From Oscillibacter sp. (GTDB lineage: Bacteria > Bacillota > Clostridia > Oscillospirales > Oscillospiraceae): a stretch of DNA of 64,000 bases. The notes beneath the pieces are model-generated. The model did no database searches. It worked only from the letters and a program-made list of their open reading frames with translations, and was not told where the DNA came from. Position numbers and translations under genes: made by a program. Of this stretch, positions 1 to 64,000 are shown in pieces; positions within the stretch are counted from its first letter, which is position 1, and each line of letters opens with the position of its first letter. The stretch covers positions 1 to 64,000 of the forward strand of contig JAAWGR010000007.1 in assembly GCA_022795445.1 (NCBI GenBank), read 5' to 3'.

Positions 1-80
1 TCCTCCGCGGGATGGACGCTGGTGATATGACAGACCTTGACCGCAGCCGGCGGGTGCGGAGACCTCGTTTTCACACCCAT
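1..80 (-). CDS. Glycosyltransferase, N-terminal fragment (continues beyond window)
   Basis: The first 26 codons of a gene reading leftward off the window. An ATG at 80-78 follows a GGAAGGAGG ribosome site. After a short non-homologous lead, the codons spell KVCHITSVHPAE, which matches the N-terminus of the GT4 glycosyltransferase at 133-1353 (IKVCHITSVHPAED). It is therefore a tandem paralogue, probably the next gene of the same operon. Function is inferred only from this similarity, because the catalytic part lies outside the window. Confidence 0.7.
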   Translation of the reverse strand, partial: MGVKTRSPHPPAAVKVCHITSVHPAE

Positions 81-83
81 TAC

Positions 84-163
84 GCCGCCTCCTTCCAGGA
101 GCTATGCGGCGTAGTTTCCCAGCTTAGAACTACTATCGAAGTTCGCGGGGGGGGGGCACTTGT
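84..163. repeat. Gene-junction repeat, copy A
   Basis: About 80 bp covering the ribosome site of the next gene, the intergenic bases, and the 3' end of the upstream gene with a run of 10 G (147-156). The same framework (GCCNCCTCCTT, AGCTATGC, CGCGGGGGGGGGGCA, TTGT) recurs at 4338 and 5339, always at a gene boundary in this cluster. Confidence 0.7.
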
Positions 164-1353
164 TTTTCAATGGCGGACAATTCGCTGGAATTGGAGAACG
201 GAACCGGTTGTTTAGTTTGTTTGCAAACATTCGTAACTTCCAATCCCGTGATTTCCTCGTAAAAACGAAGCAGGTTGTTCGCTTCGATGTCCCAGTTAAA
301 CCGTTCCCGTATTAGCTGTCTGCCGGCTGCACCCATACGGTGCGCCTCTTCCGGGTGACTGAAAAGATATTGAAGGGCAGCGGCAATCTCCGCAACGTTT
401 TCAGGATCTACACAAATTCCGAAAGGAGCTTCTTCCATCAGCTTTCGGTTGTATGGCGCGTCTGTTAAAATTACCGGAAGCCCGGCGGACATATATTCAT
501 AGACCTTTGTTGCAAGGTTGTCATATTGATTATACTGTGCGACGTTCAAGATATTTGCCATTCCAACCTGAACCCGTTGGAGCGTTTCCAGCACCTGCGG
601 GCGGGACAGGCGTCCCAGATAGGCTGCGCAGGAAAATTCCGGGAGCGATTCCACCTCTGTCTGGTAGGCGGCTGTGGAGAAGTCGCCGCCGAGATATGCC
701 GTGCAGTTCGATTGGGCGGCTGCACGGATGAAATGCGTAATTCCCCGGTTATAAGTCATAACGCCAATATAAACGGCGCTTCTTTCCTGCTTGGGAACGG
801 TTTCGTCATATTGATCGTAAATCTCTTCCAGGCGGGGGACATTATTGACGACGGCAAAACGGCGGCATTTGCCTTCAAATGGATTTTTTCCGTTTTGTAA
901 AGAAGGGAAGACCAGCCCGTCAATGCGGCGCAGAATATAATCCTCATAGACGCCGTAGCAGCCTGCGACGAGACGGCAGGCCCATTTCGGAAGATAGGGC
1001 TTGTATTTCAGCATAGTGCGGTACATTTCATGGCTGTCGAAGATGACCGTTTTCCCGCGGCGCTTGAGCTTCAGGCCGTAGGGCAGAAGCTCCGGGTCGT
1101 GGAGGTGATAAATGTCCGCGTCAGCTGCCAGTGCCTTCCGGTACGCCTTCCGGGAGGTAAACAGCATCCGCTGGAGACGGTTCGAGGCGATAGCGCCGAA
1201 GCCCAGGATGTGGACGCCGTTTTTCTCATAGCTCTCCCCCTGTTGGACTAGGGTGACGTCATACCCGGCTTTCGCCAGGGAGACGCATTCTTTCTGGAAA
1301 ATGCGCACGTCCTCCGCGGGATGGACGCTGGTGATATGACAGACCTTGATCAT
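133..1353 (-). CDS. GT4-family glycosyltransferase
   Basis: A 406-residue GT-B fold glycosyltransferase, probably adding a sugar to a lipid-linked surface glycan at the inner membrane face. Visible features are an N-terminal HITSVHPAEDVR segment, a HDPELLP donor-site region, and the C-terminal signature KVYEYMSAGLPVI (about residues 290-302), typical of GT4 family members. Its ATG overlaps the stop of the upstream epimerase gene (ATGA), so the two are translationally coupled. The last 15 residues are encoded across a 10-base G/C tract that belongs to the junction repeat, so the C-terminal tail is a slippage-prone addition. Donor and acceptor sugars cannot be assigned. Confidence 0.9.
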   Translation of the reverse strand: MIKVCHITSVHPAEDVRIFQKECVSLAKAGYDVTLVQQGESYEKNGVHILGFGAIASNRLQRMLFTSRKAYRKALAADADIYHLHDPELLPYGLKLKRRGKTVIFDSHEMYRTMLKYKPYLPKWACRLVAGCYGVYEDYILRRIDGLVFPSLQNGKNPFEGKCRRFAVVNNVPRLEEIYDQYDETVPKQERSAVYIGVMTYNRGITHFIRAAAQSNCTAYLGGDFSTAAYQTEVESLPEFSCAAYLGRLSRPQVLETLQRVQVGMANILNVAQYNQYDNLATKVYEYMSAGLPVILTDAPYNRKLMEEAPFGICVDPENVAEIAAALQYLFSHPEEAHRMGAAGRQLIRERFNWDIEANNLLRFYEEITGLEVTNVCKQTKQPVPFSNSSELSAIEKQVPPPRELR

Positions 1354-2432
1354 CCGAAAAACTCCTCGATTTTCTCCACGATCTTTTCCGCGCTGTGCCC
1401 GTCGCCGAACGGCTGATAATCCGGGTCAAAGGATACGTCCGCCCCCAGCTTTTGCAGAATATCCGCTTTATCGGGCTCTGCAAGCTGATTGCAGTGGTTT
1501 ACCATCGTCTCCGGCCAGGCTACGCGGTTGAAGACCGTCACGCAGGGTTTTCCCGCAAAAAACGCCTCCCGCTGCAGCCCGCCGGAGTCCGTGACTACCT
1601 TCTCCGCCCGGTTTACCAGGGAAATGGAGCACTGATAGCCCACGGGCTGGGAGAGCAGGATGTTCCGATAGCCCTTTTCCCGGCACAGCCGTTCCGCCCG
1701 CTCATGGTTCCGGGGATGGACCGGATAGACCGCCGGGGCGTCCAGCGCTTCCATGGCCTGGAAAATCTGATCCAGCTTTTCGTCCGTGTCCGTATTCTCC
1801 TGCCGGTGACAGGTCATATAGTAAAGCCGTTCCGGCAGGGCCAGAGGCGCACCGGAGAAGTCCAGCAAGTCCCGAAGCTCCGTGCCGTCCAGGCGCTCCG
1901 TATAATACCGGAAAGCGTCATACATAGGGTCCCCTACCAGGTAAGAGGCGTCAGCAATGCCCTCGTTTACCAGGAATTCCATGCCGGAAGGTGTACAGAC
2001 GAACCGTAAGGAGGCTACATGGTCCGTGACAATCCGGTTGACTTCCTCCGGATTGTCCAGCGTCCCAATCCGTCCCCCCGCCTCCACATGGCAGACGGGA
2101 ATATGCAGCTTTACCGCCGCCAGCGCGGCCGCCATGGTGGAGTTTGTATCGCCGAAAACCAGCAGCATATCCGGTTTCTCTTTCAGCAATACCGCTTCAA
2201 TCCCGGCGATCATCCGCCCGGTCATTTCTCCGTGGGTCCCGCCGGAAACGCCGAGGTTGTAATCCGGCTTCGGGATTTCCATTTCCTCGAAAAAGACGTC
2301 GGACATATTATGATCATAGTGCTGCCCGGTGTGGATCAGCACCTCCCGGAACGTTTTCCGCAGCACCCGGGAAACCATCGCTAGCTTGATGAATTGGGGC
2401 CTGGCCCCTACAACCGTACAGATTTTCTTCAA
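1350..2432 (-). CDS. wecB: UDP-GlcNAc 2-epimerase (non-hydrolysing)
   Basis: A 360-residue cytosolic enzyme expected to interconvert UDP-GlcNAc-type and UDP-ManNAc-type sugars. The family features VGARPQFIK at the N-terminus, HTGQHYD, VFGDTNS, HVEAGGR, and TDSGGLQREAFFAGKPC near the C-terminus are all present. Length is normal for WecB/WbpI. In this operon it lies beside a nucleotide-sugar 6-dehydrogenase and WbpE/WbpD-like enzymes, so the substrate may be a 2,3-diacetamido-glucuronate nucleotide (WbpI role) rather than plain UDP-GlcNAc. That substrate choice is inference. It abuts the dehydrogenase gene with no gap. Confidence 0.93.
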   Translation of the reverse strand: MKKICTVVGARPQFIKLAMVSRVLRKTFREVLIHTGQHYDHNMSDVFFEEMEIPKPDYNLGVSGGTHGEMTGRMIAGIEAVLLKEKPDMLLVFGDTNSTMAAALAAVKLHIPVCHVEAGGRIGTLDNPEEVNRIVTDHVASLRFVCTPSGMEFLVNEGIADASYLVGDPMYDAFRYYTERLDGTELRDLLDFSGAPLALPERLYYMTCHRQENTDTDEKLDQIFQAMEALDAPAVYPVHPRNHERAERLCREKGYRNILLSQPVGYQCSISLVNRAEKVVTDSGGLQREAFFAGKPCVTVFNRVAWPETMVNHCNQLAEPDKADILQKLGADVSFDPDYQPFGDGHSAEKIVEKIEEFFG

Positions 2433-3752
2433 TTACAGCACCTCGATATTTTCCCGATTTGCAAGCCCCTTGCACACGTTTTTACAGTCGAACACCGGCA
2501 CGCCGCAGGACGCCGCCATGGCGTAATCCACCGTCGTGTGGGCGGTGGTGATGCACACCAGGTCGTAACCCTTCACGGCCTCCGGCGTCAGGGCGGGGAT
2601 GCTCTCCTGCCAGATGCCGCCGTCCCGGTATTTGGGGACGTAGGGATCGTAATAGTCCACTTCCGCGCCGGTCTTGCGGAATTCCTCGATTACCCGGATG
2701 GCGGGACTCTCCCGGTAATCGTCGATGTCCTGCTTGTAGGCCACGCCCAGAATCAGCACCTTGGACCCGTTCAGGGCTTTCCGGTACCGGTTCAGGATTT
2801 TCCCCGCGCGTTCCACCGTATATTCCGGCATCCGGTCGTTTACCATCATGGACGCCTCGATCATGCTGGTGTGGAAGCCGTATTCCCGCGCCTTCCAGCT
2901 TAAATAATAGGGGTCCAGGGGAATGCAGTGCCCGCCCAGGCCGGGGCCGGGATAGAACGCCTGGAAGCCGTAGGGCTTTGTTTTGGCGGCATCAATGACC
3001 TCCCAGATGTTGATGCCCATCCGGTTGCAGAGAATGGCCAGCTCGTTGATCAGGCCGATGTTGATGTTCCGGTAGGTGTTTTCCAGGATTTTCTCCATCT
3101 CCGCCACTGCGGGGCTGGATACGGTATGGACGTCGCCCTCCAGGATGGCCCGGTAGACCATGGAGATTACCTCAGCGGCGTCCTCTCCTACCGCGCCCAC
3201 AACCTTGGGTGTGTTGCTGGTCTTATAGATTAGGTTGCCCGGGTCCACCCGTTCCGGGGAGAAGCCGAGATAAAAATCCTCCCCGCATTTTAGGCCGCTG
3301 CCCTGCTCCAAAAGCGGGCGGATCAGTTCCTCCGTGGTGCCGGGGTAAGTGGTGGATTCCAGTACCACCATGGTCCCCTTCCGCAGATGCCTGGAAATGG
3401 CAGCGACAGAATCCCGAACATAGCTGATATCCGGCTGTTGGTGTTTGTCCAGAGGGGTTGGGACGCAGATGGCGATAAAATCCACGTTCTTTACACAGTT
3501 GAAATCCGAGGTGGCTTTCAGCATCCCGCTGCTCACCAGCGCGGTTAGGTCGGCGTCCACCACGTCGCCGATGTAGTTTTTCCCGGCGTTGACCAAATCC
3601 ACCTTCTCCTGCTGGACGTCGAAGCCGATGGTTTTGAAGCCGTGCTTGGCCTTGTCCACGGCCAGGGGAAGGCCCACGTAGCCTAATCCGCACACGCCCA
3701 TGACCAGGGTTTTGTTTTGGATTTTGGCAATGAGTTCTTCTTTCATGCTCAT
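2433..3752 (-). CDS. Nucleotide-sugar 6-dehydrogenase (WbpA/WecC family)
   Basis: A 439-residue NAD-dependent dehydrogenase that oxidises C6 of a UDP-HexNAc to the uronate. A Rossmann motif (VCGLGYVGLPLA) sits at about residues 20-31. The catalytic cysteine lies in GPGLGGHCIPLDPYY (about residue 270), and the C-terminal UDP-binding domain has LGVAYKQDIDDYRESP. The overall match is to the UDP-GlcNAc (WbpA) and UDP-ManNAc (WecC) dehydrogenases, and the two cannot be told apart by eye. The start is at 3752, after a GGAGATGAATTAAT leader that overlaps the end of the upstream acetyltransferase. It supplies the uronate for the diacetamido-uronate branch. Confidence 0.9.
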   Translation of the reverse strand: MSMKEELIAKIQNKTLVMGVCGLGYVGLPLAVDKAKHGFKTIGFDVQQEKVDLVNAGKNYIGDVVDADLTALVSSGMLKATSDFNCVKNVDFIAICVPTPLDKHQQPDISYVRDSVAAISRHLRKGTMVVLESTTYPGTTEELIRPLLEQGSGLKCGEDFYLGFSPERVDPGNLIYKTSNTPKVVGAVGEDAAEVISMVYRAILEGDVHTVSSPAVAEMEKILENTYRNINIGLINELAILCNRMGINIWEVIDAAKTKPYGFQAFYPGPGLGGHCIPLDPYYLSWKAREYGFHTSMIEASMMVNDRMPEYTVERAGKILNRYRKALNGSKVLILGVAYKQDIDDYRESPAIRVIEEFRKTGAEVDYYDPYVPKYRDGGIWQESIPALTPEAVKGYDLVCITTAHTTVDYAMAASCGVPVFDCKNVCKGLANRENIEVL

Positions 3753-3753
3753 A

Positions 3754-4334
3754 TTAATTCATCTCCTGAATGGTATCGTCGGTTTCATGTTTCCGGTACT
3801 GCTTCCCGCAGGCCGGACAGGAGGCGGAAACGCCGGAGAATGCGAGGGTTTCCCCGCACCGGCACACCCAGCCCCGGATTCTGGCCGGGACCCCGTAAAC
3901 CAGGGCATAGTCCGGCACGTCTTTTGTCACAACGGAGCCGGCCCCCACCAGGGCATACCGCCCGATGCTGCGGCCGCAGACGATGGTGGCGTTGGCCCCG
4001 ACGCTGGCCCCCTGTTTCAAGAGAGTTCTGCGGTATTCGTTTTTGCGCTCAATAAACGCCCGGGGATTGATCACGTTGGTGAACACGCAGGAGGGGCCGA
4101 GAAACACGCCGTCCTCGCAGACTACCCCGGTGTAGACGGACACGTTGTTTTGGATCTTGACGCCCTCCCCCAGCTCCACGCCGGGGGAGATGACGACGTT
4201 TTGCCCGATGTTGCAGTTTTTCCAATCCGGCAGCCCGCCATGATGTGGGAGAAATGCCAGATTTTTGTACCGGCCCCAATGGAGCAGCCCTCGTCAATGC
4301 AGCTCGATTCATGGGCGAAATAGTCCCGTTCCAT
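3754..4334 (-). pseudogene. WbpD-like amino-uronate N-acetyltransferase, frameshifted
   Basis: A left-handed beta-helix (hexapeptide) acetyltransferase of the WbpD/WlbB type, which N-acetylates the 3-amino group of a UDP-2-acetamido-3-amino-uronate. The N-terminal part (FAHESSCIDEGCSIGAGTKIW) and the rest (GPSCVFTNVINPRAF, CRCGETL) are in different frames. They join if the run of five T at 4217-4221 contains one more base, giving GCRIGKNCNIGQNVVISPG. The extra C-terminal CRCGETLA/CPACGKQYR segment is a short zinc-ribbon-like tail. The gap is either a sequencing slip or a true inactivation. It is placed between the LpxD-like gene and the dehydrogenase, as expected for the pathway. Confidence 0.8.
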
Positions 4335-4337
4335 CAG

Positions 4338-4524
4338 GCCGCCTCCTTTCAGAAGCTATGCTGCGGACCGGAAATGTCCCCGGTCAGGAATTTTCCGCTT
4401 GTCCACAGGGGGGCAATTGTTCGCTGTCTGTACTTTCAGCCAGGGACGCCTTCAGGTTCCGCATGAATGTCCGGTGCGGGATAGCGAAGTTTCCAGTGAC
4501 CGTCTCCCCAGAGGGCACGTCCTT
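4338..4524. repeat. Gene-junction repeat, copy B
   Basis: Covers the ribosome site of the WbpD-like gene, the spacer and the 3' end of the LpxD-like gene at 4384-5334. It aligns with copy C at 5339-5528 over the whole length, including the coding stretch for the tail FRMNVRCG-antisense/PHRTFMRNLKASLAEST, and with copy A over the first 80 bp. The G tract here is only 6 long (4408-4413), against 10 in A and C. Confidence 0.7.
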
Positions 4525-5334
4525 GGTTGCGATTGCGCCGATGGATACCCGTGCGCCGGAACCGACCCGGACCCGGTTGGATACCACAGCGGCAACGCCG
4601 ATCCATACATGATCGCCCACCTGGCTGTTGCCGCAGCATTTGCCGCCTTCCGCAATCAGGCAGTTCCTTCCGATGTGTGCGCCGTGACCAATATGGCATT
4701 GCGCGTCGATTCTGGTATTTTCTCCGATGACCGTCTTTTCCCAGGGGAAAATACCGGTACTGATGACTACTTGCTCAAAAAGCTCCACATGGTTCTCCAG
4801 AATGATTTGCGCGGTGTCTATAACGGGAATATTGTTTCCCGCCGCATCCTTGGAAAAGGAAAAACCTTTACAGCCCACCACTGCGCCGGCGCGGATAACC
4901 ACGTCGCTGCCGATGATGACCCGGCCCTTGATAACGGCAAAAGGCTCGATGGTCACATGGTCTCCAATGATAACATTTTCCTTGTCGATGGCAGCCAAGG
5001 GGCTGATCTGACAGTCTTTCCCGATTTTCGTGGGGAAAGACTTGCCTACATACTCCTCGCGGTCCGCCAGGTGGTTGTGGATTTCAAACAGGGCCGCTTT
5101 AGGCCGCTCGCAGATGAAAACGCCTCGAATGTGGGAGGGAACCCGTTCCGCCAGCTCCGCGGTGGTCAGGACGCAGGAAATATGGGGGTTTTCCAGGGCG
5201 GGCAGGAATTTCTCCCGCTCCAAGAACGTCAGGAATGCAGGCTGTTCCGTTTCCGTGGCAAACGCCAGACAGCGGAACTCTCCGTCGGAAATCAGCTGTC
5301 CGGGCAGAACCTTCACGACTTCCGAAAGCAGCAT
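4384..5334 (-). CDS. LpxD-like hexapeptide acyltransferase 1
   Basis: A 316-residue protein with an N-terminal LpxD-like uridine-binding-type domain (about residues 1-105: ISDGEFRCLAF, NPHISCVLTT, IHNHLADREEYVGKSF) and a C-terminal left-handed beta-helix with imperfect hexapeptides (about 110-290). In Gram-negatives LpxD acylates UDP-GlcN for lipid A. In this Gram-positive context the likely role is acetylation of a nucleotide amino sugar for the surface glycan. Start chosen after GAAAGGAGGTGGCGTAA. Its last 60 residues are nearly identical to those of the next gene upstream, a sign of gene conversion through the junction repeat. Confidence 0.8.
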   Translation of the reverse strand: MLLSEVVKVLPGQLISDGEFRCLAFATETEQPAFLTFLEREKFLPALENPHISCVLTTAELAERVPSHIRGVFICERPKAALFEIHNHLADREEYVGKSFPTKIGKDCQISPLAAIDKENVIIGDHVTIEPFAVIKGRVIIGSDVVIRAGAVVGCKGFSFSKDAAGNNIPVIDTAQIILENHVELFEQVVISTGIFPWEKTVIGENTRIDAQCHIGHGAHIGRNCLIAEGGKCCGNSQVGDHVWIGVAAVVSNRVRVGSGARVSIGAIATKDVPSGETVTGNFAIPHRTFMRNLKASLAESTDSEQLPPCGQAENS

Positions 5335-5338
5335 TTAC

Positions 5339-5528
5339 GCCACCTCCTTTCGGAGGCTATGCAGCGAACCGGGAAGGTTCCAAGTCAGGAATTTTCTGCC
5401 TGTCCGCGGGGGGGGGGCATTTGTGCACTGCCTGTGCTTTCAGCCAGAGACGCTTTCAGGTTCCGCATGAATGTCCGGTGCGGGATGGCGAAGTTTCCGG
5501 TGACGGTTTCCCCGGAGGGCACGTCCTT
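5339..5528. repeat. Gene-junction repeat, copy C
   Basis: Same arrangement as copies A and B: ribosome site of the downstream gene, a short spacer, then a 10-base G tract (5408-5417) and the 3' end of an LpxD-like gene. The 3' coding part matches copy B almost base for base, including the shared stop region ending QAENS. Confidence 0.7.
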
Positions 5529-6332
5529 CGTCACCACTGCGCCCAGGGATATTTTCACATCATCCCCAACCATTATGGCGTTGGAAATCGTGGCATTCAC
5601 GCCAATCCAAAGCCGGTCGCCAAATGTGCAGTTGCCGCTGACTTCCGTTTCAGCCGCAATCAAACCGCGTTTTCCGATCACGGTCCCGTGCCCGATCAGC
5701 ACGCCGTTGTCAATCATGGAATAAGCGCCGATACGGGTAGTATCCAGCTGAAGGGCCCCACATTCGATATTGCAGTTGCTTCCAATCTGAACCCCCTGCT
5801 CAATGATGGTGCGGCCGGCGTCCAGGCCGATGAAAGCGCGGTCCGCGTCCTCTTTTATAACGGTATAGCCCTGAGCCCCGATCACGGTCCCGCTGCAAAT
5901 GCGCACATGGTCTTGGAGGATGCTCCCCTCGTTGACAACAACAAACGGCTGAAGTTCGACATGCTTTCCAATTACCACATTATAAGGCGCCACATAAGCC
6001 AGCGGGCTGATGCTGGCGGTGGGGTCGATCACCGTGGGCCGCTTCTCCCTGTGACGAACCAGGTCATTATGGAGCCGGAAAAAGGCAATCTTCGGCGTTT
6101 CCGTAATCATCACGCCGGAAATATGGGCGGGAATGAGCGCTTGGACCTCCGGCGTGCAGATCACGCAGGAAATCCGGGGGTTTTCCAGGGCATGGGCATA
6201 TTGGAGGGATTCCAGATAGGTCAGGGCTTCCTCCCCTCGGATGCGGGTGCATTGCTCCAGCGCCTGGAATTCCCCGTCGGAAATTAGGGTGCAGGGGCAA
6301 CCCGTCTGTTCCACCCAATTGGACAGTTTCAT
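5385..6332 (-). CDS. LpxD-like hexapeptide acyltransferase 2
   Basis: A 315-residue paralogue of the gene at 4384-5334 with the same two-domain plan. The N-terminal domain has LISDGEFQALEQ, ENPRISCVICTPE and FFRLHNDLV; a beta-helix with HVELQPFVVV and IGHGTVIGKRG repeats follows. It probably transfers an acyl or acetyl group to a nucleotide-activated amino sugar; the acceptor is not known. The ribosome site GGAGGTGCTGTAA lies inside the last codons of the aminotransferase gene, so the two are tightly coupled. The C-terminal tail QMPPPRGQAENS is encoded over the poly-G/C tract. Confidence 0.8.
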   Translation of the reverse strand: MKLSNWVEQTGCPCTLISDGEFQALEQCTRIRGEEALTYLESLQYAHALENPRISCVICTPEVQALIPAHISGVMITETPKIAFFRLHNDLVRHREKRPTVIDPTASISPLAYVAPYNVVIGKHVELQPFVVVNEGSILQDHVRICSGTVIGAQGYTVIKEDADRAFIGLDAGRTIIEQGVQIGSNCNIECGALQLDTTRIGAYSMIDNGVLIGHGTVIGKRGLIAAETEVSGNCTFGDRLWIGVNATISNAIMVGDDVKISLGAVVTKDVPSGETVTGNFAIPHRTFMRNLKASLAESTGSAQMPPPRGQAENS

Positions 6333-7460
6333 TTACAGCACCTCCAATACCGCCCTGATGACCTGATCCTGCTCCGCTTCCTCCAGGTACGGATACATGG
6401 GCAGGGAGAAGGTCCGGGCGCAGTAGTCGTTTGCATGGGGGAACGCCTCGCCGTACTGTGGAAGCTCCCGGTAAACCGGCAGGGCGTGCTGGGGTGTAGG
6501 ATAATAGATCATATAGGGGATTTCCCGCTCTTTCAAATGGGATACAATCCGGTTCCGCAGGGCGGTGTCCTCCGCCAGCAGGGCGTACTGCGCGTAAGCG
6601 GAGACGCTGCCCTCTGCTACGTAAGGCGTGGTTAGCTTCCCGGCAAACGCCGTGTTGTAGCGTGCCGCCACCGCCTGGCGGGCGTCCATCTCCGAATCCT
6701 GCAGCGCGTGGAGCTTCGGCAGGAGAACGGCCGCCTGGAGGGCGTCCAGCCGGGAGTTCAAGCCCACCCGGATATTGTCGTATTTCCCGCCGGGGCCCTT
6801 TCCGTGTACGCAGAGGGAGCGGATGAGCCTGTCCAGCTCCGGGTCATCCGTAAAGACCGCGCCGCCGTCGCCGTAACAGCCCAACGGCTTTACCGGGAAA
6901 AAGGAGGTTGTGGCAACGCGGCCGAAAGAACCGGTACGGCGTCCCTTGTAAGACGCGCCGAAGCTCTGGGCGGCGTCCTCAATCAGCGTCAGGCCGTATG
7001 CTTCGCAGACCGGAACGACGGCGTCATAATCGCAGGGGTTTCCCAGAATATCCACCGCGACCACTGCCTTCGGCGTCAGCCGCCCTTCCGCGAGGACGGC
7101 CTGAATCTGCCGTTCCAGGCTTTCCGGGCAGAGGTTGTAGGTATCTGGAACAATGTCGCAGAACACAGGAACCGCCCCCAGCATACAGGCCGGTTCCACG
7201 GACGCGATGAAGGTGATGTCCGGGCAGAATACCGCGTCCCCGGCTCCGATTCCCAGAGCCATGAAAGCAAGCTGGAGGGCGTCCGTGCCGTTGCCGCAGG
7301 TGATGCAGTGCTTCCGGCCCGCAAAGGCGGCCAGCTCCTTTTCCAGCGCCGCCACCGGGGGGCCGCCGATGAAGTGTGTACTTTCGACAACGGACTGTAT
7401 TGCGGCGTCAATCTCCGGCTTTAATGCCTGATACTGTGCTTTTAAGTTAATGAATTCCAT
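6333..7460 (-). CDS. DegT/DnrJ/EryC1 aminotransferase (WbpE-like)
   Basis: A 375-residue PLP-dependent sugar aminotransferase. It shows the family start EFINLKAQYQALKPEID, the PLP region CGNGTDALQLAFMALGIG, EDAAQSFGASYKGRRTGSFG, and the Schiff-base lysine in TSFFPVKPLGCYGDGG (about residue 185). The best family match is WbpE/WlbC, which aminates C3 of UDP-2-acetamido-2-deoxy-3-oxo-glucuronate. The dehydrogenase, WbpD-like acetyltransferase and 2-epimerase downstream fit that pathway. The 3-oxidase (WbpB) expected to feed it is not in this window. It sits directly upstream of LpxD-like gene 2. Confidence 0.9.
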   Translation of the reverse strand: MEFINLKAQYQALKPEIDAAIQSVVESTHFIGGPPVAALEKELAAFAGRKHCITCGNGTDALQLAFMALGIGAGDAVFCPDITFIASVEPACMLGAVPVFCDIVPDTYNLCPESLERQIQAVLAEGRLTPKAVVAVDILGNPCDYDAVVPVCEAYGLTLIEDAAQSFGASYKGRRTGSFGRVATTSFFPVKPLGCYGDGGAVFTDDPELDRLIRSLCVHGKGPGGKYDNIRVGLNSRLDALQAAVLLPKLHALQDSEMDARQAVAARYNTAFAGKLTTPYVAEGSVSAYAQYALLAEDTALRNRIVSHLKEREIPYMIYYPTPQHALPVYRELPQYGEAFPHANDYCARTFSLPMYPYLEEAEQDQVIRAVLEVL

Positions 7461-7464
7461 AAAA

Positions 7465-8364
7465 CTAATCCTTCTTTCGTGTAAACGGCTTGGCGGGATT
7501 GCCGACCACGGTTTCGCCCGGGGCTACGTCCTTGACCACTACGGCGCCCAGTCCCACGAAAGCGTTCTCGCCGATGGTGCACTGGTTGCGGATAATATTC
7601 CCGGCCAGATATCCATTTCGCCCCACATGAACACTTCCGCTGACGCTGCACGGGACTAACATGGCCGTGTCCTCTTCAAGCCAGCAGTTGTGGGCGATAT
7701 GGCCCAGCGCGTCGATCTTAACGCCGCTTTCCAGGATGGTGTCGTCGATGGTCCCCCGGCTGATACAGACGTTTTCTCCAATCAGTACCTGGTCGCCAAC
7801 CGTTACACCGCCGAAATGCTTTACCATTGTTTTCTTATGGTCTTCGTCCTCCGTGTAGGCATAGCCGTCATGGCCGATCACCGCCCCGGAATGGATGTTA
7901 CAATCTTTGCCGATGGTCACCCGGTTCATAATAACCACATTGTTCCAGATCACCGTATTGTCCCCGATGGTAATGTCCCCGTCCAGGGTGCAGTTATGCC
8001 CGATACGGACGTTTTTCCCCAGCTTTACCTTCGGGGAAATATAGGTGAACTGCCCGATGGCCGGACGGTTCTCCTCCTGTCCATAAAAATGCTCGACGGC
8101 GGCAAAGAAGGCCCGCTTGCTCTCCGGCGTGCGGATGACGTTCGGGGCTGCGCCCGGGTCGGCTTCCTCTGAGACAACCGCCAGGGAGAGCTGAGAGAGG
8201 TCAAAATTTTCCGGAATATTCTTCTGGGCCTTGATCCAGGTGAAAGAACCGGGCTTATAGCGGGTCAGGGAGGAAAAGCCCTCCACCCAGGACTCTGCAT
8301 CTCCGGAAAATGCAAACGGAATGTGCTCTGCCTTCAAATACTCCAGGATATCCAAGATTTTCAT
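7465..8364 (-). CDS. LpxD-like hexapeptide acyltransferase 3
   Basis: A 299-residue third LpxD-type protein with an N-terminal sensor or substrate domain (KILDILEYLKAEHIPF, SFTWIKAQKN) followed by a full beta-helix (IGHNCTLDGDITIG, GHDGYAYTEDEDHKK). The end VVVKDVAPGETVVGNPAKP is typical of sugar N- or O-acetyltransferases. The start at 8364 was preferred to an upstream in-frame ATG because AAGAGGAGGAAGTACA precedes it and it overlaps the upstream stop (ATGA). It is more distant from the two junction-repeat paralogues and lacks their shared tail. The substrate is unknown. Confidence 0.82.
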   Translation of the reverse strand: MKILDILEYLKAEHIPFAFSGDAESWVEGFSSLTRYKPGSFTWIKAQKNIPENFDLSQLSLAVVSEEADPGAAPNVIRTPESKRAFFAAVEHFYGQEENRPAIGQFTYISPKVKLGKNVRIGHNCTLDGDITIGDNTVIWNNVVIMNRVTIGKDCNIHSGAVIGHDGYAYTEDEDHKKTMVKHFGGVTVGDQVLIGENVCISRGTIDDTILESGVKIDALGHIAHNCWLEEDTAMLVPCSVSGSVHVGRNGYLAGNIIRNQCTIGENAFVGLGAVVVKDVAPGETVVGNPAKPFTRKKD

Positions 8365-9092
8365 TGTACTTCCTCCTCTTTCAAAATTGCATCCATGTCC
8401 GTGATATTTTCCGCCATTTGCCGCCAGCGTTCCCGATTTGCCGAACGGACAAAGGCGCCGACCGTCTGGGAAATGTCCCAATCGTCCTCATGATACCAGA
8501 ACGCATGGGTCAGGATATGGAGACGGGCATAGCTCCCGGAACGGATGATGTCCAGCACCGGCTCCCGCCATCTTCTGCGGCTGTCCGACAGGTATTTGAA
8601 ATCCTGGAAGAAGGTCTTTCCGTAGGAATTTACGATGCCTGGGATATGCAGGTCCGCTTCCAGGGTGGCCCGGGACGGCCGGTGCATGGAAACGCTCGAG
8701 ACGTACGTCTCGAGGAGTGCAGACAGGAGTCTGCACTCCTTTATGATGTTTTGAACCGTCTGCACCGGCGTCAGAGCCGGGACATAAGACGCCTCGTCAA
8801 AATGAAGGCCGATTTCGTGGCCCAGGGACTGGATGCGGCGAAGGGCCGCAAGACCTTCCCTGGAAGCAGGGTTGTAGAAATCTGTGCGAAGGAGGACAAA
8901 GTAAGTTGACCGCACGCCTTCCTCCGCTTCCAGCTCCGCAAGCTGCACCGCTTGGGACAGGCTGGTATCAATATCGTGCCGGAGAACGGCGGGACGGACG
9001 GCGGTTTCATAATCCCGGTAGCCCCGGAGTTCATAACCGGTATCCCGCAGCAGCTTCAGCATCTCCCGATAGGCCTGATATGTAAATTCCAT
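8361..9092 (-). CDS. Polysaccharide deacetylase-like protein
   Basis: A 243-residue protein with the NodB-type metal-site region LRHDIDTSLSQ (about residues 38-48), HEIGLHFDEASYV and a late H-AFWYHED segment. These resemble the polysaccharide deacetylase-like proteins of capsule and O-antigen loci. It probably removes an acetyl group from a glycan or precursor; the exact reaction is unproven. The stop overlaps the start of the LpxD-like gene. Positions 8695-8740 hold two adjacent perfect inverted repeats inside the frame, coding for ALLETYVSS and flanking residues. This is unusual for a catalytic domain. Confidence 0.75.
   Translation of the reverse strand: MEFTYQAYREMLKLLRDTGYELRGYRDYETAVRPAVLRHDIDTSLSQAVQLAELEAEEGVRSTYFVLLRTDFYNPASREGLAALRRIQSLGHEIGLHFDEASYVPALTPVQTVQNIIKECRLLSALLETYVSSVSMHRPSRATLEADLHIPGIVNSYGKTFFQDFKYLSDSRRRWREPVLDIIRSGSYARLHILTHAFWYHEDDWDISQTVGAFVRSANRERWRQMAENITDMDAILKEEEVQ
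8695..8740. repeat. Two back-to-back perfect palindromes inside the deacetylase gene
   Basis: 8695-8714 is a perfect 20-bp palindrome (arms CTCGAGACGT and ACGTCTCGAG, no loop). 8713-8740 is a 12-bp inverted repeat (AGGAGTGCAGAC / GTCTGCACTCCT) with an AGGA loop. The two touch each other. Confidence 0.85.
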
Positions 9093-9137
9093 ATGTGGTT
9101 CCTTCCCCCTCGCGGCCGGTTTTCCGGCGGCCCGGCC

Positions 9138-9824
9138 TTACCGGACGCCGGCCAGTTCTTTTTTGGCCTCGTTTTGCTTCTCCGCGTAGTCCTCCGCGGA
9201 AACGGAACCGACCCGCAGCAGATAATCTCCCAAATCCTCGGAGGTCGCCATGCCCTCTGTGGACACATCGTCGTGGTGAAGCAGGCAGGCCACCGTCAGA
9301 AACATGATCTTGAGATCTTCCAGGAAGCTGACGCGCTCCAAATATTCCAGGTCATAGCGCAGCCGGTCCTCCCACAGCAGGATGTTCCGCCCGTTTACCT
9401 GGGCCCAGCCGGTCAGACCCGGACGCACCGTATGGCGGCGACGCTGTTCCGGCGTCATAAACACCATGTCCCGCACCAGCTGCGGCCGAGGCCCCACAAT
9501 GGACATATCCCCTTTCAGGATGTTCCACAGCTCCGGCAGCTCGTCCAGGCTGGTGGCCCGGAGCTTCCGGCCGAAGGGCGTCAGCCGTTCCGCGTCGGGG
9601 AGAAGCTCCCCATGCTCGTCCCGTGCATCCGTCATGGAGCGGAACTTGCACATCCGGAAAATCCGCTCGTCTTTCCCGGGGCGGTCCTGATGGAAAATCA
9701 CCGGACTCCCCAGGTTCACCCGCACCAGAATCGCAAGAACCAGCAGCACCGGCGACAGGAGAATCAGCGCACAGAGCGATAAAACAATATCAAAAAAGCG
9801 TTTGAAAAAACGGAGATACAACAT
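9138..9824 (-). CDS. Initiating phosphoglycosyltransferase (PglC/bacterial sugar transferase)
   Basis: A 228-residue monotopic membrane enzyme that transfers a phospho-sugar from UDP-sugar to undecaprenyl phosphate, the first step of lipid-linked glycan assembly. It has an N-terminal re-entrant hydrophobic helix (DIVLSLCALILLSPVLLVLA) and the signature motifs FHQDRPGKDERIFRMCKFRSM, TSLDELPELWNILKGDMSIVGPRP and RPGLTGWAQVNGRN. The short, single-membrane-segment form matches PglC rather than full WbaP. Start after GGAAGACTGTTTC. Beside PglE- and PglD-like genes, so the first sugar may be a bacillosamine-type diacetamido sugar. The C-terminus runs about 30 residues past the usual core. Confidence 0.92.
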   Translation of the reverse strand: MLYLRFFKRFFDIVLSLCALILLSPVLLVLAILVRVNLGSPVIFHQDRPGKDERIFRMCKFRSMTDARDEHGELLPDAERLTPFGRKLRATSLDELPELWNILKGDMSIVGPRPQLVRDMVFMTPEQRRRHTVRPGLTGWAQVNGRNILLWEDRLRYDLEYLERVSFLEDLKIMFLTVACLLHHDDVSTEGMATSEDLGDYLLRVGSVSAEDYAEKQNEAKKELAGVR

Positions 9825-9870
9825 GAAACAGTCTTCCTTCTAATGTACGGTAATCTTATTGGGTTCCCAT

Positions 9871-11067
9871 TCATTGCAACGCCCGCAGCAACGTTCCGCA
9901 AACCTGCTGCGCCGCTGCCTCCGTCAGCGTGGAATACAGCGGGAGTGTCAGCTCGTTTTGATACTGCGCCAAGGCATTGGGATAATCAGCAATCGAAAAG
10001 CCTAAATTTTTATATGCCGTCAGCAGGGGAAGCGGCTTATAATGGACATTGGTCGCCACACCCTCTCGGGCCATCGCTTCGATCACGGCGTTCCGTTCCG
10101 CCTCGCTCCGGCCAGTCAGTCGCGTCAGGTACAGATGGCAGCTGGAGGCGGCGTGCTCTCCCAAATGGGGCGCGTACTCCACACTATGACCGGATAAGCA
10201 CTGATTGTATGTCCGCACCAGCGCATACCGTTTCTCCAGCAGCGCCGGATACCGGCGGAGCTGCGTCAGGCCAATCGCCGCCATGATGTCCGTCATATTG
10301 CATTTATACAGCGGGGCAAGGATATCGTATTCCCAGCCGCCCAGACGGTCCTTGGACAGCGCGTCCTTGCTCTGCCCATGGAGGCTCATCAGCATATACT
10401 GCCGGTAGATTTCCCCATCGTCCAGCCCGAGTCCCTGCCGCCAGACAACGGCTCCGCCCTCCCCGGTGGTGAGGTTTTTGACGGCATGGAACGAAAAAGA
10501 CGTAAAATCGGCAAACGCGCCGGACCGCCGGTCCCCCCGGTACGCGCCGAGGCTGTGGGCCGCATCCGCCAAAACCAGGACCCGGCCAAGCTGCGACTGG
10601 AGCGCGTTCGCAGGGGAGAACAGCCCCTTTTTCTCCTCGACAATCGAGAGAATCCGATCATAATCGCAAAGGATGCCGCCCACATCCACCGGAATTACCG
10701 CTTTGGTCCTGGGGGTTATGGCCGCGGCCAGCGCGTCATAATCCATCTCGTAGGATTCCGGCGCCGTATCTACGAACACGATCTTCGCACCTACATGGGC
10801 AATTACGCTGGCGGAAGCCGTATAGGTATACGCCGAGGTAATCACTTCGTCCTCCGGTCCGATACCAAACAGGCGCAGCGTCAGCTCCAGGCAGGCTGTC
10901 GCGGAGTTCAGGCAGACGGCGCGGCCGGTCCCGCAGTAAGCAGCCAGTTCCCGCTCGAACTCCTTTGTTTTCGGCCCGGTAGTAATCCAGCCGGACCGCA
11001 GCACCTCCGCCACCGCGTCAATTTCCGCCTGGGTAATATCCGGCGGAGAAAAAGGAATGTGGTTCAT
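9871..11067 (-). CDS. DegT-family sugar aminotransferase (PglE-like)
   Basis: A 398-residue PLP aminotransferase that probably converts a UDP-4-keto-6-deoxy-HexNAc to the 4-amino sugar. Family marks are IPFSPPDITQAEIDAV, GSGWITTGPKTKEFE-type start, CLNSATACLELTLRL, LADAAHSLGAY, and the active lysine in FSFHAVKNLTTGEGGA (about residue 203). An upstream in-frame ATG is rejected in favour of 11067, which has AAAGGAGTACATAAC in front and lies 1 bp after the stop of the PglD-like gene. The partner 4,6-dehydratase (PglF) is not in the window. It forms a unit with the PglC- and PglD-like genes. Confidence 0.9.
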   Translation of the reverse strand: MNHIPFSPPDITQAEIDAVAEVLRSGWITTGPKTKEFERELAAYCGTGRAVCLNSATACLELTLRLFGIGPEDEVITSAYTYTASASVIAHVGAKIVFVDTAPESYEMDYDALAAAITPRTKAVIPVDVGGILCDYDRILSIVEEKKGLFSPANALQSQLGRVLVLADAAHSLGAYRGDRRSGAFADFTSFSFHAVKNLTTGEGGAVVWRQGLGLDDGEIYRQYMLMSLHGQSKDALSKDRLGGWEYDILAPLYKCNMTDIMAAIGLTQLRRYPALLEKRYALVRTYNQCLSGHSVEYAPHLGEHAASSCHLYLTRLTGRSEAERNAVIEAMAREGVATNVHYKPLPLLTAYKNLGFSIADYPNALAQYQNELTLPLYSTLTEAAAQQVCGTLLRALQ

Positions 11068-11068
11068 G

Positions 11069-11710
11069 TTATGTACTCCTTTCCGCCGCCACGCTGGCGG
11101 CAGCGGCCACAACCTGGCCGCAGTCAATATGCGTTCCATCCGGCAGCACGGCATAGCGGCCGATGGTGGCCCCGCTGGCAATAATACAGCCCCGGCCCAA
11201 CTGCGCGCCCAGCCCAACGGTTGCCCGCGCACAGATAACTGTTCCCGCTCCGATCCCAGCGCTGGAGGAAACCGTTGCGCTGGGATGAATCAAGACCGGC
11301 AGCACAAACCCCGCGACTCCTAAGCTCTCCAGCCAGCGTGTGCGCAACGCGCAGTCGCCCACCGCGGGCACGGCAATCGGGAATGCATCAATATAGTGTT
11401 CCAAATCCCGTATCGGGCCAATAGCCTCCGGCTTTTGATCATCCAAAAACGCAATCTTCCGAAAGACGTTCAAACTCTGGGCCAGCTCCTGAACCTCATG
11501 CCCATGGCTTCCCGCCCCTAAAATCAGCAGGTTCATCTCCCGAATGGACGCGGTTTTCCGAACAGCCTCCTCCCGCTTCCGGACCGCTTCCTCATAGGAC
11601 CGCCCATAGCAGCAGCCATAAATAATCCGTCCCTGTTCATCCCGGCCTTTCGCATATCGGGCCTCATACCGCCCATCTGCCCGCTGCCGGATCGTACCGA
11701 CCCGCCACAT
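11069..11710 (-). CDS. PglD/NeuD-like acetyltransferase with N-terminal integrase arm-type domain
   Basis: A 213-residue protein. From about residue 59 it is a sugar N-acetyltransferase of the PglD/NeuD type: NLLILGAGSHGHEVQELAQ, then hexapeptide repeats HPSATVSSSAGIGAGTVIC and GRGCIIASGATIG. It would acetylate the 4-amino sugar made by the neighbouring PglE-like enzyme. Residues 1-55 (VGTIRQRADGRYEARYAKG, IYGCCYGRSYEEAVRK) instead resemble the arm-type/AP2-like DNA-binding domain at the N-terminus of Tn916-type tyrosine recombinases. The frame is continuous across the join. The ATG at 11710 has a strong GGGAGGAAGG site, whereas the internal ATG before NLLILG has GGGAG directly against it. 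Function of the extra domain is unknown. Confidence 0.82.
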   Translation of the reverse strand: MWRVGTIRQRADGRYEARYAKGRDEQGRIIYGCCYGRSYEEAVRKREEAVRKTASIREMNLLILGAGSHGHEVQELAQSLNVFRKIAFLDDQKPEAIGPIRDLEHYIDAFPIAVPAVGDCALRTRWLESLGVAGFVLPVLIHPSATVSSSAGIGAGTVICARATVGLGAQLGRGCIIASGATIGRYAVLPDGTHIDCGQVVAAAASVAAERST

Positions 11711-11730
11711 GAAACACCTTCCTCCCATTC

Positions 11731-11750
11731 CGTGGTCATTCGTGGTCAAC
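11731..11750 (-). promoter_or_regulatory. Tandem GTGGTCA direct repeats before the PglD-like gene
   Basis: Two copies of CGTGGTCA exactly 10 bp apart (11731 and 11741), just upstream of the ribosome site. The same heptamer forms both arms of the palindrome at 11854-11878. Confidence 0.5.
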
Positions 11751-11779
11751 TATTTTTCAGCGCCTCATAAGTCCCATTG

Positions 11780-11808
11780 ATTTTACCACGCATCCGAAAA
11801 TTCCGCAA
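11780..11808 (-). promoter_or_regulatory. Predicted sigma-A promoter of the glycan operon
   Basis: On the minus strand: TTGCGG, 17 bp, TAAAAT with an extended TGG before the -10. It lies 70 bp upstream of the PglD-like start. The -35 is weak, so this is a moderate call. Confidence 0.45.
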
Positions 11809-11853
11809 GACTTTTTTGCAGATTTCAAAAGTTCCCACCGCAGTTTTATTTAA

Positions 11854-11878
11854 CATGACCACAATTACTGTGGTCATG
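11854..11878. promoter_or_regulatory. Perfect 10-bp inverted repeat (operator-like)
   Basis: CATGACCACA, 5-bp spacer, TGTGGTCATG. It contains the GTGGTCA heptamer on both strands and sits upstream of the predicted operon promoter. Confidence 0.55.
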
Positions 11879-11889
11879 TCTGGCAAAAC

Positions 11890-11919
11890 AGGTGCGCTCC
11901 CCTTTCGGAAAGCGCACCT
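11890..11919 (-). terminator. Terminator of the polymerase gene
   Basis: 9-bp perfect stem (AGGTGCGCT / AGCGCACCT) with a 12-base loop. It lies downstream of the stop at 11947 on the minus strand and is followed there by GTTTTG. The U-run is short. Confidence 0.55.
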
Positions 11920-11946
11920 TTCGCCAAGCCGGTGCCGCAGGAGCGT

Positions 11947-14397
11947 TTACGCGTCCGACAGATTTTGGATGGAAATCGCCAGCAGCACCAGGGCGGCCTC
12001 CCCCGTCAAATCCTGTGCGCGAACCTGCTCTGCCCAGAACAAAAACGCCTGGTTTTCTTCGGTCAGCTGAATTTCCTCCACCCGCCCTTCACTGTACGTG
12101 GACAGATAATCCCGCAACGCAAGCGTACCGGTCACAACCGCGTCCACGCCGTCCGCACCCACAGCGGACAGCACGGTAACCCGGTAGAATTCCAATTGCT
12201 GGTTCCATGCGTCGTTCGTAGAGGCCTCCTGCGCAATCGCTTCCCTGGAACACGCAAACAGCTCCTCCAGCTCCCCACGGGGCAGATAGTAATATTCCGC
12301 AAGCCCCGTACAGGCCGTATAAGTGCCGGAAGCTCGCAGATCTTCCGTATACAGCCGCATCTCCCGGTTATACCGGTTATCGTCCAAAATCACCGCATTC
12401 GCAACAAAGTTCAGCTGATACTGCTCCCGGTCCAGCACGTCCATACGGACAAACCGTTTCATGCCGTCCATAAACTCCGCAGGGGTGGAGGGCGAAAAAA
12501 CCTCCGCCTCCCGCCCAACGGCGCGGTGAAGCTCCAACAGGCCGCCGAAAACCTCCAGGAACACCCATAGGACCGCGGCCACCAGGATGCCGCCCCATTT
12601 TACAGCCTTCTGAGACAACGGTTCTCCATATTGCACGATGGTCAGCAACAGCAAAATAAACGCCAGCGCTTGATACGCCCGGATGGAAAAGTTAATTTCC
12701 ATCAAACTGTGAAGGTTCATCATCGCCCAGCAGGACAGCAGGACAGCCGCCAGCGGGTCTGTCTCCTTCCGCAGACGGCGAAGCAGCAGCCAGAGAACAC
12801 CGCCCAAAAAGCCCAGGAAAAACACCAGACCCAACAAGCCACAGTCATCCATAATCTGTAAAACGTGATTATGGACAAAGAGAGATTCATAGAAAAACGG
12901 CTGCACCGACGTCAAAAGACCCTCCGTGCTGCCTAAGCCATAGCCCAGCAGCGGGCTCCCCGTAAACAGCTTCCAGCCGTCCCGGTAATACTGTATTCGA
13001 TAAAGGAAGCTGATCGTGTTCAGCAGGCCGTTTTCCAAACGGTGCGTCACAAAATCCGGCAGAAGCGGACGGCGCAGCACCAGCTCGTTCCCATTGGACA
13101 GGGAGATTTCCCGCAGGCCCGTCCCCGGAGGCCCGGAAAAGCGGAAAGAAACCCGGCCATCCTCCGGCACTGTAAATTCGGCTTTCGAAGCATCCCCATC
13201 GTACAAGAGGGTATACTCTTCTACCAGCACATCCCGCTGGTTTTGATACTGAACAACCGCTCGAAGGCCCGTGTCCCAATCGCCGGAAATGGTATATGTC
13301 CCCTGCTTCATCTCCACGGCCCGGTCAAAATCCCCGCTGGGGCCAATGACCGTCGGCCCGGTAATCGCCATAGCGGCCACCGCATATATCACGACCAGTG
13401 CCGCCAGGGAACCCAGGGTAATGGCCGCCGCTTTCCGACGGCTCTCCAAAAACCGAACCAAACGGAAAGACGCCGCTTCGTACAACCCAAAGATCGGCAC
13501 ACCGCACAGGACCGTCAAAAGATCCGGCAGCGCATTCCCCGCACCAATGCCCCCCACCGCGGGGATAGACAACCCTACTGTTACAGCGGCGGTAAAGAAC
13601 ATCAGGAAAAACAAACGCAGACGGAACGGCTTTCCCACCGCAATCAGATAAACGATCAGCGCCACCGCGAAACATAAAATACCGCCCCGGCTCAAAGCCA
13701 GGAAAAAACCCATCGCATTCATCCCCATCAGGATACTGGCGGCAAGACGGATCCAACGGCGATCTTCCGTAAGGACCAGGTGCAGGCCCGCCAGGGAACC
13801 CAGTGCCAGGATACTGGCGGAAACATTGGCATCGTTGTAGATACCCGCCACCCGGGTACCCCAGACATCCTGCTTCAACCCGGCAAAGGTGCCGCCCATG
13901 GCTTCCACAAATCGGTTAAACCCGTCAAACAGCACCGTATAAGACGCCGCATCCACGCACAGCAGCGAAATTGCCGCGCAGACGGCACACACCATCCACA
14001 GCAGCGCCCGCACGTGTTTCCGGTCAAACCGCGTCAAAACCAGGGACGCCACGGAGAACGACGCCATAAACTTATACAGCTCGCTTACCGCGTAATTCCC
14101 GAACCGTGCATAAATCGCCGAAAGGCCGTAGACCACGGCAAAGAGCACAAATGCAGCCGTCGGGATGCAGAACCGTTCCCGCAAGCGGCGGACTGGGGCC
14201 CGACCAATCGACAGCACCAGTACAAAAAACGACAAAACCACTGCCATTCGGCCCGTCTGCACCGTCATGGCCAAAAACAACAGCAATCCGTAAAGGCTCA
14301 CCCGTACACCGTCCAACAGACCGAATTCCGATGCGGGGGCCGGGACCGGAGCGGCAGGCGGCTCCGCCGGAGCGGGAGCCGGTCTCTTTCTTCTCAC
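11947..14397 (-). CDS. O-antigen ligase / polymerase-like membrane protein
   Basis: An 816-residue polytopic protein. About ten hydrophobic segments fill residues 30-560, and the Wzy_C-type motif FFLALSRGGILCFAVAL appears at about residue 220. A second membrane block (LLGYGLGSTEGLLTSVQPFF, LQIMDDCGLLGLVFFLGFLG) precedes a soluble C-terminal region of about 190 residues. It is likely to polymerise repeat units or transfer glycan to an acceptor on the outer membrane-face side. The GTG at 14397 is chosen because AGGAGGATACATTC precedes it; an ATG at 14475 has no usable spacing. Long C-terminal extensions occur in some glycosylation oligosaccharyltransferase-like ligases, so protein glycosylation is possible. 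Confidence 0.8.
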   Translation of the reverse strand: MRRKRPAPAPAEPPAAPVPAPASEFGLLDGVRVSLYGLLLFLAMTVQTGRMAVVLSFFVLVLSIGRAPVRRLRERFCIPTAAFVLFAVVYGLSAIYARFGNYAVSELYKFMASFSVASLVLTRFDRKHVRALLWMVCAVCAAISLLCVDAASYTVLFDGFNRFVEAMGGTFAGLKQDVWGTRVAGIYNDANVSASILALGSLAGLHLVLTEDRRWIRLAASILMGMNAMGFFLALSRGGILCFAVALIVYLIAVGKPFRLRLFFLMFFTAAVTVGLSIPAVGGIGAGNALPDLLTVLCGVPIFGLYEAASFRLVRFLESRRKAAAITLGSLAALVVIYAVAAMAITGPTVIGPSGDFDRAVEMKQGTYTISGDWDTGLRAVVQYQNQRDVLVEEYTLLYDGDASKAEFTVPEDGRVSFRFSGPPGTGLREISLSNGNELVLRRPLLPDFVTHRLENGLLNTISFLYRIQYYRDGWKLFTGSPLLGYGLGSTEGLLTSVQPFFYESLFVHNHVLQIMDDCGLLGLVFFLGFLGGVLWLLLRRLRKETDPLAAVLLSCWAMMNLHSLMEINFSIRAYQALAFILLLLTIVQYGEPLSQKAVKWGGILVAAVLWVFLEVFGGLLELHRAVGREAEVFSPSTPAEFMDGMKRFVRMDVLDREQYQLNFVANAVILDDNRYNREMRLYTEDLRASGTYTACTGLAEYYYLPRGELEELFACSREAIAQEASTNDAWNQQLEFYRVTVLSAVGADGVDAVVTGTLALRDYLSTYSEGRVEEIQLTEENQAFLFWAEQVRAQDLTGEAALVLLAISIQNLSDA

Positions 14398-14523
14398 GAA
14401 TGTATCCTCCTGTAATGCGGGCCCAGGAAGCGGGCCGGAATTTTTCGCATACCGCGATAGGTTATTATATCCCATTCCTTTCCGTATGGCAAGGCAAAAT
14501 TTGTGAAATTCCGAACCAAAAGC

Positions 14524-14555
14524 AAAGAGGAAGGCGCCGAAGCGCCCTCCTCTTT
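14524..14555 (-). terminator. Terminator of the SLH protein gene
   Basis: 14-bp stem with one G-U pair and a UUCG tetraloop when read on the minus strand (AAAGAGGAGGGCGC / GCGCCTTCCTCTTT), followed by GCTTTTGG. Confidence 0.8.
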
Positions 14556-14593
14556 CAAACCCGTGCTCTCACAGGCTTATGGACTTTTGCAAA

Positions 14594-17404
14594 TTAGTCG
14601 CGATCAGTGGTTTCAACGATGAACAGGTTGGTAATTTCGCCGTCGTCCACAGTGTAGAATACCACAACCTTTTGGCTGGTAGAAACCTTGCTCATCTCGA
14701 TGGCTTCAATGTCGCCACCCTTGCTGACCTGATAGACCTTGACAGAAGCAGCAACAGGCATGACGCGATCGCTGTTCTTGGTGTCCACGCGGACCTCGCT
14801 GGTGCTGACCTTCTTGATGCCTTCGCCCTGATAGACCTTCACATCGGAATCATCATAATCCATTTCGGTAATGATGTCGTCGCCGTCGGTCTCGCTGGAG
14901 TTAAAGATCGCGCCCCAGACCTTGCCGTTCACACCGCCGCCGTTCTTATCGCCAACGGTGAAGGTGTCACCCTTCGTGTTGACCTTACCAGCAGCAATAT
15001 CGGAAAGGATGGCAACCGTGGTGATCTCGCCGCGAACCACTGCGTTATAAACGTAGTAGTTGTTGCTGTCAGCCTCGCGGTTCTCCTTAGTCACAGACTG
15101 GAGAGCCAGGAAGGTAACGTCCTTGCTGGTGTTGCGGATAGTGCCGTCCATAATGAAGACGATCTTCGCGGTGCTGCCCTTGACGTAAGCATAGGCCACG
15201 CCGTCGCCAACGCCAGCGTTGTTCTTCACAGTGGGGGCATTCTTAATGCCGGTATAAACCTTCCACTCGTTGCCGACCAGAGCAATGAAGGTGGTATTGC
15301 TGTCGGCCGCAATCGTTTTGCCGTTCGCAGTCCAAGAGGAACCGCTGCCCAAAGACAACGCCTTGTTGTCGATCTTCAGCTGCGTGGTCGCGACCTGGAA
15401 GTTTGCAGTGTCGGTTTTGCTGATGGAAGACAGACGGTAGTCGCCGCTGGCGGTGGTACGGGTGCGGACGATATCGCCGGCATGGAAGTCCAGCTTGTGA
15501 CCGCTGTGATCTTCCTCAGCGAAGCCGGAAGCGGGAGAAGCATAGCTCTTATCCAGGTACACGGTACGGGTTGTGCCGTCCGCAAACAGGAGCTGGGCAC
15601 GGTTGCCGTCCCACACAGAACCGAGGTTGCCCGCGGTACCTTCGAGGCCGGAGTACACAGCGCCAGCAGAAACGCCGTTCTCAAGAGCGTCAGACAGACC
15701 ATACTTGCCGACTTCCGCAGAAATGCGGCGAATTACGGCGTAGTCCTTCACAGAGAACTCGTCTTCCTCAATCCACAGGGCCTTGCCGGTGGAGTCGAGG
15801 TACACGACATACTGAGAATTGTTGCTCAGGTCGCCTTCCTTCAGGCCGGTCTCGAAGGTGTATTCCTTCGCGAAGCTGTAGGTGGTCTCGCCCAGGGTCA
15901 TGCTCTTGGTCCAAGTCTTGCGGGACAGGGTGCCCTGCACGGACTCGATCTTGCTCATGGACTGGATGCTCTCATCGGAATCGGAATAGGTGTAGGCGAC
16001 AACGTCGTCTTCCTCGAAACCGGTGGTCTCATAGATGTTGTTATTGCTGTCGCCGATGTTGGCGGGGAAGTTCTCGAGGGTCTCATCGCCCCATTCAATC
16101 TCGACATAATCGTCGCGGGTACCAGTGCCGCTCTTCACCGCAGCAACCTTGCCGCCGTAGACAGAGATGCAGGCGATGATGACGTCGTTGGTCTTCTCGT
16201 TGCGGAAAACTTCCACGATGGTGCCGTCGCCAACCTTGGCGGTGTCCTTATCGCGGGTGCCGCTCCGGTTGCCATGCACGTTGAACTCATAGCCTTCGGA
16301 CAGATCGGCCAGGGAATCGGTGTTGGTACGAGATACGCGGACGGCGCCGGTAGCTTCGCCCTTGTCATTATCCCAGGTGTTCTTGGTGTAGGGGATACCG
16401 TTGATGATCATGACGCCGGTACCATGATCGCTGTTGTTGGTAGAAGTGTTCATGCCCAGATCGTTGTAAATCTGGTAGACCTTCACGCTGCCGTTATAAA
16501 CCTTGGCAGGAGTCTCGGCATAGGTGCCGATGTTCTCGCCGCGATAGCTCCAGTTGGTCGCGGGACGGCCCAGATCATCAATGTTGTTGTCGTTGATGTA
16601 GGAATCTTCCCAGGAGAACCGGCCGCCATTGCGAACTAGGCGGGAGAAATAACGCTCGCCAAACTGAACAATCCGGTCATTGACAATGTTGGTATTGCCA
16701 GTGGTGGTCTGGCTGTCCCAGGTTACGCTGTGGGCAACGTTGCTGCCGCCAAGGGAGACGTCTACGCCGTTGACGGACGCAGTGATGCGACTGTCATACT
16801 CAACAAGGTCGGCCTTGATGGTGTTGAACGCAAACAGGCAGGCGGTCTCACGGTTGACAGCGGCGGTGCCGGAGAAATCCTCGGCAACGTCGGCAGTCAG
16901 GCCGATGCCGTCCGCGAGCTTGGCCACGTTGATGGTCCAGTTCGGGCCGGTGAAGTGCTCGATCTCGCCGTCATAACCCAGGGCGCCAAGGAGCATCTTC
17001 AGGAACGCATAGCCGGTCAGGGTGCCGTCGGCCTTAAAGGTCTCGTCGCCGTAGCCGTTGATGATACCCTGCTGTGCGCAGTAGGAGATGGGGGCCGCAA
17101 AGGTGTGGCTGGCGGGAACGTCCTTAAAGGGGGCTGCGGTAACATGCAGCTCGGCGGCCACGCTGGGGCCGAGGATCAGGTTGCAGATGATCTTCGCAGC
17201 AGCGCCGCGGGTCAGCACCTGCGTGGGCTTAAAGCTGCCGTCGGAGTAACCGTCGACAACCTTAATTGCGGAGATCACGTCGATGGCTTCTTGATACTTG
17301 ATGCTGTCATCGTCCGTGAAGTCCGCGGCTCCGGCAGTCGTGGTCAGCGTAAAGAGAGACGTGACCATGACCAGCGCCAGAACCAGAGAAAGGAACTTCT
17401 TCAT
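14594..17404 (-). CDS. SLH-domain surface protein (S-layer-like)
   Basis: A 936-residue exported protein. A signal peptide (MKKFLSLVLALVMVTSLFTL, cleavage near GAADF) is followed by three SLH modules: about residues 27-85 with GYSDGSFKPTQVLTRGAAAK, 88-150 with GYGDETFKADGTLTGYAFLK, and 150-205 ending NRETACLFAFN. SLH modules bind pyruvylated secondary wall polymer and anchor the protein to the wall. The remaining 730 residues are rich in D, N, T, S and G and have no recognised catalytic motif, as in S-layer subunits. ATG at 17404 follows AAGGAGGAAATAGATCCCC. The gene is monocistronic, with its own terminator. A likely acceptor for the glycan made by the neighbouring cluster (inference). Confidence 0.88.
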   Translation of the reverse strand: MKKFLSLVLALVMVTSLFTLTTTAGAADFTDDDSIKYQEAIDVISAIKVVDGYSDGSFKPTQVLTRGAAAKIICNLILGPSVAAELHVTAAPFKDVPASHTFAAPISYCAQQGIINGYGDETFKADGTLTGYAFLKMLLGALGYDGEIEHFTGPNWTINVAKLADGIGLTADVAEDFSGTAAVNRETACLFAFNTIKADLVEYDSRITASVNGVDVSLGGSNVAHSVTWDSQTTTGNTNIVNDRIVQFGERYFSRLVRNGGRFSWEDSYINDNNIDDLGRPATNWSYRGENIGTYAETPAKVYNGSVKVYQIYNDLGMNTSTNNSDHGTGVMIINGIPYTKNTWDNDKGEATGAVRVSRTNTDSLADLSEGYEFNVHGNRSGTRDKDTAKVGDGTIVEVFRNEKTNDVIIACISVYGGKVAAVKSGTGTRDDYVEIEWGDETLENFPANIGDSNNNIYETTGFEEDDVVAYTYSDSDESIQSMSKIESVQGTLSRKTWTKSMTLGETTYSFAKEYTFETGLKEGDLSNNSQYVVYLDSTGKALWIEEDEFSVKDYAVIRRISAEVGKYGLSDALENGVSAGAVYSGLEGTAGNLGSVWDGNRAQLLFADGTTRTVYLDKSYASPASGFAEEDHSGHKLDFHAGDIVRTRTTASGDYRLSSISKTDTANFQVATTQLKIDNKALSLGSGSSWTANGKTIAADSNTTFIALVGNEWKVYTGIKNAPTVKNNAGVGDGVAYAYVKGSTAKIVFIMDGTIRNTSKDVTFLALQSVTKENREADSNNYYVYNAVVRGEITTVAILSDIAAGKVNTKGDTFTVGDKNGGGVNGKVWGAIFNSSETDGDDIITEMDYDDSDVKVYQGEGIKKVSTSEVRVDTKNSDRVMPVAASVKVYQVSKGGDIEAIEMSKVSTSQKVVVFYTVDDGEITNLFIVETTDRD

Positions 17405-17652
17405 GGGGATCTATTTCCTCCTTTTGAATTAGCTGTCTGCCGTTCCGGTCCGCCCGCCTTCGGAGAGGGGGAAAACCGCAGGGCCTCCAGCTTTTTGAAA
17501 TTTGGAACCTCGCCGGCAGCGGGTGCGCCCGGTCCACATACCGCGGCTAGCCACTACCGTATCTGTACCGGCCTTACCGTTTGCCCGTCCGGTTCCATGG
17601 CGTTATACTACCATCTCCCCGGACAAAAAGCAAGCGTTTTTTCATTCTGTAA

Positions 17653-17662
17653 TACAAGCGTA
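17653..17662. promoter_or_regulatory. TACA-N2-TGTA-like site 1
   Basis: TACAAGCGTA, one base from the perfect TACAAGTGTA pair at 18905 and 18938. It lies in the 308-bp region upstream of the SLH gene; nothing else was identified in that region. Confidence 0.4.
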
Positions 17663-17712
17663 ACAAACCGGACAGGCTCTCCCACAAGTTCCAATTTGTA
17701 CCGGATTCCTGG

Positions 17713-18864
17713 CTATTCGCCCCTTTTGGGGGCCCAGGACACCTCCGGGATGCGGTAGCGGTCATGCCCCATCTGTTCCAGCAGGCCCGCCTTCTGCGTC
17801 TTTTTTATATAATAATGAAAGAGGCTTCCCCCAGGCCAGTCCGTTCCCACAACTCTTGCGCATTAAGCATCTGCCCGGCGGACGTATCCAGCGCCGCCGG
17901 GAACGCTTCCCAAACGGTAAGCGTTCCCGTAACCCGCCAGGTATTCCGTCTTTCCCGTTCCAGCAGGCCCGCCCCCCGAAGGGTCAAACGCAAGCGACCG
18001 GGCGTCCTCCAAAGGAAATCCCATCGCTCCAGCAGCCGTTTTCAGATGGAACCGGCCCTGTTTTCCGCAAATGCAAGAAACCGTTTCCGTTGGTCCTCTT
18101 GAACGGTCCCCCAACCCCGCAGCTGCGCCAGGGAGGCTTCCTCCAATCCGTATCGGACAAAAATCTCTGCCGACTGGCCTGCCCGAACGCCTCCCCCCCC
18201 CCCCCCCAGCAGCCATTTCCCGCCGGAGAGCCGCCACCATGCCAGACGGGGCCACAGCGCGGAAGGAATCCCGCGGCGTTCCACAGCAATCACCCAGGCC
18301 TGTCCGGCCTCCGCAACATCTACCCATCGGAGCATCTGCATCCCCCGTGCAAACAGCCCGCCCTGCCAGTTCAACCGGACAATACGGGTGTCCAAGCTAT
18401 CGCCGTCCGCTTGCAGGGCTGCGTCCAGCGCCGCCGGCGAAACCGGACCAAACCGGGGCGTCGTCCAAGGTGTTCCAGGCCGTTCATATTCCTTCCAAAT
18501 ATCCATCAGCGTCCGTTTCCCAATCCCCAACGCCTGAGACACCCGCTCCAGCAGACGCAGCGCAGTTTGCTCCCACAGTTCCTTCGGGTGTAGCCATACA
18601 AGCCCGGCGGTATCCAGCAGAGTGCGCAGCTGCCGGTTTGCTGTCATCCGTGTGATCGGCGTCAGGGAAACCGTTTGCCCAGAAACCCGCAGCGTACCGT
18701 TGGATAAGTCCGCATCCTCCCACTTTGCCGCAACTAAACACCGTCAGAGTCAGCCTGGTATCCCAGACAAGGGACAACATCGCCGTCAACGCCGGGTTTT
18801 CTTCTGTCAGGGGAAACGCCCGGCGGCGTTCCCCCTCCGTCGCGGTTTGTTTCGCTTCCTTCAT
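17713..18864 (-). pseudogene. Unrecognised gene, multiply interrupted, with a G15 tract
   Basis: Segments in different frames read as one protein of about 380 residues: MKEAKQTATEGERRRAF at the start (ATG 18864 after CAGGAAGG), then WEDADLSNGTLRVSGQ, LHPKELWEQTALRLLERVSQ, RWVDVAEAGQAWVIAVERRG, FVRYGLEEASLAQLRG, and a C-terminus ending YRIPEVSWAPKRGE. Breaks are a frameshift near 18740, a 15-base C run on the plus strand at 18193-18207 inside the frame, an in-frame TGA near 18042, and a short G5 run near 17838 that would read through with G6. I do not recognise the family; no catalytic motif or signal peptide is evident. It could be a phase-variable gene or a decaying one. Confidence 0.6.
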
Positions 18865-18904
18865 GCTGCCGCAGCCTTCCTGCATTTGTGATAGGGTTTT
18901 GCGA

Positions 18905-18914
18905 TACAAGTGTA
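18905..18914. promoter_or_regulatory. TACAAGTGTA operator-like site 2
   Basis: Perfect TACA-AG-TGTA dyad upstream of the interrupted gene at 17713-18864. Confidence 0.5.
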
Positions 18915-18937
18915 ACTATCGTCCAAACTATTTATCA

Positions 18938-18947
18938 TACAAGTGTA
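18938..18947. promoter_or_regulatory. TACAAGTGTA operator-like site 3
   Basis: Identical to site 2 and 33 bp from it, about three helical turns, so both sit on the same DNA face. The architecture resembles BlaI/MecI-type operators, but no such repressor gene is in the window. Confidence 0.5.
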
Positions 18948-18969
18948 ACAAACACCGTTGTACAAACGC

Positions 18970-20826
18970 CTACGCCTCTTCAAAACAGGAAAACGCCGGG
19001 TAATACCGGAACGGAACCGGCTTTCCCAGCCCCGCCGTCCGGTTCTTGAGGATTTTCAGTTCCAGCTCCCTGGGGTCCTTCCGCTTCTCCGCGTCGATAT
19101 TGAAGTTCTTCCCCCCCGCTCCCTGGGCCTGAAGGCCCAGTAAAACGTCCGCGCTGTAATCGATACCGCCGGATTCCTTGAACGCCGCCATGGAGGCCTC
19201 TGCGTTGTAATTCTCCCGGTTGAACGAGGAGATGGCTAGAACCGTCAGCTCGTACTTCCGGGAGAGCTTTTTCAGGCTGCATACGTTCCGGTCCAGATTC
19301 TGCTTGTCCGTAAAATGCACGTCGGCCGGGGCGATAATCTGCAGGTAGTCTACGATTACTACCGGCTTCGCGCCGGTTTCCTCTATGTGCCGCCGGACTT
19401 CTCGTTCCATCGTCTCCACGCCGGTCTCATGGTCTCCTTCCCGGAACCATAGATGCCCGCCGTAGGCGGCGTAGCGGTCCGTGGCCGCCTGAAGGTGTGC
19501 GTGCTCCGCCAGACTGTATTGGAAGTATCGTTTCCCGTCAAGCACGCCCCGGACCGTCTTTGCCAGCTTCCGGCCCTTCGACTGGTCCGAGAGGAACGTC
19601 TCCCGAGAGATGGACCGGGCCATCAGTTCATATTCCGACATCTCCAGGGAGAAAATAAGCACGTCCTGTCCCCGCTGCGCTAGCTGGTCGGCAATCTGCA
19701 TACAGAAGGCGGTTTTCCCGAGGGAGCTGATCGCGCCCAATACATATAACCCGTCATACAGTCCCCCGTCCAGAGCCGCGTCCAGCTTGGGGAACCCGGT
19801 TTTCAGCCTCGGGCGGGTGGCTTGCGCCGTAATGTACTGCGCCAGGGCCCCGAGGCGGCCGGCCGCGGACTGCGCCCCGTAGGGCGGCGGCGCTTGCTGT
19901 TTCCATTCCGCCAGGCAGCCCGCCAGATACTGCGCCGTCCCGGCCCGGTCCGCCGTGAGGGATTCGTTCAGGTCCTTGCCGGACGGAACCGGCGGGCACC
20001 GGTACAGCCAGGGGAATTCCTGTTTGAGCGCGGCGGCCCATGCCTCCCCGGCAGGGTCGTTGTCCGGAACCAACAGCACCGGTCCAGGTTTTGCCCGCTT
20101 CCGTAGGATGGCGGAGGCTTTCTCCCGGTTTCCGGACCCGTTCAGCGCGGCGGCCCGGAAGCCCAGTTCTTCCGCGCTGAGGGCGTCGAAGGCTCCTTCC
20201 GTCAGGAACACCGGTTCGTCCTGCTCCAGTAGCTCCGGCTGGAACAGCGGCGACGGCGCGCCCTTTTCGTTTAGGTATTTCTTCCCGCTGGTAGAACGCA
20301 GGATGAACCGTCCCTGTTCGCAGGGCAGCACGACGCATTCCTTCTGGGGGTCGTAGCCCAGGCCGAACCTTTCCGCCGTCTCTGGGGAGAGGCCCCTGTC
20401 TGCAAAGTAGCGGGTTTTTTCCCGCTGGGCGTGACAGGCGGAAAGGTAATCCTTGGGCGTGCTTTCCAAAACCGGCAAACGGGCGGCTTCGCCGCCTCCC
20501 CCCGTTTCCCCTTCGAGGGCTCTGGAAGGACCGGAGGTCCTTTGGGGCGTTTGCCCAATGTTGTCGTGGCCATATAGGCGGGAGGCTTCTCGGAGCGCTT
20601 CCTTCGCGGTGGGGAGGTTTTGGTCGATCATTAGCAGGTCGAATAAGTCGTAGTCCGCGCCGCAGGCGAAGCAGTGCACTTTTTTGCGTTTCGCGTCGAA
20701 GCCCATGGAGGGGTTCCGGTCGAGGTGGTTGGGGTTTAGGCAGCGGAAGCGCTTAGCGGGATTGATTCCCTTCATATGGAGATAGTCCCGGAGGTAGGGC
20801 CGGAGGCTGTCGAAGGTGTCGAGCAT
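18970..20826 (-). CDS. Primase-helicase (CHC2 zinc finger, Toprim, DnaB-like)
   Basis: A 618-residue fusion resembling T7 gp4 in plan. Residues about 20-60 hold a CHC2-type zinc finger (CLNPNHLDRNPSMGF, VHCFACGADYDLFDL). About 190-300 is a Toprim region (VFLTEGAFDALSAEELGF, LLVPDNDPAGEAW). About 350-610 is a RecA-fold helicase with Walker A AISSLGKTAFCMQIA, LIFSLEMSEYELMARSISRE and VVIVDYLQIIAP. It would prime and unwind DNA for replication of a mobile element. The ATG at 20826 has GAAAGGAAACGCACC in front; an upstream in-frame extension to 21180 is low-complexity and rejected. It lies just downstream of the initiator-like gene, as in plasmid or ICE replication modules. Confidence 0.85.
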   Translation of the reverse strand: MLDTFDSLRPYLRDYLHMKGINPAKRFRCLNPNHLDRNPSMGFDAKRKKVHCFACGADYDLFDLLMIDQNLPTAKEALREASRLYGHDNIGQTPQRTSGPSRALEGETGGGGEAARLPVLESTPKDYLSACHAQREKTRYFADRGLSPETAERFGLGYDPQKECVVLPCEQGRFILRSTSGKKYLNEKGAPSPLFQPELLEQDEPVFLTEGAFDALSAEELGFRAAALNGSGNREKASAILRKRAKPGPVLLVPDNDPAGEAWAAALKQEFPWLYRCPPVPSGKDLNESLTADRAGTAQYLAGCLAEWKQQAPPPYGAQSAAGRLGALAQYITAQATRPRLKTGFPKLDAALDGGLYDGLYVLGAISSLGKTAFCMQIADQLAQRGQDVLIFSLEMSEYELMARSISRETFLSDQSKGRKLAKTVRGVLDGKRYFQYSLAEHAHLQAATDRYAAYGGHLWFREGDHETGVETMEREVRRHIEETGAKPVVIVDYLQIIAPADVHFTDKQNLDRNVCSLKKLSRKYELTVLAISSFNRENYNAEASMAAFKESGGIDYSADVLLGLQAQGAGGKNFNIDAEKRKDPRELELKILKNRTAGLGKPVPFRYYPAFSCFEEA

Positions 20827-21250
20827 GGTGCGTTTCCTTTCTGGAGGGTTTTTATAGGAAAGGCCGCGGTGCGGAGCCCGGCCTTTCTTAGGATATCTTA
20901 AGATATCTATAAGGGGTGTTTCCGGAGGTTGGAGTGTTTGGGGGGAATGGAAGCGTTTTTGGCGGTTTTCGGCATTATTCCCTTTTTTTTGGGGGGTTGG
21001 GTTTGGGATTTCGTTTTTTTGTCGTGGACGGCGGGGCTTCTTCTGCACGGGTTGGAGTCGGCGTTGCACGGTTGTGGGTCGGCCCGGCACGGGTTGAAGT
21101 CGGACGCGGGAGTCGGTTTGGGCGGGTTTTTCTGCGGTTTGGGGGAGGGTTTTCCCCTTCTGTCCGGTTTTCCGGTGCAAAAACGGGGTTTTTGCACCGT
21201 TTTGGTGGCGGTTCGGGGAAACAGGCCCGGATGGTTTCCCCGGAGGGCTC
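20827..21250. other. Low-complexity, G-rich spacer between replication genes
   Basis: 420 bp with no convincing gene. 21040-21120 holds short repeats of the type GTTGNNGTCGG...GCACGG. Any frames here read as repetitive R/P/Q or G/V runs. A possible leader for the primase-helicase gene, but I see no clear promoter. Confidence 0.4.
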
Positions 21251-22618
21251 TTATTCCGACGTGGTTTCGTGCGGTTTTTTCGGAAATTCCGATGTGCTTT
21301 CGTGCGGGGCGGCGGCGGGTTCCGACGTGGTTTCGTGCGGCGCTTCCCCGGCTTCCGGCGGTTCTCCCTTCGTCTTGGCGACTGCTTTGGGCTTGCGGGT
21401 ACGCTTTTTTCCTTCGAGCTGTTTCGCGCTTTTGGTTTTTTCCAGCTTCTTTCGGTATTCCTGCATGGCGTCGTCGATGCGGATGGTGATTTGACCGGCC
21501 AGGAAGGTGTTGATGTTGTTGTAGTCCAGTTCGATGTCCAGGGAGCCGCCGGAGATGCGCCGGATTTCCTCGGCGGCTTTCTTGAAGGGGCGGAGGATGG
21601 CCTCGTCGTAGTTGCGGTTTTTGACCTCCTCTTTCGTGGGGAGGCCGATGTACTGGATGACGTCCTCCACCCGGACGCGGAAGGTCCCGGCCTCGTCTAC
21701 CGGCGCTTTGCGGGCGCGGTAGTACAGGTAGAAGGCCATGCGGTAGGCGTTTTCCGTAAGCTGGCCCATCCAGTCGGGGATGAGCTGGTAGTATTGCGTT
21801 AGGAAATGGCGGACGTTTTCGGTGAAGGTGATGCGGATTTCGCCGGTGTATTTTTTGATGGAGGCCTCGGTGGCCAGGTGGGTGGTATAGAAGGATTCAA
21901 AGTATTTTTTGAAGGATTCAGCGGTGAGCTTCACGCCGGTGATGGACTGCACGTCCTTTTTCAGCTGCCGGTACGCGGCGTCCCGGGAGTTGAGTCCCGC
22001 CCACTCCATGTATTCGGTGATGTTGAACACCGCGGCGTTGTTCCGCCAGTTCTGGGTGTTGCCCCGCATGAGGGTGTAGATCAGGAGCCGGTGGGCCGTC
22101 CAGGAGAGGTTTTTCGTGTATTCCTGCACCGCCTCGAAGATGAGGGTCATCTGGTAGTCCTTGTTGCGGTAGCGGATGTTTTGGTTGCCGTAGGCGTCGG
22201 GCTCGGAGTAGGTGACGGTGATGCCGTTGGAGGCGGGGTGGAATTCCCGGCCCCGCTTCATGTTGGCCCAGACGCCGCAGATGAAGTAGGTGGCAGGGCT
22301 GTTGCCCAGGATGTCGTATTGGGTGGTGAGGGCGGCGGCCCGCTCCTCGAAGGTCTGGGCCAGGGCGGCGGCGAAGGCGGCGGTCTCCGGGTCGTCCGGG
22401 ATGCCGTTTTCCAGGTTGTGGGTCTTGAAGTATTCGGCCATCAGGGGATAGATGTTCTGGAAGTCGTATTGCACCAGCTGGCGCTTGAACGCGGCTGGTT
22501 TTTTTCCGTCCAGGGGCTGGAGCCGGCGGTAGGTTTGCAGCATTTCCCGGAACTGGTCGCTCTCCAGGAAGCGGAGGGGGTTTTCCTTCAATTCTTCAAG
22601 TGGTTCCAGGGCGGGCAT
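21251..22618 (-). CDS. Replication-initiator-like protein
   Basis: A 455-residue protein, ATG at 22618 behind AAAGGAGGCTTTTT. The body (TGVKLTAESFKKYFESFYTT, ITEYMEWAGLNSRDAAYRQL, LIPDWMGQLTENAYRMAFYL) has the alternating helical pattern and winged-helix-like segments of plasmid and ICE initiators; no exact family is certain. Residues 400-425 are strongly basic (KKRTRKPKAVAKTK). The last 33 residues are three HETTSE/HESTSE units separated by P- and A-rich linkers, also found in the phage gene near 33 kb. Together with the primase-helicase downstream it forms a replication module, which suggests an integrated plasmid-like element. Function is inferred from context and size. Confidence 0.6.
   Translation of the reverse strand: MPALEPLEELKENPLRFLESDQFREMLQTYRRLQPLDGKKPAAFKRQLVQYDFQNIYPLMAEYFKTHNLENGIPDDPETAAFAAALAQTFEERAAALTTQYDILGNSPATYFICGVWANMKRGREFHPASNGITVTYSEPDAYGNQNIRYRNKDYQMTLIFEAVQEYTKNLSWTAHRLLIYTLMRGNTQNWRNNAAVFNITEYMEWAGLNSRDAAYRQLKKDVQSITGVKLTAESFKKYFESFYTTHLATEASIKKYTGEIRITFTENVRHFLTQYYQLIPDWMGQLTENAYRMAFYLYYRARKAPVDEAGTFRVRVEDVIQYIGLPTKEEVKNRNYDEAILRPFKKAAEEIRRISGGSLDIELDYNNINTFLAGQITIRIDDAMQEYRKKLEKTKSAKQLEGKKRTRKPKAVAKTKGEPPEAGEAPHETTSEPAAAPHESTSEFPKKPHETTSE
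21255..21345. repeat. HETxSE-coding repeat, initiator copy
   Basis: Three units of TCCGACGTGGTTTCGTGCGG type on the plus strand (CACGAAA...GTCGGAA on the coding strand). The same unit is amplified at 32805-33230. Confidence 0.7.
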
Positions 22619-22721
22619 AAAAAGCCTCCTTTCGCGGATGGCGGTTTGGTTATAATTATGGAAAGTATAGCATAGGGGCGGGAAAAAGAAAAGGGAAATT
22701 TTTCGTGCGGGGTTTGGACAA

Positions 22722-22737
22722 GTCTCACGTGAGTTTT
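22722..22737. repeat. Inverted repeat left, GTCTCACGTGAGTTTT
   Basis: 16 bp identical to the reverse complement of 25834-25849, with the 10-bp palindrome CTCACGTGAG at 22724-22733. It lies between the initiator gene and the promoter of the O-acetylation pair. Confidence 0.8.
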
Positions 22738-22742
22738 TGGGC

Positions 22743-22771
22743 TGGACAAGCGGGTGGGACTGTGGTAAAAT
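22743..22771 (+). promoter_or_regulatory. Predicted promoter of the O-acetylation pair
   Basis: TGGACA, 17 bp, TAAAAT, with TGTGG immediately before the -10. It begins 5 bp after the left inverted repeat. Confidence 0.55.
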
Positions 22772-22881
22772 GACAGAATCCAGCAAAAAATTTTGCAAGG
22801 CGGCCGCCTTGCATCCTTTCCCCTTCCAGGGAAAGGATGATATGCCTTGGATCTTTGGGAAACGGAAAAGGATGTGTGGTT

Positions 22882-24360
22882 GTGGGGTTTACGACGGAGA
22901 TTTTTTTATTTGTGTTTTTCCCAGGCTGTCTGGCGGTCTGGGGGCTTTGCCGCTGGCTGGAGCGCTTTTCCCTTTGGGAACGCCTGCGTTTGGGGGATTG
23001 GGCCGCGGTGTGCATGAGCCTTGGTTTTTACGGATGGGCGTTGTTTGACGGGATGGCGCTGTTGTTCCTTTATATATGCGTGGTTTTTGCTGCCGGGCGG
23101 CTCCTGGGGTGTGCGGCGGGGTGGCGGCTGATCCTGCCGGTTTTCTGGGAGGGTGCGGACGGGGAACGGTGCTTTCGGTCGGCGGCGCTGGAGTCCGTGG
23201 CGCTGGGGTGTGCCTGCGGCCTGCTGCTGCTGTGGCTGTTCCGGGCGAAGTACTGGGCCTTTTTCCAGGGAGTGCTGGGTTTGGAGGCCGCTGCGGGGCA
23301 GGGACCGGCTATGCTGGGCCTCTCGTTTTTGACCTTTTCCGCCATTTCCTATTTGGCCGATATCCGGCGCGGCGCGGCTCCGGCGGGCGGGTTCCTGGAT
23401 TGCTTGTTGTATCTCTCCTTTTTCCCGAAGGTGATTTCCGGGCCGATTGTGCTTTGGAGGGATTTTCAACCTCAGATTGCAGCGCGGCGGGTTTCCCTGG
23501 ACGGGTTCCTCTCCGGCACGGAGCGTATGATGCTGGGGTTTGGGAAGAAGCTGATTCTGGCGGATGTGTTCGGCGCCTGCCTTGCGAAAATGGGCGATAA
23601 CGTGGATCTGCCTACGGCCTGGGGCGCGGTCCTGCTGTATACGCTTCAGATTTATTACGATTTTTCCGGTTATTCCGACATTGCGCTGGGTCTTGCCCGG
23701 ATGTTCGGGTTTTCCTTTGCGGAGAATTTCCATTTTCCTTACCGGTCCCGTTCCATTACGGAGTTCTGGCGGCGCTGGCACATCTCCCTGGGGACCTGGT
23801 TTCGGGAGTATGTGTATATCCCTATGGGGGGCAGCCGCCTCGGGCTGCGCCGGACGCTTTGGAACCTGGCGGTGGTCTTTGCGCTGACCGGCCTCTGGCA
23901 TGGGGCGGGCTGGAATTATATCCTCTGGGGCGCGGTGAATGGGCTTTTTGTCCTGCTGGAACGGGTGGTCCGGGAGAAGGCGTGGTATCGGAAAATCCCG
24001 GACGCGGTGAAGTGGGCGGGAACCATGTGCGTCGCGGCGGGCTTTTGGGAGCTGTTCCGGTTCCAGTCCCTGAGGGATGCGGGGCGGTGGCTGGCGCTGA
24101 TGCTGGGCCTGATTCGTCGGGATGCGGTCTTTTATGGCTGGCAGTTCTATTTTGACGGGCGGATGTGGTTCTTGATTGCGGTTGCCGTGCTGGGGGCGGT
24201 AATCCCCGGCGGCGAATGGGGTCGCCGGCGGATGGAGCGCTTAGGCCGCGGGACGGCCGGCCTGCTTCTGCGGGAGGCCGCTTTGCTGGCGGTGTTTGTG
24301 CTTTCGATTCTCTTTATGGTGAATTCGTCTTACAGCCCGTTTATCTATTTCCAATATTAA
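22882..24360 (+). CDS. MBOAT-family O-acyltransferase (AlgI-like)
   Basis: A 492-residue polytopic membrane protein of the AlgI/DltB/PatA type. It passes acetyl groups across the membrane for O-acetylation of an extracellular polysaccharide. Visible marks are about eleven hydrophobic segments, the YDFSGYSDIALGLARMFGF motif, SITEFWRRWHISLGTWFREY, and the catalytic histidine in LTGLWHGAGWNYILWG. The GTG at 22882 is preferred because GGAAAAGGATG lies at proper distance and family members start near FLFVFFPG; an ATG at 22837 has no spacing to its AAAGG. It is followed after 15 bp by the AlgJ-like partner. Confidence 0.9.
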   Translation: MGFTTEIFLFVFFPGCLAVWGLCRWLERFSLWERLRLGDWAAVCMSLGFYGWALFDGMALLFLYICVVFAAGRLLGCAAGWRLILPVFWEGADGERCFRSAALESVALGCACGLLLLWLFRAKYWAFFQGVLGLEAAAGQGPAMLGLSFLTFSAISYLADIRRGAAPAGGFLDCLLYLSFFPKVISGPIVLWRDFQPQIAARRVSLDGFLSGTERMMLGFGKKLILADVFGACLAKMGDNVDLPTAWGAVLLYTLQIYYDFSGYSDIALGLARMFGFSFAENFHFPYRSRSITEFWRRWHISLGTWFREYVYIPMGGSRLGLRRTLWNLAVVFALTGLWHGAGWNYILWGAVNGLFVLLERVVREKAWYRKIPDAVKWAGTMCVAAGFWELFRFQSLRDAGRWLALMLGLIRRDAVFYGWQFYFDGRMWFLIAVAVLGAVIPGGEWGRRRMERLGRGTAGLLLREAALLAVFVLSILFMVNSSYSPFIYFQY

Positions 24361-24375
24361 GGGGGGCGCTTTGGA

Positions 24376-25761
24376 ATGAGGAAGGTCAAGATTGGGACGC
24401 TGACGCTGTTTTTTCTGGCGCTGCTGCTGCCGCTGCTGGCGTTTCGCCGAGAGCCAAGTCTAGTTTCAGAAATTGACAACCGGATGCTGGCGGAAAATCC
24501 CTTCTGCAGCGGGCTTCCGGAAGGCGGGGATTTGACGGAGGCGGTGGAGCAGTATGTGAGGGACCGGATTGGGTTCCGGGACGAAATGATTTTAAGCTAT
24601 ACCGTGCTGAATGATAAGCTGTTCGGCAAGATGGTTCACCCGATGTACTTTTATGGGAAGGACGGCTATGTGTTCAGCCATATGGGGAATACGCCCTATG
24701 GGGAGTATCATGAGGCCTTTGCGGATATGACGGCGAAGCTCCAGGCGTATTGCGAGAGCCGGGGCGTCCCGTTCCTGTTCACTTTTGAGCCCTCCAAGGG
24801 CACCGTATTAGCGTCCTACCTGCCGGCCGGCATCCATCACAACGCGGATTGGAGGATTGGGCTGATGGCGGCGCTGGAGGAACGGGGCGTCCGCTGCGTG
24901 GACAACACGCCGCTCCTGGTGGAGCGCAGCGAGGCGGGCGAGGCCGTGTTCAACCGGAAATATGACGCCGGGCATTGGAACGGACTCGGCGCGTTTTACG
25001 GCGTCAATCATATGCTGGAGGCTCTTTCGGATGCCGGCCTGCGCCCGAACCGGCTGGACGAGTTTGATCGCTCCGAGGTCTTGGTTACGTCCCTGCCGGT
25101 TTCCAAGTTCCCCATTCATGAGATGGTTCCCGCCTTTGCTTTGAAAACGGAGGTTGTGAGCCGGACAGAGGAATTTTGCGGGGAGGTGCGGGTGAACCCT
25201 TCTTTCCCGGAATTTAACGTTGTGGTAAACCCGGCTCGTCTGCGGGAGGGTGCGCCGAGGACCCTGGTGTTTCAGGGAAGCTATGTGAACGGGCAGGGCA
25301 GGGTGTTTTTCCAGAATGCCCTGGGCGAGTATATTTCGGTGCATAATTACCAGAATGTGCTGGATATCGATTATTATTTTAATATCTTCCAGCCGGAGTG
25401 CGTGATTTTTGAGGCGACAGAGTACACCTTTGGGAGCAAATATTTTGATTACCAGCGGATGGTGGATCTGCGTCTGAATCCCGCCCTGGATGCGGTTTTG
25501 GACGGAGGGGTACAGGAGGAAGCGTGCCCCCTTGCCGTGGATGCGGTGACGGCGGAACAGGGCGAGGCCCTGACCGTCCTCTCCTGGAATGGCGGCGGGG
25601 ACGAGGAATATGCGTGGCTGCTGCTGGGCGGAACCTTTGACCTGCGCCGGAATGAGGCGGGGGGGTTTGAGGCAACCGTGACGAACGAGGCGTGGGAGCG
25701 GAATCGGGAGAATTTGCAGATTGCGGCCCTGGCGGGGGATGTTCTGCGGGTTTATGGGTGA
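24376..25761 (+). CDS. AlgJ/AlgX-like (DHHW family) acetyltransferase partner
   Basis: A 461-residue protein anchored by an N-terminal membrane helix (IGTLTLFFLALLLPLLAF). The extracellular SGNH-like part has FRDEMILSYTVLNDKLFG, FTFEPSKGTVLASYLP, and the catalytic-type motif YDAGHWNGLGAFYG (about residues 195-208). Proteins of this DHHW/AlgJ kind take acetyl from the MBOAT partner and attach it to the glycan. A ribosome site (GGGGGGCGCTTTGG region) and a 15-bp gap to the MBOAT gene indicate an operon. A terminator follows at 25785. The acceptor glycan is not identifiable, but the surface polymer made by the cluster at 1-14 kb is a candidate. Confidence 0.85.
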   Translation: MRKVKIGTLTLFFLALLLPLLAFRREPSLVSEIDNRMLAENPFCSGLPEGGDLTEAVEQYVRDRIGFRDEMILSYTVLNDKLFGKMVHPMYFYGKDGYVFSHMGNTPYGEYHEAFADMTAKLQAYCESRGVPFLFTFEPSKGTVLASYLPAGIHHNADWRIGLMAALEERGVRCVDNTPLLVERSEAGEAVFNRKYDAGHWNGLGAFYGVNHMLEALSDAGLRPNRLDEFDRSEVLVTSLPVSKFPIHEMVPAFALKTEVVSRTEEFCGEVRVNPSFPEFNVVVNPARLREGAPRTLVFQGSYVNGQGRVFFQNALGEYISVHNYQNVLDIDYYFNIFQPECVIFEATEYTFGSKYFDYQRMVDLRLNPALDAVLDGGVQEEACPLAVDAVTAEQGEALTVLSWNGGGDEEYAWLLLGGTFDLRRNEAGGFEATVTNEAWERNRENLQIAALAGDVLRVYG

Positions 25762-25784
25762 TGCTTCTCCTGAAAATCGATAAG

Positions 25785-25818
25785 GGCCGGGAGACCGTTG
25801 GTTATGGGTCTCCCGGCC
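25785..25818 (+). terminator. Terminator of the O-acetylation pair
   Basis: 12-bp perfect stem GGCCGGGAGACC / GGTCTCCCGGCC followed by GTCTGTTCTTTC. Confidence 0.8.
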
Positions 25819-25833
25819 GTCTGTTCTTTCATG

Positions 25834-25849
25834 AAAACTCACGTGAGAC
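25834..25849. repeat. Inverted repeat right, AAAACTCACGTGAGAC
   Basis: Reverse complement of 22722-22737 over all 16 bp, with palindrome core 25838-25847. It closes the 3.1-kb MBOAT/AlgJ cassette. Confidence 0.8.
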
Positions 25850-25897
25850 CTGCCCGGCCGCCGTCGAAAACTCTGCTCCATTCCGCTCCGTTTCCTC

Positions 25898-25940
25898 CGG
25901 CTCCCCCTTGAGTAACCCCCACCCCCTGCGGGGGACGAGA
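25898..25940. repeat. Dispersed C-rich repeat, copy 1
   Basis: CCCTTGAGTAACCCCCACCC and the following CCTGCGGGGGACGAG. The second copy is at 55698-55737. Confidence 0.5.
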
Positions 25941-25947
25941 GAGGGGG

Positions 25948-27676
25948 TTAGATGCGCAGGTTGGTTAGAGCGGCGGGGCGGCTGTGGCGGCGGACTAGCG
26001 TTCGCGCCCCTTCCAGTGTGTCCGGCCCGTCGTCGTAGGCCCCCAGCGGAAATTCTTCCAGCTGCCGCAGCAGCAGTGCCTGATTCCGCCGGAACCGCAG
26101 ATACCCGTTTTTTACGTCCGGCTGAAGGCTCTCTACCCGCATCGTTTTGTCCTCCGTTGCCCGTACCCCTGGATGGGTAGGCACAATCCTTGACGCGCCG
26201 ATTCCTGCGCCAGCTGCTCCTTCAAAAACCATTGGAACTGGTTTGTCCCCGCCCCGAACAGCGTGTAGTCCCGGCCTGTTTCCTGGCGCAAAAGTCGCTC
26301 CTTGTCTAATATATCCTGGATAATCTTGTCCGGATGGCGGTGCTGGGTGTCTGCGTCCCATACGTAAGCCAGGCCGCTTTCCGCGTCCGCCGCCAGGGTG
26401 ACGATGACCGAATAGTCGCTGCTTGCGCTCCGGCCCAAAGACGGGTCGCAATAGCCGTAAAACCGGAACCGCCTTTGCCGGAAATCCAGTTCATGCGGCT
26501 CGTAATACCGGAACCACTGCGCCGGGAAAAGACAGTCCCCAGTGTTGGCGGGCTGGTTCTGCATCTCGCTGTTGAACGCCGCTTCGCCCTCCGCCAGCCG
26601 AATCACTCGTAGGCTGTAATAATCCTGCTTCTCTGGCCACAGCACTTTGGCCCCTTCCAGCATTTCACGCCGGTGCTTGTAGAAAAAGGAATGGGCCCTT
26701 TTTTTCCGCTCCGGGTCCATAAAGTCCGTGTACAGCCGCTTCCATTCCTGCCACAGCGGCGAGAACGGCTCGGACAGCACCGCCTGGTATTTCCAGGACT
26801 GAAACGTCGGGTTTTCCAGCAGGTTCGCCAGCAGGGAATCATAGTGCAGGATGGTTCCGATTATCAGGATGTCTGTATAGCGGTCCCCCGATTTGCATAT
26901 CGCCTTCCAAAACCAGTCCGCCGTTTTCTTCCGCTGCTCCGCCGTCCGGACCCTTCGTCATTTTCATTGTCGTCGCACAAGATCAGGTCCAGGCGGCGCT
27001 CGTAGTTCCTCCGGCCCCGCAGCTTCTGCCCGTTGCCCGTCGTGTCGATGCGGCAGCCGTTTTTTAGAAGAATCGTGCTGCTCCGCCACGTCTTGCCCGC
27101 CTGCTCGCCAAAGTCCCGGAGAATCCGCTCGTTGCTCTCCAATTCGTATTTCAGCGCTTCCAAAAAGCCTGCCGCCTGCCCTTCTGTATCCGAAATCAGC
27201 AGAATGCATTTTTATAGCCGTACAGCGCCGCGTGCAGGACGTTCTTTAGGCTCATCACCGTGCTCTTCGCGTGGCCCCAGGGAGCCGCTACGGCGGACCG
27301 CGTCCCCTTGGCCCCCAGCATCCCCGCGGCGTCCGACAGCGGGTTCCCGCCCTTCATCACCCGCTTCCGCCACAGCTGGTCTAACTGCCGATGAAACGGC
27401 GGCGGCGGGAGCGAAAAGTAATGCGGCAGATAATGGGACCCGAAAAGCCGGGGGCCCGAGCGGCTTGCTTGTATGCTTCCGTTGCTTGACTGCCTCCTTT
27501 CCGTGTTTCCCTTGTGGGAAATCCTTCTGGTATAAGGAGTGAAACGCCTGTTTTTTAACACGTCCCTGTGTAACTCCCGGAAAAATTTTTTCGGATGCCT
27601 TTGTGTTGGCCGTTTTTTTGGGGTCTTCTGGTGAGGAACTTTTTCTTCCGAGACGCCGCCCTTGCTTTTTCGGCAA
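25948..27676 (-). pseudogene. terL: Phage terminase large subunit, broken
   Basis: Pieces in several frames together give a DNA-packaging ATPase/nuclease. The Walker A-like AAPWGHAKSTVMSLKNVLHA (RGHAKST in relatives) is followed by LLISDTEGQAAGFLEALKYE and RRNYERRLDLILCDD (Walker B region). Further on are LIIGTILHYDSLLANLLENP and the nuclease aspartate region YCDPSLGRSASSDYSVIVTL. At least four frameshifts separate them (near 27440, 27205, 26955 and 26160). The gene reads opposite to the capsid and tail genes that follow, so the prophage has been rearranged as well as mutated. The first 75 codons from 27676 look non-homologous and may not belong. Confidence 0.7.
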
Positions 27677-27946
27677 AAAGCGCGTACAATAAAAAAGCGC
27701 TCCGGAAAGAGCGTGTTTGGATGGAGGCGTTTTAGATGGAATTCCGTCTTTCCGCCCGCCTGGCCGGGCCGGTTTTATGACGCCGCTTATTTTTGGAGCG
27801 CCCTCCCCGACCCGCCTGCGGCCGGGTCGTACTCCAACGATAAAGCCCCTGGACCGAGCGGGAAAGCGGCCCGGTCAGGTCCGGTACAGGCGTAATTAGG
27901 AATTCTTTTTTGGACAGAGGAGGCCGGTGATTCCGGGGAATGCGAT

Positions 27947-28435
27947 ATGCAAGTTGATTTCGATTTTTTTCAGGCCCTGCTTCAGACCTTTTTGATGGCC
28001 ATGACCCCGGTGGTGGAGCTGCGGGGGGCGATCCCTTTCGGCCTCGCCTGCGGACTGCCCGTCCCGGCGGCCTTCCTGGCGGCGGTGCTGGGCAACCTGT
28101 TTCCCGTACCGTTTATTCTGCTGCTTCTGCGCCGGGTCTTTGCCTGGCTGCGGCGTTTCCCTTGGCTGGGGGAACGGGTGGACGCCCTGGAGCGCCGCGC
28201 CCACCTCAAGGGCCGTACCGTGCGCAAGTACCGGATACTGGGGCTGATTCTCCTGGTGGCCGTCCCCCTGCCGGGTACCGGGGCCTGGACCGGGGCCCTG
28301 GTAGCTGACGTGTTGGATATCCGCGCCCGGGACGCCCTGCCCGCCATCGCCGTGGGTGTGCTGGCTGCGGGAGCGGTCGTAACGGCTCTGTCGTGCGGCG
28401 CGGCGTCCATCTTTGCCGCCGTGTTTCCAGGATGA
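27947..28435 (+). CDS. Small multidrug export family protein (COG2426-like)
   Basis: A 162-residue membrane protein with four or five hydrophobic segments. It carries the family feature TPVVELRGAIPFGLACGLPV near the N-terminus, LGNLFPVPFILLLLRR, and PLPGTGAWTGALVADVLDI. The family is named for putative small-molecule export, but transport is not demonstrated. It is intact, unlike the phage genes on both sides, and has its own terminator at 28480. The ribosome site is weak (GGGGAATGCGAT). It may be an original chromosomal gene left between rearranged phage segments. Confidence 0.75.
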   Translation: MQVDFDFFQALLQTFLMAMTPVVELRGAIPFGLACGLPVPAAFLAAVLGNLFPVPFILLLLRRVFAWLRRFPWLGERVDALERRAHLKGRTVRKYRILGLILLVAVPLPGTGAWTGALVADVLDIRARDALPAIAVGVLAAGAVVTALSCGAASIFAAVFPG

Positions 28436-28479
28436 GCGAGGCAGCGCAGGTACGGCTACTTTTTATCAGATATAAAAAC

Positions 28480-28525
28480 CCCCTCCGCTTTTGGGAATCA
28501 CTTCCCGAGGCGGAGGGGTCTTTTT
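28480..28525 (+). terminator. Terminator after the export gene
   Basis: CCCCTCCGC / GCGGAGGGG stem with an inner GGGAA/TTCCC stem, followed by TCTTTTT. Confidence 0.85.
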
Positions 28526-28610
28526 CTGCTAGTCTGAAATTACCGGCAGTCTCTGCGGTGCTGCGCCATGGTCTGCCGGATGATTCGAATATACAGGAGG
28601 AAAGCAACCC

Positions 28611-29534
28611 ATGGCTTTTGATTATGCCAAAGCCTATCAGCAGTTCATTGGCGAGTAATTTGCGGCGGCTTCCGCCACCACCTGGATGATTCCCCCCGCG
28701 GGCAAGGTCCGTTTTGCCAGCGGCCGGGACATGGAGATTTCCACACTCACCACCTCCGGCCTCGGCAGCTACGATGCCTCTAAGGCCGACGGTTCCGCGT
28801 ATCCCAGCGGCACGGTCCGCAACACCTGGAATACATATCCCATAACCATGGACCGGGCCGTGAAGTTCTCCCTGGACCGCACGGACCCCAATGGCACCGG
28901 CTTCATCGCCACGGCGGAAAACGTCGTCCGGGAGTTCGCCCGGAACGCCTTGGTGAAGGAACAGGATATGTACCGCATTTACCGACTCCATGCTTTGCTG
29001 GAGGCGGATACGGCTTTGAAAAAGACGCATATTGTTTCGGCTGCGCTGGGCAAGGAAAACGCCGTTTCCGCCCTCAGCGGGCTTTTGTAGGCTATCCGCG
29101 ACGATGTGGAAGAGGCCAGGGGCTATGTGGTGCTGGTGAACCAGAAGAACCGGACCGCGTTTCTGGAAGCCGCCAAGGGGACGTATCATGACATTGCGTT
29201 TGGATTCAGCGTCTCCATTAACGGTGCGTTGTATGAAAACGTGATGATGCTGGACGACCTGCCCTGCATTTTCGTCCACCAAAGCCGGATGAAAACAGTC
29301 GTTGCCGTGCAGGACGGCGGCGGCATCCTCCCCGGCGAGGGGGCGAAGGACATCGCGGCACTGATTACCCACTGCGAGACGCCCCTGGCCGTCAGCCGCC
29401 TGGATTCCATTAAGCAGTTCGGGCCGGAGGAAAACCAGTTCTTTGACGGCACCTCCATTTAGGCCCGATCTCTTTACGACCTCTTTGTTTCGGAAAGCCG
29501 CTTGAAAACCCTCGGCGCGGTGGTGAACCCGTGA
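28611..29534 (+). pseudogene. Phage major capsid protein with three in-frame stops
   Basis: One uninterrupted frame of 307 codons reads as a major capsid protein (FDYAKAYQQFIGE, ASATTWMIPPAGKVRF, KTHIVSAALGKENAVSALSG, AFGFSVSINGALYENVMML, GTSI then ARSLYDLFVSESRLKTLGAV). It is cut by TAA at 28656, TAG at 29088 and TAG at 29460. There is no frameshift. All three stops can arise from a glutamine codon by C-to-T. The ATG at 28611 follows AGGAGGAAAGCAACCC, so initiation signals survive. The stop at 29534 overlaps the next start (GTGA). Product would be the HK97-fold shell protein; as written only short peptides are made. Confidence 0.75.
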
Positions 29535-30112
29535 AGGCCCCGGGAATTCCGCTGGAGGAGAGTGTCCGGGCCGTGCTGGAAACCACGGAGGCCCTGGCGG
29601 GCGCGTCTCTGGGAGAGCACGGGGAGCTTCTGGCGGGCATGGCCGTCCAGAGGGCGCTGGCGTACTGCCAGAGGGAGGACGTGCCGGAGGACATGGAAGC
29701 CGGCTGTGGTAGTTTTGCTCCTGGCCCTGGCGAGGCGCTTCCCCCCAGAGCGGCGGAGACGCCCCGGACGGAGAGAATGCTGGGGAGGACGCCGTATCCG
29801 GCGGGACGGTTTTCCAGGGGCCCGGTATGGAAGAGACCATCAAATCCATCCAGCGAGGGGATACGACCATTATGTTTGCTACCTCCGCAGAGGCGTCTCT
29901 TGGGAATTCCGGTCTTTCCGGGAGCGGGGCCTCCGAGGAGGCCTTCCCCGGCGAGGCGGCGGCGAGACCGTGGTATGGAAAAATCAGCCCTGCGCCCGAA
30001 GCCGCTCCTCCATGGTGAACGCCCCCGCCCCGCCGGAACGGCTCCGGGCGCGTCTTTCACGGAAGATCCTCCGACAGCTTCCGCTATCCCTCCCACTGCG
30101 TGACAGTGCTGG
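29531..30112 (+). pseudogene. Phage head-tail connector region, decayed
   Basis: Begins with a GTG overlapping the capsid stop. LEESVRAVLETTEALAGASL and LAYCQREDVPEDMEA resemble a head-tail connector (gp6-like) N-terminus. An extra G near 29700 shifts the frame; the next frame continues AVVVLLLALARRF. A separate stretch MEETIKSIQRGDTTIMFATS at 29827 and shorter pieces to about 30110 look like remnants of one or two further head-completion genes. Identity is tentative and rests partly on position between capsid and tail terminator. Confidence 0.5.
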
Positions 30113-30134
30113 AGGTATAGGAGATTGGACAGGC

Positions 30135-30144
30135 CTCACGTGAG
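30135..30144. repeat. CTCACGTGAG palindrome, prophage copy 1
   Basis: Third copy of the 10-bp palindrome, in the context GGACAGGC-palindrome-AC; the first 6 bases also precede the 22724 copy. Confidence 0.65.
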
Positions 30145-30164
30145 ACGGAGAAAGCGCCGGAGGT

Positions 30165-30555
30165 GAATGCCGGATAAAGGCCGTTCAGGAAGCGGTGCGG
30201 GCCTGGCTGGAGGCAAAGATCGGAATCCTGGCGGTTTCGGACCGCTCCCGGTGCTGGCGGTGGGCGTCCGGGAGAGCGGCACGGTGCTGGTGGACGGTGG
30301 GCAGCAGACGGAACACTCGTATGAGATCACCGTCTCTGTAGCCCGGACCGGGAACGAGACGGAAACACGGAGCTACTTGCCCGGCTGGTTCCGCTGCTGC
30401 TGCGGGGCCTGCCGATGGTGGACTCCGCCGGGCAGCGGCGGTGGCTCCATCCCGTAGAGGTCCGCACGGAGGATGGGGAGCTGCGCTGTACCATTCCGCT
30501 GTGCGTCCGCCTCCCGGAGCCGGAGACACCCTCGGCGGGCCGGACCTGGGGCTGA
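30165..30555 (+). pseudogene. Phage tail-terminator-like protein, frameshifted
   Basis: Reconstructed across frames: EAVRAWLEAKIGIL, then VLAVGVRESGTVLVDGGQQT, SYEITVSVARTGNE, ELLARLVPLLLRGLPMV and HPVEVRTEDGELRCTIPLCV. Length (about 125 residues), order (before sheath) and content fit a tail terminator. There are at least two frameshifts (near 30230 and 30362). No ribosome site is clear. It would cap the tail tube during assembly if intact. Confidence 0.5.
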
Positions 30556-30603
30556 TGGAGACCCTGTATGTTGATTTTTAACGTACCTTAGGAGGTTTTT
30601 AAT

Positions 30604-31653
30604 ATGGGATTGCCCGAAATTTTTATTGCATTTGAAACGGCCGCCGTCTCCGCCATCACCCGCTCGGCGCGGGGTGTGCTGGCGGTGGTGTTGGGCGGCG
30701 GCGCTGCGGCGGCGGAAGAGAGCAAGGAAAACGTCCTTTCGGCTGCCCGCGCCTACCGGTCCTTGGCGGAGGTTTCCAAGGAGGATTTTTCGCCGTAGCA
30801 TTACCAGCTTTTGAAACTGGCGTTTCAGGCTGGACCCAGCAAGGTGCTGGCGCTGAACGCCGTGAAACAGGATACGGATACCTTCGCCGTTCTGGAGCGG
30901 CTCCAGTTCGACTGGCTTGCCGCCCCGGTTCTGGACGGCGGCCAGATCATTTCATTTATCCGGAGCCGCCGGGCCAAAGGGATTGGCGTCAAGGCCGTTG
31001 TGGCGGGAGCCGCGGCCCCGGACCATGAGGGGATTGTCAATCTCTGTGCCTCCGGTTTTGTGTTGGATGACGGGCCGGTGACGGCAAACGAGTATGCCGT
31101 CCGCATCGCGGGTTTGCTGGCGTCCCTGCCGCTGACCCGTTCCGCAACCTATGCCGCCTTGCCGGAGGTGATATCCTGTGGCAGCCTGGAGGACCCCGAC
31201 GTGGCGGTCGACGCCGGAAAGCTGATCCTTGTCCCGGGCCGGGACGGCTATAAGCTGGGCCGGGCGGTCAATTCCTTCACCAGCACCACGGTGGACAAGT
31301 CCGCGCCCTTCCAGAAAATCAAGATCGTCGAGGGCATTGACCTCATCCGCACGGACATTGCCAAGGCGTTTGAAAACAGCTACATTGGCCGCGTCCTCAA
31401 CGACTATGACAACAAGCTGCTGCTGGTCACCGCCATCAACGCGTACCTGCACGTCCTGGACAAGACGTCGGACAACCGCTGTTTCATCTCCCCGGACGGG
31501 CAGAGAACCTATCTGGAAGCCAGAGGCACGGATACCGGCGGCATGAAGGACGCGGAAGTTCTCCGGGCCAATACCGGCAGCGAGGTGTTTCTGGAGGCGA
31601 ACCTGACGTGTTGCGACGCCAAGGAGGATCTCTCGCTGCGGATTTCGATGTAA
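30604..31653 (+). pseudogene. Contractile tail sheath protein with one amber codon
   Basis: A single frame of 349 codons reads as a tail sheath (XkdK-like): PEIFIAFETAAVSAITRSAR, VLALNAVKQDTDTFAVLERL, GYKLGRAVNSFTSTT, AFENSYIGRVLNDYDNKLLL, and EVFLEANLTCCDAKEDLSLR at the end. A TAG at 30796 (codon 65, between FSP and HYQLLKLAF) is the only lesion and again can come from CAG. Start has TTAGGAGGTTTTTAAT. It is followed after 21 bp by the tube gene. The sheath marks the element as a myovirus or R-type tailocin. Re-initiation downstream would give a truncated protein lacking the N-terminal linker. Confidence 0.82.
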
Positions 31654-31674
31654 TGGGATGGATGTTTTGGAGAT

Positions 31675-32115
31675 ATGGCAAATTTGACGGCAAACCGAAC
31701 CCTCTCCGGCTTCTTCGTCGAGATTTGGGTGGACGGCGCCCGCATTGCGGAGCTGAGCGAGGTGACCTTGATGGTGAAGCTCCAGCGGGAGAAGGTACAA
31801 TTTGGATTGGATATGGATAGCAAGATCACCGGCTTTTCCGGCGAGGGCACTATGACGCTGAAGCAGGTCTATACGCGCTTTTATGAGGTTCTGGAACAGG
31901 CGAAGCTGGAATTTGACAAGCGGTGTGTGATCACGACGACCCTGAAGGACCCCGACGCCATGGACCGCGGCGAAGAGCGCTACAGCGTAAGCATCGCCTT
32001 TTCCGAGCTGCCCTTTGTGGGCTATAAAATGGGCGCGGTCAATCAGCAGAAGCTGCCCTTTTCCTTCCGGCCCTCCGAGCTTCAGTGCCTGGACAGCATC
32101 TGGGCCGCGGAATGA
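31675..32115 (+). CDS. Phage tail tube protein (XkdM-like)
   Basis: An intact 146-residue tail core/tube protein: ANLTANRTLSGFFVEIWVDG, SKITGFSGEGTMTLKQVYTR, FDKRCVITTTLKDPDAMDRG, SIAFSELPFVGYKMGAVNQQ. In the XkdM family these polymerise into the rigid inner tube of contractile tails. It is the only early structural gene here without a lesion. It ends by overlapping the start of the chaperone-position gene (ATGAGC). Start after TTTTGGAGAT. Confidence 0.85.
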   Translation: MANLTANRTLSGFFVEIWVDGARIAELSEVTLMVKLQREKVQFGLDMDSKITGFSGEGTMTLKQVYTRFYEVLEQAKLEFDKRCVITTTLKDPDAMDRGEERYSVSIAFSELPFVGYKMGAVNQQKLPFSFRPSELQCLDSIWAAE

Positions 32116-32615
32116 GCGCCGTGACGGACGCCCTGCGGGAACGCCTTTCCCGCAGGGGCTGCACGGCCCGGGTCCGCTGCGGCGTGCTGGGTACGTTGAC
32201 GGTGGAAGCCCTCAGCCCGAAAGACTGAGCGGCGCTGCTGAAAAAGGATTCCAGGGCGCACCTCTACGCCGCCTGCCGGGAATTGCAGCAGGCCGGAGAG
32301 GAACTGCGGCGGGACCGGAAAAGGAGAACATGGAAGAACGCCGGGAGGAAACCAGTGGGCTGGCGGAAGCGGGCGCCCCGGCGGAGCGGAGACAGAAATC
32401 CCGGAAAGACGACTTGAAATCGTGCAGAACTTCCGGAAGCAGTTCTCGGAGTTCCGACTCCGTTTCGTGCAGAAGCCGGGGACGGAACCGGCGGACAACG
32501 GAGGATTCTGGCGGGATGCGGCGCAGGATTCCCGGGAAAAACGGCGGGAATTTCGACGTGAAACCGTGCGGGCGGCCCTCGCGGAAACCGGAGCACCGGG
32601 CAAAATTGGACGAGC

Positions 32616-32625
32616 CTCATGTGAG
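32616..32625. repeat. CTCATGTGAG, imperfect palindrome, prophage copy 2
   Basis: Fourth member of the CTCACGTGAG family, one base changed, in context TTGGACGAGC...TTTCCGGCTGGGC. This parallels the 22724 copy, TTGGACAAGT...TTTTTGGGCTGGAC. Confidence 0.5.
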
Positions 32626-32804
32626 TTTCCGGCTGGGCCAGAGACGGAAACTCAGCAACAAAATCTTCGGGAGAATCCCCGGGGAGCCTACAAGATGTAG
32701 CGGATAAGCCCGAAAATGGAAAAGTATTTCATATCATGAGAACGCCGGAAAAGGGCGGCAATGAGGATATGGGATATGAAACAGAGCCGGAACCACGGCA
32801 GATT

Positions 32805-33230
32805 CTGCACGAAACGGAGTCGGGATTTCCGGATAGGGACTGCCGGAGCTGCACGAAGGCAAGTCGGAACCGCCGGAGGTGCTGCACGAAACGGAGTCGG
32901 AATTTCCGGATAGGGCGCTGCCGGAGACGCACGAAAGCAAGTCGGAACCGCTGGAGGCGCTGCACGAAACGGAGTCGGAATTTCCGGATAGGGCGCCGCT
33001 GGAAACGCACGAAAGCAAGTCGGAACCGCCGGAGGTGCTGCACGAAATAGAGTCGGGATTTCCGGATAGGGACTGCCGGAGCTGCACGAAGGCAAGTCGG
33101 AACCGCCGGAAGCGCTGCACGAAAGGAAGTCGGAAGTATCGGAGGGCCTGCACGAAATCGAGTCGGACTTCCCGGAAACGGCGCTGCCGGAGATACACGA
33201 AACGGAGTCGGATTATGTCGAACTGCCGCG
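32805..33230 (+). repeat. Tandem 78-bp repeat coding HETxSE/HESxSE units
   Basis: About five imperfect copies of a 78-bp unit built from two related halves (CTGCACGAAACGGAGTCGGA and ACGCACGAAAGCAAGTCGGA). Neighbouring copies differ by few bases. A single inverted half-unit lies at about 32445-32475. Confidence 0.8.
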
Positions 33231-33315
33231 GCCGGAGGCGGACGCCGAATTCCTGGTGCGCTGTTTGCTGGAAGGGCTGCGCCGGGCCGCCGGAGCGAGA
33301 TAGGAGGATGCGCCC

Positions 33316-33927
33316 GTGAATACCCGTACCGTTGTCCTTTGGCACAACAATGGAGAGGAACGTATCTATTTTACCGTAAATTCCGCCGAAATAAACGTCT
33401 CCCGCTCAAATCAGAACTGGGTTCTTTCCCTGGCTATGGAAAGAACGGTCAATGTCTGGGGAGGAAGGGGACTCCGGGCGGTAACGCTTGAAACGTTTCT
33501 GCCCAGCGAGAACTCACCCTTTTATGCCGGACAGCCCCCGGAGGCGGTACTTGCCATGTTGAAGCGCTGGCAGGACTCCGGCGATCCGGTGCGCCTGATC
33601 CTTTCGGAAAGCGATATCAACGACGCCTTCCTGCTGGAGGACGTTTCCGAAATCTTACGGGAGGGGGACCGGGACGTGGGAGTTTCCATTACACTGAGAG
33701 AGTATAAATTCAAATCTGCCCTCGCGGCCCTGGCCGGCGGGGACGCCCCTCCCGCCCGGACAGACGAGCGCACGCCGCAAAAGAGCTATACCGTCAAAAA
33801 GGGGGTTACCCTTTGGGAGATGGCCTGCCGCTTTTACGGCGACGGGGCCCGCTGGGGAGAACTGGCTTCCCGCAACGGAGTCTCGGACCCGCGGAAGCTG
33901 CCGGTTGGAAAGGTGCTGGAGCTGTGA
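33316..33927 (+). CDS. Phage tail protein with C-terminal LysM domain (XkdP-like)
   Basis: An intact 203-residue protein. The first 150 residues (RTVVLWHNNGEERIYFTVNS, NDAFLLEDVSEILREGDRDV) are of XkdP type, and the last 50 form a LysM module (KSYTVKKGVTLWEMACRFYG, NGVSDPRKLPVGKVLEL). In PBSX-like elements this joins tube or hub to baseplate; LysM may contact peptidoglycan. GTG start at 33316 with AGGAGGATGCGCCC. The stop overlaps the XkdQ-like GTG (GTGA). It is one of few undamaged tail genes here. Confidence 0.8.
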   Translation: MNTRTVVLWHNNGEERIYFTVNSAEINVSRSNQNWVLSLAMERTVNVWGGRGLRAVTLETFLPSENSPFYAGQPPEAVLAMLKRWQDSGDPVRLILSESDINDAFLLEDVSEILREGDRDVGVSITLREYKFKSALAALAGGDAPPARTDERTPQKSYTVKKGVTLWEMACRFYGDGARWGELASRNGVSDPRKLPVGKVLEL

Positions 33928-34800
33928 AGCTGTATGTAAGAGACCAGATGGTTTTGCCTGTCTTGGAAAGCGCGGTCCTGGGGAAAAACCGGAACGACGC
34001 CGCTTCCGTTCTCACGGCCTCGATTCTGCTGGCCCCGGCCGACACTTGTTTTCAAAAGCTGTCCCTGGCTGTTGGCGATCCGGTGCGGTTGACGGACGGT
34101 TCCGGCGGCGAAGTTTTCTTGGGTTCCATCCATCAGATTGACCGCACGGAGGATGCCGCCCGCATCACCGCTTATGACCGCAGGGCATATCTCGCCCGCA
34201 ATGAGCTGTACGGGCTGTTTCTCGGCTCCAGGGCGGAGATTGCCGCCCAGGTGGCGGCGAAACTGGGGATTCCATTGGGAAAGGTGGAGGCGGATGGGCA
34301 GTATAAAACCATCGTTTCCCGGGCAGAGCACTTTTTCCATCCTGCGCCGGGCCGTGGGGGCGGGAGATTTCCATTTGGAACGGCGTGCTTACGGTGACCG
34401 CTCAGGGCGGCCCGGCGGTGCGGCTGGCCCCGGAACGGGTGTTGTCCGTCTCCAGCCGGGCGGGGATCGGGGAGATGGTGAACCGCTGCGTCACCCTGCG
34501 CTGGAATGGCGGGATTGCCGCCCAGACGCAAAATCGCGAGGACATTGCCGCTTACGGGCAGTTCCAGCGAGTGCGGATCCTGTCCGGGGAAGCGCCAGCG
34601 GAGCTGCTCCGCGGCAAGACCATGAGCGTCCGCGTTGCCATGCTGGGCGACCTTGCTCTTCGCTGCGGCGGGACGGTGCAGGCGGACCGACCCCAGTGGG
34701 GCTGGAAGGAATTTATGCCGTCACGGCTATGGAACACCGGTGGGAAAAGGGGCTGTTTACCACGGCGGTGAACCTGGAACAAGAAAACCAGCCCGCCTGA
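33924..34800 (+). pseudogene. XkdQ-like baseplate hub protein, frameshifted
   Basis: Reads KLYVRDQMVLPVLESAVLGK, GSIHQIDRTEDAARITAYDR and YLARNELYGLFLGSRAEIAA to about 34340. It then changes frame for LTVTAQGGPAVRLAPERVLS, GIGEMVNRCVTLRWNGGIAA and LLRGKTMSVRVAMLGDLALR, and changes again near 34700 for GLEGIYAVTAMEHRWEKGLF. The reconstructed protein of about 290 residues matches the XkdQ hub family (gp27-like). Three shifts are needed, two of them next to short G or C runs. The gene overlaps the LysM gene stop. Confidence 0.7.
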
Positions 34801-34831
34801 ATGGGGGCGGGCTGCAGAAAGAGGGATGTAT

Positions 34832-35113
34832 ATGAATGTCTATTCGGAATTGCTGGATCTGTTGGTCCGGGAGCCGGAGAGCGGCCCGGCGGGTTTGTTC
34901 GGAACCCTGATCTCCGTTTCGCCCCTTACGGTGACGATTCGGGGGACGGCCGTTTCCAAAGGGCTTTTTTACCCGGCGGAGACAGTGTACCATTGGGAGG
35001 ATATCGGCAGGGAGCATAAAGCCCTCCCCTGTGAAGAGGGCTTTATGCTCCTCTTTTTCGTGGAAGGAGGGGAGTCGCATGGAGGTCCGGTTCACCGCCC
35101 GCACGGTTTATGA
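34832..35113 (+). CDS. DUF2577/XkdR-like phage protein
   Basis: A 93-residue protein, NVYSELLDLLVREPESGPAG, ISVSPLTVTIRGTAVSKGLF, YPAETVYHWEDIG. These match the small baseplate-associated XkdR/DUF2577 proteins in size, position and beta-rich OB-like pattern. ATG at 34832 has AGAGGGATGTAT. A strong 16-bp hairpin followed by T-rich DNA lies inside the frame (35011-35051), so the 3' third may be replaced or truncated sequence. The last residues GESHGGPVHRPHGL overlap another small frame and look non-native. Confidence 0.6.
   Translation: MNVYSELLDLLVREPESGPAGLFGTLISVSPLTVTIRGTAVSKGLFYPAETVYHWEDIGREHKALPCEEGFMLLFFVEGGESHGGPVHRPHGL
35011..35060 (+). terminator. Strong terminator-like hairpin inside the XkdR-like gene
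   Basis: 16-bp perfect stem GGAGCATAAAGCCCTC / GAGGGCTTTATGCTCC with a 9-base loop, followed by TCTTTTTCG. Confidence 0.75.
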
Positions 35114-35150
35114 GGATTTCGACTATCAGACGGGGGTGAGGATCGGATGA
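35079..35150 (+). CDS. 23-residue open frame, possible leader or gene remnant
   Basis: ATG at 35079 with GGAAGGAGGGGAGTCGC; codes EVRFTARTVYEDFDYQTGV and ends in a TGA that overlaps the ATG of the next frame. The signals are good, but the product is too short to recognise. It may be the surviving start of an XkdS-like gene or simply a coupled leader. Confidence 0.35.
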   Translation: MEVRFTARTVYEDFDYQTGVRIG

Positions 35151-35493
35151 TCCGGGATGATTTTAACCGCCTGCTGCTGGCGGCCTACCAGGGCCCGGGC
35201 GGGACAGAGGAGGGGACCTTTGCTGGGGATGTGCTCCGGGCCTGCGCCGACGGCCTGGAGCGCCGTGCCTTTGTGGCCACGGCGGTGGACGAGTGCCTGA
35301 CGATGGTCTGCGCCGACCGGGGGAGGACGACGATGCGCTGCGGCAAAGAGCTTTGGAACGTCTGGCGCGGCTTCCGGCCTCCGGCAATGAAGACGATTAC
35401 CGGGAGTGGTGCGGCCGGGAGGAGAGTTTGACCCTGCTGGAGCGTATGGTTCCGGTGTGCGGTGCGCTGGATTTGAAGGAGGGAAAACCATGA
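35147..35493 (+). pseudogene. Baseplate J-like remnant, shortened and frameshifted
   Basis: N-terminal RDDFNRLLLAAYQGPGGTEE joins within 50 residues to VDECLTMVCADRG and, after a frameshift near 35325, to DALRQRALERLARLPASGNE and DYREWCGREESLTLLERMVP. The RQRAL...LPASGNEDDYREW part is characteristic of the central baseplate J (gp47-like) domain. The 115 reconstructed residues are a third of normal length, so an internal deletion is likely. The stop overlaps the following ATG. Confidence 0.55.
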
Positions 35494-35802
35494 GGCTGCC
35501 GAAATTTGTGACGGAGATTTCCCCAGACCAGGAGACGCTGGAGGCTGCTGCCCAGGGAGAAGAAGCCCTGAAGGCGGACGTAGAGGCGGCGGCGCGGCAG
35601 TTCTATGTACCCACCGCCACCCGGGGCCTGGCCCTGTGGGAAGCGGATTATTCCCTGAAGAATCAAGGGACGGACGAGGCCCGGCGGGCCGCCGTCCGAA
35701 CGGCGCTGGCGGGGAAGACCTGCGCCCCATGGCGCGGTGCTAACCGACTGCGCGGCGGTCGAGCTGCGGGGGAACGGGTTCCCCTGGGAACAAGGCGTTT
35801 AG
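35490..35802 (+). pseudogene. YmfQ/DUF2313-like tail protein remnant
   Basis: RLPKFVTEISPDQETLEAAA, VEAAARQFYVPTATRGLALW, EADYSLKNQGTDEARRAAV fit the YmfQ-like baseplate family. A shift near 35735 leads to AVLTDCAAVELRGNGFPW and a stop at 35802. No tail fibre or lysis gene follows, so the tail locus ends here. 35803-35958 holds nothing I recognise. Confidence 0.5.
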
Positions 35803-35958
35803 CCGCCTGGTTTCCAATTCCCGGAGGGAATTTCCTGGATTATCCAGCGGTTGGCGCAGATGGCGGCGAGATAGATGGTGGAACGCTTCCGCCAATCAAC
35901 GGCGTCCTGGCAGCATTGCAGAGCGGTAAACATGGAGTCGTTCCGCCCTTCGGATGCG

Positions 35959-36345
35959 TTATAGATTGCAGCATTCCGCGGCAGCGGCTTCGGCCTTATC
36001 CGCAGCAGGGCCCGGCTCCAATGCAGAGGACAGGATTGCCAGAAGCTGCGCCGGACGGGGTTTTTCCAGGAGGGGCCGGCGGGCAAGGTTCTTCAATAGG
36101 GGGCGGTTGCTGTTCCAGATGATGCCGCCCGCCGTCCGGAGGTTCCGCTCCACCGCCCTCCAGTTTGTATGGTATCTTTTTGCAATTTTCGGGTATAAGT
36201 TTTTGGTGACCAGCAGCAGTTTTTCCGGCGTCTGCATACAGAGCAGGACCGCGTAGGAGATATGGAAGAACCCGATGTAGTTGGCGGTCAGGCCCAGGCG
36301 GTACAGCAAATCATAAATCTCCGGAAGCATCGATTCCATGCTCAT
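35959..36345 (-). CDS. Spo0A C-terminal-domain-only protein
   Basis: 128 residues. EIYDLLYRLGLTANYIGFFH, LLLVTKNLYPKIAKRYHTNW and RAVERNLRTAGGIIWNSN closely follow the Spo0A effector domain (helix-turn-helix that binds 0A boxes), but there is no receiver domain. It would be a DNA-binding protein independent of phosphorylation. The last 40 residues (RRPLLEKPRPAQLLAILSSA) are extra. ATG at 36345 lies 1 bp after the stop of the tandem-HTH gene, so both are one transcript. Possible roles are regulation of the integrated element or interference with sporulation genes; neither is shown. Confidence 0.75.
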   Translation of the reverse strand: MSMESMLPEIYDLLYRLGLTANYIGFFHISYAVLLCMQTPEKLLLVTKNLYPKIAKRYHTNWRAVERNLRTAGGIIWNSNRPLLKNLARRPLLEKPRPAQLLAILSSALEPGPAADKAEAAAAECCNL

Positions 36346-36346
36346 G

Positions 36347-36886
36347 TTATACAACCATCCTCTCTGCAACGGCCTTCGCTTCATGGACCATGCGCAGTAT
36401 TTCCTTGTTCGGCAGGGTAAGCGCGGCAAGTCCGAGCAGAGATAGGCCGGGTGCATCCGCGATGCGGTCCAGGACCTCGACGGTGACGTTTGCACAGCCG
36501 TGTTCAATATCCCGCAAGCGGGCAGTGCTCACATTGGCTGCCTGCGCCAAGCGGTGCTGGGAGAGTCCCATCCTTTTCCGCAAAAGAACGATGTGGAACC
36601 CAATATGATCCGTTCCCGGCAGACGCTTCAAAGGCAAAGGGAACGGGCAGGTCATGGATAAAATTTCATCGTCCGGATATTGCAGCACGCCGAGAGCCAG
36701 CGGAGCGACGCCCAAGGTTTCCGCAATTCTCCGCAGCGTTTCAACCGCTGTGTTTTTTCATCCATATTCGATATCCTGCCAGCGGGAAACGCTCATATTG
36801 GCTTCCAGCGCCGCCCGTTCCCGGGAGAGCCCCCGCGCTTTGCGCAGCAATGCAATATTTCTTCCCACTTCGGCCAAATCTGTCAT
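36347..36886 (-). pseudogene. Tandem XRE-family HTH regulator with an internal TGA
   Basis: From ATG 36886 (behind GGTGGAGGGATTTT) the frame reads EVGRNIALLRKARGLSRERA, EANMSVSRWQDIEYG, TGA (36760-36758), then KNTAVETLRRIAETLGVAPL. A second domain follows: HIVLLRKRMGLSQHRLAQAA, STARLRDIEHGCANVTVEVL. The two domains are paralogous, and the residue matching the TGA is cysteine (HGCANVT). A TGC/TGT-to-TGA change is therefore the simplest explanation. If translation re-initiates, only the second HTH is made. The gene is coupled to the Spo0A-C gene and probably controlled the element's expression. Confidence 0.7.
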
Positions 36887-37043
36887 AAAATCCCTCCACC
36901 GCATTAGCGTAGGAAGGATTTTCCAATTAGACCAGACGATAGATTAGCGCATTGGGTTTTGATGGAAAAAAGTGCTCCGTCAGGGCGAAACGCTTTCTGA
37001 AAAGGGTATAAATGCCGCGGAGCGTTTTTGGATAAAGTGAGAA

Positions 37044-37071
37044 TTGAATATTTGAAGGCCTGCGGTATAAT
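37044..37071 (+). promoter_or_regulatory. Predicted promoter for the sigma-factor gene
   Basis: TTGAAT, 16 bp, TATAAT. The 200-bp leader to the GTG at 37274 holds no convincing gene. Confidence 0.55.
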
Positions 37072-37273
37072 AGGGGATAAAATCGCTTGAAAACCGCGCC
37101 TGTTGTGGTTTTGGAAAAGAAAAACCGTACATATGCATACCCGGCGTGCGGGAAAAATATCCCTAATTTATATGTTTGCTGGAGCGGGCGAAATATTACA
37201 TGGTTTGCAGAGGCTTATTTTTATTTCTCAAATGATAGGTACGTCCCTGTATTACGGAAAGGAGGAAAAACAG

Positions 37274-37756
37274 GTGGCGGAGACAAAAACGGAGTGGTTC
37301 GATCAACTTTATGAGGAGCATATGCCGCATATGAGGAATGTGGCGAGGAGATCTCTTGACAGCATGGAATCGGCCGAAGATATCGTGCAGGATGTTTTCG
37401 TTCTGCTGCTTGGAAGGGAGGGCGAGATTCGGGCCTATGAACGGTCTCAGGGTTGGCTTTATACGGCGCTCTACAAGTAGATCGGGAGTTACCTGCAAAG
37501 AGCGAAATATCGGAAAACGGTGCCGGTGGATTCTCGAAAGGACCTTTTTACGGAAGACGCCTATTCCGTTCCATTATCAGAATGTCTGCCAGCAGGGCTT
37601 ACCGCGAAAGAGCGGGAAATCCTGTTGCTTTTCTATGAGCAGGGTCTTTCTTATGAGGAGATTGCCCAGCGCCTCCGCTGTACGGTTCTGATGTGCCGCA
37701 CCCGGATGTGCAGGGCTAAGGCACGCTGCAAAAAACTGTTGGAAGAAGAAACTTAA
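37274..37756 (+). pseudogene. ECF-type sigma factor with an internal amber codon
   Basis: 160 codons in one frame: TEWFDQLYEEHMPHMRNVAR, SAEDIVQDVFVLLLG (region 2), YERSQGWLYTALYK, TAG at 37478, IGSYLQRAKYRK, and region 4 LTAKEREILLLFYEQGLSYE, AQRLRCTVLMCRTRM. The promoter-binding domains sigma2 and sigma4 are both present, separated by the stop. GTG at 37274 has GGAAAGGAGGAAAAACA. The neighbouring anti-sigma-like gene also has one in-frame stop. The TAG can come from CAG, AAG or GAG. Confidence 0.75.
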
Positions 37757-37823
37757 AATTTTTTCCCGAAGCGTGTAATGTTTTGGCGGCCCCATCAAAC
37801 ATTAAAGATAGGAGGTGTTGGAA

Positions 37824-38744
37824 ATGTCTGCGTTCTATGACCCTTTGGGGACAGGCGGACCGATGGAACCAATCCATAGGCATTTGGAAGAGGACCCCAG
37901 CACAGTGGCGGGCGAGCTTGCAGATGAAATCCTGGACTGGCTTACGGTGGTGAACCCGACGGATTTTTCCCAGGAGAGCCAGGACCATTTGAATCGGATG
38001 CTTGCCAGGCTGGAAGCCGTGGCCCCGGCCGAGGAGGCGGATACTCGGGACGCTTTGGAAGCGTTTCATCTGCGGTATGCGCCTTTGTTTGCGGAAATGT
38101 CCGCTGAAAGACCCGCGGAGAAATCCCCGGAGTTTGACGTTCCAAGACGGTCCCGTTTTTGCTTGCGAAAGAGATTTGCCGTTCTTACCGCCGCCTGAAC
38201 TGTGACCCTGGCCTGCATGGTCACAGTTCAGGCGTTCGGCGTGGATGTATTTGGTGTAATTGCCCGGTGGACGGAGGAGGTTTTCCAGCCGCAAAGGGAC
38301 GATGTTTCTTATGCGGCGGTTCAGAAAAACCCGCTGGAGGACGGCGAAAGCGCCCCTTACGATTCCTTGCAGGAGGCCGTTGACGCATTTGGCATTACGG
38401 CTCCCATCGTTCCGCAGTGGATTCCGGAGCGGTTTGTGTTGAGCAGCGTTGAGGCAACCAGTAAGATGAGAAGAAATGTAATTGCGGCAAATTATAAGAG
38501 CGAGGACGGAGGTCTGCAAATACATTTTAAGGAAACGGATGTTATTGATTTAAGCGAATTTGAAAAGGACAACATAATAATTGAATTGCATAGTGTAGAA
38601 GGAATTGACCATTATTTCATTTATGATTCAGACTATCAGAAAGTTTTTTGGCAAAATGGGGAATTGGAATGTCAGATATCGGGGGATGTTGCAAAAGAGG
38701 AAATGGATAAAATAGTCCAATCAATTTATAAGGAGAGCGAGTAA
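37824..38744 (+). pseudogene. Membrane-anchored anti-sigma-like protein (DUF4367-type) with an internal TGA
   Basis: One frame of 306 codons. The cytosolic part has ILDWLTVVNPTDFSQESQDH and RDALEAFHLRYAPLFAEMSA. A transmembrane helix FAVLTAA-TGA-TVTLACMVTVQAFGV is interrupted at 38199, where TGG (Trp) is likely. The outer part has VPQWIPERFVLSSVEATSKM, DHYFIYDSDYQKVFWQNGEL and ISGDVAKEEMDKIVQSIYKE, as in DUF4367 domains. ATG at 37824 follows AGGAGGTGTTGGAA. It lies directly after the sigma gene and would sequester that sigma factor; this pairing is inference from order. Confidence 0.65.
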
Positions 38745-38746
38745 AT

Positions 38747-39182
38747 ATGAAGGATTTTGTAAAACGCTTGTTGCGTAGAACATTTGTTTTGGTTTTTGCT
38801 GTCCAGCTTTGCGTTTGCTTCCGCCTCTGAATACTCCAGCCTGTACCTGGATTCGTACAGCGCGGCAGTTACTCCCGTGAGCGGGGGGAAGATGGTTGTG
38901 AGTGTGGATGTCATGGGCAGAGGAGAGCAGGAAATGTTAGGGGCTACCCGGATTATTATTTATGAGTCTACAGATAATAAGGTTTTTAAGCGTGTTGTAA
39001 GTTACAGCTATGAAGATTATCCGGCTATGATGGGTTCCGGCGCATTTTACTATGATGATCCGGTTACATACTACGGGACGCCCGGCTACTACTATAAGGC
39101 TTCCGTGTACGTCTATGCGGGAGACGGGGTCAACGGAACCGAACGGAACTACACGACTTCTTCCAAGCGTGCGATTTCCTGA
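38747..39182 (+). pseudogene. Small secreted protein, frameshifted in the signal peptide
   Basis: Starts MKDFVKRLLRRTFVLVF with ATG 38747 right after the preceding stop. One missing base near 38795 shifts to FLLSSFAFASASEYSSLYLD. The mature part (GGKMVVSVDVMGRGEQEMLG, TPGYYYKASVYVYAGDGVNG) resembles the small beta-rich secreted DUF6147-type proteins of Clostridia. About 145 residues when corrected. It is the third gene of the sigma/anti-sigma run and may be that system's target. A strong terminator follows at 39299. Confidence 0.55.
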
Positions 39183-39298
39183 CCGGTTTGCGTGATTCCG
39201 GAAGCGCCGGGGACGGATTTTCTGAAAAGCCGCGATGTCCGCCAAGGCTCTGCTGTCAAGAAAACAAGGATGCAGCCATAGCGCCCGATATGAATAAA

Positions 39299-39344
39299 AC
39301 CGCCAGTGCCGCAGAAATTGAAATGCGGCATTGGCGGTTTTTTA
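39299..39344 (+). terminator. Terminator of the sigma operon
   Basis: 15-bp stem (ACCGCCAGTGCCGCA / TGCGGCATTGGCGGT, one G-U) followed by TTTTTT; an A-run upstream makes it possibly bidirectional. Confidence 0.85.
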
Positions 39345-39393
39345 TAATCGAAGGCTCCAGCCGGAAACACCGGCGGGCGGCGTTCGGGAATCG

Positions 39394-39422
39394 TTGACTT
39401 TCCAAATCTTTCGTAGTATAAT
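39394..39422 (+). promoter_or_regulatory. Promoter of the toxin-antitoxin pair
   Basis: TTGACT, 17 bp, TATAAT. Confidence 0.75.
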
Positions 39423-39443
39423 TGTAATGCAAAGCAATACAAA
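39423..39443. promoter_or_regulatory. Operator-like inverted repeat at the toxin-antitoxin start
   Basis: TTGTAATGC AAA GCAATACAA, one mismatch between arms, immediately after the -10. This is the usual place for RelB/DinJ-type autoregulation. Confidence 0.5.
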
Positions 39444-39466
39444 ATAGGACGAAGTAGGCGTAAAAT

Positions 39467-39776
39467 ATGGCGACATCTGTGGTGCAAGTTCGGGTAGATG
39501 ATGAATTGAAAACCCAGGCCACTGCTTTGTTCGAGGAGCATGGCCTGGATCTCTCCACAGCAATCCGAATGTTTATGAAGCGTTCCGTGCTCCAGAAGGG
39601 GATTCCGTTCAGCATGACGCTCCCAAATAAGCCCTATGACGGCTATCAGGGTATTCTGGCAATGCGGCAGCTGAGTGAGGAGACGAAACGGAACAGCTTC
39701 TGTGACGTTGGAAGAAATCAACGAGGAAATTGCGGAAGCCAGAAGGGAGCGAGTGGAAAGGGATACGAAAGGATGA
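39467..39776 (+). pseudogene. RelB/DinJ-type antitoxin, frameshifted
   Basis: ATSVVQVRVDDELKTQATAL, EEHGLDLSTAIRMFMKRSVL, QKGIPFSMTLPNKPYD are a typical ribbon-helix-helix DNA-binding N-terminus of RelB/DinJ. One extra base near 39701 shifts the C-terminal toxin-binding tail, whose proper frame reads VTLEEINEEIAEARRERVER and stops in a TGA overlapping the PIN gene ATG. The N-terminal DNA-binding domain could still be made. It was presumably cotranscribed with the PIN gene as a two-gene module. Confidence 0.75.
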
Positions 39777-40197
39777 CCTATTATGCTGTGATCGATACGA
39801 ACGTTTTGGTATCGGCCATGCTTTCGGCGGAGTCAGTTCCTGGCGCAGTTGCTGCGGAAGCGATGGCTGGACGCATCATTCCCTTGATCAGCGATGACAT
39901 CCTTGCGGAGTATGAGGCGGTTCTAAACCGCCGGAAGTTCCGGTTTGACCGAGGTGCTGTAAAGGACATGATTGACACGATCGTCCGGCGTGGCATACCG
40001 GTGGATGCCGGCCCGTCTGTGAATGGCTGCCGGACCCAAAGAACGTTATTTTTTACGAGGTTGTGATGGAAGTCAGAAGTCGTGCGGAGATGGGCGGCTC
40101 CCTTCTCGTAACCGGGAATATCAAGCACTTTCCGTTAAAACGCTATGTCGTGACGCCGCGGCAGATGCTGGACATCCATCAAAGCACGGATGTTTAA
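39773..40197 (+). pseudogene. PIN-domain toxin, frameshifted
   Basis: TYYAVIDTNVLVSAMLSAES carries the first acidic residue of the PIN ribonuclease site, and ISDDILAEYEAVLNRRKFRF the second. A shift near 40025 separates the C-terminal part EWLPDPKNVIFYEVVMEVRS and GSLLVTGNIKHFPLKRYVV, which has the conserved aspartate/asparagine region. Intact members cleave RNA and are neutralised by the upstream antitoxin. As written, the toxin is truncated and probably inactive. Confidence 0.75.
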
Positions 40198-40200
40198 TGG

Positions 40201-40236
40201 GAGAGCCCCGGAAAGACAAATTTTTCCGGGGCTCTC
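40201..40236. terminator. Hairpin after the PIN gene
   Basis: 14-bp perfect stem GAGAGCCCCGGAAA / TTTCCGGGGCTCTC, loop of 8. The loop-side T-run is inside the stem and no T-run follows on either strand. Confidence 0.5.
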
Positions 40237-40370
40237 ACCTATGAAAACACAAGCAACTCCTGTATCTTTATTATAACATGGGAAGACAGCATATGCAAGA
40301 AAAAGTGAAATAATTTTCCTTGCTTGAGCGGATATCGAATCGGTATCTGCGCCGGGGAAAAGGGATTGGT

Positions 40371-40652
40371 ATGAATGAACAGGATTTGAAAAATTGTCTG
40401 ATGAAATGTGAAATCCAGTACAGAGCCGACCATACAGAAGGGTGTTCCTGTTTGGATTGGCTGGCTCCGTATTGCGGGAGCGTGAAGGAAATACAACGAT
40501 TCTTACGTGGGATTGGATTCCGCATAAAAGAAGTCATGGATGAGGAACCCTGGCCGGAAGAGGTTCACCAATGGGTCATAACGACCTCTGGCGTTATCGT
40601 TTACGTCAACACAGATTCATCAGAGGGATTATTTGCCAAAGCAGCAAAATAA
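40371..40652 (+). CDS. Hypothetical protein, 93 residues
   Basis: ATG at 40371 with AAAAGGGATTGGT. Sequence NEQDLKNCLMKCEIQYRADH, CSCLDWLAPYCGSVKEIQRF, EEVHQWVITTSGVIVYVNTD. There are five cysteines in the first half, no signal peptide and no membrane segment. I do not recognise the family. It stands alone, with a terminator 20 bp after the stop, and has lower GC than its neighbours. Confidence 0.6.
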   Translation: MNEQDLKNCLMKCEIQYRADHTEGCSCLDWLAPYCGSVKEIQRFLRGIGFRIKEVMDEEPWPEEVHQWVITTSGVIVYVNTDSSEGLFAKAAK

Positions 40653-40672
40653 AAAACATACAACGGAAAAGA

Positions 40673-40716
40673 GAAGAACAGCCACAGCAATCCGAACGGA
40701 TGCAGGACTGTTCTTC
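40673..40716 (+). terminator. Terminator after the 93-residue gene
   Basis: GAAGAACAG / CTGTTCTTC outer stem and ATCCG AA CGGAT inner hairpin. Confidence 0.6.
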
Positions 40717-40972
40717 ATACTAACCCTTGGAAGCTAGTGTCTTTACTATAGCAAAAAGTGAAAAGGAAATCAAGAGTTTTTCTGAAAAAATAAGAAATTG
40801 TTGAAATTGCTGAGATTAATAGAAAAAGTCTGTCTATTTTTGCTGGAGCAGGAGGGAAAGGGATGGTTTGCGGCTTGATGAGATTTGGCTTTTCCACCGG
40901 TGTTTTGACCTCCTGCACGGGGAAGCAAAGGATGAAAGGAAAAGAGCGGGGGGTTTGGAGAGGGGGAAAACA

Positions 40973-42028
40973 GTGGTTCCATATATTCTGCTGATCGGCA
41001 CAGGCCTGGCGGGCGGGCCGCTGCTGGCTAAGCGTCCGGGCGCCAGGCGGGCGTATCTGCTGGCGTCCGGCATGGCCTGCTGGCTTGTGGCGTCGCTCCG
41101 ATATGTGACGGGGTTTGATTACCGGTCCTATGAGGACATTTTTCAAGGGATAGCTGCGGGGGGCTTGGCGGAAGCGGGCCGGATAGAATCCGGATTTGCC
41201 GTCCTGAATTGGGCGGTCGCCCGCCTGGGAGGGGATTACCGGGTGTTCCTGTTTGTGTTTCATCTTCTCCTCACGGCGCTGGTGTTTGCGTGGATCGGAC
41301 GCTATTCTCCGTTGCCTTGGCTGAGCGTTTACCTGTTTTTGACGCTTCCGTATTTTGCGATGAGCATGAACCTTCTGCGCCAGGCGCTGGCCGCGGCAAT
41401 CGGCTTGTGGGCGTATCCCTTCCTGAAGGCCCGGCGGTTCCCGCCTTACTGCGGCGTGGTATTGCTTGCGTCCCTGTTTCACCGGACGGTTTTGATCATG
41501 CTCCCGCTCTATTTCCTCCTCAACCTGCGCGTTTCTAAGCGCCATTACGGGGCGGCGGCCTTGCTTGCCGGGGCCGCCTATTTCCTGGCAGACCCTTTAA
41601 TGCAGGTGTTTTTCTCTGCTTTTCCGCGGTACGAGAGCTATACGGCAAGCCGGTATTGGCAGGGCAACGGCTTCCGGTATCTTCTGTTCCCCCTGGGGCT
41701 TGCGCTGTTCGCCGTGCCGCTGATGCGCCGGGCGGCCCGGAGCCCCGGGGAATCGCCCGTCCTGGCCAATAGTATGTTTTATTCCCTGCTCATGCAGGTT
41801 TTTATTACGCAGCATTTTATTTTGGAGCGCCTGTCCGTTTATGTTGCGGTATTCTCCCTTCTGGCGTTGCCGGAGGCCGCCCGCCTGCCGGGGCGGCGGT
41901 TTTCCCCAAAAGCCCGAACGGCTCTGCTGCTGGCCTGGACCTTTGCCTATTTTCTGTTCGCGGCATGGGACGGCTTCCATGGGGCGTATCCGTATCACGG
42001 CGTTTGGAGCCGGGCCCTTTCCCCCTGA
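40973..42028 (+). CDS. EpsG-family polysaccharide polymerase-like membrane protein
   Basis: A 351-residue polytopic protein with about ten hydrophobic segments. ASLRYVTGFDYRSYEDIFQG at the start, LPYFAMSMNLLRQALAAAIG in the middle and LFHRTVLIMLPLYFLLNLRV are the usual EpsG landmarks (the N-LRQ motif). It probably polymerises or helps export an exopolysaccharide, as EpsG/Wzy relatives do. GTG 40973 is preferred over an ATG at 40868 because GGAGAGGGGGAAAACA precedes it and the upstream residues are not membrane-like. It is a single gene with a terminator at 42054, apart from the main glycan cluster. Confidence 0.8.
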   Translation: MVPYILLIGTGLAGGPLLAKRPGARRAYLLASGMACWLVASLRYVTGFDYRSYEDIFQGIAAGGLAEAGRIESGFAVLNWAVARLGGDYRVFLFVFHLLLTALVFAWIGRYSPLPWLSVYLFLTLPYFAMSMNLLRQALAAAIGLWAYPFLKARRFPPYCGVVLLASLFHRTVLIMLPLYFLLNLRVSKRHYGAAALLAGAAYFLADPLMQVFFSAFPRYESYTASRYWQGNGFRYLLFPLGLALFAVPLMRRAARSPGESPVLANSMFYSLLMQVFITQHFILERLSVYVAVFSLLALPEAARLPGRRFSPKARTALLLAWTFAYFLFAAWDGFHGAYPYHGVWSRALSP

Positions 42029-42053
42029 CGGACGCCGGAAACGAAGAAAACAA

Positions 42054-42085
42054 AGACGGCCGGGGAGCGGTTTCCTCGGCCGTCT
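42054..42085. terminator. Terminator after the EpsG-like gene
   Basis: AGACGGCCG / CGGCCGTCT perfect 9-bp stem, 14-base loop, moderate T content after. Confidence 0.6.
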
Positions 42086-42159
42086 GCTGATTTCACAGAT
42101 ACAAGCGCTGACATTTTACGATATAGGATAACGGATTTTCCCTCCCGCAAAGGAATCGG

Positions 42160-42735
42160 TTATGCCTTGCTTACGACAAACGTAGGGGTGACGGTAAACG
42201 AGCTGTCCTCCGGGACGGCGGCGCCCAGCGTGCCGGTGACATAAAGGACGGAACTGCCGTAGGGGTTCAGGTTGGCGATGTTCAGAGACTGGTCCGTATT
42301 GGCAAGGAGCCATTTGGTCTGCTCCAGAGAGGTGGGCATCTGGTTCGCAATCGTTTCTGCCTGGAAGCCGATGGCGACCTGATTGCTGCCGACATTTTGG
42401 CTGCTGCCCCAGGTTGTACCTTTGAGGCCGCCCAGATCCACCTTGGTATAAACGACGTCCACCCGGACGGGAACGCTGGAGTGGCTGGTCATGGTGATGC
42501 GGGGAGAAACCACCTTGTTTTCCCCGGCAATGGAGCGGCTAATGTGAAACGGGACGTAAGAGGGCACGGTGACGGACATCACCGTCGGCTCGATTTCACC
42601 CACCATCAGCACCTCGCTGGAGGAGCCGATGGGAATGCTTTTGTCCTGGTAGCTGCCGACGGCGGCGGCGCCGGCGGTAGACAGGGCCGCCATAAGGATG
42701 GCGGCGAAAAGGCTGAATAGTCTGGTTCTTTTCAT
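42160..42735 (-). CDS. Secreted protein of unknown function
   Basis: 191 residues with a signal peptide (KRTRLFSLFAAILMAALST, cleavage near AGAAAVG). The mature part is beta-rich: IPIGSSSEVLMVGEIEPTVM, VTVPSYVPFHISRS, SPRITMTSHSSVPVRVDVVY, STFTV-type end. The pattern is like WxL/spore-coat or pilus-like surface proteins, but no WxL motif is seen. ATG at 42735 has AGAAAGGAGCTTCTCC. Likely cotranscribed with the membrane protein upstream (50-bp gap). Function not assignable. Confidence 0.65.
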   Translation of the reverse strand: MKRTRLFSLFAAILMAALSTAGAAAVGSYQDKSIPIGSSSEVLMVGEIEPTVMSVTVPSYVPFHISRSIAGENKVVSPRITMTSHSSVPVRVDVVYTKVDLGGLKGTTWGSSQNVGSNQVAIGFQAETIANQMPTSLEQTKWLLANTDQSLNIANLNPYGSSVLYVTGTLGAAVPEDSSFTVTPTFVVSKA

Positions 42736-42785
42736 GGAGAAGCTCCTTTCTCTGTCCGGCTGCATCTGTGAAGGAGGGGCGGGGA

Positions 42786-43298
42786 TCAGGTAAGCACGGA
42801 AATCGTGATGTTTGCCCCCACCTGGCCGATGTAGGAGTGATCGTCCTCCCGGTACGCTTTGAAATAGGCGGTTGCGGCGTAGCTGCCCGGTTCCAGGGTT
42901 TTATCCAGGCGGGTGTTTTCGATGTAGGAACCGGCGGGGATGGCTTTCGACTGATAGAGCAGCTCCTGGGTTTCATCCATGTAGATTTCCACCACAAGGA
43001 GCTTTGCATTATTGGCCGGGTTTTCCAGCATCAGATTCCCTTCCGCGCCGCCGGTTTCAAAAACGGGGCTGGTGTTAATGGAGAAGGAAATCATGCTTTC
43101 GTCCAGCTGCTGCTGCAATTCGGCCTGCCGCTGGGCGAGGTCGACGCCTGGGAGGACGCCCATGGTGGCGTTGTCGGCCAGCTCCAGCGTCTGTCCGGCG
43201 TCCCGCAGGGCCAGGAAGATGCCCACGCCAGCCAGCAGGCACAGGGCGCAGGCGGGGAAAATCCATTTTTTCCACTTGCTGCGAACGGCTGCGTTCAT
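42786..43298 (-). CDS. Membrane-anchored extracellular protein of unknown function
   Basis: 170 residues: basic N-terminus NAAVRSKWKKW, one helix IFPACALCLLAGVGIFLAL, then a coiled stretch AQRQAELQQQLDESM and a beta-sandwich-like domain (KLLVVEIYMDETQELLYQSK, GSYAATAYFKAYREDDHSYI). Single-pass with the C-terminus outside is likely. ATG at 43298 has AGAGGTTATGCAT. It is followed by the secreted protein, so the two may act together at the surface. Family not recognised. Confidence 0.6.
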   Translation of the reverse strand: MNAAVRSKWKKWIFPACALCLLAGVGIFLALRDAGQTLELADNATMGVLPGVDLAQRQAELQQQLDESMISFSINTSPVFETGGAEGNLMLENPANNAKLLVVEIYMDETQELLYQSKAIPAGSYIENTRLDKTLEPGSYAATAYFKAYREDDHSYIGQVGANITISVLT

Positions 43299-43500
43299 AT
43301 GCATAACCTCTTTTCGAATGTTGGATTGGAAGCCGCGGGGACAGGCGGACGGCCTTTTACGGCAGGGTTCACGCTTTTTCGACGGTTCCTGACGGCAGTA
43401 TACTCCAGGGGCGTTGTAGAAAACGGTCGGTTTTTGTCGGAGGGCTGGAAAAATTTCCTGCCTCCGGCCTCGCGGGGAAGGACTGGGATACAGCGGCGCG

Positions 43501-43533
43501 GAAAAAGAAAAGCACGCCGGAACGGCGTGCTTT
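43501..43533 (-). terminator. Terminator of the small SLH gene
   Basis: AAAGCACGCC / GGCGTGCTTT perfect 10-bp stem; on the minus strand TCTTTTTC follows. Confidence 0.85.
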
Positions 43534-43546
43534 CGGGCGTAGTATA

Positions 43547-44159
43547 TTATTGGACCGGCCAGTAATCGACCGTAAAGGCCTTCAGCGCGTTCAAAGCCAG
43601 TTGGCAGGCGGTCTCACGGTCGATGGGGGTGTTCCCATCCAGCTCCACGCCCCGGTAGAGCCCGGCGGCCTCCCCGATGCGGAGCATGTTCCGGGTCCAG
43701 CCCTCGCCGGTGAAACCCTCCTGGGCACTGTCGTAGCCCAGCGCGCCCAGGAGCATTTTTGCAAAGGCGCAGCCGGTGAGGCTGCCGCCCGGGCGGAAAG
43801 AGCCGTCCGCGTAACCGCTGATGATGCCGGAATCCTTGCAGTATCCGATGACCGCGGCAAAGGTATGATCCGCCGGGACGTCGGGATAAGGGCTTTCCGC
43901 GGCGGGGAGGCTTTTGGCGGCGTCGCTGCCCAGCAGGAGGGAGACGATGATTTTGGCCGCCGCCCCGGCTGAGGCCGTCGCGGGGACGGAAGGTCTGGTC
44001 GGCGTAGCCAGTGACGATGCCCAACCGGTTTAAAACGGACACTGCTTCCTGATATTGAACGGCGTCTTTGTCGGTAAAGTCTTCAAACTCCACGGCCTGG
44101 GCCGCAGGCAGGGAAAGTGCAAGGCCGAGTGCCAGGGCGAGGGATACCAACGTTTTCAT
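43547..44159 (-). pseudogene. Small SLH-domain protein, frameshifted
   Basis: Signal peptide KTLVSLALALGLALSLPAAQ, then SLH modules: EFEDFTDKDAVQYQEAVSVL, GIVTGYADQTFRPRDGLS, and after a frameshift near 43970 GYADGSFRPGGSLTGCAFAK and LALNALKAFTVDYWPVQ. About 200 residues, that is, three SLH modules and nothing else, similar to the N-terminal third of the protein at 14594. ATG at 44159 has GAGAGGAATTGCAT. The shift lies in a GC-rich CCGGGGCGGCGG run and may be a sequencing slip. It would be a wall-binding adaptor. Confidence 0.7.
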
Positions 44160-44191
44160 ATGCAATTCCTCTCGGCACCAGTAGATACGGC

Positions 44192-45719
44192 TCAGCGGGC
44201 CGGTTCTGCAAACAGGTTCTTCAGCATCTGGGCGGCCTGGGCCCGGATGATGGGGTCCTCCGGCCCGAACAGGCCGTTGAGATAGCCGGTGACGACGCCC
44301 TTTTCCGGCGCCTCCCCCGCCGGAGCCGCCGGAGGAAACGGGGGCTTATCCGGGTCTGGGTCCGGGGGAGGGGTTTCGCCGGGGCCTGTGACGGTTAGTT
44401 CACTGACGAAAGTTTTGCCGTCTTTTTCCAAAAGCCCATAAGTGGTGAATGTAAGTCCGTCCAGATCGTACATATAGGAACCAACGGTATACTCGGCGCT
44501 GATGCACTGATCGTCTTGCAGCTTCGCAATCGGTTCCTTGAACGCCGCGATGGATGCGGCGCTGTAATTTCCGCCTCCGTCGGGACTCAGCGTAATCGTC
44601 GCGTTCCCGTCTTTCACCGTGATGTTGAGCCTGGCGTTTGTTCCCATAGCCAGCCGCTGCGGGATTAAAGAACAGCGAGCCGGCGGTCAGATTCATCGTC
44701 CCGCCGGCTGGTCGGCGCAGAATTCAGAGACGGTCAGGACGCTGCCCGCTCCCGTGACAAGGACCAGGCCGTCATGCCCGGCGCTTCCGCCGATGCCAAG
44801 CGTCTCATTGATTATAGCATTTGCGCCGCCCCGGATAATGGCAAGGTCGTTCTCCGTGCCAGTGTTGACGCGCCCCTCCACGATCAAGGCCTCGCCGCCG
44901 TCAAAAATCAGCTGGCAGGGGTAGCTGCCGCTGGACTCGGGAAAGCCAATGCTGCCCGTAATGACGGTCGGACTAGTCGGCGTGATCTGGATGACGTTTT
45001 CAGCGCCTTTATCATTGTAGGGATCGGGAACAGGAAGGTTCAGATTGCCGCTTATGTAGTCCTCCAGGGGCCATACGGCCTTTTTTCCACCAGGACGGAA
45101 CAGGCTGCCGTGCTTGTCTCATGATTGCCGTCCGCAGGCAGAACGGCGGTGAAAACGTAAGTCGCGGGAGCGCCGTCCGTCAATTCAACGGACCACTTCC
45201 CGTCCCCTCCCAGAGACGTCAGGGCCCGGTCCGCGCCGTTCACTTGGCAGGCGACCTCTGCGCCGCAGTCCACCAGTGACAGGGAGACGTTTACAGTCTC
45301 CCCCTTGTTTGCCGATGGGACGGAGGGAGTGAGCGTCAGGATGGGGCCGGGGGCCTTTTTGACGGTGAATTCCAGTTCCAGGCATCCGGCACGGCGTATG
45401 CCGGTAATACCCCACATTGACGGGAGCACCGTCCAGAGGCCCGGAGGGTTCTTCCGGATAGGCATAGGCGTAGGTATAAACCAGCTGGTCTAAGGGATAA
45501 TCCCTGTCCTCGCTGGCGGCCGTGACGGTTCCGGTATAGCCCGGGTGCGGGCTGCCGGAATAGACGGCGTCCTGCGCGGAAATACCGTCGATGGTTACGG
45601 TTTTTTTGCTGGCCGCCGGAGAGGAGGATTCTTCATCCGGGGCGGCATGGGCCGCGGTTTCCCCGGCCTTTTCTGATTCTGCGTGTCCTTCTGCGGAAGA
45701 ATGGGGGAGACGATTCCTT
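44192..45719 (-). pseudogene. Large surface protein remnant, 5'-truncated and frameshifted
   Basis: Fragments read as an exported multi-domain protein: SSAEGHAESEKAGETAAHAA, SKKTVTIDGISAQDAVYSGS, PGPILTLTPSVPSANKGETV (Ig-like fold), ATYVFTAVLPADGNHETSTA, then beta-helix or adhesin-like TDNLAIIRGGANAIINETLG, and near the C-terminus SLH-like GVVTGYLNGLFGPEDPIIRA. At least three frameshifts occur (about 45400, 45050 and 44690). No start codon or signal peptide is found; the frame opens just inside a promoter-like element at 45720. The 5' end appears lost next to the broken integrase. Confidence 0.55.
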
Positions 45720-45728
45720 ATTATAGCA
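45720..45728 (-). promoter_or_regulatory. Extended -10 promoter element
   Basis: TGCTATAAT on the minus strand, with a T-rich spacer but no good -35. It points into the truncated surface gene. Confidence 0.4.
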
Positions 45729-45765
45729 TAGAAAAAGACGTTTGGAATCGGAGTTCAGTGGCCGC

Positions 45766-46628
45766 TTAGTCATCACGATCACAGCCCTTTAGAGAGGCCA
45801 GATAGATCCGCGTCACACTGTCCCGGCCATGGCCCAGGAGCTTAGCAACGTCCTTCCGGGTCTCATAGGGAGACTTGCCGCCTTGGACAGAACTGTTCCG
45901 CCGCGTAGGTGTGACGGAGGCTGTGGAAGGTTATGGGCCCCAGGGACGGCTCACCCAAATGAATGCCTGGAGCACCTTGATGGCCTCATGTGTTTCCTGC
46001 CCATCGGGAACAAAGAGCTTGTGGCCGCGGGTGGTCTGGGTCAGGTGCCGCTGAAGCCGCTCGATTAGAACGGGAACCAGCGGAACAGTACAAACCAGCC
46101 CGCCTTTGCCTTTAATGGTGAGTGTCTTTTCTCTGATCGCTTTTGCCGCCGTTGCGGTATCAATGCGGAAGCATTCATGAATCCGCAGCCCGGCGTAACG
46201 CCTCAGATACAAGATCGTAACATAGTCCTCCCGGCCGAGTTCAAGCGCCTGTGTCCGCAGCCGCTCGAACTCGGCCTCGTTCTAGGTCCGGTCAACATCA
46301 CCGAAGGTCCGGCACTCCAGGTCCAGATCCCGGTTCTACGGCAGTTCATACTGGGCATTGGGAATGAGATCATGGAAAAGCGGATGGCCGAAAGCTCGGT
46401 CTTGATGGTGGAGGCAGATTTCCCGCTCTCCTGAAGATGCGTCACATATGCATAAATATGCTTCGGTCCAATGTTCGCAAGCCGCTCTAAGCGATAGACT
46501 TCCGCAAGAAAGCGGCAGAAGCGAAGCATGGCTTCGTAGAACCGGGCGCGGGTTTTATAGCTGCCCTGCCGGTTGTGGCGGTGGAGCTTCGCAGCCTGAT
46601 CCAGCAGATTGCGGTAATGATTCGACAT
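45766..46628 (-). pseudogene. Tyrosine recombinase/integrase, broken
   Basis: N-terminal SAM-like part SNHYRNLLDQAAKLHRHNRQ, FYEAMLRFCRFLAEVYRLER, HIYAYVTHLQESGKSASTIK. The catalytic part is split over frames: YLRRYAGLRIHECFRIDT (first Arg), TFHSLRHTYAAEQ (H-x-x-R), VAKLLGHGRDSVTRIYLASL (His and the Tyr nucleophile). All catalytic residues are present, but three or more shifts (about 46350, 46215, 45945 and 45870) separate them. ATG 46628 follows AAAGGATGTACTT. It has no arm-type N-terminal domain. A relic of an integrated element; attachment sites were not recognised. Confidence 0.75.
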
Positions 46629-46848
46629 AAGTACATCCTTTCTTTTTTCAAAAAAGGACGCAGTTTGTCCATTGGCGCCGTCCAGCCGTTTCCGGCCCTT
46701 TTCCGCCGGACCTTCCAGGCCACGACCGCACCGGTGGGCGAAAATTCTTTGGAATCAACGGGTTTTATGGCTTGTGAGCAGCCGAGTTAGCTGGTCTGTC
46801 TCTGTTGTAAAAACGTTCAGTAAGTTCACCGCATAGCCGCTCAAAAGC

Positions 46849-46930
46849 GACGGGGAGGAAAGGTCCCGCAGCAGACGCGAAGCCTTGGGCAAGGCGCGGA
46901 CGAAAGTCCGCCTGCGTCCATGGTCCCGTC
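46849..46930 (+). ncRNA. Possible structured RNA (three-way junction)
   Basis: Nested complementary arms: GACGGG 46849 with CCCGTC 46925; inside, GACGC 46874 with GCGTC 46914; enclosed hairpins GCCTT-GGGC-AAGGC and GCGGAC-GAAA-GTCCGC, the latter with a GNRA loop on the plus strand. No gene is recognised from 46640 to 47630. No promoter was identified, so this is a weak call. Confidence 0.3.
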
Positions 46931-47133
46931 CCGGCAGAAGGACGGCAAACGGTGGAAGGAAGCTCCGCTCTGTCGGAAGCGGAACTGGCCGGCAGTCTGG
47001 TCCGGCCTGGGAATAGAATATCTTTTCATCTGACTTTGCATAAAGCTTTCTCCTTTCCTTTGCCCTTGGCGGACGGGAATGACTGGTTCCTTTCCGTTGC
47101 GCGGTGCGCCGGACGTTGTTTGATTTTGGACGC

Positions 47134-47171
47134 AAAAAAAGCTCGAGAACGAAAATCAATTCTCGTTCTCG
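47134..47171 (-). terminator. Intrinsic terminator, minus strand
   Basis: CGAGAACGA / TCGTTCTCG stem; on the minus strand AGC and seven T follow. No gene on that strand was recognised upstream. Confidence 0.75.
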
Positions 47172-47333
47172 GGCGTAACAACGCCTTGATTCATTCCTGC
47201 AATTGGGGGCCTTCCGGCTCCTTCAGCATCTTTCAAAAATGGGAATACTGCGCCCTTTGTTTACGCCGTTTCCCCCCTGACTTACTCTGCCCTAATAATT
47301 AGAACCATTCTACTATCCTGGAAGCGGCTCTTC

Positions 47334-47354
47334 TAGGTGGAAAATTTCCACCTA
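47334..47354. promoter_or_regulatory. Perfect 10-bp palindrome
   Basis: TAGGTGGAAA A TTTCCACCTA in the non-coding stretch upstream of the CRISPR locus. Confidence 0.4.
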
Positions 47355-47629
47355 TGGACTCGCGTCGCCTGGAAATACGACCTTATTATACGGCTCCAAC
47401 TTCAGCCTGTCTAGGTAAAGTTTTGTCAACTGGAAAATCGGGGTCCTGTCTTCTGCGAGGCTCGCGTCCGCCCGGCCCGTTTTTGAAAAATCTCTTTTTC
47501 GAAAGAAGGGGCAGGCGCAGAGGTCCGTCCCTACGGGAGCAAATGCGTGGAGGGATATTCCTCCTGTTCCCGCGGCGCACTCCGCTGGGCATGAATATAC
47601 CGGGATTCGACAAAAATGCCGGGTCCCTC

Positions 47630-47658
47630 TTGACATTTGCTGCCTAGTAATATAAAAT
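47630..47658 (+). promoter_or_regulatory. Promoter of the tracrRNA
   Basis: TTGACA, 17 bp, TAAAAT; expected start near 47665. Confidence 0.8.
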
Positions 47659-47664
47659 AATTTT

Positions 47665-47760
47665 ATCTTGTACCACAACAAGAGATTTCAGGTTACTGCG
47701 ATCAGGCAGTATGCCGCGAAGCTCCACCCCAACCACGTTTTGTGGTTGGGGTGTCTTCGT
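47665..47760 (+). ncRNA. tracrRNA of the type II-C CRISPR system
   Basis: The stretch from 47671 (TACCACAACAAGAGATTTCA...) matches the plus-strand CRISPR repeat, so as RNA it pairs with minus-strand crRNA. Pairing covers almost the whole repeat. TACCACAACAAGAGA and TTCAGG are identical, the single C-to-T keeps a G-U pair, two bases form a bulge, and the lower stem ACT-GCGAT pairs through G-U wobbles. Next come a GGCA-GTA-TGCC nexus-like hairpin, a short GCGAAGC, and a 12-bp terminal hairpin CACCCCAACCAC / GTGGTTGGGGTG (47725-47753). It lies 35 bp upstream of cas9 on the same strand. Confidence 0.9.
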
Positions 47761-47794
47761 TTGGTGGGGAAATCATGAAAGAAGGGGGCGGAGT

Positions 47795-50700
47795 ATGCAG
47801 TATCGTTTGGGCCTGGATATAGGTATTGCATCCATTGGTTGGGCTGTTTTGCGGAATGACTCGAATGGAGAACCGTACAAGATTGAAGATCTGGGCGTGC
47901 GTATTTTTGATGGGGCGGAGAATCCGAAATCCGGCGCCAGTCTGGCACTGCCGCGCCGGGAGGCCCGTAGCGCACGCCGCCGCATCCGGCGCAAGCGGCA
48001 CCGGAAAGAGCGAATCAAAGGGCTGCTGGAAAAATGTGGCGTCATCACACAGAAAGAATTGGACAGCCTGCTGGCGGCTTCTGGTTTTGAGAATGATGTC
48101 TATACGCTGCGGGCGGAAGGGCTGGACCGCTTTTTGAAACCGGATGAGTGGGCCAGAGCACTGCTGCACCTGGCACAGCGGCGGGGATATCGCTCCAACA
48201 GCCTGGCAAACGCGGAAAAGGACCAGAGGAACGGGCTGGTAAAGGCGGCCCTTTCGGCCAATCAAGCACTCATGGACGCCAAGGGCTATCGTACCGCCGG
48301 CGAGATGTTCTGCCGGGACGAAGCCTTCCAAATCCTTGGGCCGGACGGCAGAATATGGCGCAGAACCCGGAACACGGCGGGAAGCTATTGTTTTACCATA
48401 ACCCGGGATATGGTGGAGGCGGAGGCCCATGCGCTGTTTAAGGCGCAGCGGCAGGCCGGGAATTCATTTGCAGGGGAAGAATTGGAAGAAGCCTACTGCG
48501 CCATCCTGCTTTCCCAACGGGACTTTGACGCCGGCCCCGGCGGATGCAGCCCCTTCCGGCAGGGCGACCGACGGGGAAGCTGTACCTTTGAACCGAAGGA
48601 ACTCCGGTCGTTTAAGGCGTGTTACACATTTGAATATTTCAAGCTGCTTCAGGATTTGAACCATATACGGATTCTCAAGGATGGACAGTCTCCCCGAAAG
48701 CCGACGGCGGAGGAGCGGGAGAGTCTGACCGCCCTTGCCATGAAAAAAGAAAACCTGCATTATGGACATTTGCGGAAGGAATTGGGGCTTTCGGAGGCGG
48801 AATACTTCAACACGGTGCGCTATGGGGAGGGGACGGCGGAGGCGTCGGAGAAAAAGACCAAATTCCAGGAAATGCAGTCCTACCATGAGCTGCGCAGGGC
48901 GCTGGACCGCATTGAAAAAGGATACGTCACGAAATTATCCCACGGCTTATTGGATGAAATTGCCGAAATCCTCAGCAAATATCAGTCGGATGCGCGGCGG
49001 ACAGAGGCCCTGCGCGAGCTGAAACTGGAGGATGCCGTCATAGAAGCCTTGCTGCCATTATCATTCCGCAAAACGGGCAGCCTTTCGCTGAAGGCTATGA
49101 AGAAAATGATTCCTCATTTGGAAAAGGGCGTCAACTACGACGAAGCCGCCCGGATTGTCTATGGAGATCACAGAGGGAACGGGAGCACCGTCCAGGAAAA
49201 AACGCTTTCCTTTAAAAAGATGCGGGAAAACGGCGCGCTGGATGCAATAACGAATCCGGTTGTGCTGCGGGCGATGTCTCAGACATGCAAGGTCGTCAAT
49301 GTGATTGTCCGCCGGTACGGTTCCCCTCAAGCCATTCATATAGAACTGGCCCGTGAAATGAGCCGGAGCTTTGCAGAACGAAAGAAAATGGACAGAACGT
49401 ATCGGGAGAACCAGGCCGCAAACCAGCGAATGATGGAGCAGATTCAAGAAATAAAGGGCCGACCTCCCGCCGGACAGGATCTTGTGAAATACAAGCTGTT
49501 TCAGGAACAAAATGAGATCTGTCTGTATTCCGGGACCAAGCTGGACGCTGCACGCCTGTTTGAGCCGGGATATGTGGAGATTGATCACATCATTCCGTAC
49601 AGTGTTTCTTTTGACGACCGATACTGCAACAAGGCCCTTGTGCTGTCTGCGGAAAACCGCCGGAAGGGGAACCGGCTTCCGCTGGAATACATGGTGGACG
49701 ACCCGGAGAAAAGGGATCGTTTTTGTACGCTTGTGGAAACGACTGTCCGGGATTACCGGAAGCGGCAGACGCTTTTGAAGCGGGCGCTGACAAAGGAGGA
49801 CCTTGAGGGATTCAAACAGCGGAATCTGACGGATACCCAGTATATTACACGGGCTGTTTACAACCTGCTGAGGGATTACCTGGAATTTGCGGAGGATTCC
49901 CCCTTTGCCAAAAAGCCCGTCCATGCCGTCAGCGGCGCGGTGACGGATTATATGCGGAAACGGCTGGGGCTGCGTAAAAACCGGGCGGACGGCGACCTGC
50001 ACCATGCGATGGATGCCGCAGTCGTGGCAGTGGTCACCGAGCGGATGATTCAGCGCATTTCCAATTATGCCAAGCGGCGGGAATGGGGATATGCCAGAGG
50101 GGGCGGCTATGCGGACCCGGAAACAGGAGCGCAATTGTCACCGATGGAGTTTGACGAGAAATATGCCCCAGTTTTCCCCGAACCTTGGCCGATGTTCCGC
50201 CGGGAGCTGGAAGCGCGTCTCTCTCCGGACCCGGATGCGGAGATTCGCGCATTGGGCCTGCCTCACTATGACCCGGAGACGATGATCCGCCCGGTGTTTG
50301 TATCCCGAATGCCGAGGCGCAAGGCCACCAACGCGGCGCATGAAGAGACAATCCGCAGCGGAAAGTGCCCAGGCTGTTCCATTGTGAAAACGGCACTGAC
50401 CGCTTTGAAGCTGGATAAAGATGGAGAAATTCCGGGCTACTATGAGCCGTCCAGCGACCGCCTGTTATATGAAGCGCTGCAAGCACGGCTGAAAGCCTTT
50501 GGGGGAGACGGCCAAAAAGCATTTGCCGAACCGTTCTACAAGCCGAAGCGGGACGGCACGCCGGGACCTTTGGTCAACAAAGTAAAAATCTATAGCAAAA
50601 GCAGCTTGAACGTAGCGGCTTGCGGCGGCGTAGCGAAGAACGGCGGCATGGTGCGGATTGACGTGTTCCATGTGGAAGGCGACGGGTATTACTTTGTGCC

Positions 50701-51112
50701 GATTTATACGGCGGACACCGTGAAGGCACAGCTTCCGCAAAAGGCAGTGATAGCGCATAAAGACCCGGATCAATGGAAGGAAATGCAGGACTCGGATTTC
50801 TTGTTTTCCCTTTACCCGGGAGATTTAATTCGAGTGTTGTCCAGGAAATATATCGTCATGAATTTAGTAGATGGGAAGTTGAAAGAACAGGGAGCTTCCG
50901 GAGAACCGTGCCTGCAGCGAAAAGAGTGGATGGCGTATTATACAGGCGCAGACATTAGCGGCGGTTCCATTTCGATCGAAGTGCATGACCGAAAATACAA
51001 GAAAAAAGGTCTTGGGGTAAAAAACTTGCTGTCGATTGAAAAATATGAGGTTGACCCGCTTGGAGAATACCACAGGGTTCGCGTCCCGGAGAAGCGCCGG
51101 ACCTTCCGGTGA
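47795..51112 (+). CDS. cas9: CRISPR-associated endonuclease Cas9, type II-C
   Basis: A 1105-residue RNA-guided DNA nuclease of the compact II-C size class. RuvC-I LGLDIGIASIGWAVL has Asp8; the arginine-rich bridge helix is RRIRRKRHRKERIKGLL (about 50-66). RuvC-II AIHIELAREMSRSF has Glu517. The HNH domain is VEIDHIIPYS with Asp597 and His598; RuvC-III DLHHAMDAAV has His736, His737 and Asp740. All catalytic residues are present. The C-terminal PAM-interacting part (SSLNVAACGGVAKNGGMVRI, FSLYPGDLIRVLSRKYIVMN) is intact. ATG 47795 has AAGGGGGCGGAG. cas1 follows after 14 bp. No csn2 or cas4 is present, which with the size supports II-C. Confidence 0.96.
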   Translation: MQYRLGLDIGIASIGWAVLRNDSNGEPYKIEDLGVRIFDGAENPKSGASLALPRREARSARRRIRRKRHRKERIKGLLEKCGVITQKELDSLLAASGFENDVYTLRAEGLDRFLKPDEWARALLHLAQRRGYRSNSLANAEKDQRNGLVKAALSANQALMDAKGYRTAGEMFCRDEAFQILGPDGRIWRRTRNTAGSYCFTITRDMVEAEAHALFKAQRQAGNSFAGEELEEAYCAILLSQRDFDAGPGGCSPFRQGDRRGSCTFEPKELRSFKACYTFEYFKLLQDLNHIRILKDGQSPRKPTAEERESLTALAMKKENLHYGHLRKELGLSEAEYFNTVRYGEGTAEASEKKTKFQEMQSYHELRRALDRIEKGYVTKLSHGLLDEIAEILSKYQSDARRTEALRELKLEDAVIEALLPLSFRKTGSLSLKAMKKMIPHLEKGVNYDEAARIVYGDHRGNGSTVQEKTLSFKKMRENGALDAITNPVVLRAMSQTCKVVNVIVRRYGSPQAIHIELAREMSRSFAERKKMDRTYRENQAANQRMMEQIQEIKGRPPAGQDLVKYKLFQEQNEICLYSGTKLDAARLFEPGYVEIDHIIPYSVSFDDRYCNKALVLSAENRRKGNRLPLEYMVDDPEKRDRFCTLVETTVRDYRKRQTLLKRALTKEDLEGFKQRNLTDTQYITRAVYNLLRDYLEFAEDSPFAKKPVHAVSGAVTDYMRKRLGLRKNRADGDLHHAMDAAVVAVVTERMIQRISNYAKRREWGYARGGGYADPETGAQLSPMEFDEKYAPVFPEPWPMFRRELEARLSPDPDAEIRALGLPHYDPETMIRPVFVSRMPRRKATNAAHEETIRSGKCPGCSIVKTALTALKLDKDGEIPGYYEPSSDRLLYEALQARLKAFGGDGQKAFAEPFYKPKRDGTPGPLVNKVKIYSKSSLNVAACGGVAKNGGMVRIDVFHVEGDGYYFVPIYTADTVKAQLPQKAVIAHKDPDQWKEMQDSDFLFSLYPGDLIRVLSRKYIVMNLVDGKLKEQGASGEPCLQRKEWMAYYTGADISGGSISIEVHDRKYKKKGLGVKNLLSIEKYEVDPLGEYHRVRVPEKRRTFR

Positions 51113-51126
51113 TGGGAGGAGGCTGT

Positions 51127-52026
51127 ATGGAGTTTCGTTCCGTTTTCATAGCGAATCCGGCGCAGGTTTCCGTCCGGCGGGAACAACTGGTCATCCAGCA
51201 GGCCCGGGAAGTTACCATACCCCTGGAAGATATTGCCAGCCTGCTGGTGGAATCCCAGGCGGTTGTCATTTCGTCCGCAGCGCTGCAAAAATTAGCCAGG
51301 TGGGGTGTAACCGTTTACTTCTGTGATGAGAAACATTTGCCAGCGGCTCTGCTTCTGCCGGTCAACCGGCACAGCCGCCAGTTAAAACTGTTGAAGGCCC
51401 AGATTGCCATGTCAAAGCCAATGCAGAAGCGGTTGTGGCAGGCTGTGGTGAAAAACAAAATACAAAATCAGGCCAAGTGCCTGGAACTGCTGGGCCGGCC
51501 CGGCGCACAAGACCTCCGGGAGCTGGCGCGGACGGTTCGCCCCGGGGACCCGGACAACTGCGAGGCCACGGCTGCCGCCTGGTATTTTCCTGCCTTGTTT
51601 GGTCCCAGTTTTACCAGGGGAACGGACTGCCTGACCAATGCCGCCCTGAATTATGGGTACGCGATTCTCCGGGGAGCGGTTGCCAGAAACCTGTCAATCC
51701 ACGGCCTGGAGCCGTGCCTGGGCATTTTCCATCACAGCGAGCTGAACCAATTCAATCTGGCGGATGATCTGATGGAGCCCTATCGCCCGCTGGTGGATCT
51801 TTATGTGGCATCCAACCGAAGGAATGACGGCGAAGGGCTTACGCCGCCGCTGAAGCAGCAGCTTTTTTATTTAACCAATTATGTCGTACAGCAAAATGGG
51901 AAGCGGTATCGTATGATTTCCGCAGTAGGGCGTATGGTGGAGAGCTTTGCAAGGGTTGCCGTACAGGAGTCAAAAGGGCTGGAGTTGCCGGAGTTGCGTC
52001 CTTTGGAGTCTTACCAATATGAATAA
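51127..52026 (+). CDS. cas1: CRISPR-associated endonuclease Cas1
   Basis: A 299-residue integrase subunit of the spacer-acquisition complex. It shows FRSVFIANPAQVSVRREQLV, VTVYFCDEKHLPAALLLPVN, TDCLTNAALNYGYAILRGAV, GLEPCLGIFHHSELNQFNLA and DDLMEPYRPLVDLYVA. These include the conserved Glu, His and Asp metal ligands of Cas1. Length is normal for type II Cas1. ATG 51127 follows GGGAGGAGGCTGT. Its stop overlaps the cas2 start, so the adaptation pair is translationally coupled. Confidence 0.95.
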   Translation: MEFRSVFIANPAQVSVRREQLVIQQAREVTIPLEDIASLLVESQAVVISSAALQKLARWGVTVYFCDEKHLPAALLLPVNRHSRQLKLLKAQIAMSKPMQKRLWQAVVKNKIQNQAKCLELLGRPGAQDLRELARTVRPGDPDNCEATAAAWYFPALFGPSFTRGTDCLTNAALNYGYAILRGAVARNLSIHGLEPCLGIFHHSELNQFNLADDLMEPYRPLVDLYVASNRRNDGEGLTPPLKQQLFYLTNYVVQQNGKRYRMISAVGRMVESFARVAVQESKGLELPELRPLESYQYE

Positions 52027-52342
52027 CAGGCTTATGAGAATTTTGGTGTTTTTTGATCTTCCGGTGAAAACCAAAGCAGAACGGAGCGCAGCTGCAAAAT
52101 TCCGGAACTTTTTGCTGATGGATGGATACCATATGGTTCAGCTCTCCGTGTATGTCAGAATCTGCTGTGGAATGGATTCTGTGGCCGCACATAAACGGCG
52201 CCTGGCTACGGCGGTTCCGGCAAAGGGGTCTGTTCGGATGCTGGTTATTACAGAGAAACAATACAGTGGAATCCAGATTTTACTGGGGCAGCGAACGGAA
52301 TATGAGGAGCCGCAGCAAATGGAGCAGTTAATGCTGTTCTGA
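52019..52342 (+). CDS. cas2: CRISPR-associated protein Cas2
   Basis: A 107-residue protein starting NNRLMRILVFFDLPVKTKAE with the conserved FFDLP, then FRNFLLMDGYHMVQLSVYVR and KGSVRMLVITEKQYSGIQIL. It is the structural dimer that holds Cas1 for spacer integration. ATG at 52019 lies inside the last codons of cas1. The C-terminal YEEPQQMEQLMLF tail resembles other type II Cas2 proteins. A terminator follows at 52380 before the array. Confidence 0.95.
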   Translation: MNNRLMRILVFFDLPVKTKAERSAAAKFRNFLLMDGYHMVQLSVYVRICCGMDSVAAHKRRLATAVPAKGSVRMLVITEKQYSGIQILLGQRTEYEEPQQMEQLMLF

Positions 52343-52379
52343 AAGCCGGGGCAAGCTGCGGTGCAGGAGCATGAAATGC

Positions 52380-52421
52380 AAAAAAACGCACATTTCAAAC
52401 AACAGAAACGTGCGTTTTTTT
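52380..52421. terminator. Bidirectional terminator between cas2 and the array
   Basis: AAAAAAACGCAC ... GTGCGTTTTTTT. It can stop cas transcripts on the plus strand and array transcripts arriving on the minus strand. Confidence 0.85.
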
Positions 52422-52490
52422 CATGTATGAGCGAGAAGTACCTTGGATTCGTTGAATTTTGTTTTTGTTTTTGCAGTTTCATGAGAGCCT

Positions 52491-52856
52491 ATTATACCAC
52501 AACAAGAGACTTCAGGGAACTACAACAAAAAGTTATCGCTTTGGCAGCGTGTTACCATTATACCACAACAAGAGACTTCAGGGAACTACAACACCTTTTC
52601 TCTTTCTTTGTTCTTTTATTTGATTATACCACAACAAGAGACTTCAGGGAACTACAACTTATTCTGTGCGGGGACGCGCTGGAAGTGCATTATACCACAA
52701 CAAGAGACTTCAGGGAACTACAACTAATAATCATTGTAGCATTTAATTGTATACATTATACCACAACAAGAGACTTCAGGGAACTACAGCAGCCGGAATT
52801 TATAGGCTTTTCCATGGAGAATTATACCACAACAATAGACTTCAGCGAATTACAAT
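52491..52856 (-). CRISPR. CRISPR array, 6 repeats of 36 bp, 5 spacers of 30 bp
   Basis: Repeats start at 52491, 52557, 52623, 52689, 52755 and 52821, giving an exact 66-bp period. Copies 1-4 are identical, copy 5 has one change near its right end, and copy 6 has four (degenerate terminal copy). In crRNA orientation (minus strand) the repeat begins GTTGTAGTTCCCTG and ends TGTTGTGGTATAAT. The end TGGTATAAT is a perfect extended -10, so each spacer may be transcribed from its own repeat, as in Neisseria II-C arrays. The conserved end next to cas2 is the likely acquisition end. The spacers show no match elsewhere in this window that I could see. Confidence 0.96.
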
Positions 52857-53132
52857 TTGTATCCGAGAGGAAAGCGCCGCAAGGGAAAAGATTACACGGC
52901 TTATAAAGATAGCCAGGAGGCGGTTCCCTCCATAGAGAACCGCCATCCCATTCGCAAGGCCAGCCGACGTTTCCACCGGCTGTTTCCATCATAACAGAGA
53001 AACCGGAAGATTTCAAGAAAGTTTTTTGGAAAAGAGAGCGGAAGAGGAAAGTCCGGCGAGACGGAAGTGGTTGGCGGATTTGACGTGGGTTTTGCCACAG
53101 ATGGAGAGAAACAAAAGAAACCACTTTTGTAC

Positions 53133-53245
53133 TTGATCTATGAAAAGAAAAATGGTATGATAAAAAAGGATAGGCGGAGCGCTACCGCGTGTCCTGTTTC
53201 AGTACGGAGCCGGATTCCAAAAGGAGTCCGGCGGTTTTCTTAAAG
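53133..53245 (+). ncRNA. Small-RNA-like unit 1 (promoter to terminator)
   Basis: Promoter TTGATC, 17 bp, TATGAT (53133-53161) with TGG before the -10. The predicted transcript from about 53168 ends at the hairpin GCCGGATTCC-AAAA-GGAGTCCGGC (one G-U) and TTTTCTT, near 53245. About 75 nt. It contains GCGG-AGCGCTA-CCGC. No credible start codon with a ribosome site. Confidence 0.5.
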
Positions 53246-53330
53246 AAGAAATACCGTGCTGCGGATAAGAGATCCAAAGAAAACTGGGCAGAAATTGTGC
53301 GGCAGGTGACACGATTGCAGTCAAAAGAAC

Positions 53331-53487
53331 TTGCTTTTTTGTTTGAGTTTTGCTATACTGTTTTCGACGTGCAATGTCCTGCTTTTTGCTTTCAAAGCGC
53401 TGCCATTTGGAGGGCGGTGTTCATTGCCCAACTCTTTCCTTTTTTGGGAGAATTCCGGAACTTTGTTTTGGGATTCTCTTTTTATTT
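53331..53487 (+). ncRNA. Small-RNA-like unit 2 (promoter to terminator)
   Basis: Promoter TTGCTT, 17 bp, TATACT with TGC before the -10 (53331-53359). The transcript from about 53366 folds with GCAATG/CATTGC closing two hairpins (GCTTT/AAAGC and GCTGCC/GGCGGT). It ends at GAGAATTCC / GGGATTCTC followed by TTTTTATTT (53448-53487). About 120 nt, no good coding frame. It lies between the CRISPR array and glmS. Confidence 0.55.
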
Positions 53488-53564
53488 GCCGAATGGGTGT
53501 TTTTGCGGTGAACCGGCAAGGTGCCGGACTTCCGTATGGAAGCCCGGCGGCACTCTGTTCAGAT

Positions 53565-55402
53565 TTATTCAACGGTAACGGATTTTGCAAGATTGCGGGG
53601 TTTGTCGATGTCGCAGCCCCGCTGCAAAGCGACGTAGTACGCAAACAGCTGCAAAGGCACAATCCCCAAAGACGGCTGTAACAGCCGATAGGTTTCCGGA
53701 ATGGCGATCACCGCGTCGGCGGTTTTCTCCATCTTCTCCCGGAATTTCTCCGTTGTTACGGCCAGCACCGTCGCTCCCCGCGCCTTGACTTCCACCACAT
53801 TGCTTATGGCCTTGTCAAACAGCGGCCCGTGGGTGCCCAGGGCCACCACCAGAGTCCCCGGTTCGATGAGGGAAATCGTGCCGTGCTTCAGCTCGCCGGA
53901 GGCGTAGGCTTCCGAGTGGATGTAGCTGATTTCCTTCAGCTTCAGCGACCCTTCCAGACCCATGACGAAGTCCAGATTCCGCCCGATGAAGAAAATGGAA
54001 TCGTGGTTGAAGTAGAGCGAGGCGTAGTATTGCGTTTCCTCGTAATGCTCCAGATACTTTTGCATTTTCTCCGGCAGGGCCTGCAATTTCGTCAGGATTT
54101 CGTCATATTCCTCACGGCTGACGGTCTCCAGCAGGTCCGCCAGATATAGCCCTGTCAGGTCCAGCGCGGCCAGTTGGGTGGAGTAGCCCTTGCTGGTGGC
54201 CACAGCGATTTCCGGTCCCGCCCAGGTGTATAATACGTCGTCCGCCTCCCGGGCGATGGAGCTGCCGACGACGTTGCACACCGCCAGCGTCCGCCCGCCC
54301 AGGCGTTTGGCTTCCCGCAGGGCGGCCATGGTGTCGAGGGTTTCGCCGGACTGGCTGATGGCAATGACCAGCGTGTTTTCGTCCACCAGCGGTTCGCTGT
54401 ACCGAAATTCCGACGCCAGCACCACCTCCACCGGACGCCGCAGCAGCTGCTCCCAGACGTACTTTGCCACGGAACCCGCGTAGAAGGCGGAGCCGCAGGC
54501 GATCATGTAGATGTGGGAGATGCTTTTCGCGTAGTCCGCCGTAATGGTGATGTCGTCCAGCATGACCCGTCCATCCCGAACCCGGGGCGACACGGTTTTC
54601 CGCACGGCCTCAGGCTGTTCCAGAATTTCTTTGAACATGAAGTGGGGATATTCGCATTTTTCCGCCGCGGTTACGTCCCATTCAACGCGGCTGTGTTCTT
54701 TTTCCAGCGGCGTCATTTCCGCGTCGAATACGTCGATGCTGTTCTCCGTCAACACGGCAATCTCGCCGTCGTTCATGTAAGCCACATCCCGGGTGTGCTT
54801 GATGATGGCCGTTACATCGGAGACAATGAAATTCCCGTTTTCGCCGTAACCCAGAATCAGTGGACTGTCCTTCCGGGCGGCGATGAGGGCGTTGGGGTAA
54901 TCGGAGCAGATGATGCCGAAGGTATAGGAGCCTTCAATCCGCCGCAGAACCCGCCCCACGGCTTCCAGCATACTGCCACACTCATTGTAGTGGAATTCCA
55001 GCAGCTGCGCCACGACCTCCGTGTCAGTTTCCGAGGTGAAGGTCACGCCCTGCTGGGCAAGCTGTTCTTTGATTTCCAGATAGTTTTCGATGATGCCGTT
55101 ATGAACCAGGGCGATGGCCCCGTTTTCGCTCACGTGGGGGTGGGCGTTGATGTCGTTGGGTTCGCCGTGGGTGGCCCGGCGGGTATGGCCGATACCCAGG
55201 CTTCCGGTTAAATCCGCGCCGTCATGCGTCAGGTCCGCCAGCACTTGCAGGCGGCCTTTCGACTTCTTTACCTGCAAGCCTTTTTCCGGTGAGCGGACGG
55301 CGATTCCCGCCGAGTCATAGCCCGGTATTCTATTTGCCGGAGGCCCTCCAGCAGAATGGGAGCCGCTTCCTCCCGGCCCACAAATCCGACAATTCCACAC
55401 AT
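53565..55402 (-). pseudogene. glmS: Glutamine-fructose-6-phosphate aminotransferase, one frameshift
   Basis: GlmS makes glucosamine-6-phosphate from fructose-6-phosphate and glutamine, the entry to UDP-GlcNAc, peptidoglycan and the glycan cluster here. From ATG 55402 (AGGAGGATTGCTATTCCT) the frame reads [26 protein letters not shown], with Cys2 as the glutaminase nucleophile. A missing G in the run at 55321-55323 then shifts it, and the rest [16 protein letters not shown] through two SIS domains (IACGSAFYAGSVAKYVWEQL, AISQSGETLDTMAALREAKR) to the conserved end CDIDKPRNLAKSVTVE is in the next frame. About 610 residues corrected. The gene is normally essential and its ribozyme is intact, so I favour a sequencing error. 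Confidence 0.9.
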
Positions 55403-55479
55403 AGGAATAGCAATCCTCCTGAATACGAAGTTTTCAAAAGGACAAATGTGCGCAGGTCACCTGCCTCTTTACTGGCGGT

Positions 55480-55662
55480 CACAGCCCTTCTGTTTTGCGG
55501 TCGCCCGCATATTTGTAGGCTGTGTACGCGTCCGCCAACACGGGAGGGCATCCGCCGAATCCCTCGATACCAGACATAGTCTGTACCCCCCACCTCGTCC
55601 CCCGCGGCGGAAGAAATTCCGCTCTGCTGCGTCCCCGCCTCTGGCGAGGACTCCGCCCGCTC
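55480..55662 (-). ncRNA. glmS ribozyme/riboswitch
   Basis: In the glmS leader on the minus strand: AGCGGGCGGAGTCC at the cleavage-site end, then the conserved core GACGAGGTGGGG ...TATCGA... TTCGGCGGATGCC, CTCCCG, and the 3' pseudoknot part GCAAAACAGAAGGGCTGTGA. These are the hallmark segments of the self-cleaving ribozyme activated by glucosamine-6-phosphate. Cleavage leads to decay of the glmS mRNA, giving feedback control of amino-sugar supply. Boundaries are approximate. Confidence 0.88.
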
Positions 55663-55697
55663 CATTCCTTCCGCCGCCCAGTCAAGGGGGAGCGGGT

Positions 55698-55737
55698 TCC
55701 CCCTTGAGAATCCCCCACCCCCTGCGGGGGGACGAGG
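55698..55737. repeat. Dispersed C-rich repeat, copy 2
   Basis: CCCCCTTGAGAATCCCCCAC and the following CCCCTGCGGGGGGACGAG. Matches 25898-25940 and lies just upstream of the glmS ribozyme. 55740-55980 holds no recognised gene. Confidence 0.5.
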
Positions 55738-55980
55738 GACGTTGGACGGGGGACGTTGGAGCGTTTTGGCGGATGCTGCGGTTTGCTTCTGCCTTTCCCC
55801 TTTCGGGGATGGGGCTGGCGCTTATTCCCCTTTTACGGGTACTTGATAGGAAGTTTCCTCCCTATTATCTCCTTTCTCTTCTGCGCTTTACTCCGGCCTT
55901 CCTGCGCCGGAGTCCTTTGCATTATACGGGAATTGGCCGCCGTTGTCAACGAAAAGGGGCCGGAAGAGTCTGGATGCAGA

Positions 55981-56012
55981 AAACGGAGCGGAATTTCTTC
56001 CGCTCCGTTCAC
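55981..56012 (-). terminator. Terminator of the G5/3D protein gene
   Basis: AACGGAGCGGAA / TTCCGCTCCGTT perfect 12-bp stem; TTTTCTG follows on the minus strand. Confidence 0.8.
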
Positions 56013-56050
56013 TGCCCGTAGAACAGGTATCCGCTGCCCCGCAGAGATCA

Positions 56051-57136
56051 CTACTTTAATATATAAACAATGCAGTCCCGACGTCCGAAATTGATGCATT
56101 CCTGATAGGTATTGAAATACAAATCAATCCGGTTTCCCCGTACGCCCGTATCTTCCGCTACGGCCCGTCCGTAAACAACGCCGCCGTTGCACACAATATA
56201 CAGCTTGCTCCCCAGCGGAATGACCCTCGGATCTACGGCCACCGCCCCTACCCGGGCCGGAGTGCCGCTGGAGGTGTGATAGCCTACGCCGTTATGTCCC
56301 GCGGTATAGGCTGTCGCCGACATGGATTTTGCACTGCTGAAAGAAAGCGTCTCGCCGGAAGGCAATGTCAGCACGCCGCCGCCCTGCGCGTCGCGGGCTA
56401 CCGCTACGCCGGACTTTTTCGAAGAAGCAGAGGGGCCGGGCTTGCCGGAAGCCGGCTTGGACGGAGCCGCCGGTTTTTTTTCGGCCGGGCCGTACTCAAC
56501 TATCTCTTTTACCGGCGCTTTGTCCAAAACCTCCGTCAGCTGGCGGGATAATTCCGCGCCGTTGGACCACACCACCTCGTATATCTGCCCGCGCTCCCCG
56601 TTCGCGCCTACCTGCACGACGCTTTCTTCCCCCGCCTCCAATTCCGGATTCTCCCGCCGGATGGTTTCATAGGGCGCGCGGTAAACATCGTAATCGTAAT
56701 AAATCAGATCGGAGGCGAGCGTCAGCTCAATATGACCCGGGGAAAGCTCTACAAGCACCGATTCCAGCGGGCTGGGGGCGATGCCCAGCCGCCAGAACAG
56801 GCGGCTGACCATCTCCAGCTGGCTGTCAATCGTGAGGGTTTCGCCGTTATGGTGCAGAGAAATCTCCTGCCGAGCGGCGGTGGTCAGGTCTCGCCGCCGT
56901 CCGTCGTCCGTAATGACTAGGGGATATCCGGTCAAATCCGGGTCCTTGCCGGACCCGTCCAGGATGATCGGATGGTCGTCCATGCCGCAGATGATATAGG
57001 TCAGCCCGCTCCATGCGGAGGGGGCAGCGGCGGCTTCTGCAGCGCCGGCCGGACAGGCGGCCCCGCACAGCAGTATCGCCGCAAGCAGAAGCTGGACCGT
57101 GCGGGAAAGAACCGCCCGAAGGGTTTGTTTGCGCAC
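56051..57136 (-). CDS. Exported G5- and 3D-domain cell-wall protein (YabE/RpfB-like)
   Basis: 361 residues with a signal peptide (RAVLSRTVQLLLAAILLCGA). A beta-rich N-terminal region is followed by a G5-type domain at about residues 160-215 (VVQVGANGERGQIYEVVWSN, VKEIVEYGP). Then come a proline/serine linker and a 3D domain at about 265-361 (MSATAYTAGHNGVGYHTSSG, VGAVAVDPRVIPLGSKLYIV, GNRIDLYFNTYQECINFGRR). The three catalytic-type aspartates of the 3D domain (VDP, AED, IDLYF) are visible. Related proteins act in germination, resuscitation or wall turnover as lytic enzymes. GTG start at 57136, with a strong promoter upstream; monocistronic. Confidence 0.85.
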   Translation of the reverse strand: MRKQTLRAVLSRTVQLLLAAILLCGAACPAGAAEAAAAPSAWSGLTYIICGMDDHPIILDGSGKDPDLTGYPLVITDDGRRRDLTTAARQEISLHHNGETLTIDSQLEMVSRLFWRLGIAPSPLESVLVELSPGHIELTLASDLIYYDYDVYRAPYETIRRENPELEAGEESVVQVGANGERGQIYEVVWSNGAELSRQLTEVLDKAPVKEIVEYGPAEKKPAAPSKPASGKPGPSASSKKSGVAVARDAQGGGVLTLPSGETLSFSSAKSMSATAYTAGHNGVGYHTSSGTPARVGAVAVDPRVIPLGSKLYIVCNGGVVYGRAVAEDTGVRGNRIDLYFNTYQECINFGRRDCIVYILK

Positions 57137-57225
57137 AAGAAAAACCTCGCTTTCGTTCCTTCTCTCAAATTTGAGGGGCAGGAAACAAAATGTTACTTTT
57201 TTGGCCTTGCTGGAAAACTGCGCTT

Positions 57226-57254
57226 AGTATACACAATTTTTGGTTTATTGTCAA
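57226..57254 (-). promoter_or_regulatory. Promoter of the G5/3D protein gene
   Basis: TTGACA, 17 bp, TATACT on the minus strand. Confidence 0.85.
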
Positions 57255-57402
57255 GTTTTATGCCAATGGATGAAAAAAACATTCCCACATCTCCCGGCAA
57301 ACCTGTCAGAAATGTGGAAATGCTTTTGCGAAAAGAAACATTTTGGAAACAAAAGAAACGAGGGAACGGAAAAAACGAGTTGATTTTTCCATGAGTGGAC
57401 CG

Positions 57403-58326
57403 TTACAGGCTGTTTTTCAGCGCTTCCACCGCCTGGCGCAGCTCCTCCAGATTCAAAAGGCAGGTTTCCAGCTTTTTTCTGGCCGCGTCCTTGTCCGCGC
57501 CGTCTTCCAGGCTCAGCGCCTTGATTTGCGCCGTAGAACGGCGGATGGACCGGCCGAAGGACTCCACCGCCCGCAGGGGGGAGGGGAGGGCCTTCGGAGG
57601 CGGGGGCGGCTGCTCTCCCGCTTTGGCCCAAGCAATGGCCCGGTGGACCAGGGCGGGGAAATCCTCCTTTGGCCCGTTCTGCTCCACGAAAGCTTCGACC
57701 GCCGGATACAGATGCTGGTTTTTCTTCCGGGCCAGCTCATAGGCGTCCGTCATCGTCATTTTGCCCTCCTCCGCCCAGGAGGTCAGCGTTTCGTCCAGAT
57801 TCAAAAGATCCAGGTAGCGTTCCACCGTGGCCCGGCTCAGCTCCGTCTGCTCCGCCATCCGTTCCGCCTGCTCTTTTACGTTCTCCGGCAGCTTTCCTTC
57901 CTTGCGGAGGACCTCCCGCAGCGTCTCCAGCTGCCGGGCCATGTCGAAGGGGGAGATATTCCGCCGGTGGACGTTCGCGCCCATCAGGGCCCGGAGCTCG
58001 GAGAGGGTGTCCGGATATTCCCGGACTTTGCAGGGGACGGACGTTTTCTCCAGTTTTCTGGCGGCGGCAACCCGCCGGTGTCCGCTGACAATGCGGTAAC
58101 GCCCTTCCCCAGCGGGCGTTACGATGATGTCTTCCAGAAAGCCGTCCTTTTCAACGGAAGCCAAGGTGGCCTGGAACTGCTCGTCCTCCGCCATAGAAAA
58201 GCGGTTGAGGGGGTTGTGCTCCAGAGCGTCGAGCGGAAGCTGGCGGATCAGTTCTCCGTTGACCGCAGAAGCGTTCTGGGCCGTTTTTTGCAGCGTGGAG
58301 AAAATGGACGGGTTCTTTTTGGCCAT
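57403..58326 (-). CDS. parB: ParB/Spo0J-family partition protein
   Basis: 307 residues. The N-terminal nuclease/CTPase-type domain has IRQLPLDALEHNPLNRFSM, GRYRIVSGHRRVAAARKL (the GERR-like box as SGHRR) and MGANVHRRNISPFDMARQLE. A helix-turn-helix follows at about 155-180 (EQTELSRATVERYLDLLNLD). The C-terminal 70 residues are helical, for dimerisation. It would load on centromere-like sites and act with the ParA encoded 3 bp upstream. The divergence from chromosomal Spo0J and the RHH-ParA-ParB order suggest a plasmid- or ICE-type system. Confidence 0.88.
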   Translation of the reverse strand: MAKKNPSIFSTLQKTAQNASAVNGELIRQLPLDALEHNPLNRFSMAEDEQFQATLASVEKDGFLEDIIVTPAGEGRYRIVSGHRRVAAARKLEKTSVPCKVREYPDTLSELRALMGANVHRRNISPFDMARQLETLREVLRKEGKLPENVKEQAERMAEQTELSRATVERYLDLLNLDETLTSWAEEGKMTMTDAYELARKKNQHLYPAVEAFVEQNGPKEDFPALVHRAIAWAKAGEQPPPPPKALPSPLRAVESFGRSIRRSTAQIKALSLEDGADKDAARKKLETCLLNLEELRQAVEALKNSL

Positions 58327-58329
58327 TCC

Positions 58330-59100
58330 TTATCCCCCCATCCTTTCCAGCATTTCGTCTGCCAGCGCGGCGTAATCCTGGGCGGCAGTGCAGCGGGGCG
58401 AATACTGGCGCAGGGGCTGGAGCGCGATAGGCGCCTTTTTGACGTCGATGTTTTTCCGGATGTATGTATGGAACGCCAGGTCCGGGAGGAGGGCGGGGAG
58501 ATTTGCGATCATTTCACGGTCCAGGCTGGACCCGGTTTCCACGGCGGTCATAAAAATGCCCAATACCCGGATGTCGGGGTTCCCGCCTTCCCGGACCTCC
58601 CGCACCGTCTCCAGCATGACGTCATAGCCCTCGATGGAGTTTTTGTCCACCTTGATGGGGATCAGGATATACTCCGCGGCCATCAGGACGTTGATGTTGA
58701 ACAGCGATTCCAGGGAGGGGGAGCAGTCGAAGAACACATAATTATAGCCCTCCGGGATTTGCGGCAGGAGCCGTCGCAGGGCCGTGTCACGTCCGAAGCG
58801 CATTTCCTGGAGCGCCAGCAGCGCCGGGGCCAGCAGCCCGCCGCCGCGGATCAGGTCCAGGCCCTCCACGCAGGTTTTGCAGACGGTTTCCGGCAGGGAG
58901 GGCCCTTTCCCGGTGAGCACATCCGCCAGCGTGGCGGGGGGAACCTCGGTCAGCTGGAGATTGCTGGTTGCGTTGCCCTGGGTGTCCATATCGATGAGAA
59001 GAACCCTTCGGCCCCGCTCCGCCAGTTCTCCGGCCAGGTTGATGGCGGAGGTCGTTTTTCCCGTTCCGCCCTTCTGGTTCATGACCGCAATGGTGTTCAT
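58330..59100 (-). CDS. parA: ParA-family partition ATPase
   Basis: 256 residues with the deviant Walker A motif NQKGGTGKTTSAINLAGEL at residues 8-26, Walker A' LLIDMDTQGNATSNLQL, and Walker B YVFFDCSPSLESLFNINVL. There is no N-terminal DNA-binding extension, so it is of the short ParA/Soj type. It drives segregation with ParB. ATG at 59100 overlaps the TGA of the RHH gene and has GAAGGAGGAAACGCC. The operon probably belongs to a mobile element, possibly the one with the replication genes at 19-22.6 kb. Confidence 0.93.
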   Translation of the reverse strand: MNTIAVMNQKGGTGKTTSAINLAGELAERGRRVLLIDMDTQGNATSNLQLTEVPPATLADVLTGKGPSLPETVCKTCVEGLDLIRGGGLLAPALLALQEMRFGRDTALRRLLPQIPEGYNYVFFDCSPSLESLFNINVLMAAEYILIPIKVDKNSIEGYDVMLETVREVREGGNPDIRVLGIFMTAVETGSSLDREMIANLPALLPDLAFHTYIRKNIDVKKAPIALQPLRQYSPRCTAAQDYAALADEMLERMGG

Positions 59101-59270
59101 GGCGTTTCCTCCTTCCGTTCCAGCGCCTCGACGCTGGCAACCTGCTCCAGTACGCTGTCAAGGATCAGCTGGCTCATGCTCATGTGGAGCTTAGCCGCCG
59201 TCATTTTAATGCGCGCCCGTTCGTTCTCCGTGGCGTAAACCAGGAGCTTGACCTTTTTTTCGGCCTCCAT
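59097..59270 (-). CDS. Ribbon-helix-helix regulator of the par operon
   Basis: A 57-residue protein, EAEKKVKLLVYATENERARI, KMTAAKLHMSMSQLILDSVL, EQVASVEALERKEETP. The beta-strand followed by two helices fits the RHH DNA-binding fold seen in small par and plasmid repressors. ATG 59270 has GGAGGTTTTGTCA. Its stop overlaps the parA ATG. The promoter upstream carries paired TGACATCAT elements, likely its own operator. Confidence 0.75.
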   Translation of the reverse strand: MEAEKKVKLLVYATENERARIKMTAAKLHMSMSQLILDSVLEQVASVEALERKEETP

Positions 59271-59298
59271 TGACAAAACCTCCGTAAATCCGACATTT

Positions 59299-59338
59299 TG
59301 ACATCATCTCGTGAAATAGATTATGACATCATAATGTC
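59299..59338. promoter_or_regulatory. Operator-like TGACATCAT repeats at the par promoter
   Basis: TGACATCAT at 59299 and 59324, the second inside the palindrome GACAT-CATA-ATGTC (59325-59338). Confidence 0.5.
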
Positions 59339-59348
59339 CTCCTGTCAA
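59320..59348 (-). promoter_or_regulatory. Promoter of the par operon
   Basis: TTGACA, 17 bp, CATAAT on the minus strand; the spacer contains the palindrome. Confidence 0.7.
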
Positions 59349-59482
59349 GGGGAAATCCGGCGAACGGGGAAGAAGTGGGAAAGGATTTCCGGTTTGCCCT
59401 TGTTTTTTGCAGAATGTTTTATAGAATGAAAAAGCAGATGCGGCGGATGCCGTCTGACAAGGAAAGGAAGGGGGAAGAAAGC

Positions 59483-61717
59483 ATGAAGCAGAGAATCATG
59501 TCCCTGGTTTTGGCGCTGGCGATGGTGACGGTGCTGCTGCCGGGGACGGCCCTGGCAGCGGGGCCCGTTATATCCATATCAAGGATACGACGGAGTCTGG
59601 CTCAAAGTATGTGCGCCTGTTGTCGGACGAGAGCGGGGAATATTGCCGGTTTCAGTATGAGGTGCCGGAAAACGGCGTGGCTGTGCTGATTTTTTTCAGC
59701 ACCCGGTGCGGCAACTCGCAGACCCTGTTCCGGGGCTTGGGAAGCAGTGCCTGGGTAGAGGATGAACGGGTGAACGTCATTGCGGTGGAATCCCAGGGCC
59801 GCTTGTCTCCGCGGAGGAAGTGCGGAGTTTCCTTCGTGCCTATGCGGGCGGCCGGATCACGGATGCCTATTATGGCGGCGACAGCCTGATGTGGGACTAT
59901 TACGACCTCCTGGGCGGGCAGTCGGGCGCTGCGGCGGTGCCGGCGGTGATCCTGATTACCGAGGAGGCGGATGGGAATTATCTGTGCTTCGGCTCGATAG
60001 GGACCGTCAGTGCCGCCGTGATTGGTGCGTGGGTGGCGGAACTCCTGGAGGGCGGCGGCGAGGAACCGGCCCGTGGAAACAAAAGCGGCGATCTGGACGC
60101 CCGGAAATTAAGCCGGGAGGAAATCGCCGCATTGCTGGAGAGCGCGAACAGCTATGAAATGCCTCCAGCAGCGGAGGTGTTCGAAGAAATCCCCAGTTGC
60201 AGCGCCCCTTACCGCATTGGAAGGGTAAAGGATTCCGCCCTTCAAGCGGCGGCCGGAGTTGGCGGCAACCTTGCCGCGGGAAACAGCCTTACCTGGGCGG
60301 TGGACGGTCTGATGGACGACAGCGACGTGGGCAATGTGGCGGATTTGGGGCACCGGTGCTGGCAGATGAACCCGGCCATGTCGAAGGCCGGATTCGGCTA
60401 TGCGACCTCCGATGTGCAGGTGCTGGGCGGCGGCATCTACCGTCAGTATATTGTGGAGATGGCCCATGATGCCGGCGGGCAGGAACCGGATTATGACTTC
60501 ATTAGCTGGCCGGCCTCCGGCAATTTCCCCAGCACTCTGCCTGCATTTAACCGGAACAGCGTGTGGAGCGTGAGTCTGAATCCGGCCAAGTTCCAGCCCC
60601 CAGCCTGGAGGTGGCCTGCGTCATGGTAGAGGGCGGAGGAAATACGTGGACCCTGGACCAGTCAGACGGCGCGGCAGCCGGGCAGGGCCGGTATTTCAAT
60701 GTGGAGAATTTGGGCTATGGCATTGGCAACTGCATCATTTTCCGCCCAGACGGGATTTCCGCCTATGAAGGCGTTTATACAGTTACCATCGAGGGTTTGA
60801 AAACCTACCGTGGGATGGATACGGCTCTTACCTATCAGGTGGGTTTCTTCAACCCGTCCAACCTTGGGCCGAAGGCCCCAGGGGAGGAAATTACGTACCG
60901 TGTGACGGTAGAGAACGGCTCCGGATCGGGGGAATATGCGCCGGGCGAGGAGGTCCGGGCGACAGCAAAGGAATCGGTGGAGGGAGGCGGAAGCATCAGT
61001 CCGTCCAGTACGGTTTATGTGGAGAAAGGGAGAGACCAGACTTTCCGGTTTGCGCCCGGCAGCCGTAGCTGCTTGGACAGGGTTCTTATTGACGGAACGG
61101 AATACGAGGCTTCGGCCTTTTCCCGGGACCGCGACGGCATTCAGTATTATACGTTTGAACGTGTAGAAACCAGCCATGCAATTACCGCTGTTTTTGCGGA
61201 TGCCGGAAAGGAACCGGAGGATAACCGCCCTGCCCGTCCCGGCGTAAGCGGCGGTTCAAGCGGGCTGATCCGCCCCGGCATCCAGCCGGGCGCGCCTGCG
61301 AGATCGGCGGACCCTGCGGGGTCTGTGGATCCGGAGATGCCGGGACAGCCGTTCCAGGACGTTCCGTCCGGCCACTGGGCGGCGGGGCAGATTGCCTGGG
61401 CGCAGGAAAAGGGCGTTTTGCAGGGCGGCGACGGGAACTTCAACCCCGGGGCGCTGGTGAACCGGCAGCAGCTTGTGGCCATGCTGTTCTGGTTTGCTGT
61501 GCAGCGGGGATATACTGCGGAAGGCCCGACGGATGTTTTGAACTGCTATCCCAATCATGGGACGGCGGCGGGTTACGTGCGGGAGGCGCTGGCCTAGGCG
61601 GTTTCCAGCGGCGTTTTGGCCGGGACTTCGGACGGGAAGTTGGATCCTGCGGGGACCGCCAGCCGGGCGCAGTTTGCGGTGATTCTATACCGGTTCTGCG
61701 GGAAATACAGCATATGA
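59483..61717 (+). pseudogene. Exported thioredoxin-like/CAP/SLH protein, broken
   Basis: Signal peptide KQRIMSLVLALAMVTVLLPG. Then, across frames: YVRLLSDESGEYCRFQYEVP and FFSTRCGNSQTLFRGLGSSA (thioredoxin-like); NSYEMPPAAEVFEEIPSC; a CAP/SCP-like domain DDSDVGNVADLGHRCWQMNP and MSKAGFGYATSDVQVLGGGI; a repeat domain FVENGSGSGEYAPGEEVR; and C-terminal SLH modules (FQDVPSGHWAAGQIAWAQEK, GVLAGTSDGKLDPAGTASRA). Lesions are shifts at about 59570, 59810 and 60600 (C5 run) and a TAG at 61596 where Trp is expected (EALA-W-AVSSG). About 740 residues if whole; a wall-anchored protein. ATG 59483 follows AGGAAGGGGGAAGAAAGC. Confidence 0.65.
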
Positions 61718-61763
61718 CCTCCAAAAGATAGAGCCGGGCTTCTGCGGCGTTTGGAAAAGGCAG

Positions 61764-61797
61764 GCGGCACATGGATGAACCATGTGCCGCTTTCTTT
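61764..61797 (+). terminator. Terminator after the CAP/SLH gene
   Basis: GCGGCACATGG / CCATGTGCCGC perfect 11-bp stem followed by TTTCTTT. Confidence 0.85.
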
Positions 61798-61828
61798 ACA
61801 GGAGTCGGTGAAACGCCTGAACAGGTGT

Positions 61829-63319
61829 CTAGATTTTACGGAAAGACATTGGATCTTCTTTATGCCAGCTATGCTCGGCCAGCCGTTCTATGCTCATGCC
61901 GGCCAGAAGCCAGAACGGGATGACAAAATAACGATAGCGCGGCTGTATTTCAATCAGAAGATAGGCGCACACCGCCAGGCAGACCACCGCAACGAAGAAG
62001 AACGCCGCCCCGTTTTTCCGTCCGTCTCGCCGCAGTAGCGCAGGCGCAGGCAGCGCAAGCAGGTAAACCAGCAGCATCCCGCGTTCAAAGGACTGCATAC
62101 ACACCCGGAATCCCTGTACGGTCAGTCCAGGGAGGACGTTCATGCCGCTCTCCAAATTCCAGAGAAACCGCTCCAGATCTTGTGGGCTGGTCCAAAAGCG
62201 GTCGATTTTCCCCACAAAAAACCGGACCATCTCCATAGGGGAAAGACGGAGAAAGTTCCCAAGAATTTCTGCCAGCATTGCGCGTCTCTCCGCGGCGTAC
62301 TCCAGAAACAGGATGGCGATGTGTTCCTCCGAGTAAATGCCAAACCCATCTATATTACCCAGGCCCACAGCAAACATCCACTTCGGCATCTGGTTCCCGA
62401 TTCCGTGCGGCGCGATCTCCGCCCATGCCAGCACCGCGCCCGTCAGGCTTTTCGTCAGCCAATAGCTTCCCATCACAAGCGCAATGGCGGCGGCCGTCCG
62501 CTTGAGCGCCGCCATGCTTGGGTGCTGAATATAACGCAGCAGCCCGCAGCATGGGACTGCGGCAAGGACAACGATGGCCCCCGAACACATCAAATCACTG
62601 ATCGCCAGGCTCAGACCGGCCAGAAGCAGAGCCCGCCACTGGCTGGAACGGAGCAGAATCCACACACTCAGCAGCAGGAAAAAGAGAGAAACGTGCTGGT
62701 TGGTCAAGACAGACGCGTACATGACCGCACCGGGAAACACTGCATAAATAAACGCCAGGCACAGCGCCGCCCGGTTGGAGAGGAACTGTTTCCCAATGCC
62801 GTAGAGCAAATAGTTGACCCCCTACCATAAAAAGGACATTGAAGAGCTTCAGCGCCCAAATAGAGCGGAAGGCCCAAAGAATCACCGCCTCATACAGAAC
62901 AAACTGGATTTGATAAGCCCATCGAAAAAATACCCTTCCGAAACACGAGCCCATGAGAAATCGCCTGTGGCGGCGGCCTGAGCCGCTTTGTACAACATAC
63001 TGAAATCACTTGAGGGTTTCGTGGGGATTATCCCCACATACAGCAGCACTGCCAGCGACAGGGCCATGACGGCCAGTAGAATAGAAAGCGGCGGGATCTT
63101 TATTCGCAGGATAAGGTAGCAGCCGAAAAGAACCGCTGCCAGATATACAGCTGCCAGCAAATAGCGGAGAGCGCTCCATTCATGGAACCGCGTGGATACG
63201 AACAGGCATAAGATGATGATGTTTGCCAGGCGGAAAAAGCGTAAAACCAGCCGCTCTATCCACGTTCCTATTCGATTTTTCCGCTCCGGCGGCATTAGAA
63301 AGCGGTTTACTTCAGACAT
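61829..63319 (-). pseudogene. GT39/PMT-like membrane glycosyltransferase, two frameshifts
   Basis: About 495 residues when joined, with 11-12 hydrophobic segments. N-terminal ERLVLRFFRLANIIILCLFV, loop YVGIIPTKPSSDFSMLYKAA, then RWAYQIQFVLYEAVILWAFR, NRAALCLAFIYAVFPGAVMY and the C-terminal IEIQPRYRYFVIPFWLLAGM. The layout is that of undecaprenyl-phosphate-sugar-using glycosyltransferases. Shifts lie in an A6 run at 62925-62930 and a C5 run at 62819-62823, both homopolymers. ATG 63319 has GGGAGGCGCGCCGT. It pairs with the GtrB-like gene upstream, which would make its lipid-linked donor sugar. Confidence 0.65.
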
Positions 63320-63376
63320 ACGGCGCGCCTCCCTTTTGGCTGCTTCAAGAGTCCTTGTATGTGCCGTTTCATCCCT

Positions 63377-64000
63377 TCAGCGGATTTTACAGGCATGGAT
63401 CATGTTGGTTTCCGATACGATGTAATGCGGGCGGCGCTGTACTTCCAAATAGGTTTTTGCAATATATTGCCCCATAATCCCCAGGCAGAAAAGCTGCACA
63501 CCGCCAATAAAAACGATAATGCAGGCCAACGACGGCCAGCCAGCAACCGGATCGCCAAACAGCAGCTTCCGGACGATGACAAAAAGCATGGCCAAAAAGG
63601 AAAGGCTGGTCATTCCCACCCCAAACCAGGAAGCGACGCTGCAAGGGACCTGCGAGAAATTGACAATGCCGCTGAGGCGTATTGAAACAGTTTCAGGAAG
63701 CTCCATTTCGTGGTTCCCGCGACCCGCTCCACGTTTTCATAGGGAAGCCAGCAGGTCCGGAATCCGACCCAGCCAAAGATGCCTTTTGAAAACCGGTTGC
63801 TCTCGCCCATTGCTGTGATTGCATCCGCCATTTCGCGCTGCATCAGGCGAAAATCCCTGGCTCTGTCAATAATATCTGCATCTGAAATCCGGTTGATCAA
63901 TTGATAAAAGCGTTTGGCGAACCAGCTGCGCAGCTTCGGCTCGCCCTTACGGTTTTTGCGCCTTGTTGCAACGCTGTCGTACTCTCTCGACTCCAAAATC
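63377..64000 (-). pseudogene. GtrB/DPM1-like polyprenyl-phosphate glycosyltransferase, 3' part, frameshifted
   Basis: The GT2 domain end (ESREYDSVATRRKNRKGEPK, NRISDADIIDRARDFRLMQR, KGIFGWVGFRTCWLPYENVE, AGTTKWSFLKLFQYA) continues in another frame as LSGIVNFSQVPCSVASWFGV. Two C-terminal membrane helices follow (TSLSFLAMLFVIVRKLLFG, IIVFIGGVQLFCLGIMGQYI) and the end TYLEVQRRPHYIVSETN. This is typical of bactoprenol glucosyl/mannosyl transferases. The shift is near 63677. The 5' part, with the donor-binding DxD, lies beyond the window. Confidence 0.75.

Follow-up and report, generated by a model that had tools for sequence, protein, structure and literature searches.

An integrase arm domain fused to a degenerate PglD-like module as a predicted operon autoregulator in Bacillota

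The window analyzed here, a 64,000-nucleotide stretch of an Oscillibacter sp. genome, contains a gene in which the N-terminal DNA-binding domain of an integrase runs in one frame into a truncated PglD/NeuD-like sugar acetyltransferase. We give roughly two chances in three to the account that the encoded protein is an operon autoregulator, in which the integrase arm domain would contact DNA and a dead sugar enzyme would serve as the sensor.

The fused gene and its two parts

11069..11710, minus strand: fused gene, integrase-type arm domain plus PglD/NeuD-like module, 213 amino acids
11555..11710, minus strand: residues 1-52, integrase-type N-terminal (arm / AP2-like) DNA-binding domain, assigned by homology
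11072..11536, minus strand: residues 59-213, truncated PglD/NeuD-like module with Asp90-Asp91 kept, from family matches and alignment
11156..11158, minus strand: codon of Arg185, which lines up with the catalytic His125 of PglD in an alignment with solved PglB/PglD sequences
11721..11726, minus strand: ribosome-binding site of the fused form, GGGAGG, ending 10 nucleotides before the ATG

The fused frame opens with an ATG at 11710 on the minus strand, and the ribosome-binding site before it has a single mismatch to AGGAGG, compared with four mismatches before an internal ATG at 11536-11534 (Met59). Among the fused homologs, a match to AGGAGG with no more than two mismatches lies ahead of the fused ATG in 20 of 21 cases and ahead of the internal position in 2 of 21; the internal codon is itself ATG in only 5 of the 21, TTG in 2 and some other codon in 14. 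On these counts we rejected an enzyme-only start at the internal ATG, and the fused form is most likely the protein that is actually translated. Neither chance nor an assembly error produced the fusion, because it recurs in genomes of the genus and at 22 full-length loci in the species collection.

By homology, residues 1-52 are an N-terminal integrase-type DNA-binding domain, of the arm or AP2-like type, whose usual fold is a three-stranded sheet plus a helix. Their closest match (63% identity over 51 amino acids, blastp 5e-16) is to a 397-residue protein in L082 that carries PF00589 and SAM_3, an intact tyrosine integrase, and hhalign matched 15 fused N-termini to 10 integrase N-termini at 99.9% (E 4e-33). 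Within genomes of the genus, residues 5-56 align with the N-terminal ends of numerous open frames, typically about 350-480 amino acids long and in some cases shorter; most of the 20 such places that we fetched look by eye like integrases, and all three integrases scanned for families carry PF00589 and SAM_3. The species collection holds 34 loci that match the N-domain only: 25 have a recombinase motif (by regular expression), four are frames of 437-440 amino acids without that motif, and five are short or broken. Residues 1-58 alone match no Pfam or NCBIfam family. When the fused N-termini were compared with Pfam PF02920 and AP2 PF00847, the window gave no match, and among 15 members there were two with a best E of 0.016 and one at 0.0083; a search of PDB sequences with the N-domain returned no integrase match. 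Because Pfam hardly recognizes the domain, we assign it from integrase homology instead of a curated arm-domain model. The catalytic domain of a tyrosine recombinase is absent: the fused protein has only the N-terminal 52 or so residues and no match to PF00589.

The second part is recognizably related to PglD. Residues 60-213 match PF17836 PglD_N (3.9e-11) and Hexapep (1.7e-6), and they match TIGR03570 NeuD at 8.1e-27 with 94 bits, under the cut-off of 160.8, over profile positions 1-157 of 202. We aligned 21 fused proteins (the window and 20 of the 22 species-collection loci, with L076 and L081 left out) with 14 full-length NeuDs. The D90-D91 pair, equivalent to Asp35-Asp36 of PglD, is present in all 21 fused proteins, and the position of PglD His15 is kept in 19. 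The catalytic His, retained in 14 of 14 full-length NeuDs, is found in no fused protein; its position holds arginine in 14, lysine in one, and serine, glutamate or threonine in six. Past alignment column 192 the fused set has 5-41 residues (21 in the window) versus 63-73 in the full-length NeuDs, and about 50 C-terminal residues together with the last hexapeptide coils are missing. PMC8040287 describes Asp35-Asp36 as contacting the UDP-sugar. In PMC2943079, His125 of PglD is called the general base, and mutation of the matching His in QdtC merely lowered activity, so that loss of the His is by itself no proof of inactivity. Shortness or fusion need not mean inactivity either, because the stand-alone short modules L120, L121 and L142 and the recombinase-fused L119 all keep the catalytic His; the three stand-alone modules lie among sugar-nucleotide and polysaccharide genes, their neighbors having been read by eye. 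We infer that the enzyme half of the fused protein is catalytically inactive.

Among 86 genomes of the genus, the window's own included, the fusion is intact in four (that of the window, G071, G079 and G053) and frameshifted in G008. One scan of the species collection returned 56 relatives, of which 22 are full-length loci (L060-L081); three of these were already counted in the genus set (L060 = G071, L061 = G079, L064 = G053), and L076 repeats L075. The copy in Longibaculum muris DSM 29487 (L081) is disrupted, and it is the sole full-length locus outside metagenome-assembled genomes. The carriers are labelled Oscillibacter, Oscillospiraceae, Lachnospiraceae, Hungatella, Eubacterium, Ruminococcus, Erysipelotrichia, Neobacillus, and unplaced Clostridia or Bacillota. 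The protein is rare, since in a phylum sample of 398 genomes, 10 of which had a match, the N-domain was covered only in the window's own genome. A family sample of 400 added two further kinds: G288 has a divergent fusion, and G092 and G234 have recombinase-PglD proteins. We rejected the idea that the fusion is phage cargo, as one scan of viral contigs found no full-length fusion and only a domain-sized match (residues 6-53, L151).

For both halves, every dN/dS value that could be calculated is far under 1: 0.008-0.15 for the N-part (5 of 10 pairs, the other 5 being saturated) and 0.02-0.22 for the PglD part (9 of 10 pairs, 1 saturated). Non-synonymous difference is lower in the N-part than in the PglD part in 9 of the 10 pairs. 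In a tree of the modules, all fused copies fall in one short-module clade (support 99/98), apart from the 14 full-length NeuDs. This clade also takes in L117, L118, L119 and the stand-alone L120, L121 and L142, and within it the fused proteins do not come together as a single group, so the tree leaves a single origin of the fusion unsettled.

An earlier note on this DNA, made from the sequence alone, had likened the first residues to the arm-type/AP2-like domain of integrases and had placed the strong ribosome site before the fused form and not before an enzyme-only start; the integrase matches and the position of GGGAGG agree with both claims. It described the domain as running in frame into a NeuD/PglD acetyltransferase, and here the fusion stands, with the amendment that the enzyme part is truncated and lacks its catalytic His. 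The note also proposed looking for other proteins with the same domain pair, which the 22 full-length loci supply. Its suggestion of a scar of element insertion is not supported, given the recurrence of the fusion across Bacillota and the low dN/dS of both halves.

Leader DNA and operon context

11732..11748, minus strand: putative downstream operator, direct repeat TGACCAC-N3-TGACCAC with a 10-bp period
11780..11808, minus strand: candidate promoter TTGCGG-17-TAAAAT, 8 of 12 consensus matches, missing from a stricter promoter scan
11856..11876, no strand assigned: putative upstream operator, inverted pair TGACCAC-N7-GTGGTCA, with similar pairs in other leaders
11885..11918, minus strand: terminator-like hairpin (GGTGCGCT...AGCGCACC TGTTTT) 3' of the upstream gene, not listed by a stricter scan
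11947..14475, minus strand: upstream gene outside the fused gene's unit, an 842-residue membrane protein, presumably O-antigen-ligase/Wzy-like, with homologs preceding the fused gene in L060 and L061
9871..11067, minus strand: DegT-type sugar aminotransferase, the next gene, starting 1 nucleotide after the stop codon of the fused gene
9138..9824, minus strand: sugar-phosphate transferase in the same run of genes, which we take to be PglC/WcaJ-like; relatives scanned were Bac_transf in L081 and an EPS sugar transferase in L072

Reading in the direction of transcription, the leader in the window comprises the terminator-like hairpin of the upstream gene, the inverted pair, the promoter, the direct repeat, the ribosome site and the ATG. 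The hexamer TGACCA is abundant in comparable leaders: 49 copies occur in the 300 bp before 16 fused genes, against 1.9 +- 1.4 in 200 dinucleotide shuffles (maximum 7), for a set of leaders (the window, L060-L073 and L081) that are related to each other and were grouped after the motif had been noticed by eye. TGACCA/TGGTCA is the commonest of all 6-mers upstream, being present in 15 of 16 leaders versus 2.6 expected; the remaining leader, L073, has no exact TGACCA. With the best-scoring consensus-match promoter taken in each case, TGACCA lies both upstream of the -35 and downstream of the -10 in 11 of the 16. We treated six rumen leaders (L074, L075, L077-L080) separately because they look different; they contain 2 copies in total. 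The fusion in L118 likewise has no copy in the 450 bp upstream. Conserved operator-like sites at the gene's own promoter are a feature of the group of 16 and are absent from the six rumen leaders.

Most spacings between adjacent GACCA cores fit helical phasing (neighbors within 40 bp; raw spacings without a shuffle control). Inward-facing cores are 13-14 bp (7 loci) or 23-25 bp (5 loci) apart, values that differ by about one turn, and direct cores are 10 or 11 bp apart in 7 loci and 20 and 32 bp apart in L062. The outward-facing spacings of 7, 17, 18, 18 and 29 bp in L063, L065 and L066, and those of L062, do not all fit helical phasing. The inverted pair also folds as an RNA hairpin.

The exact direct repeat, TGACCAYNNNTGACCAY, occurs once in the 3.24-Mb genome of the window, before the fused gene. 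In ten other genomes of the genus it likewise has one copy, at the fused gene of G079; a reversed control pattern also gave one match in these ten genomes. G071 and G053 carry the fused gene without the exact repeat, which among five leaders compared is exact in the window and G079 only. Across 7 more distant carrier genomes a looser form of the repeat had 9 matches, against 1 for the control; two of the 9 are the fused-gene leaders of L067 and L068. Of the other seven, which include L187, L188 and L190, we inspected four that lie outside those three and judged them to be coding (open frames of 340, 893 and 267 codons, and the fourth from its opposite-strand sequence, by eye). A second match to the inverted pair in the window's own genome (C90) is inside a reading frame, presumably ribF-like. 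Before the 34 N-domain-only loci TGACCA is sparse, with 12 copies in 34 leaders of 320 bp and 9 leaders having any, and we discarded the idea that the closest integrases share these sites.

The genes that follow are of different kinds. In the window, the DegT and PglC-like genes are succeeded by two hexapeptide proteins and a second DegT-like gene, and we take those further downstream to be UDP-sugar enzymes and a glycosyltransferase. Polysaccharide-type genes come next in 8 of the 16 site-bearing loci (the window, L060, L061, L064, L069, L072, L073 and L081). The other 8 lead into an importer. This is BCCT in L067, L070 and L071, SNF in L068 and, in L063, an ABC system of the Liv type; SBP_bac_5 is found in L062 and, behind a complete NeuD, in L065, and L066 is assigned to the pattern of L065 by gene order only. 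The TGACCA sites and the fused gene persist while the downstream genes change. A complete NeuD with its His kept lies directly after the fused gene in two of these loci (L065:5766-6410 and L066:7010-7654) and three genes past it in another (L069:10494-11126). An origin of the fusion beside an EPS operon was considered and set aside, as 12 loci with similar integrases had no match to the polysaccharide genes of the window at 1e-5.

Several features of the surroundings deserve mention in their own right. The interval 18970-22618 of the window, which presumably encodes primase/helicase-like and replication-initiator-like genes, is near the EPS operon, and the fused gene has a helicase homolog immediately upstream of it in L064 (G053) and about 6 kb upstream in L061 (G079). 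Given these replication-type genes and helicase homologs nearby, the EPS locus may be carried by an integrated element or lie next to one. Arrays of CACGAAAnCAnnTCGGAA units, which look like iterons or a mobile-element signature, are present at 21253-21357, at the 3' end of a frame that we assume to be replication-initiator-like, and 11 kb away at 32805-33135. Another tandem array, with a 66-bp period (ATTATACCACAACAAGAGACTTCAGGGAACTACAAC...), spans 52491-52855 in the lowest-GC kilobase of the window. In the rumen Lachnospiraceae sister group (L074-L080), the neighbors of the fused gene include an ABC-2 membrane protein, DUF3737, an EAL-GGDEF protein and several that were not recognized.

Predicted mechanism and rival explanations

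In the mechanism that we propose, the arm domain of about 52 residues would read TGACCA(C/T) half-sites, and the PglD/NeuD-type remainder of about 155 residues would perform no catalysis, its nucleotide-binding fold being kept for oligomerization and ligand sensing. A multimer would occupy the inverted pair upstream of the -35 and the direct repeat between the -10 and the start codon; once bound it would most likely repress, possibly by looping, and a nucleotide-sugar, or some other small molecule in importer operons, would alter DNA binding. PglD-type enzymes are trimers according to PMC8040287, which would bring several DNA-binding domains together and suit paired, phased sites flanking a promoter. 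The kept residues that the same paper links to nucleotide binding suggest a ligand response, and the importer operons hint that different branches may have different ligands. We infer the binding of the predicted sites, the direction of control and the ligand from sequence. That the fused protein is a DNA-binding autoregulator seems to us quite probable; that it represses its own operon we hold to be a little better than an even bet; and a nucleotide-sugar as its ligand is a tentative choice that falls somewhat short of one.

Integrase ancestry could also point to an accessory role in recombination, in which the protein would occupy arm-type sites and thereby assist or hinder an integrase, for instance at an invertible switch or during element excision, rather than act on transcription as such. 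Direct repeats also precede integrase genes by eye, and in G092 a degenerate recombinase-PglD fusion heads an EPS-type run with a split integrase beside it. We nonetheless consider this role unlikely, given the sparseness of TGACCA before the 34 N-domain-only loci (12 copies, 9 leaders) and the uniqueness of the exact direct repeat in its own genome. It is distinctly unlikely that the TGACCA sites serve another, unlinked regulator, or act as RNA hairpins, with the fused protein having an unrelated role. The hairpin-forming ability of the inverted pair and the rumen fusions that lack sites would fit such a scheme, as would the fact that the link between protein and sites is a prediction from sequence. 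However, most spacings (10-11, 13-14 and 23-25 bp) match helical DNA phasing, direct repeats form no hairpin, and the sites travel with the fused gene across families and operon types.

The earlier suggestion of a metabolic enzyme that moonlights as an operon regulator has to be divided. An active sugar acetyltransferase with a captured integrase domain would explain the recognizable PglD_N and hexapeptide domains, the retention of the catalytic His by some short relatives, and the order of DegT aminotransferase and PglC-like transferase downstream, the usual partners of PglD. Such activity is quite improbable in view of the replaced His and missing final coils (about 50 C-terminal residues) in 21 of 21 aligned fused proteins, the complete NeuD in the same gene run at three loci, and the two other hexapeptide proteins downstream in the window; the regulatory part of the suggestion is now the best reading, and the metabolic part is not supported. 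Least probable of all, and very much so, is a neutral insertion relic or a start-choice artefact in which translation truly begins at the internal ATG. That codon does exist in the window, and disrupted copies are known from G008 and Longibaculum muris, but conservation of the N-part equals or exceeds that of the rest in 9 of 10 pairs, and the internal position has ATG in 5 of 21 homologs and a ribosome site in 2 of 21, versus 20 of 21 for the fused ATG.

Relation to known systems

As an autoregulator, the fused protein would stand between several known systems. It shares residues 1-52, by homology, with the N-terminal domain of tyrosine integrases, among which the Tn916 type with its arm / AP2-like domain is the nearest counterpart; short direct repeats are the usual kind of arm site for these enzymes. 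Their core-binding and catalytic domains are absent from the fused protein, which has the PglD-like module instead. With the PglD, NeuD and VioB UDP-amino-sugar N-acetyltransferases (TIGR03570; PDB 4m98, 2vhe and 3bss) it shares the PglD_N half, the start of the hexapeptide helix and the Asp pair, and it differs from them in the lost catalytic His, the missing last coils and its separate clade. Like bacterial one-component regulators it would combine DNA-binding and small-molecule domains in an operon-specific manner, with putative sites at its own promoter; to our knowledge, neither its DNA-binding domain nor its sensor domain belongs to the usual families of such regulators. We rate it as a variant of the one-component regulator and not as a separate category.

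The closest architectural parallels are the degenerate recombinase-PglD fusion of G092 (L152:6014-7132) and the remnant in G234 (L153:3706-4431), in both of which an integrase-derived part precedes a short PglD-like module of similar kind. In G092 the integrase catalytic domain (PF00589, 2.5e-6) takes the place of the arm domain, the gene is the first of an EPS-type run, and no TGACCA is found in the 450 bp upstream; the G234 remnant keeps the catalytic His, unlike the fused proteins. These cases suggest that the arm-domain and degenerate-integrase architectures may both descend from an integrase-PglD fusion. The split integrase in G092 adjoins the recombinase-PglD gene divergently. A separate observation concerns the 437-440-residue proteins with an arm-type N-domain (L100:7998-9308, L111:7998-9308 and L115:4245-5564, and L108 by size only), which come from Butyrivibrio, Oribacterium and Lachnospiraceae. 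Three of the four have a SAM domain, a weak PF00589 match below cut-off and a C-terminal helix-turn-helix, and they are perhaps another integrase turned regulator.

PMC3537659 derives eukaryotic AP2 transcription factors from prokaryotes or mobile elements and records the AP2 domain in lambda integrase as well, so the principle of turning an integrase domain into a regulator is already known. The fused protein resembles these factors in the re-use of an integrase-type DNA-binding domain for gene control, but it is bacterial and coupled to a metabolic-enzyme module, and it presumably arose in an independent event. Our search of the open-licence literature found no description of an integrase-arm plus PglD fusion, in agreement with the earlier note, which knew of no example, and a bacterial case that pairs an enzyme-derived sensor with an operator of its own seems to be new. 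By a slight preference, we favor the broader view that an AP2-like integrase arm domain was domesticated into a bacterial transcription factor family, a counterpart of the plant and apicomplexan AP2 factors, which would use a dead nucleotide-sugar acetyltransferase to sense a ligand and to scaffold a trimer, and would have a TGACCA operator code of its own before polysaccharide and importer operons across Bacillota. If this is true, a DNA-binding fold and a sensor module would join the repertoire of bacterial regulators, and the step from integrase to transcription factor proposed for eukaryotic AP2 factors would be shown in bacteria. The predicted operator would be directly testable, and it would give a starting point for studying the way uncultured gut Clostridia switch their surface-polysaccharide and uptake operons.
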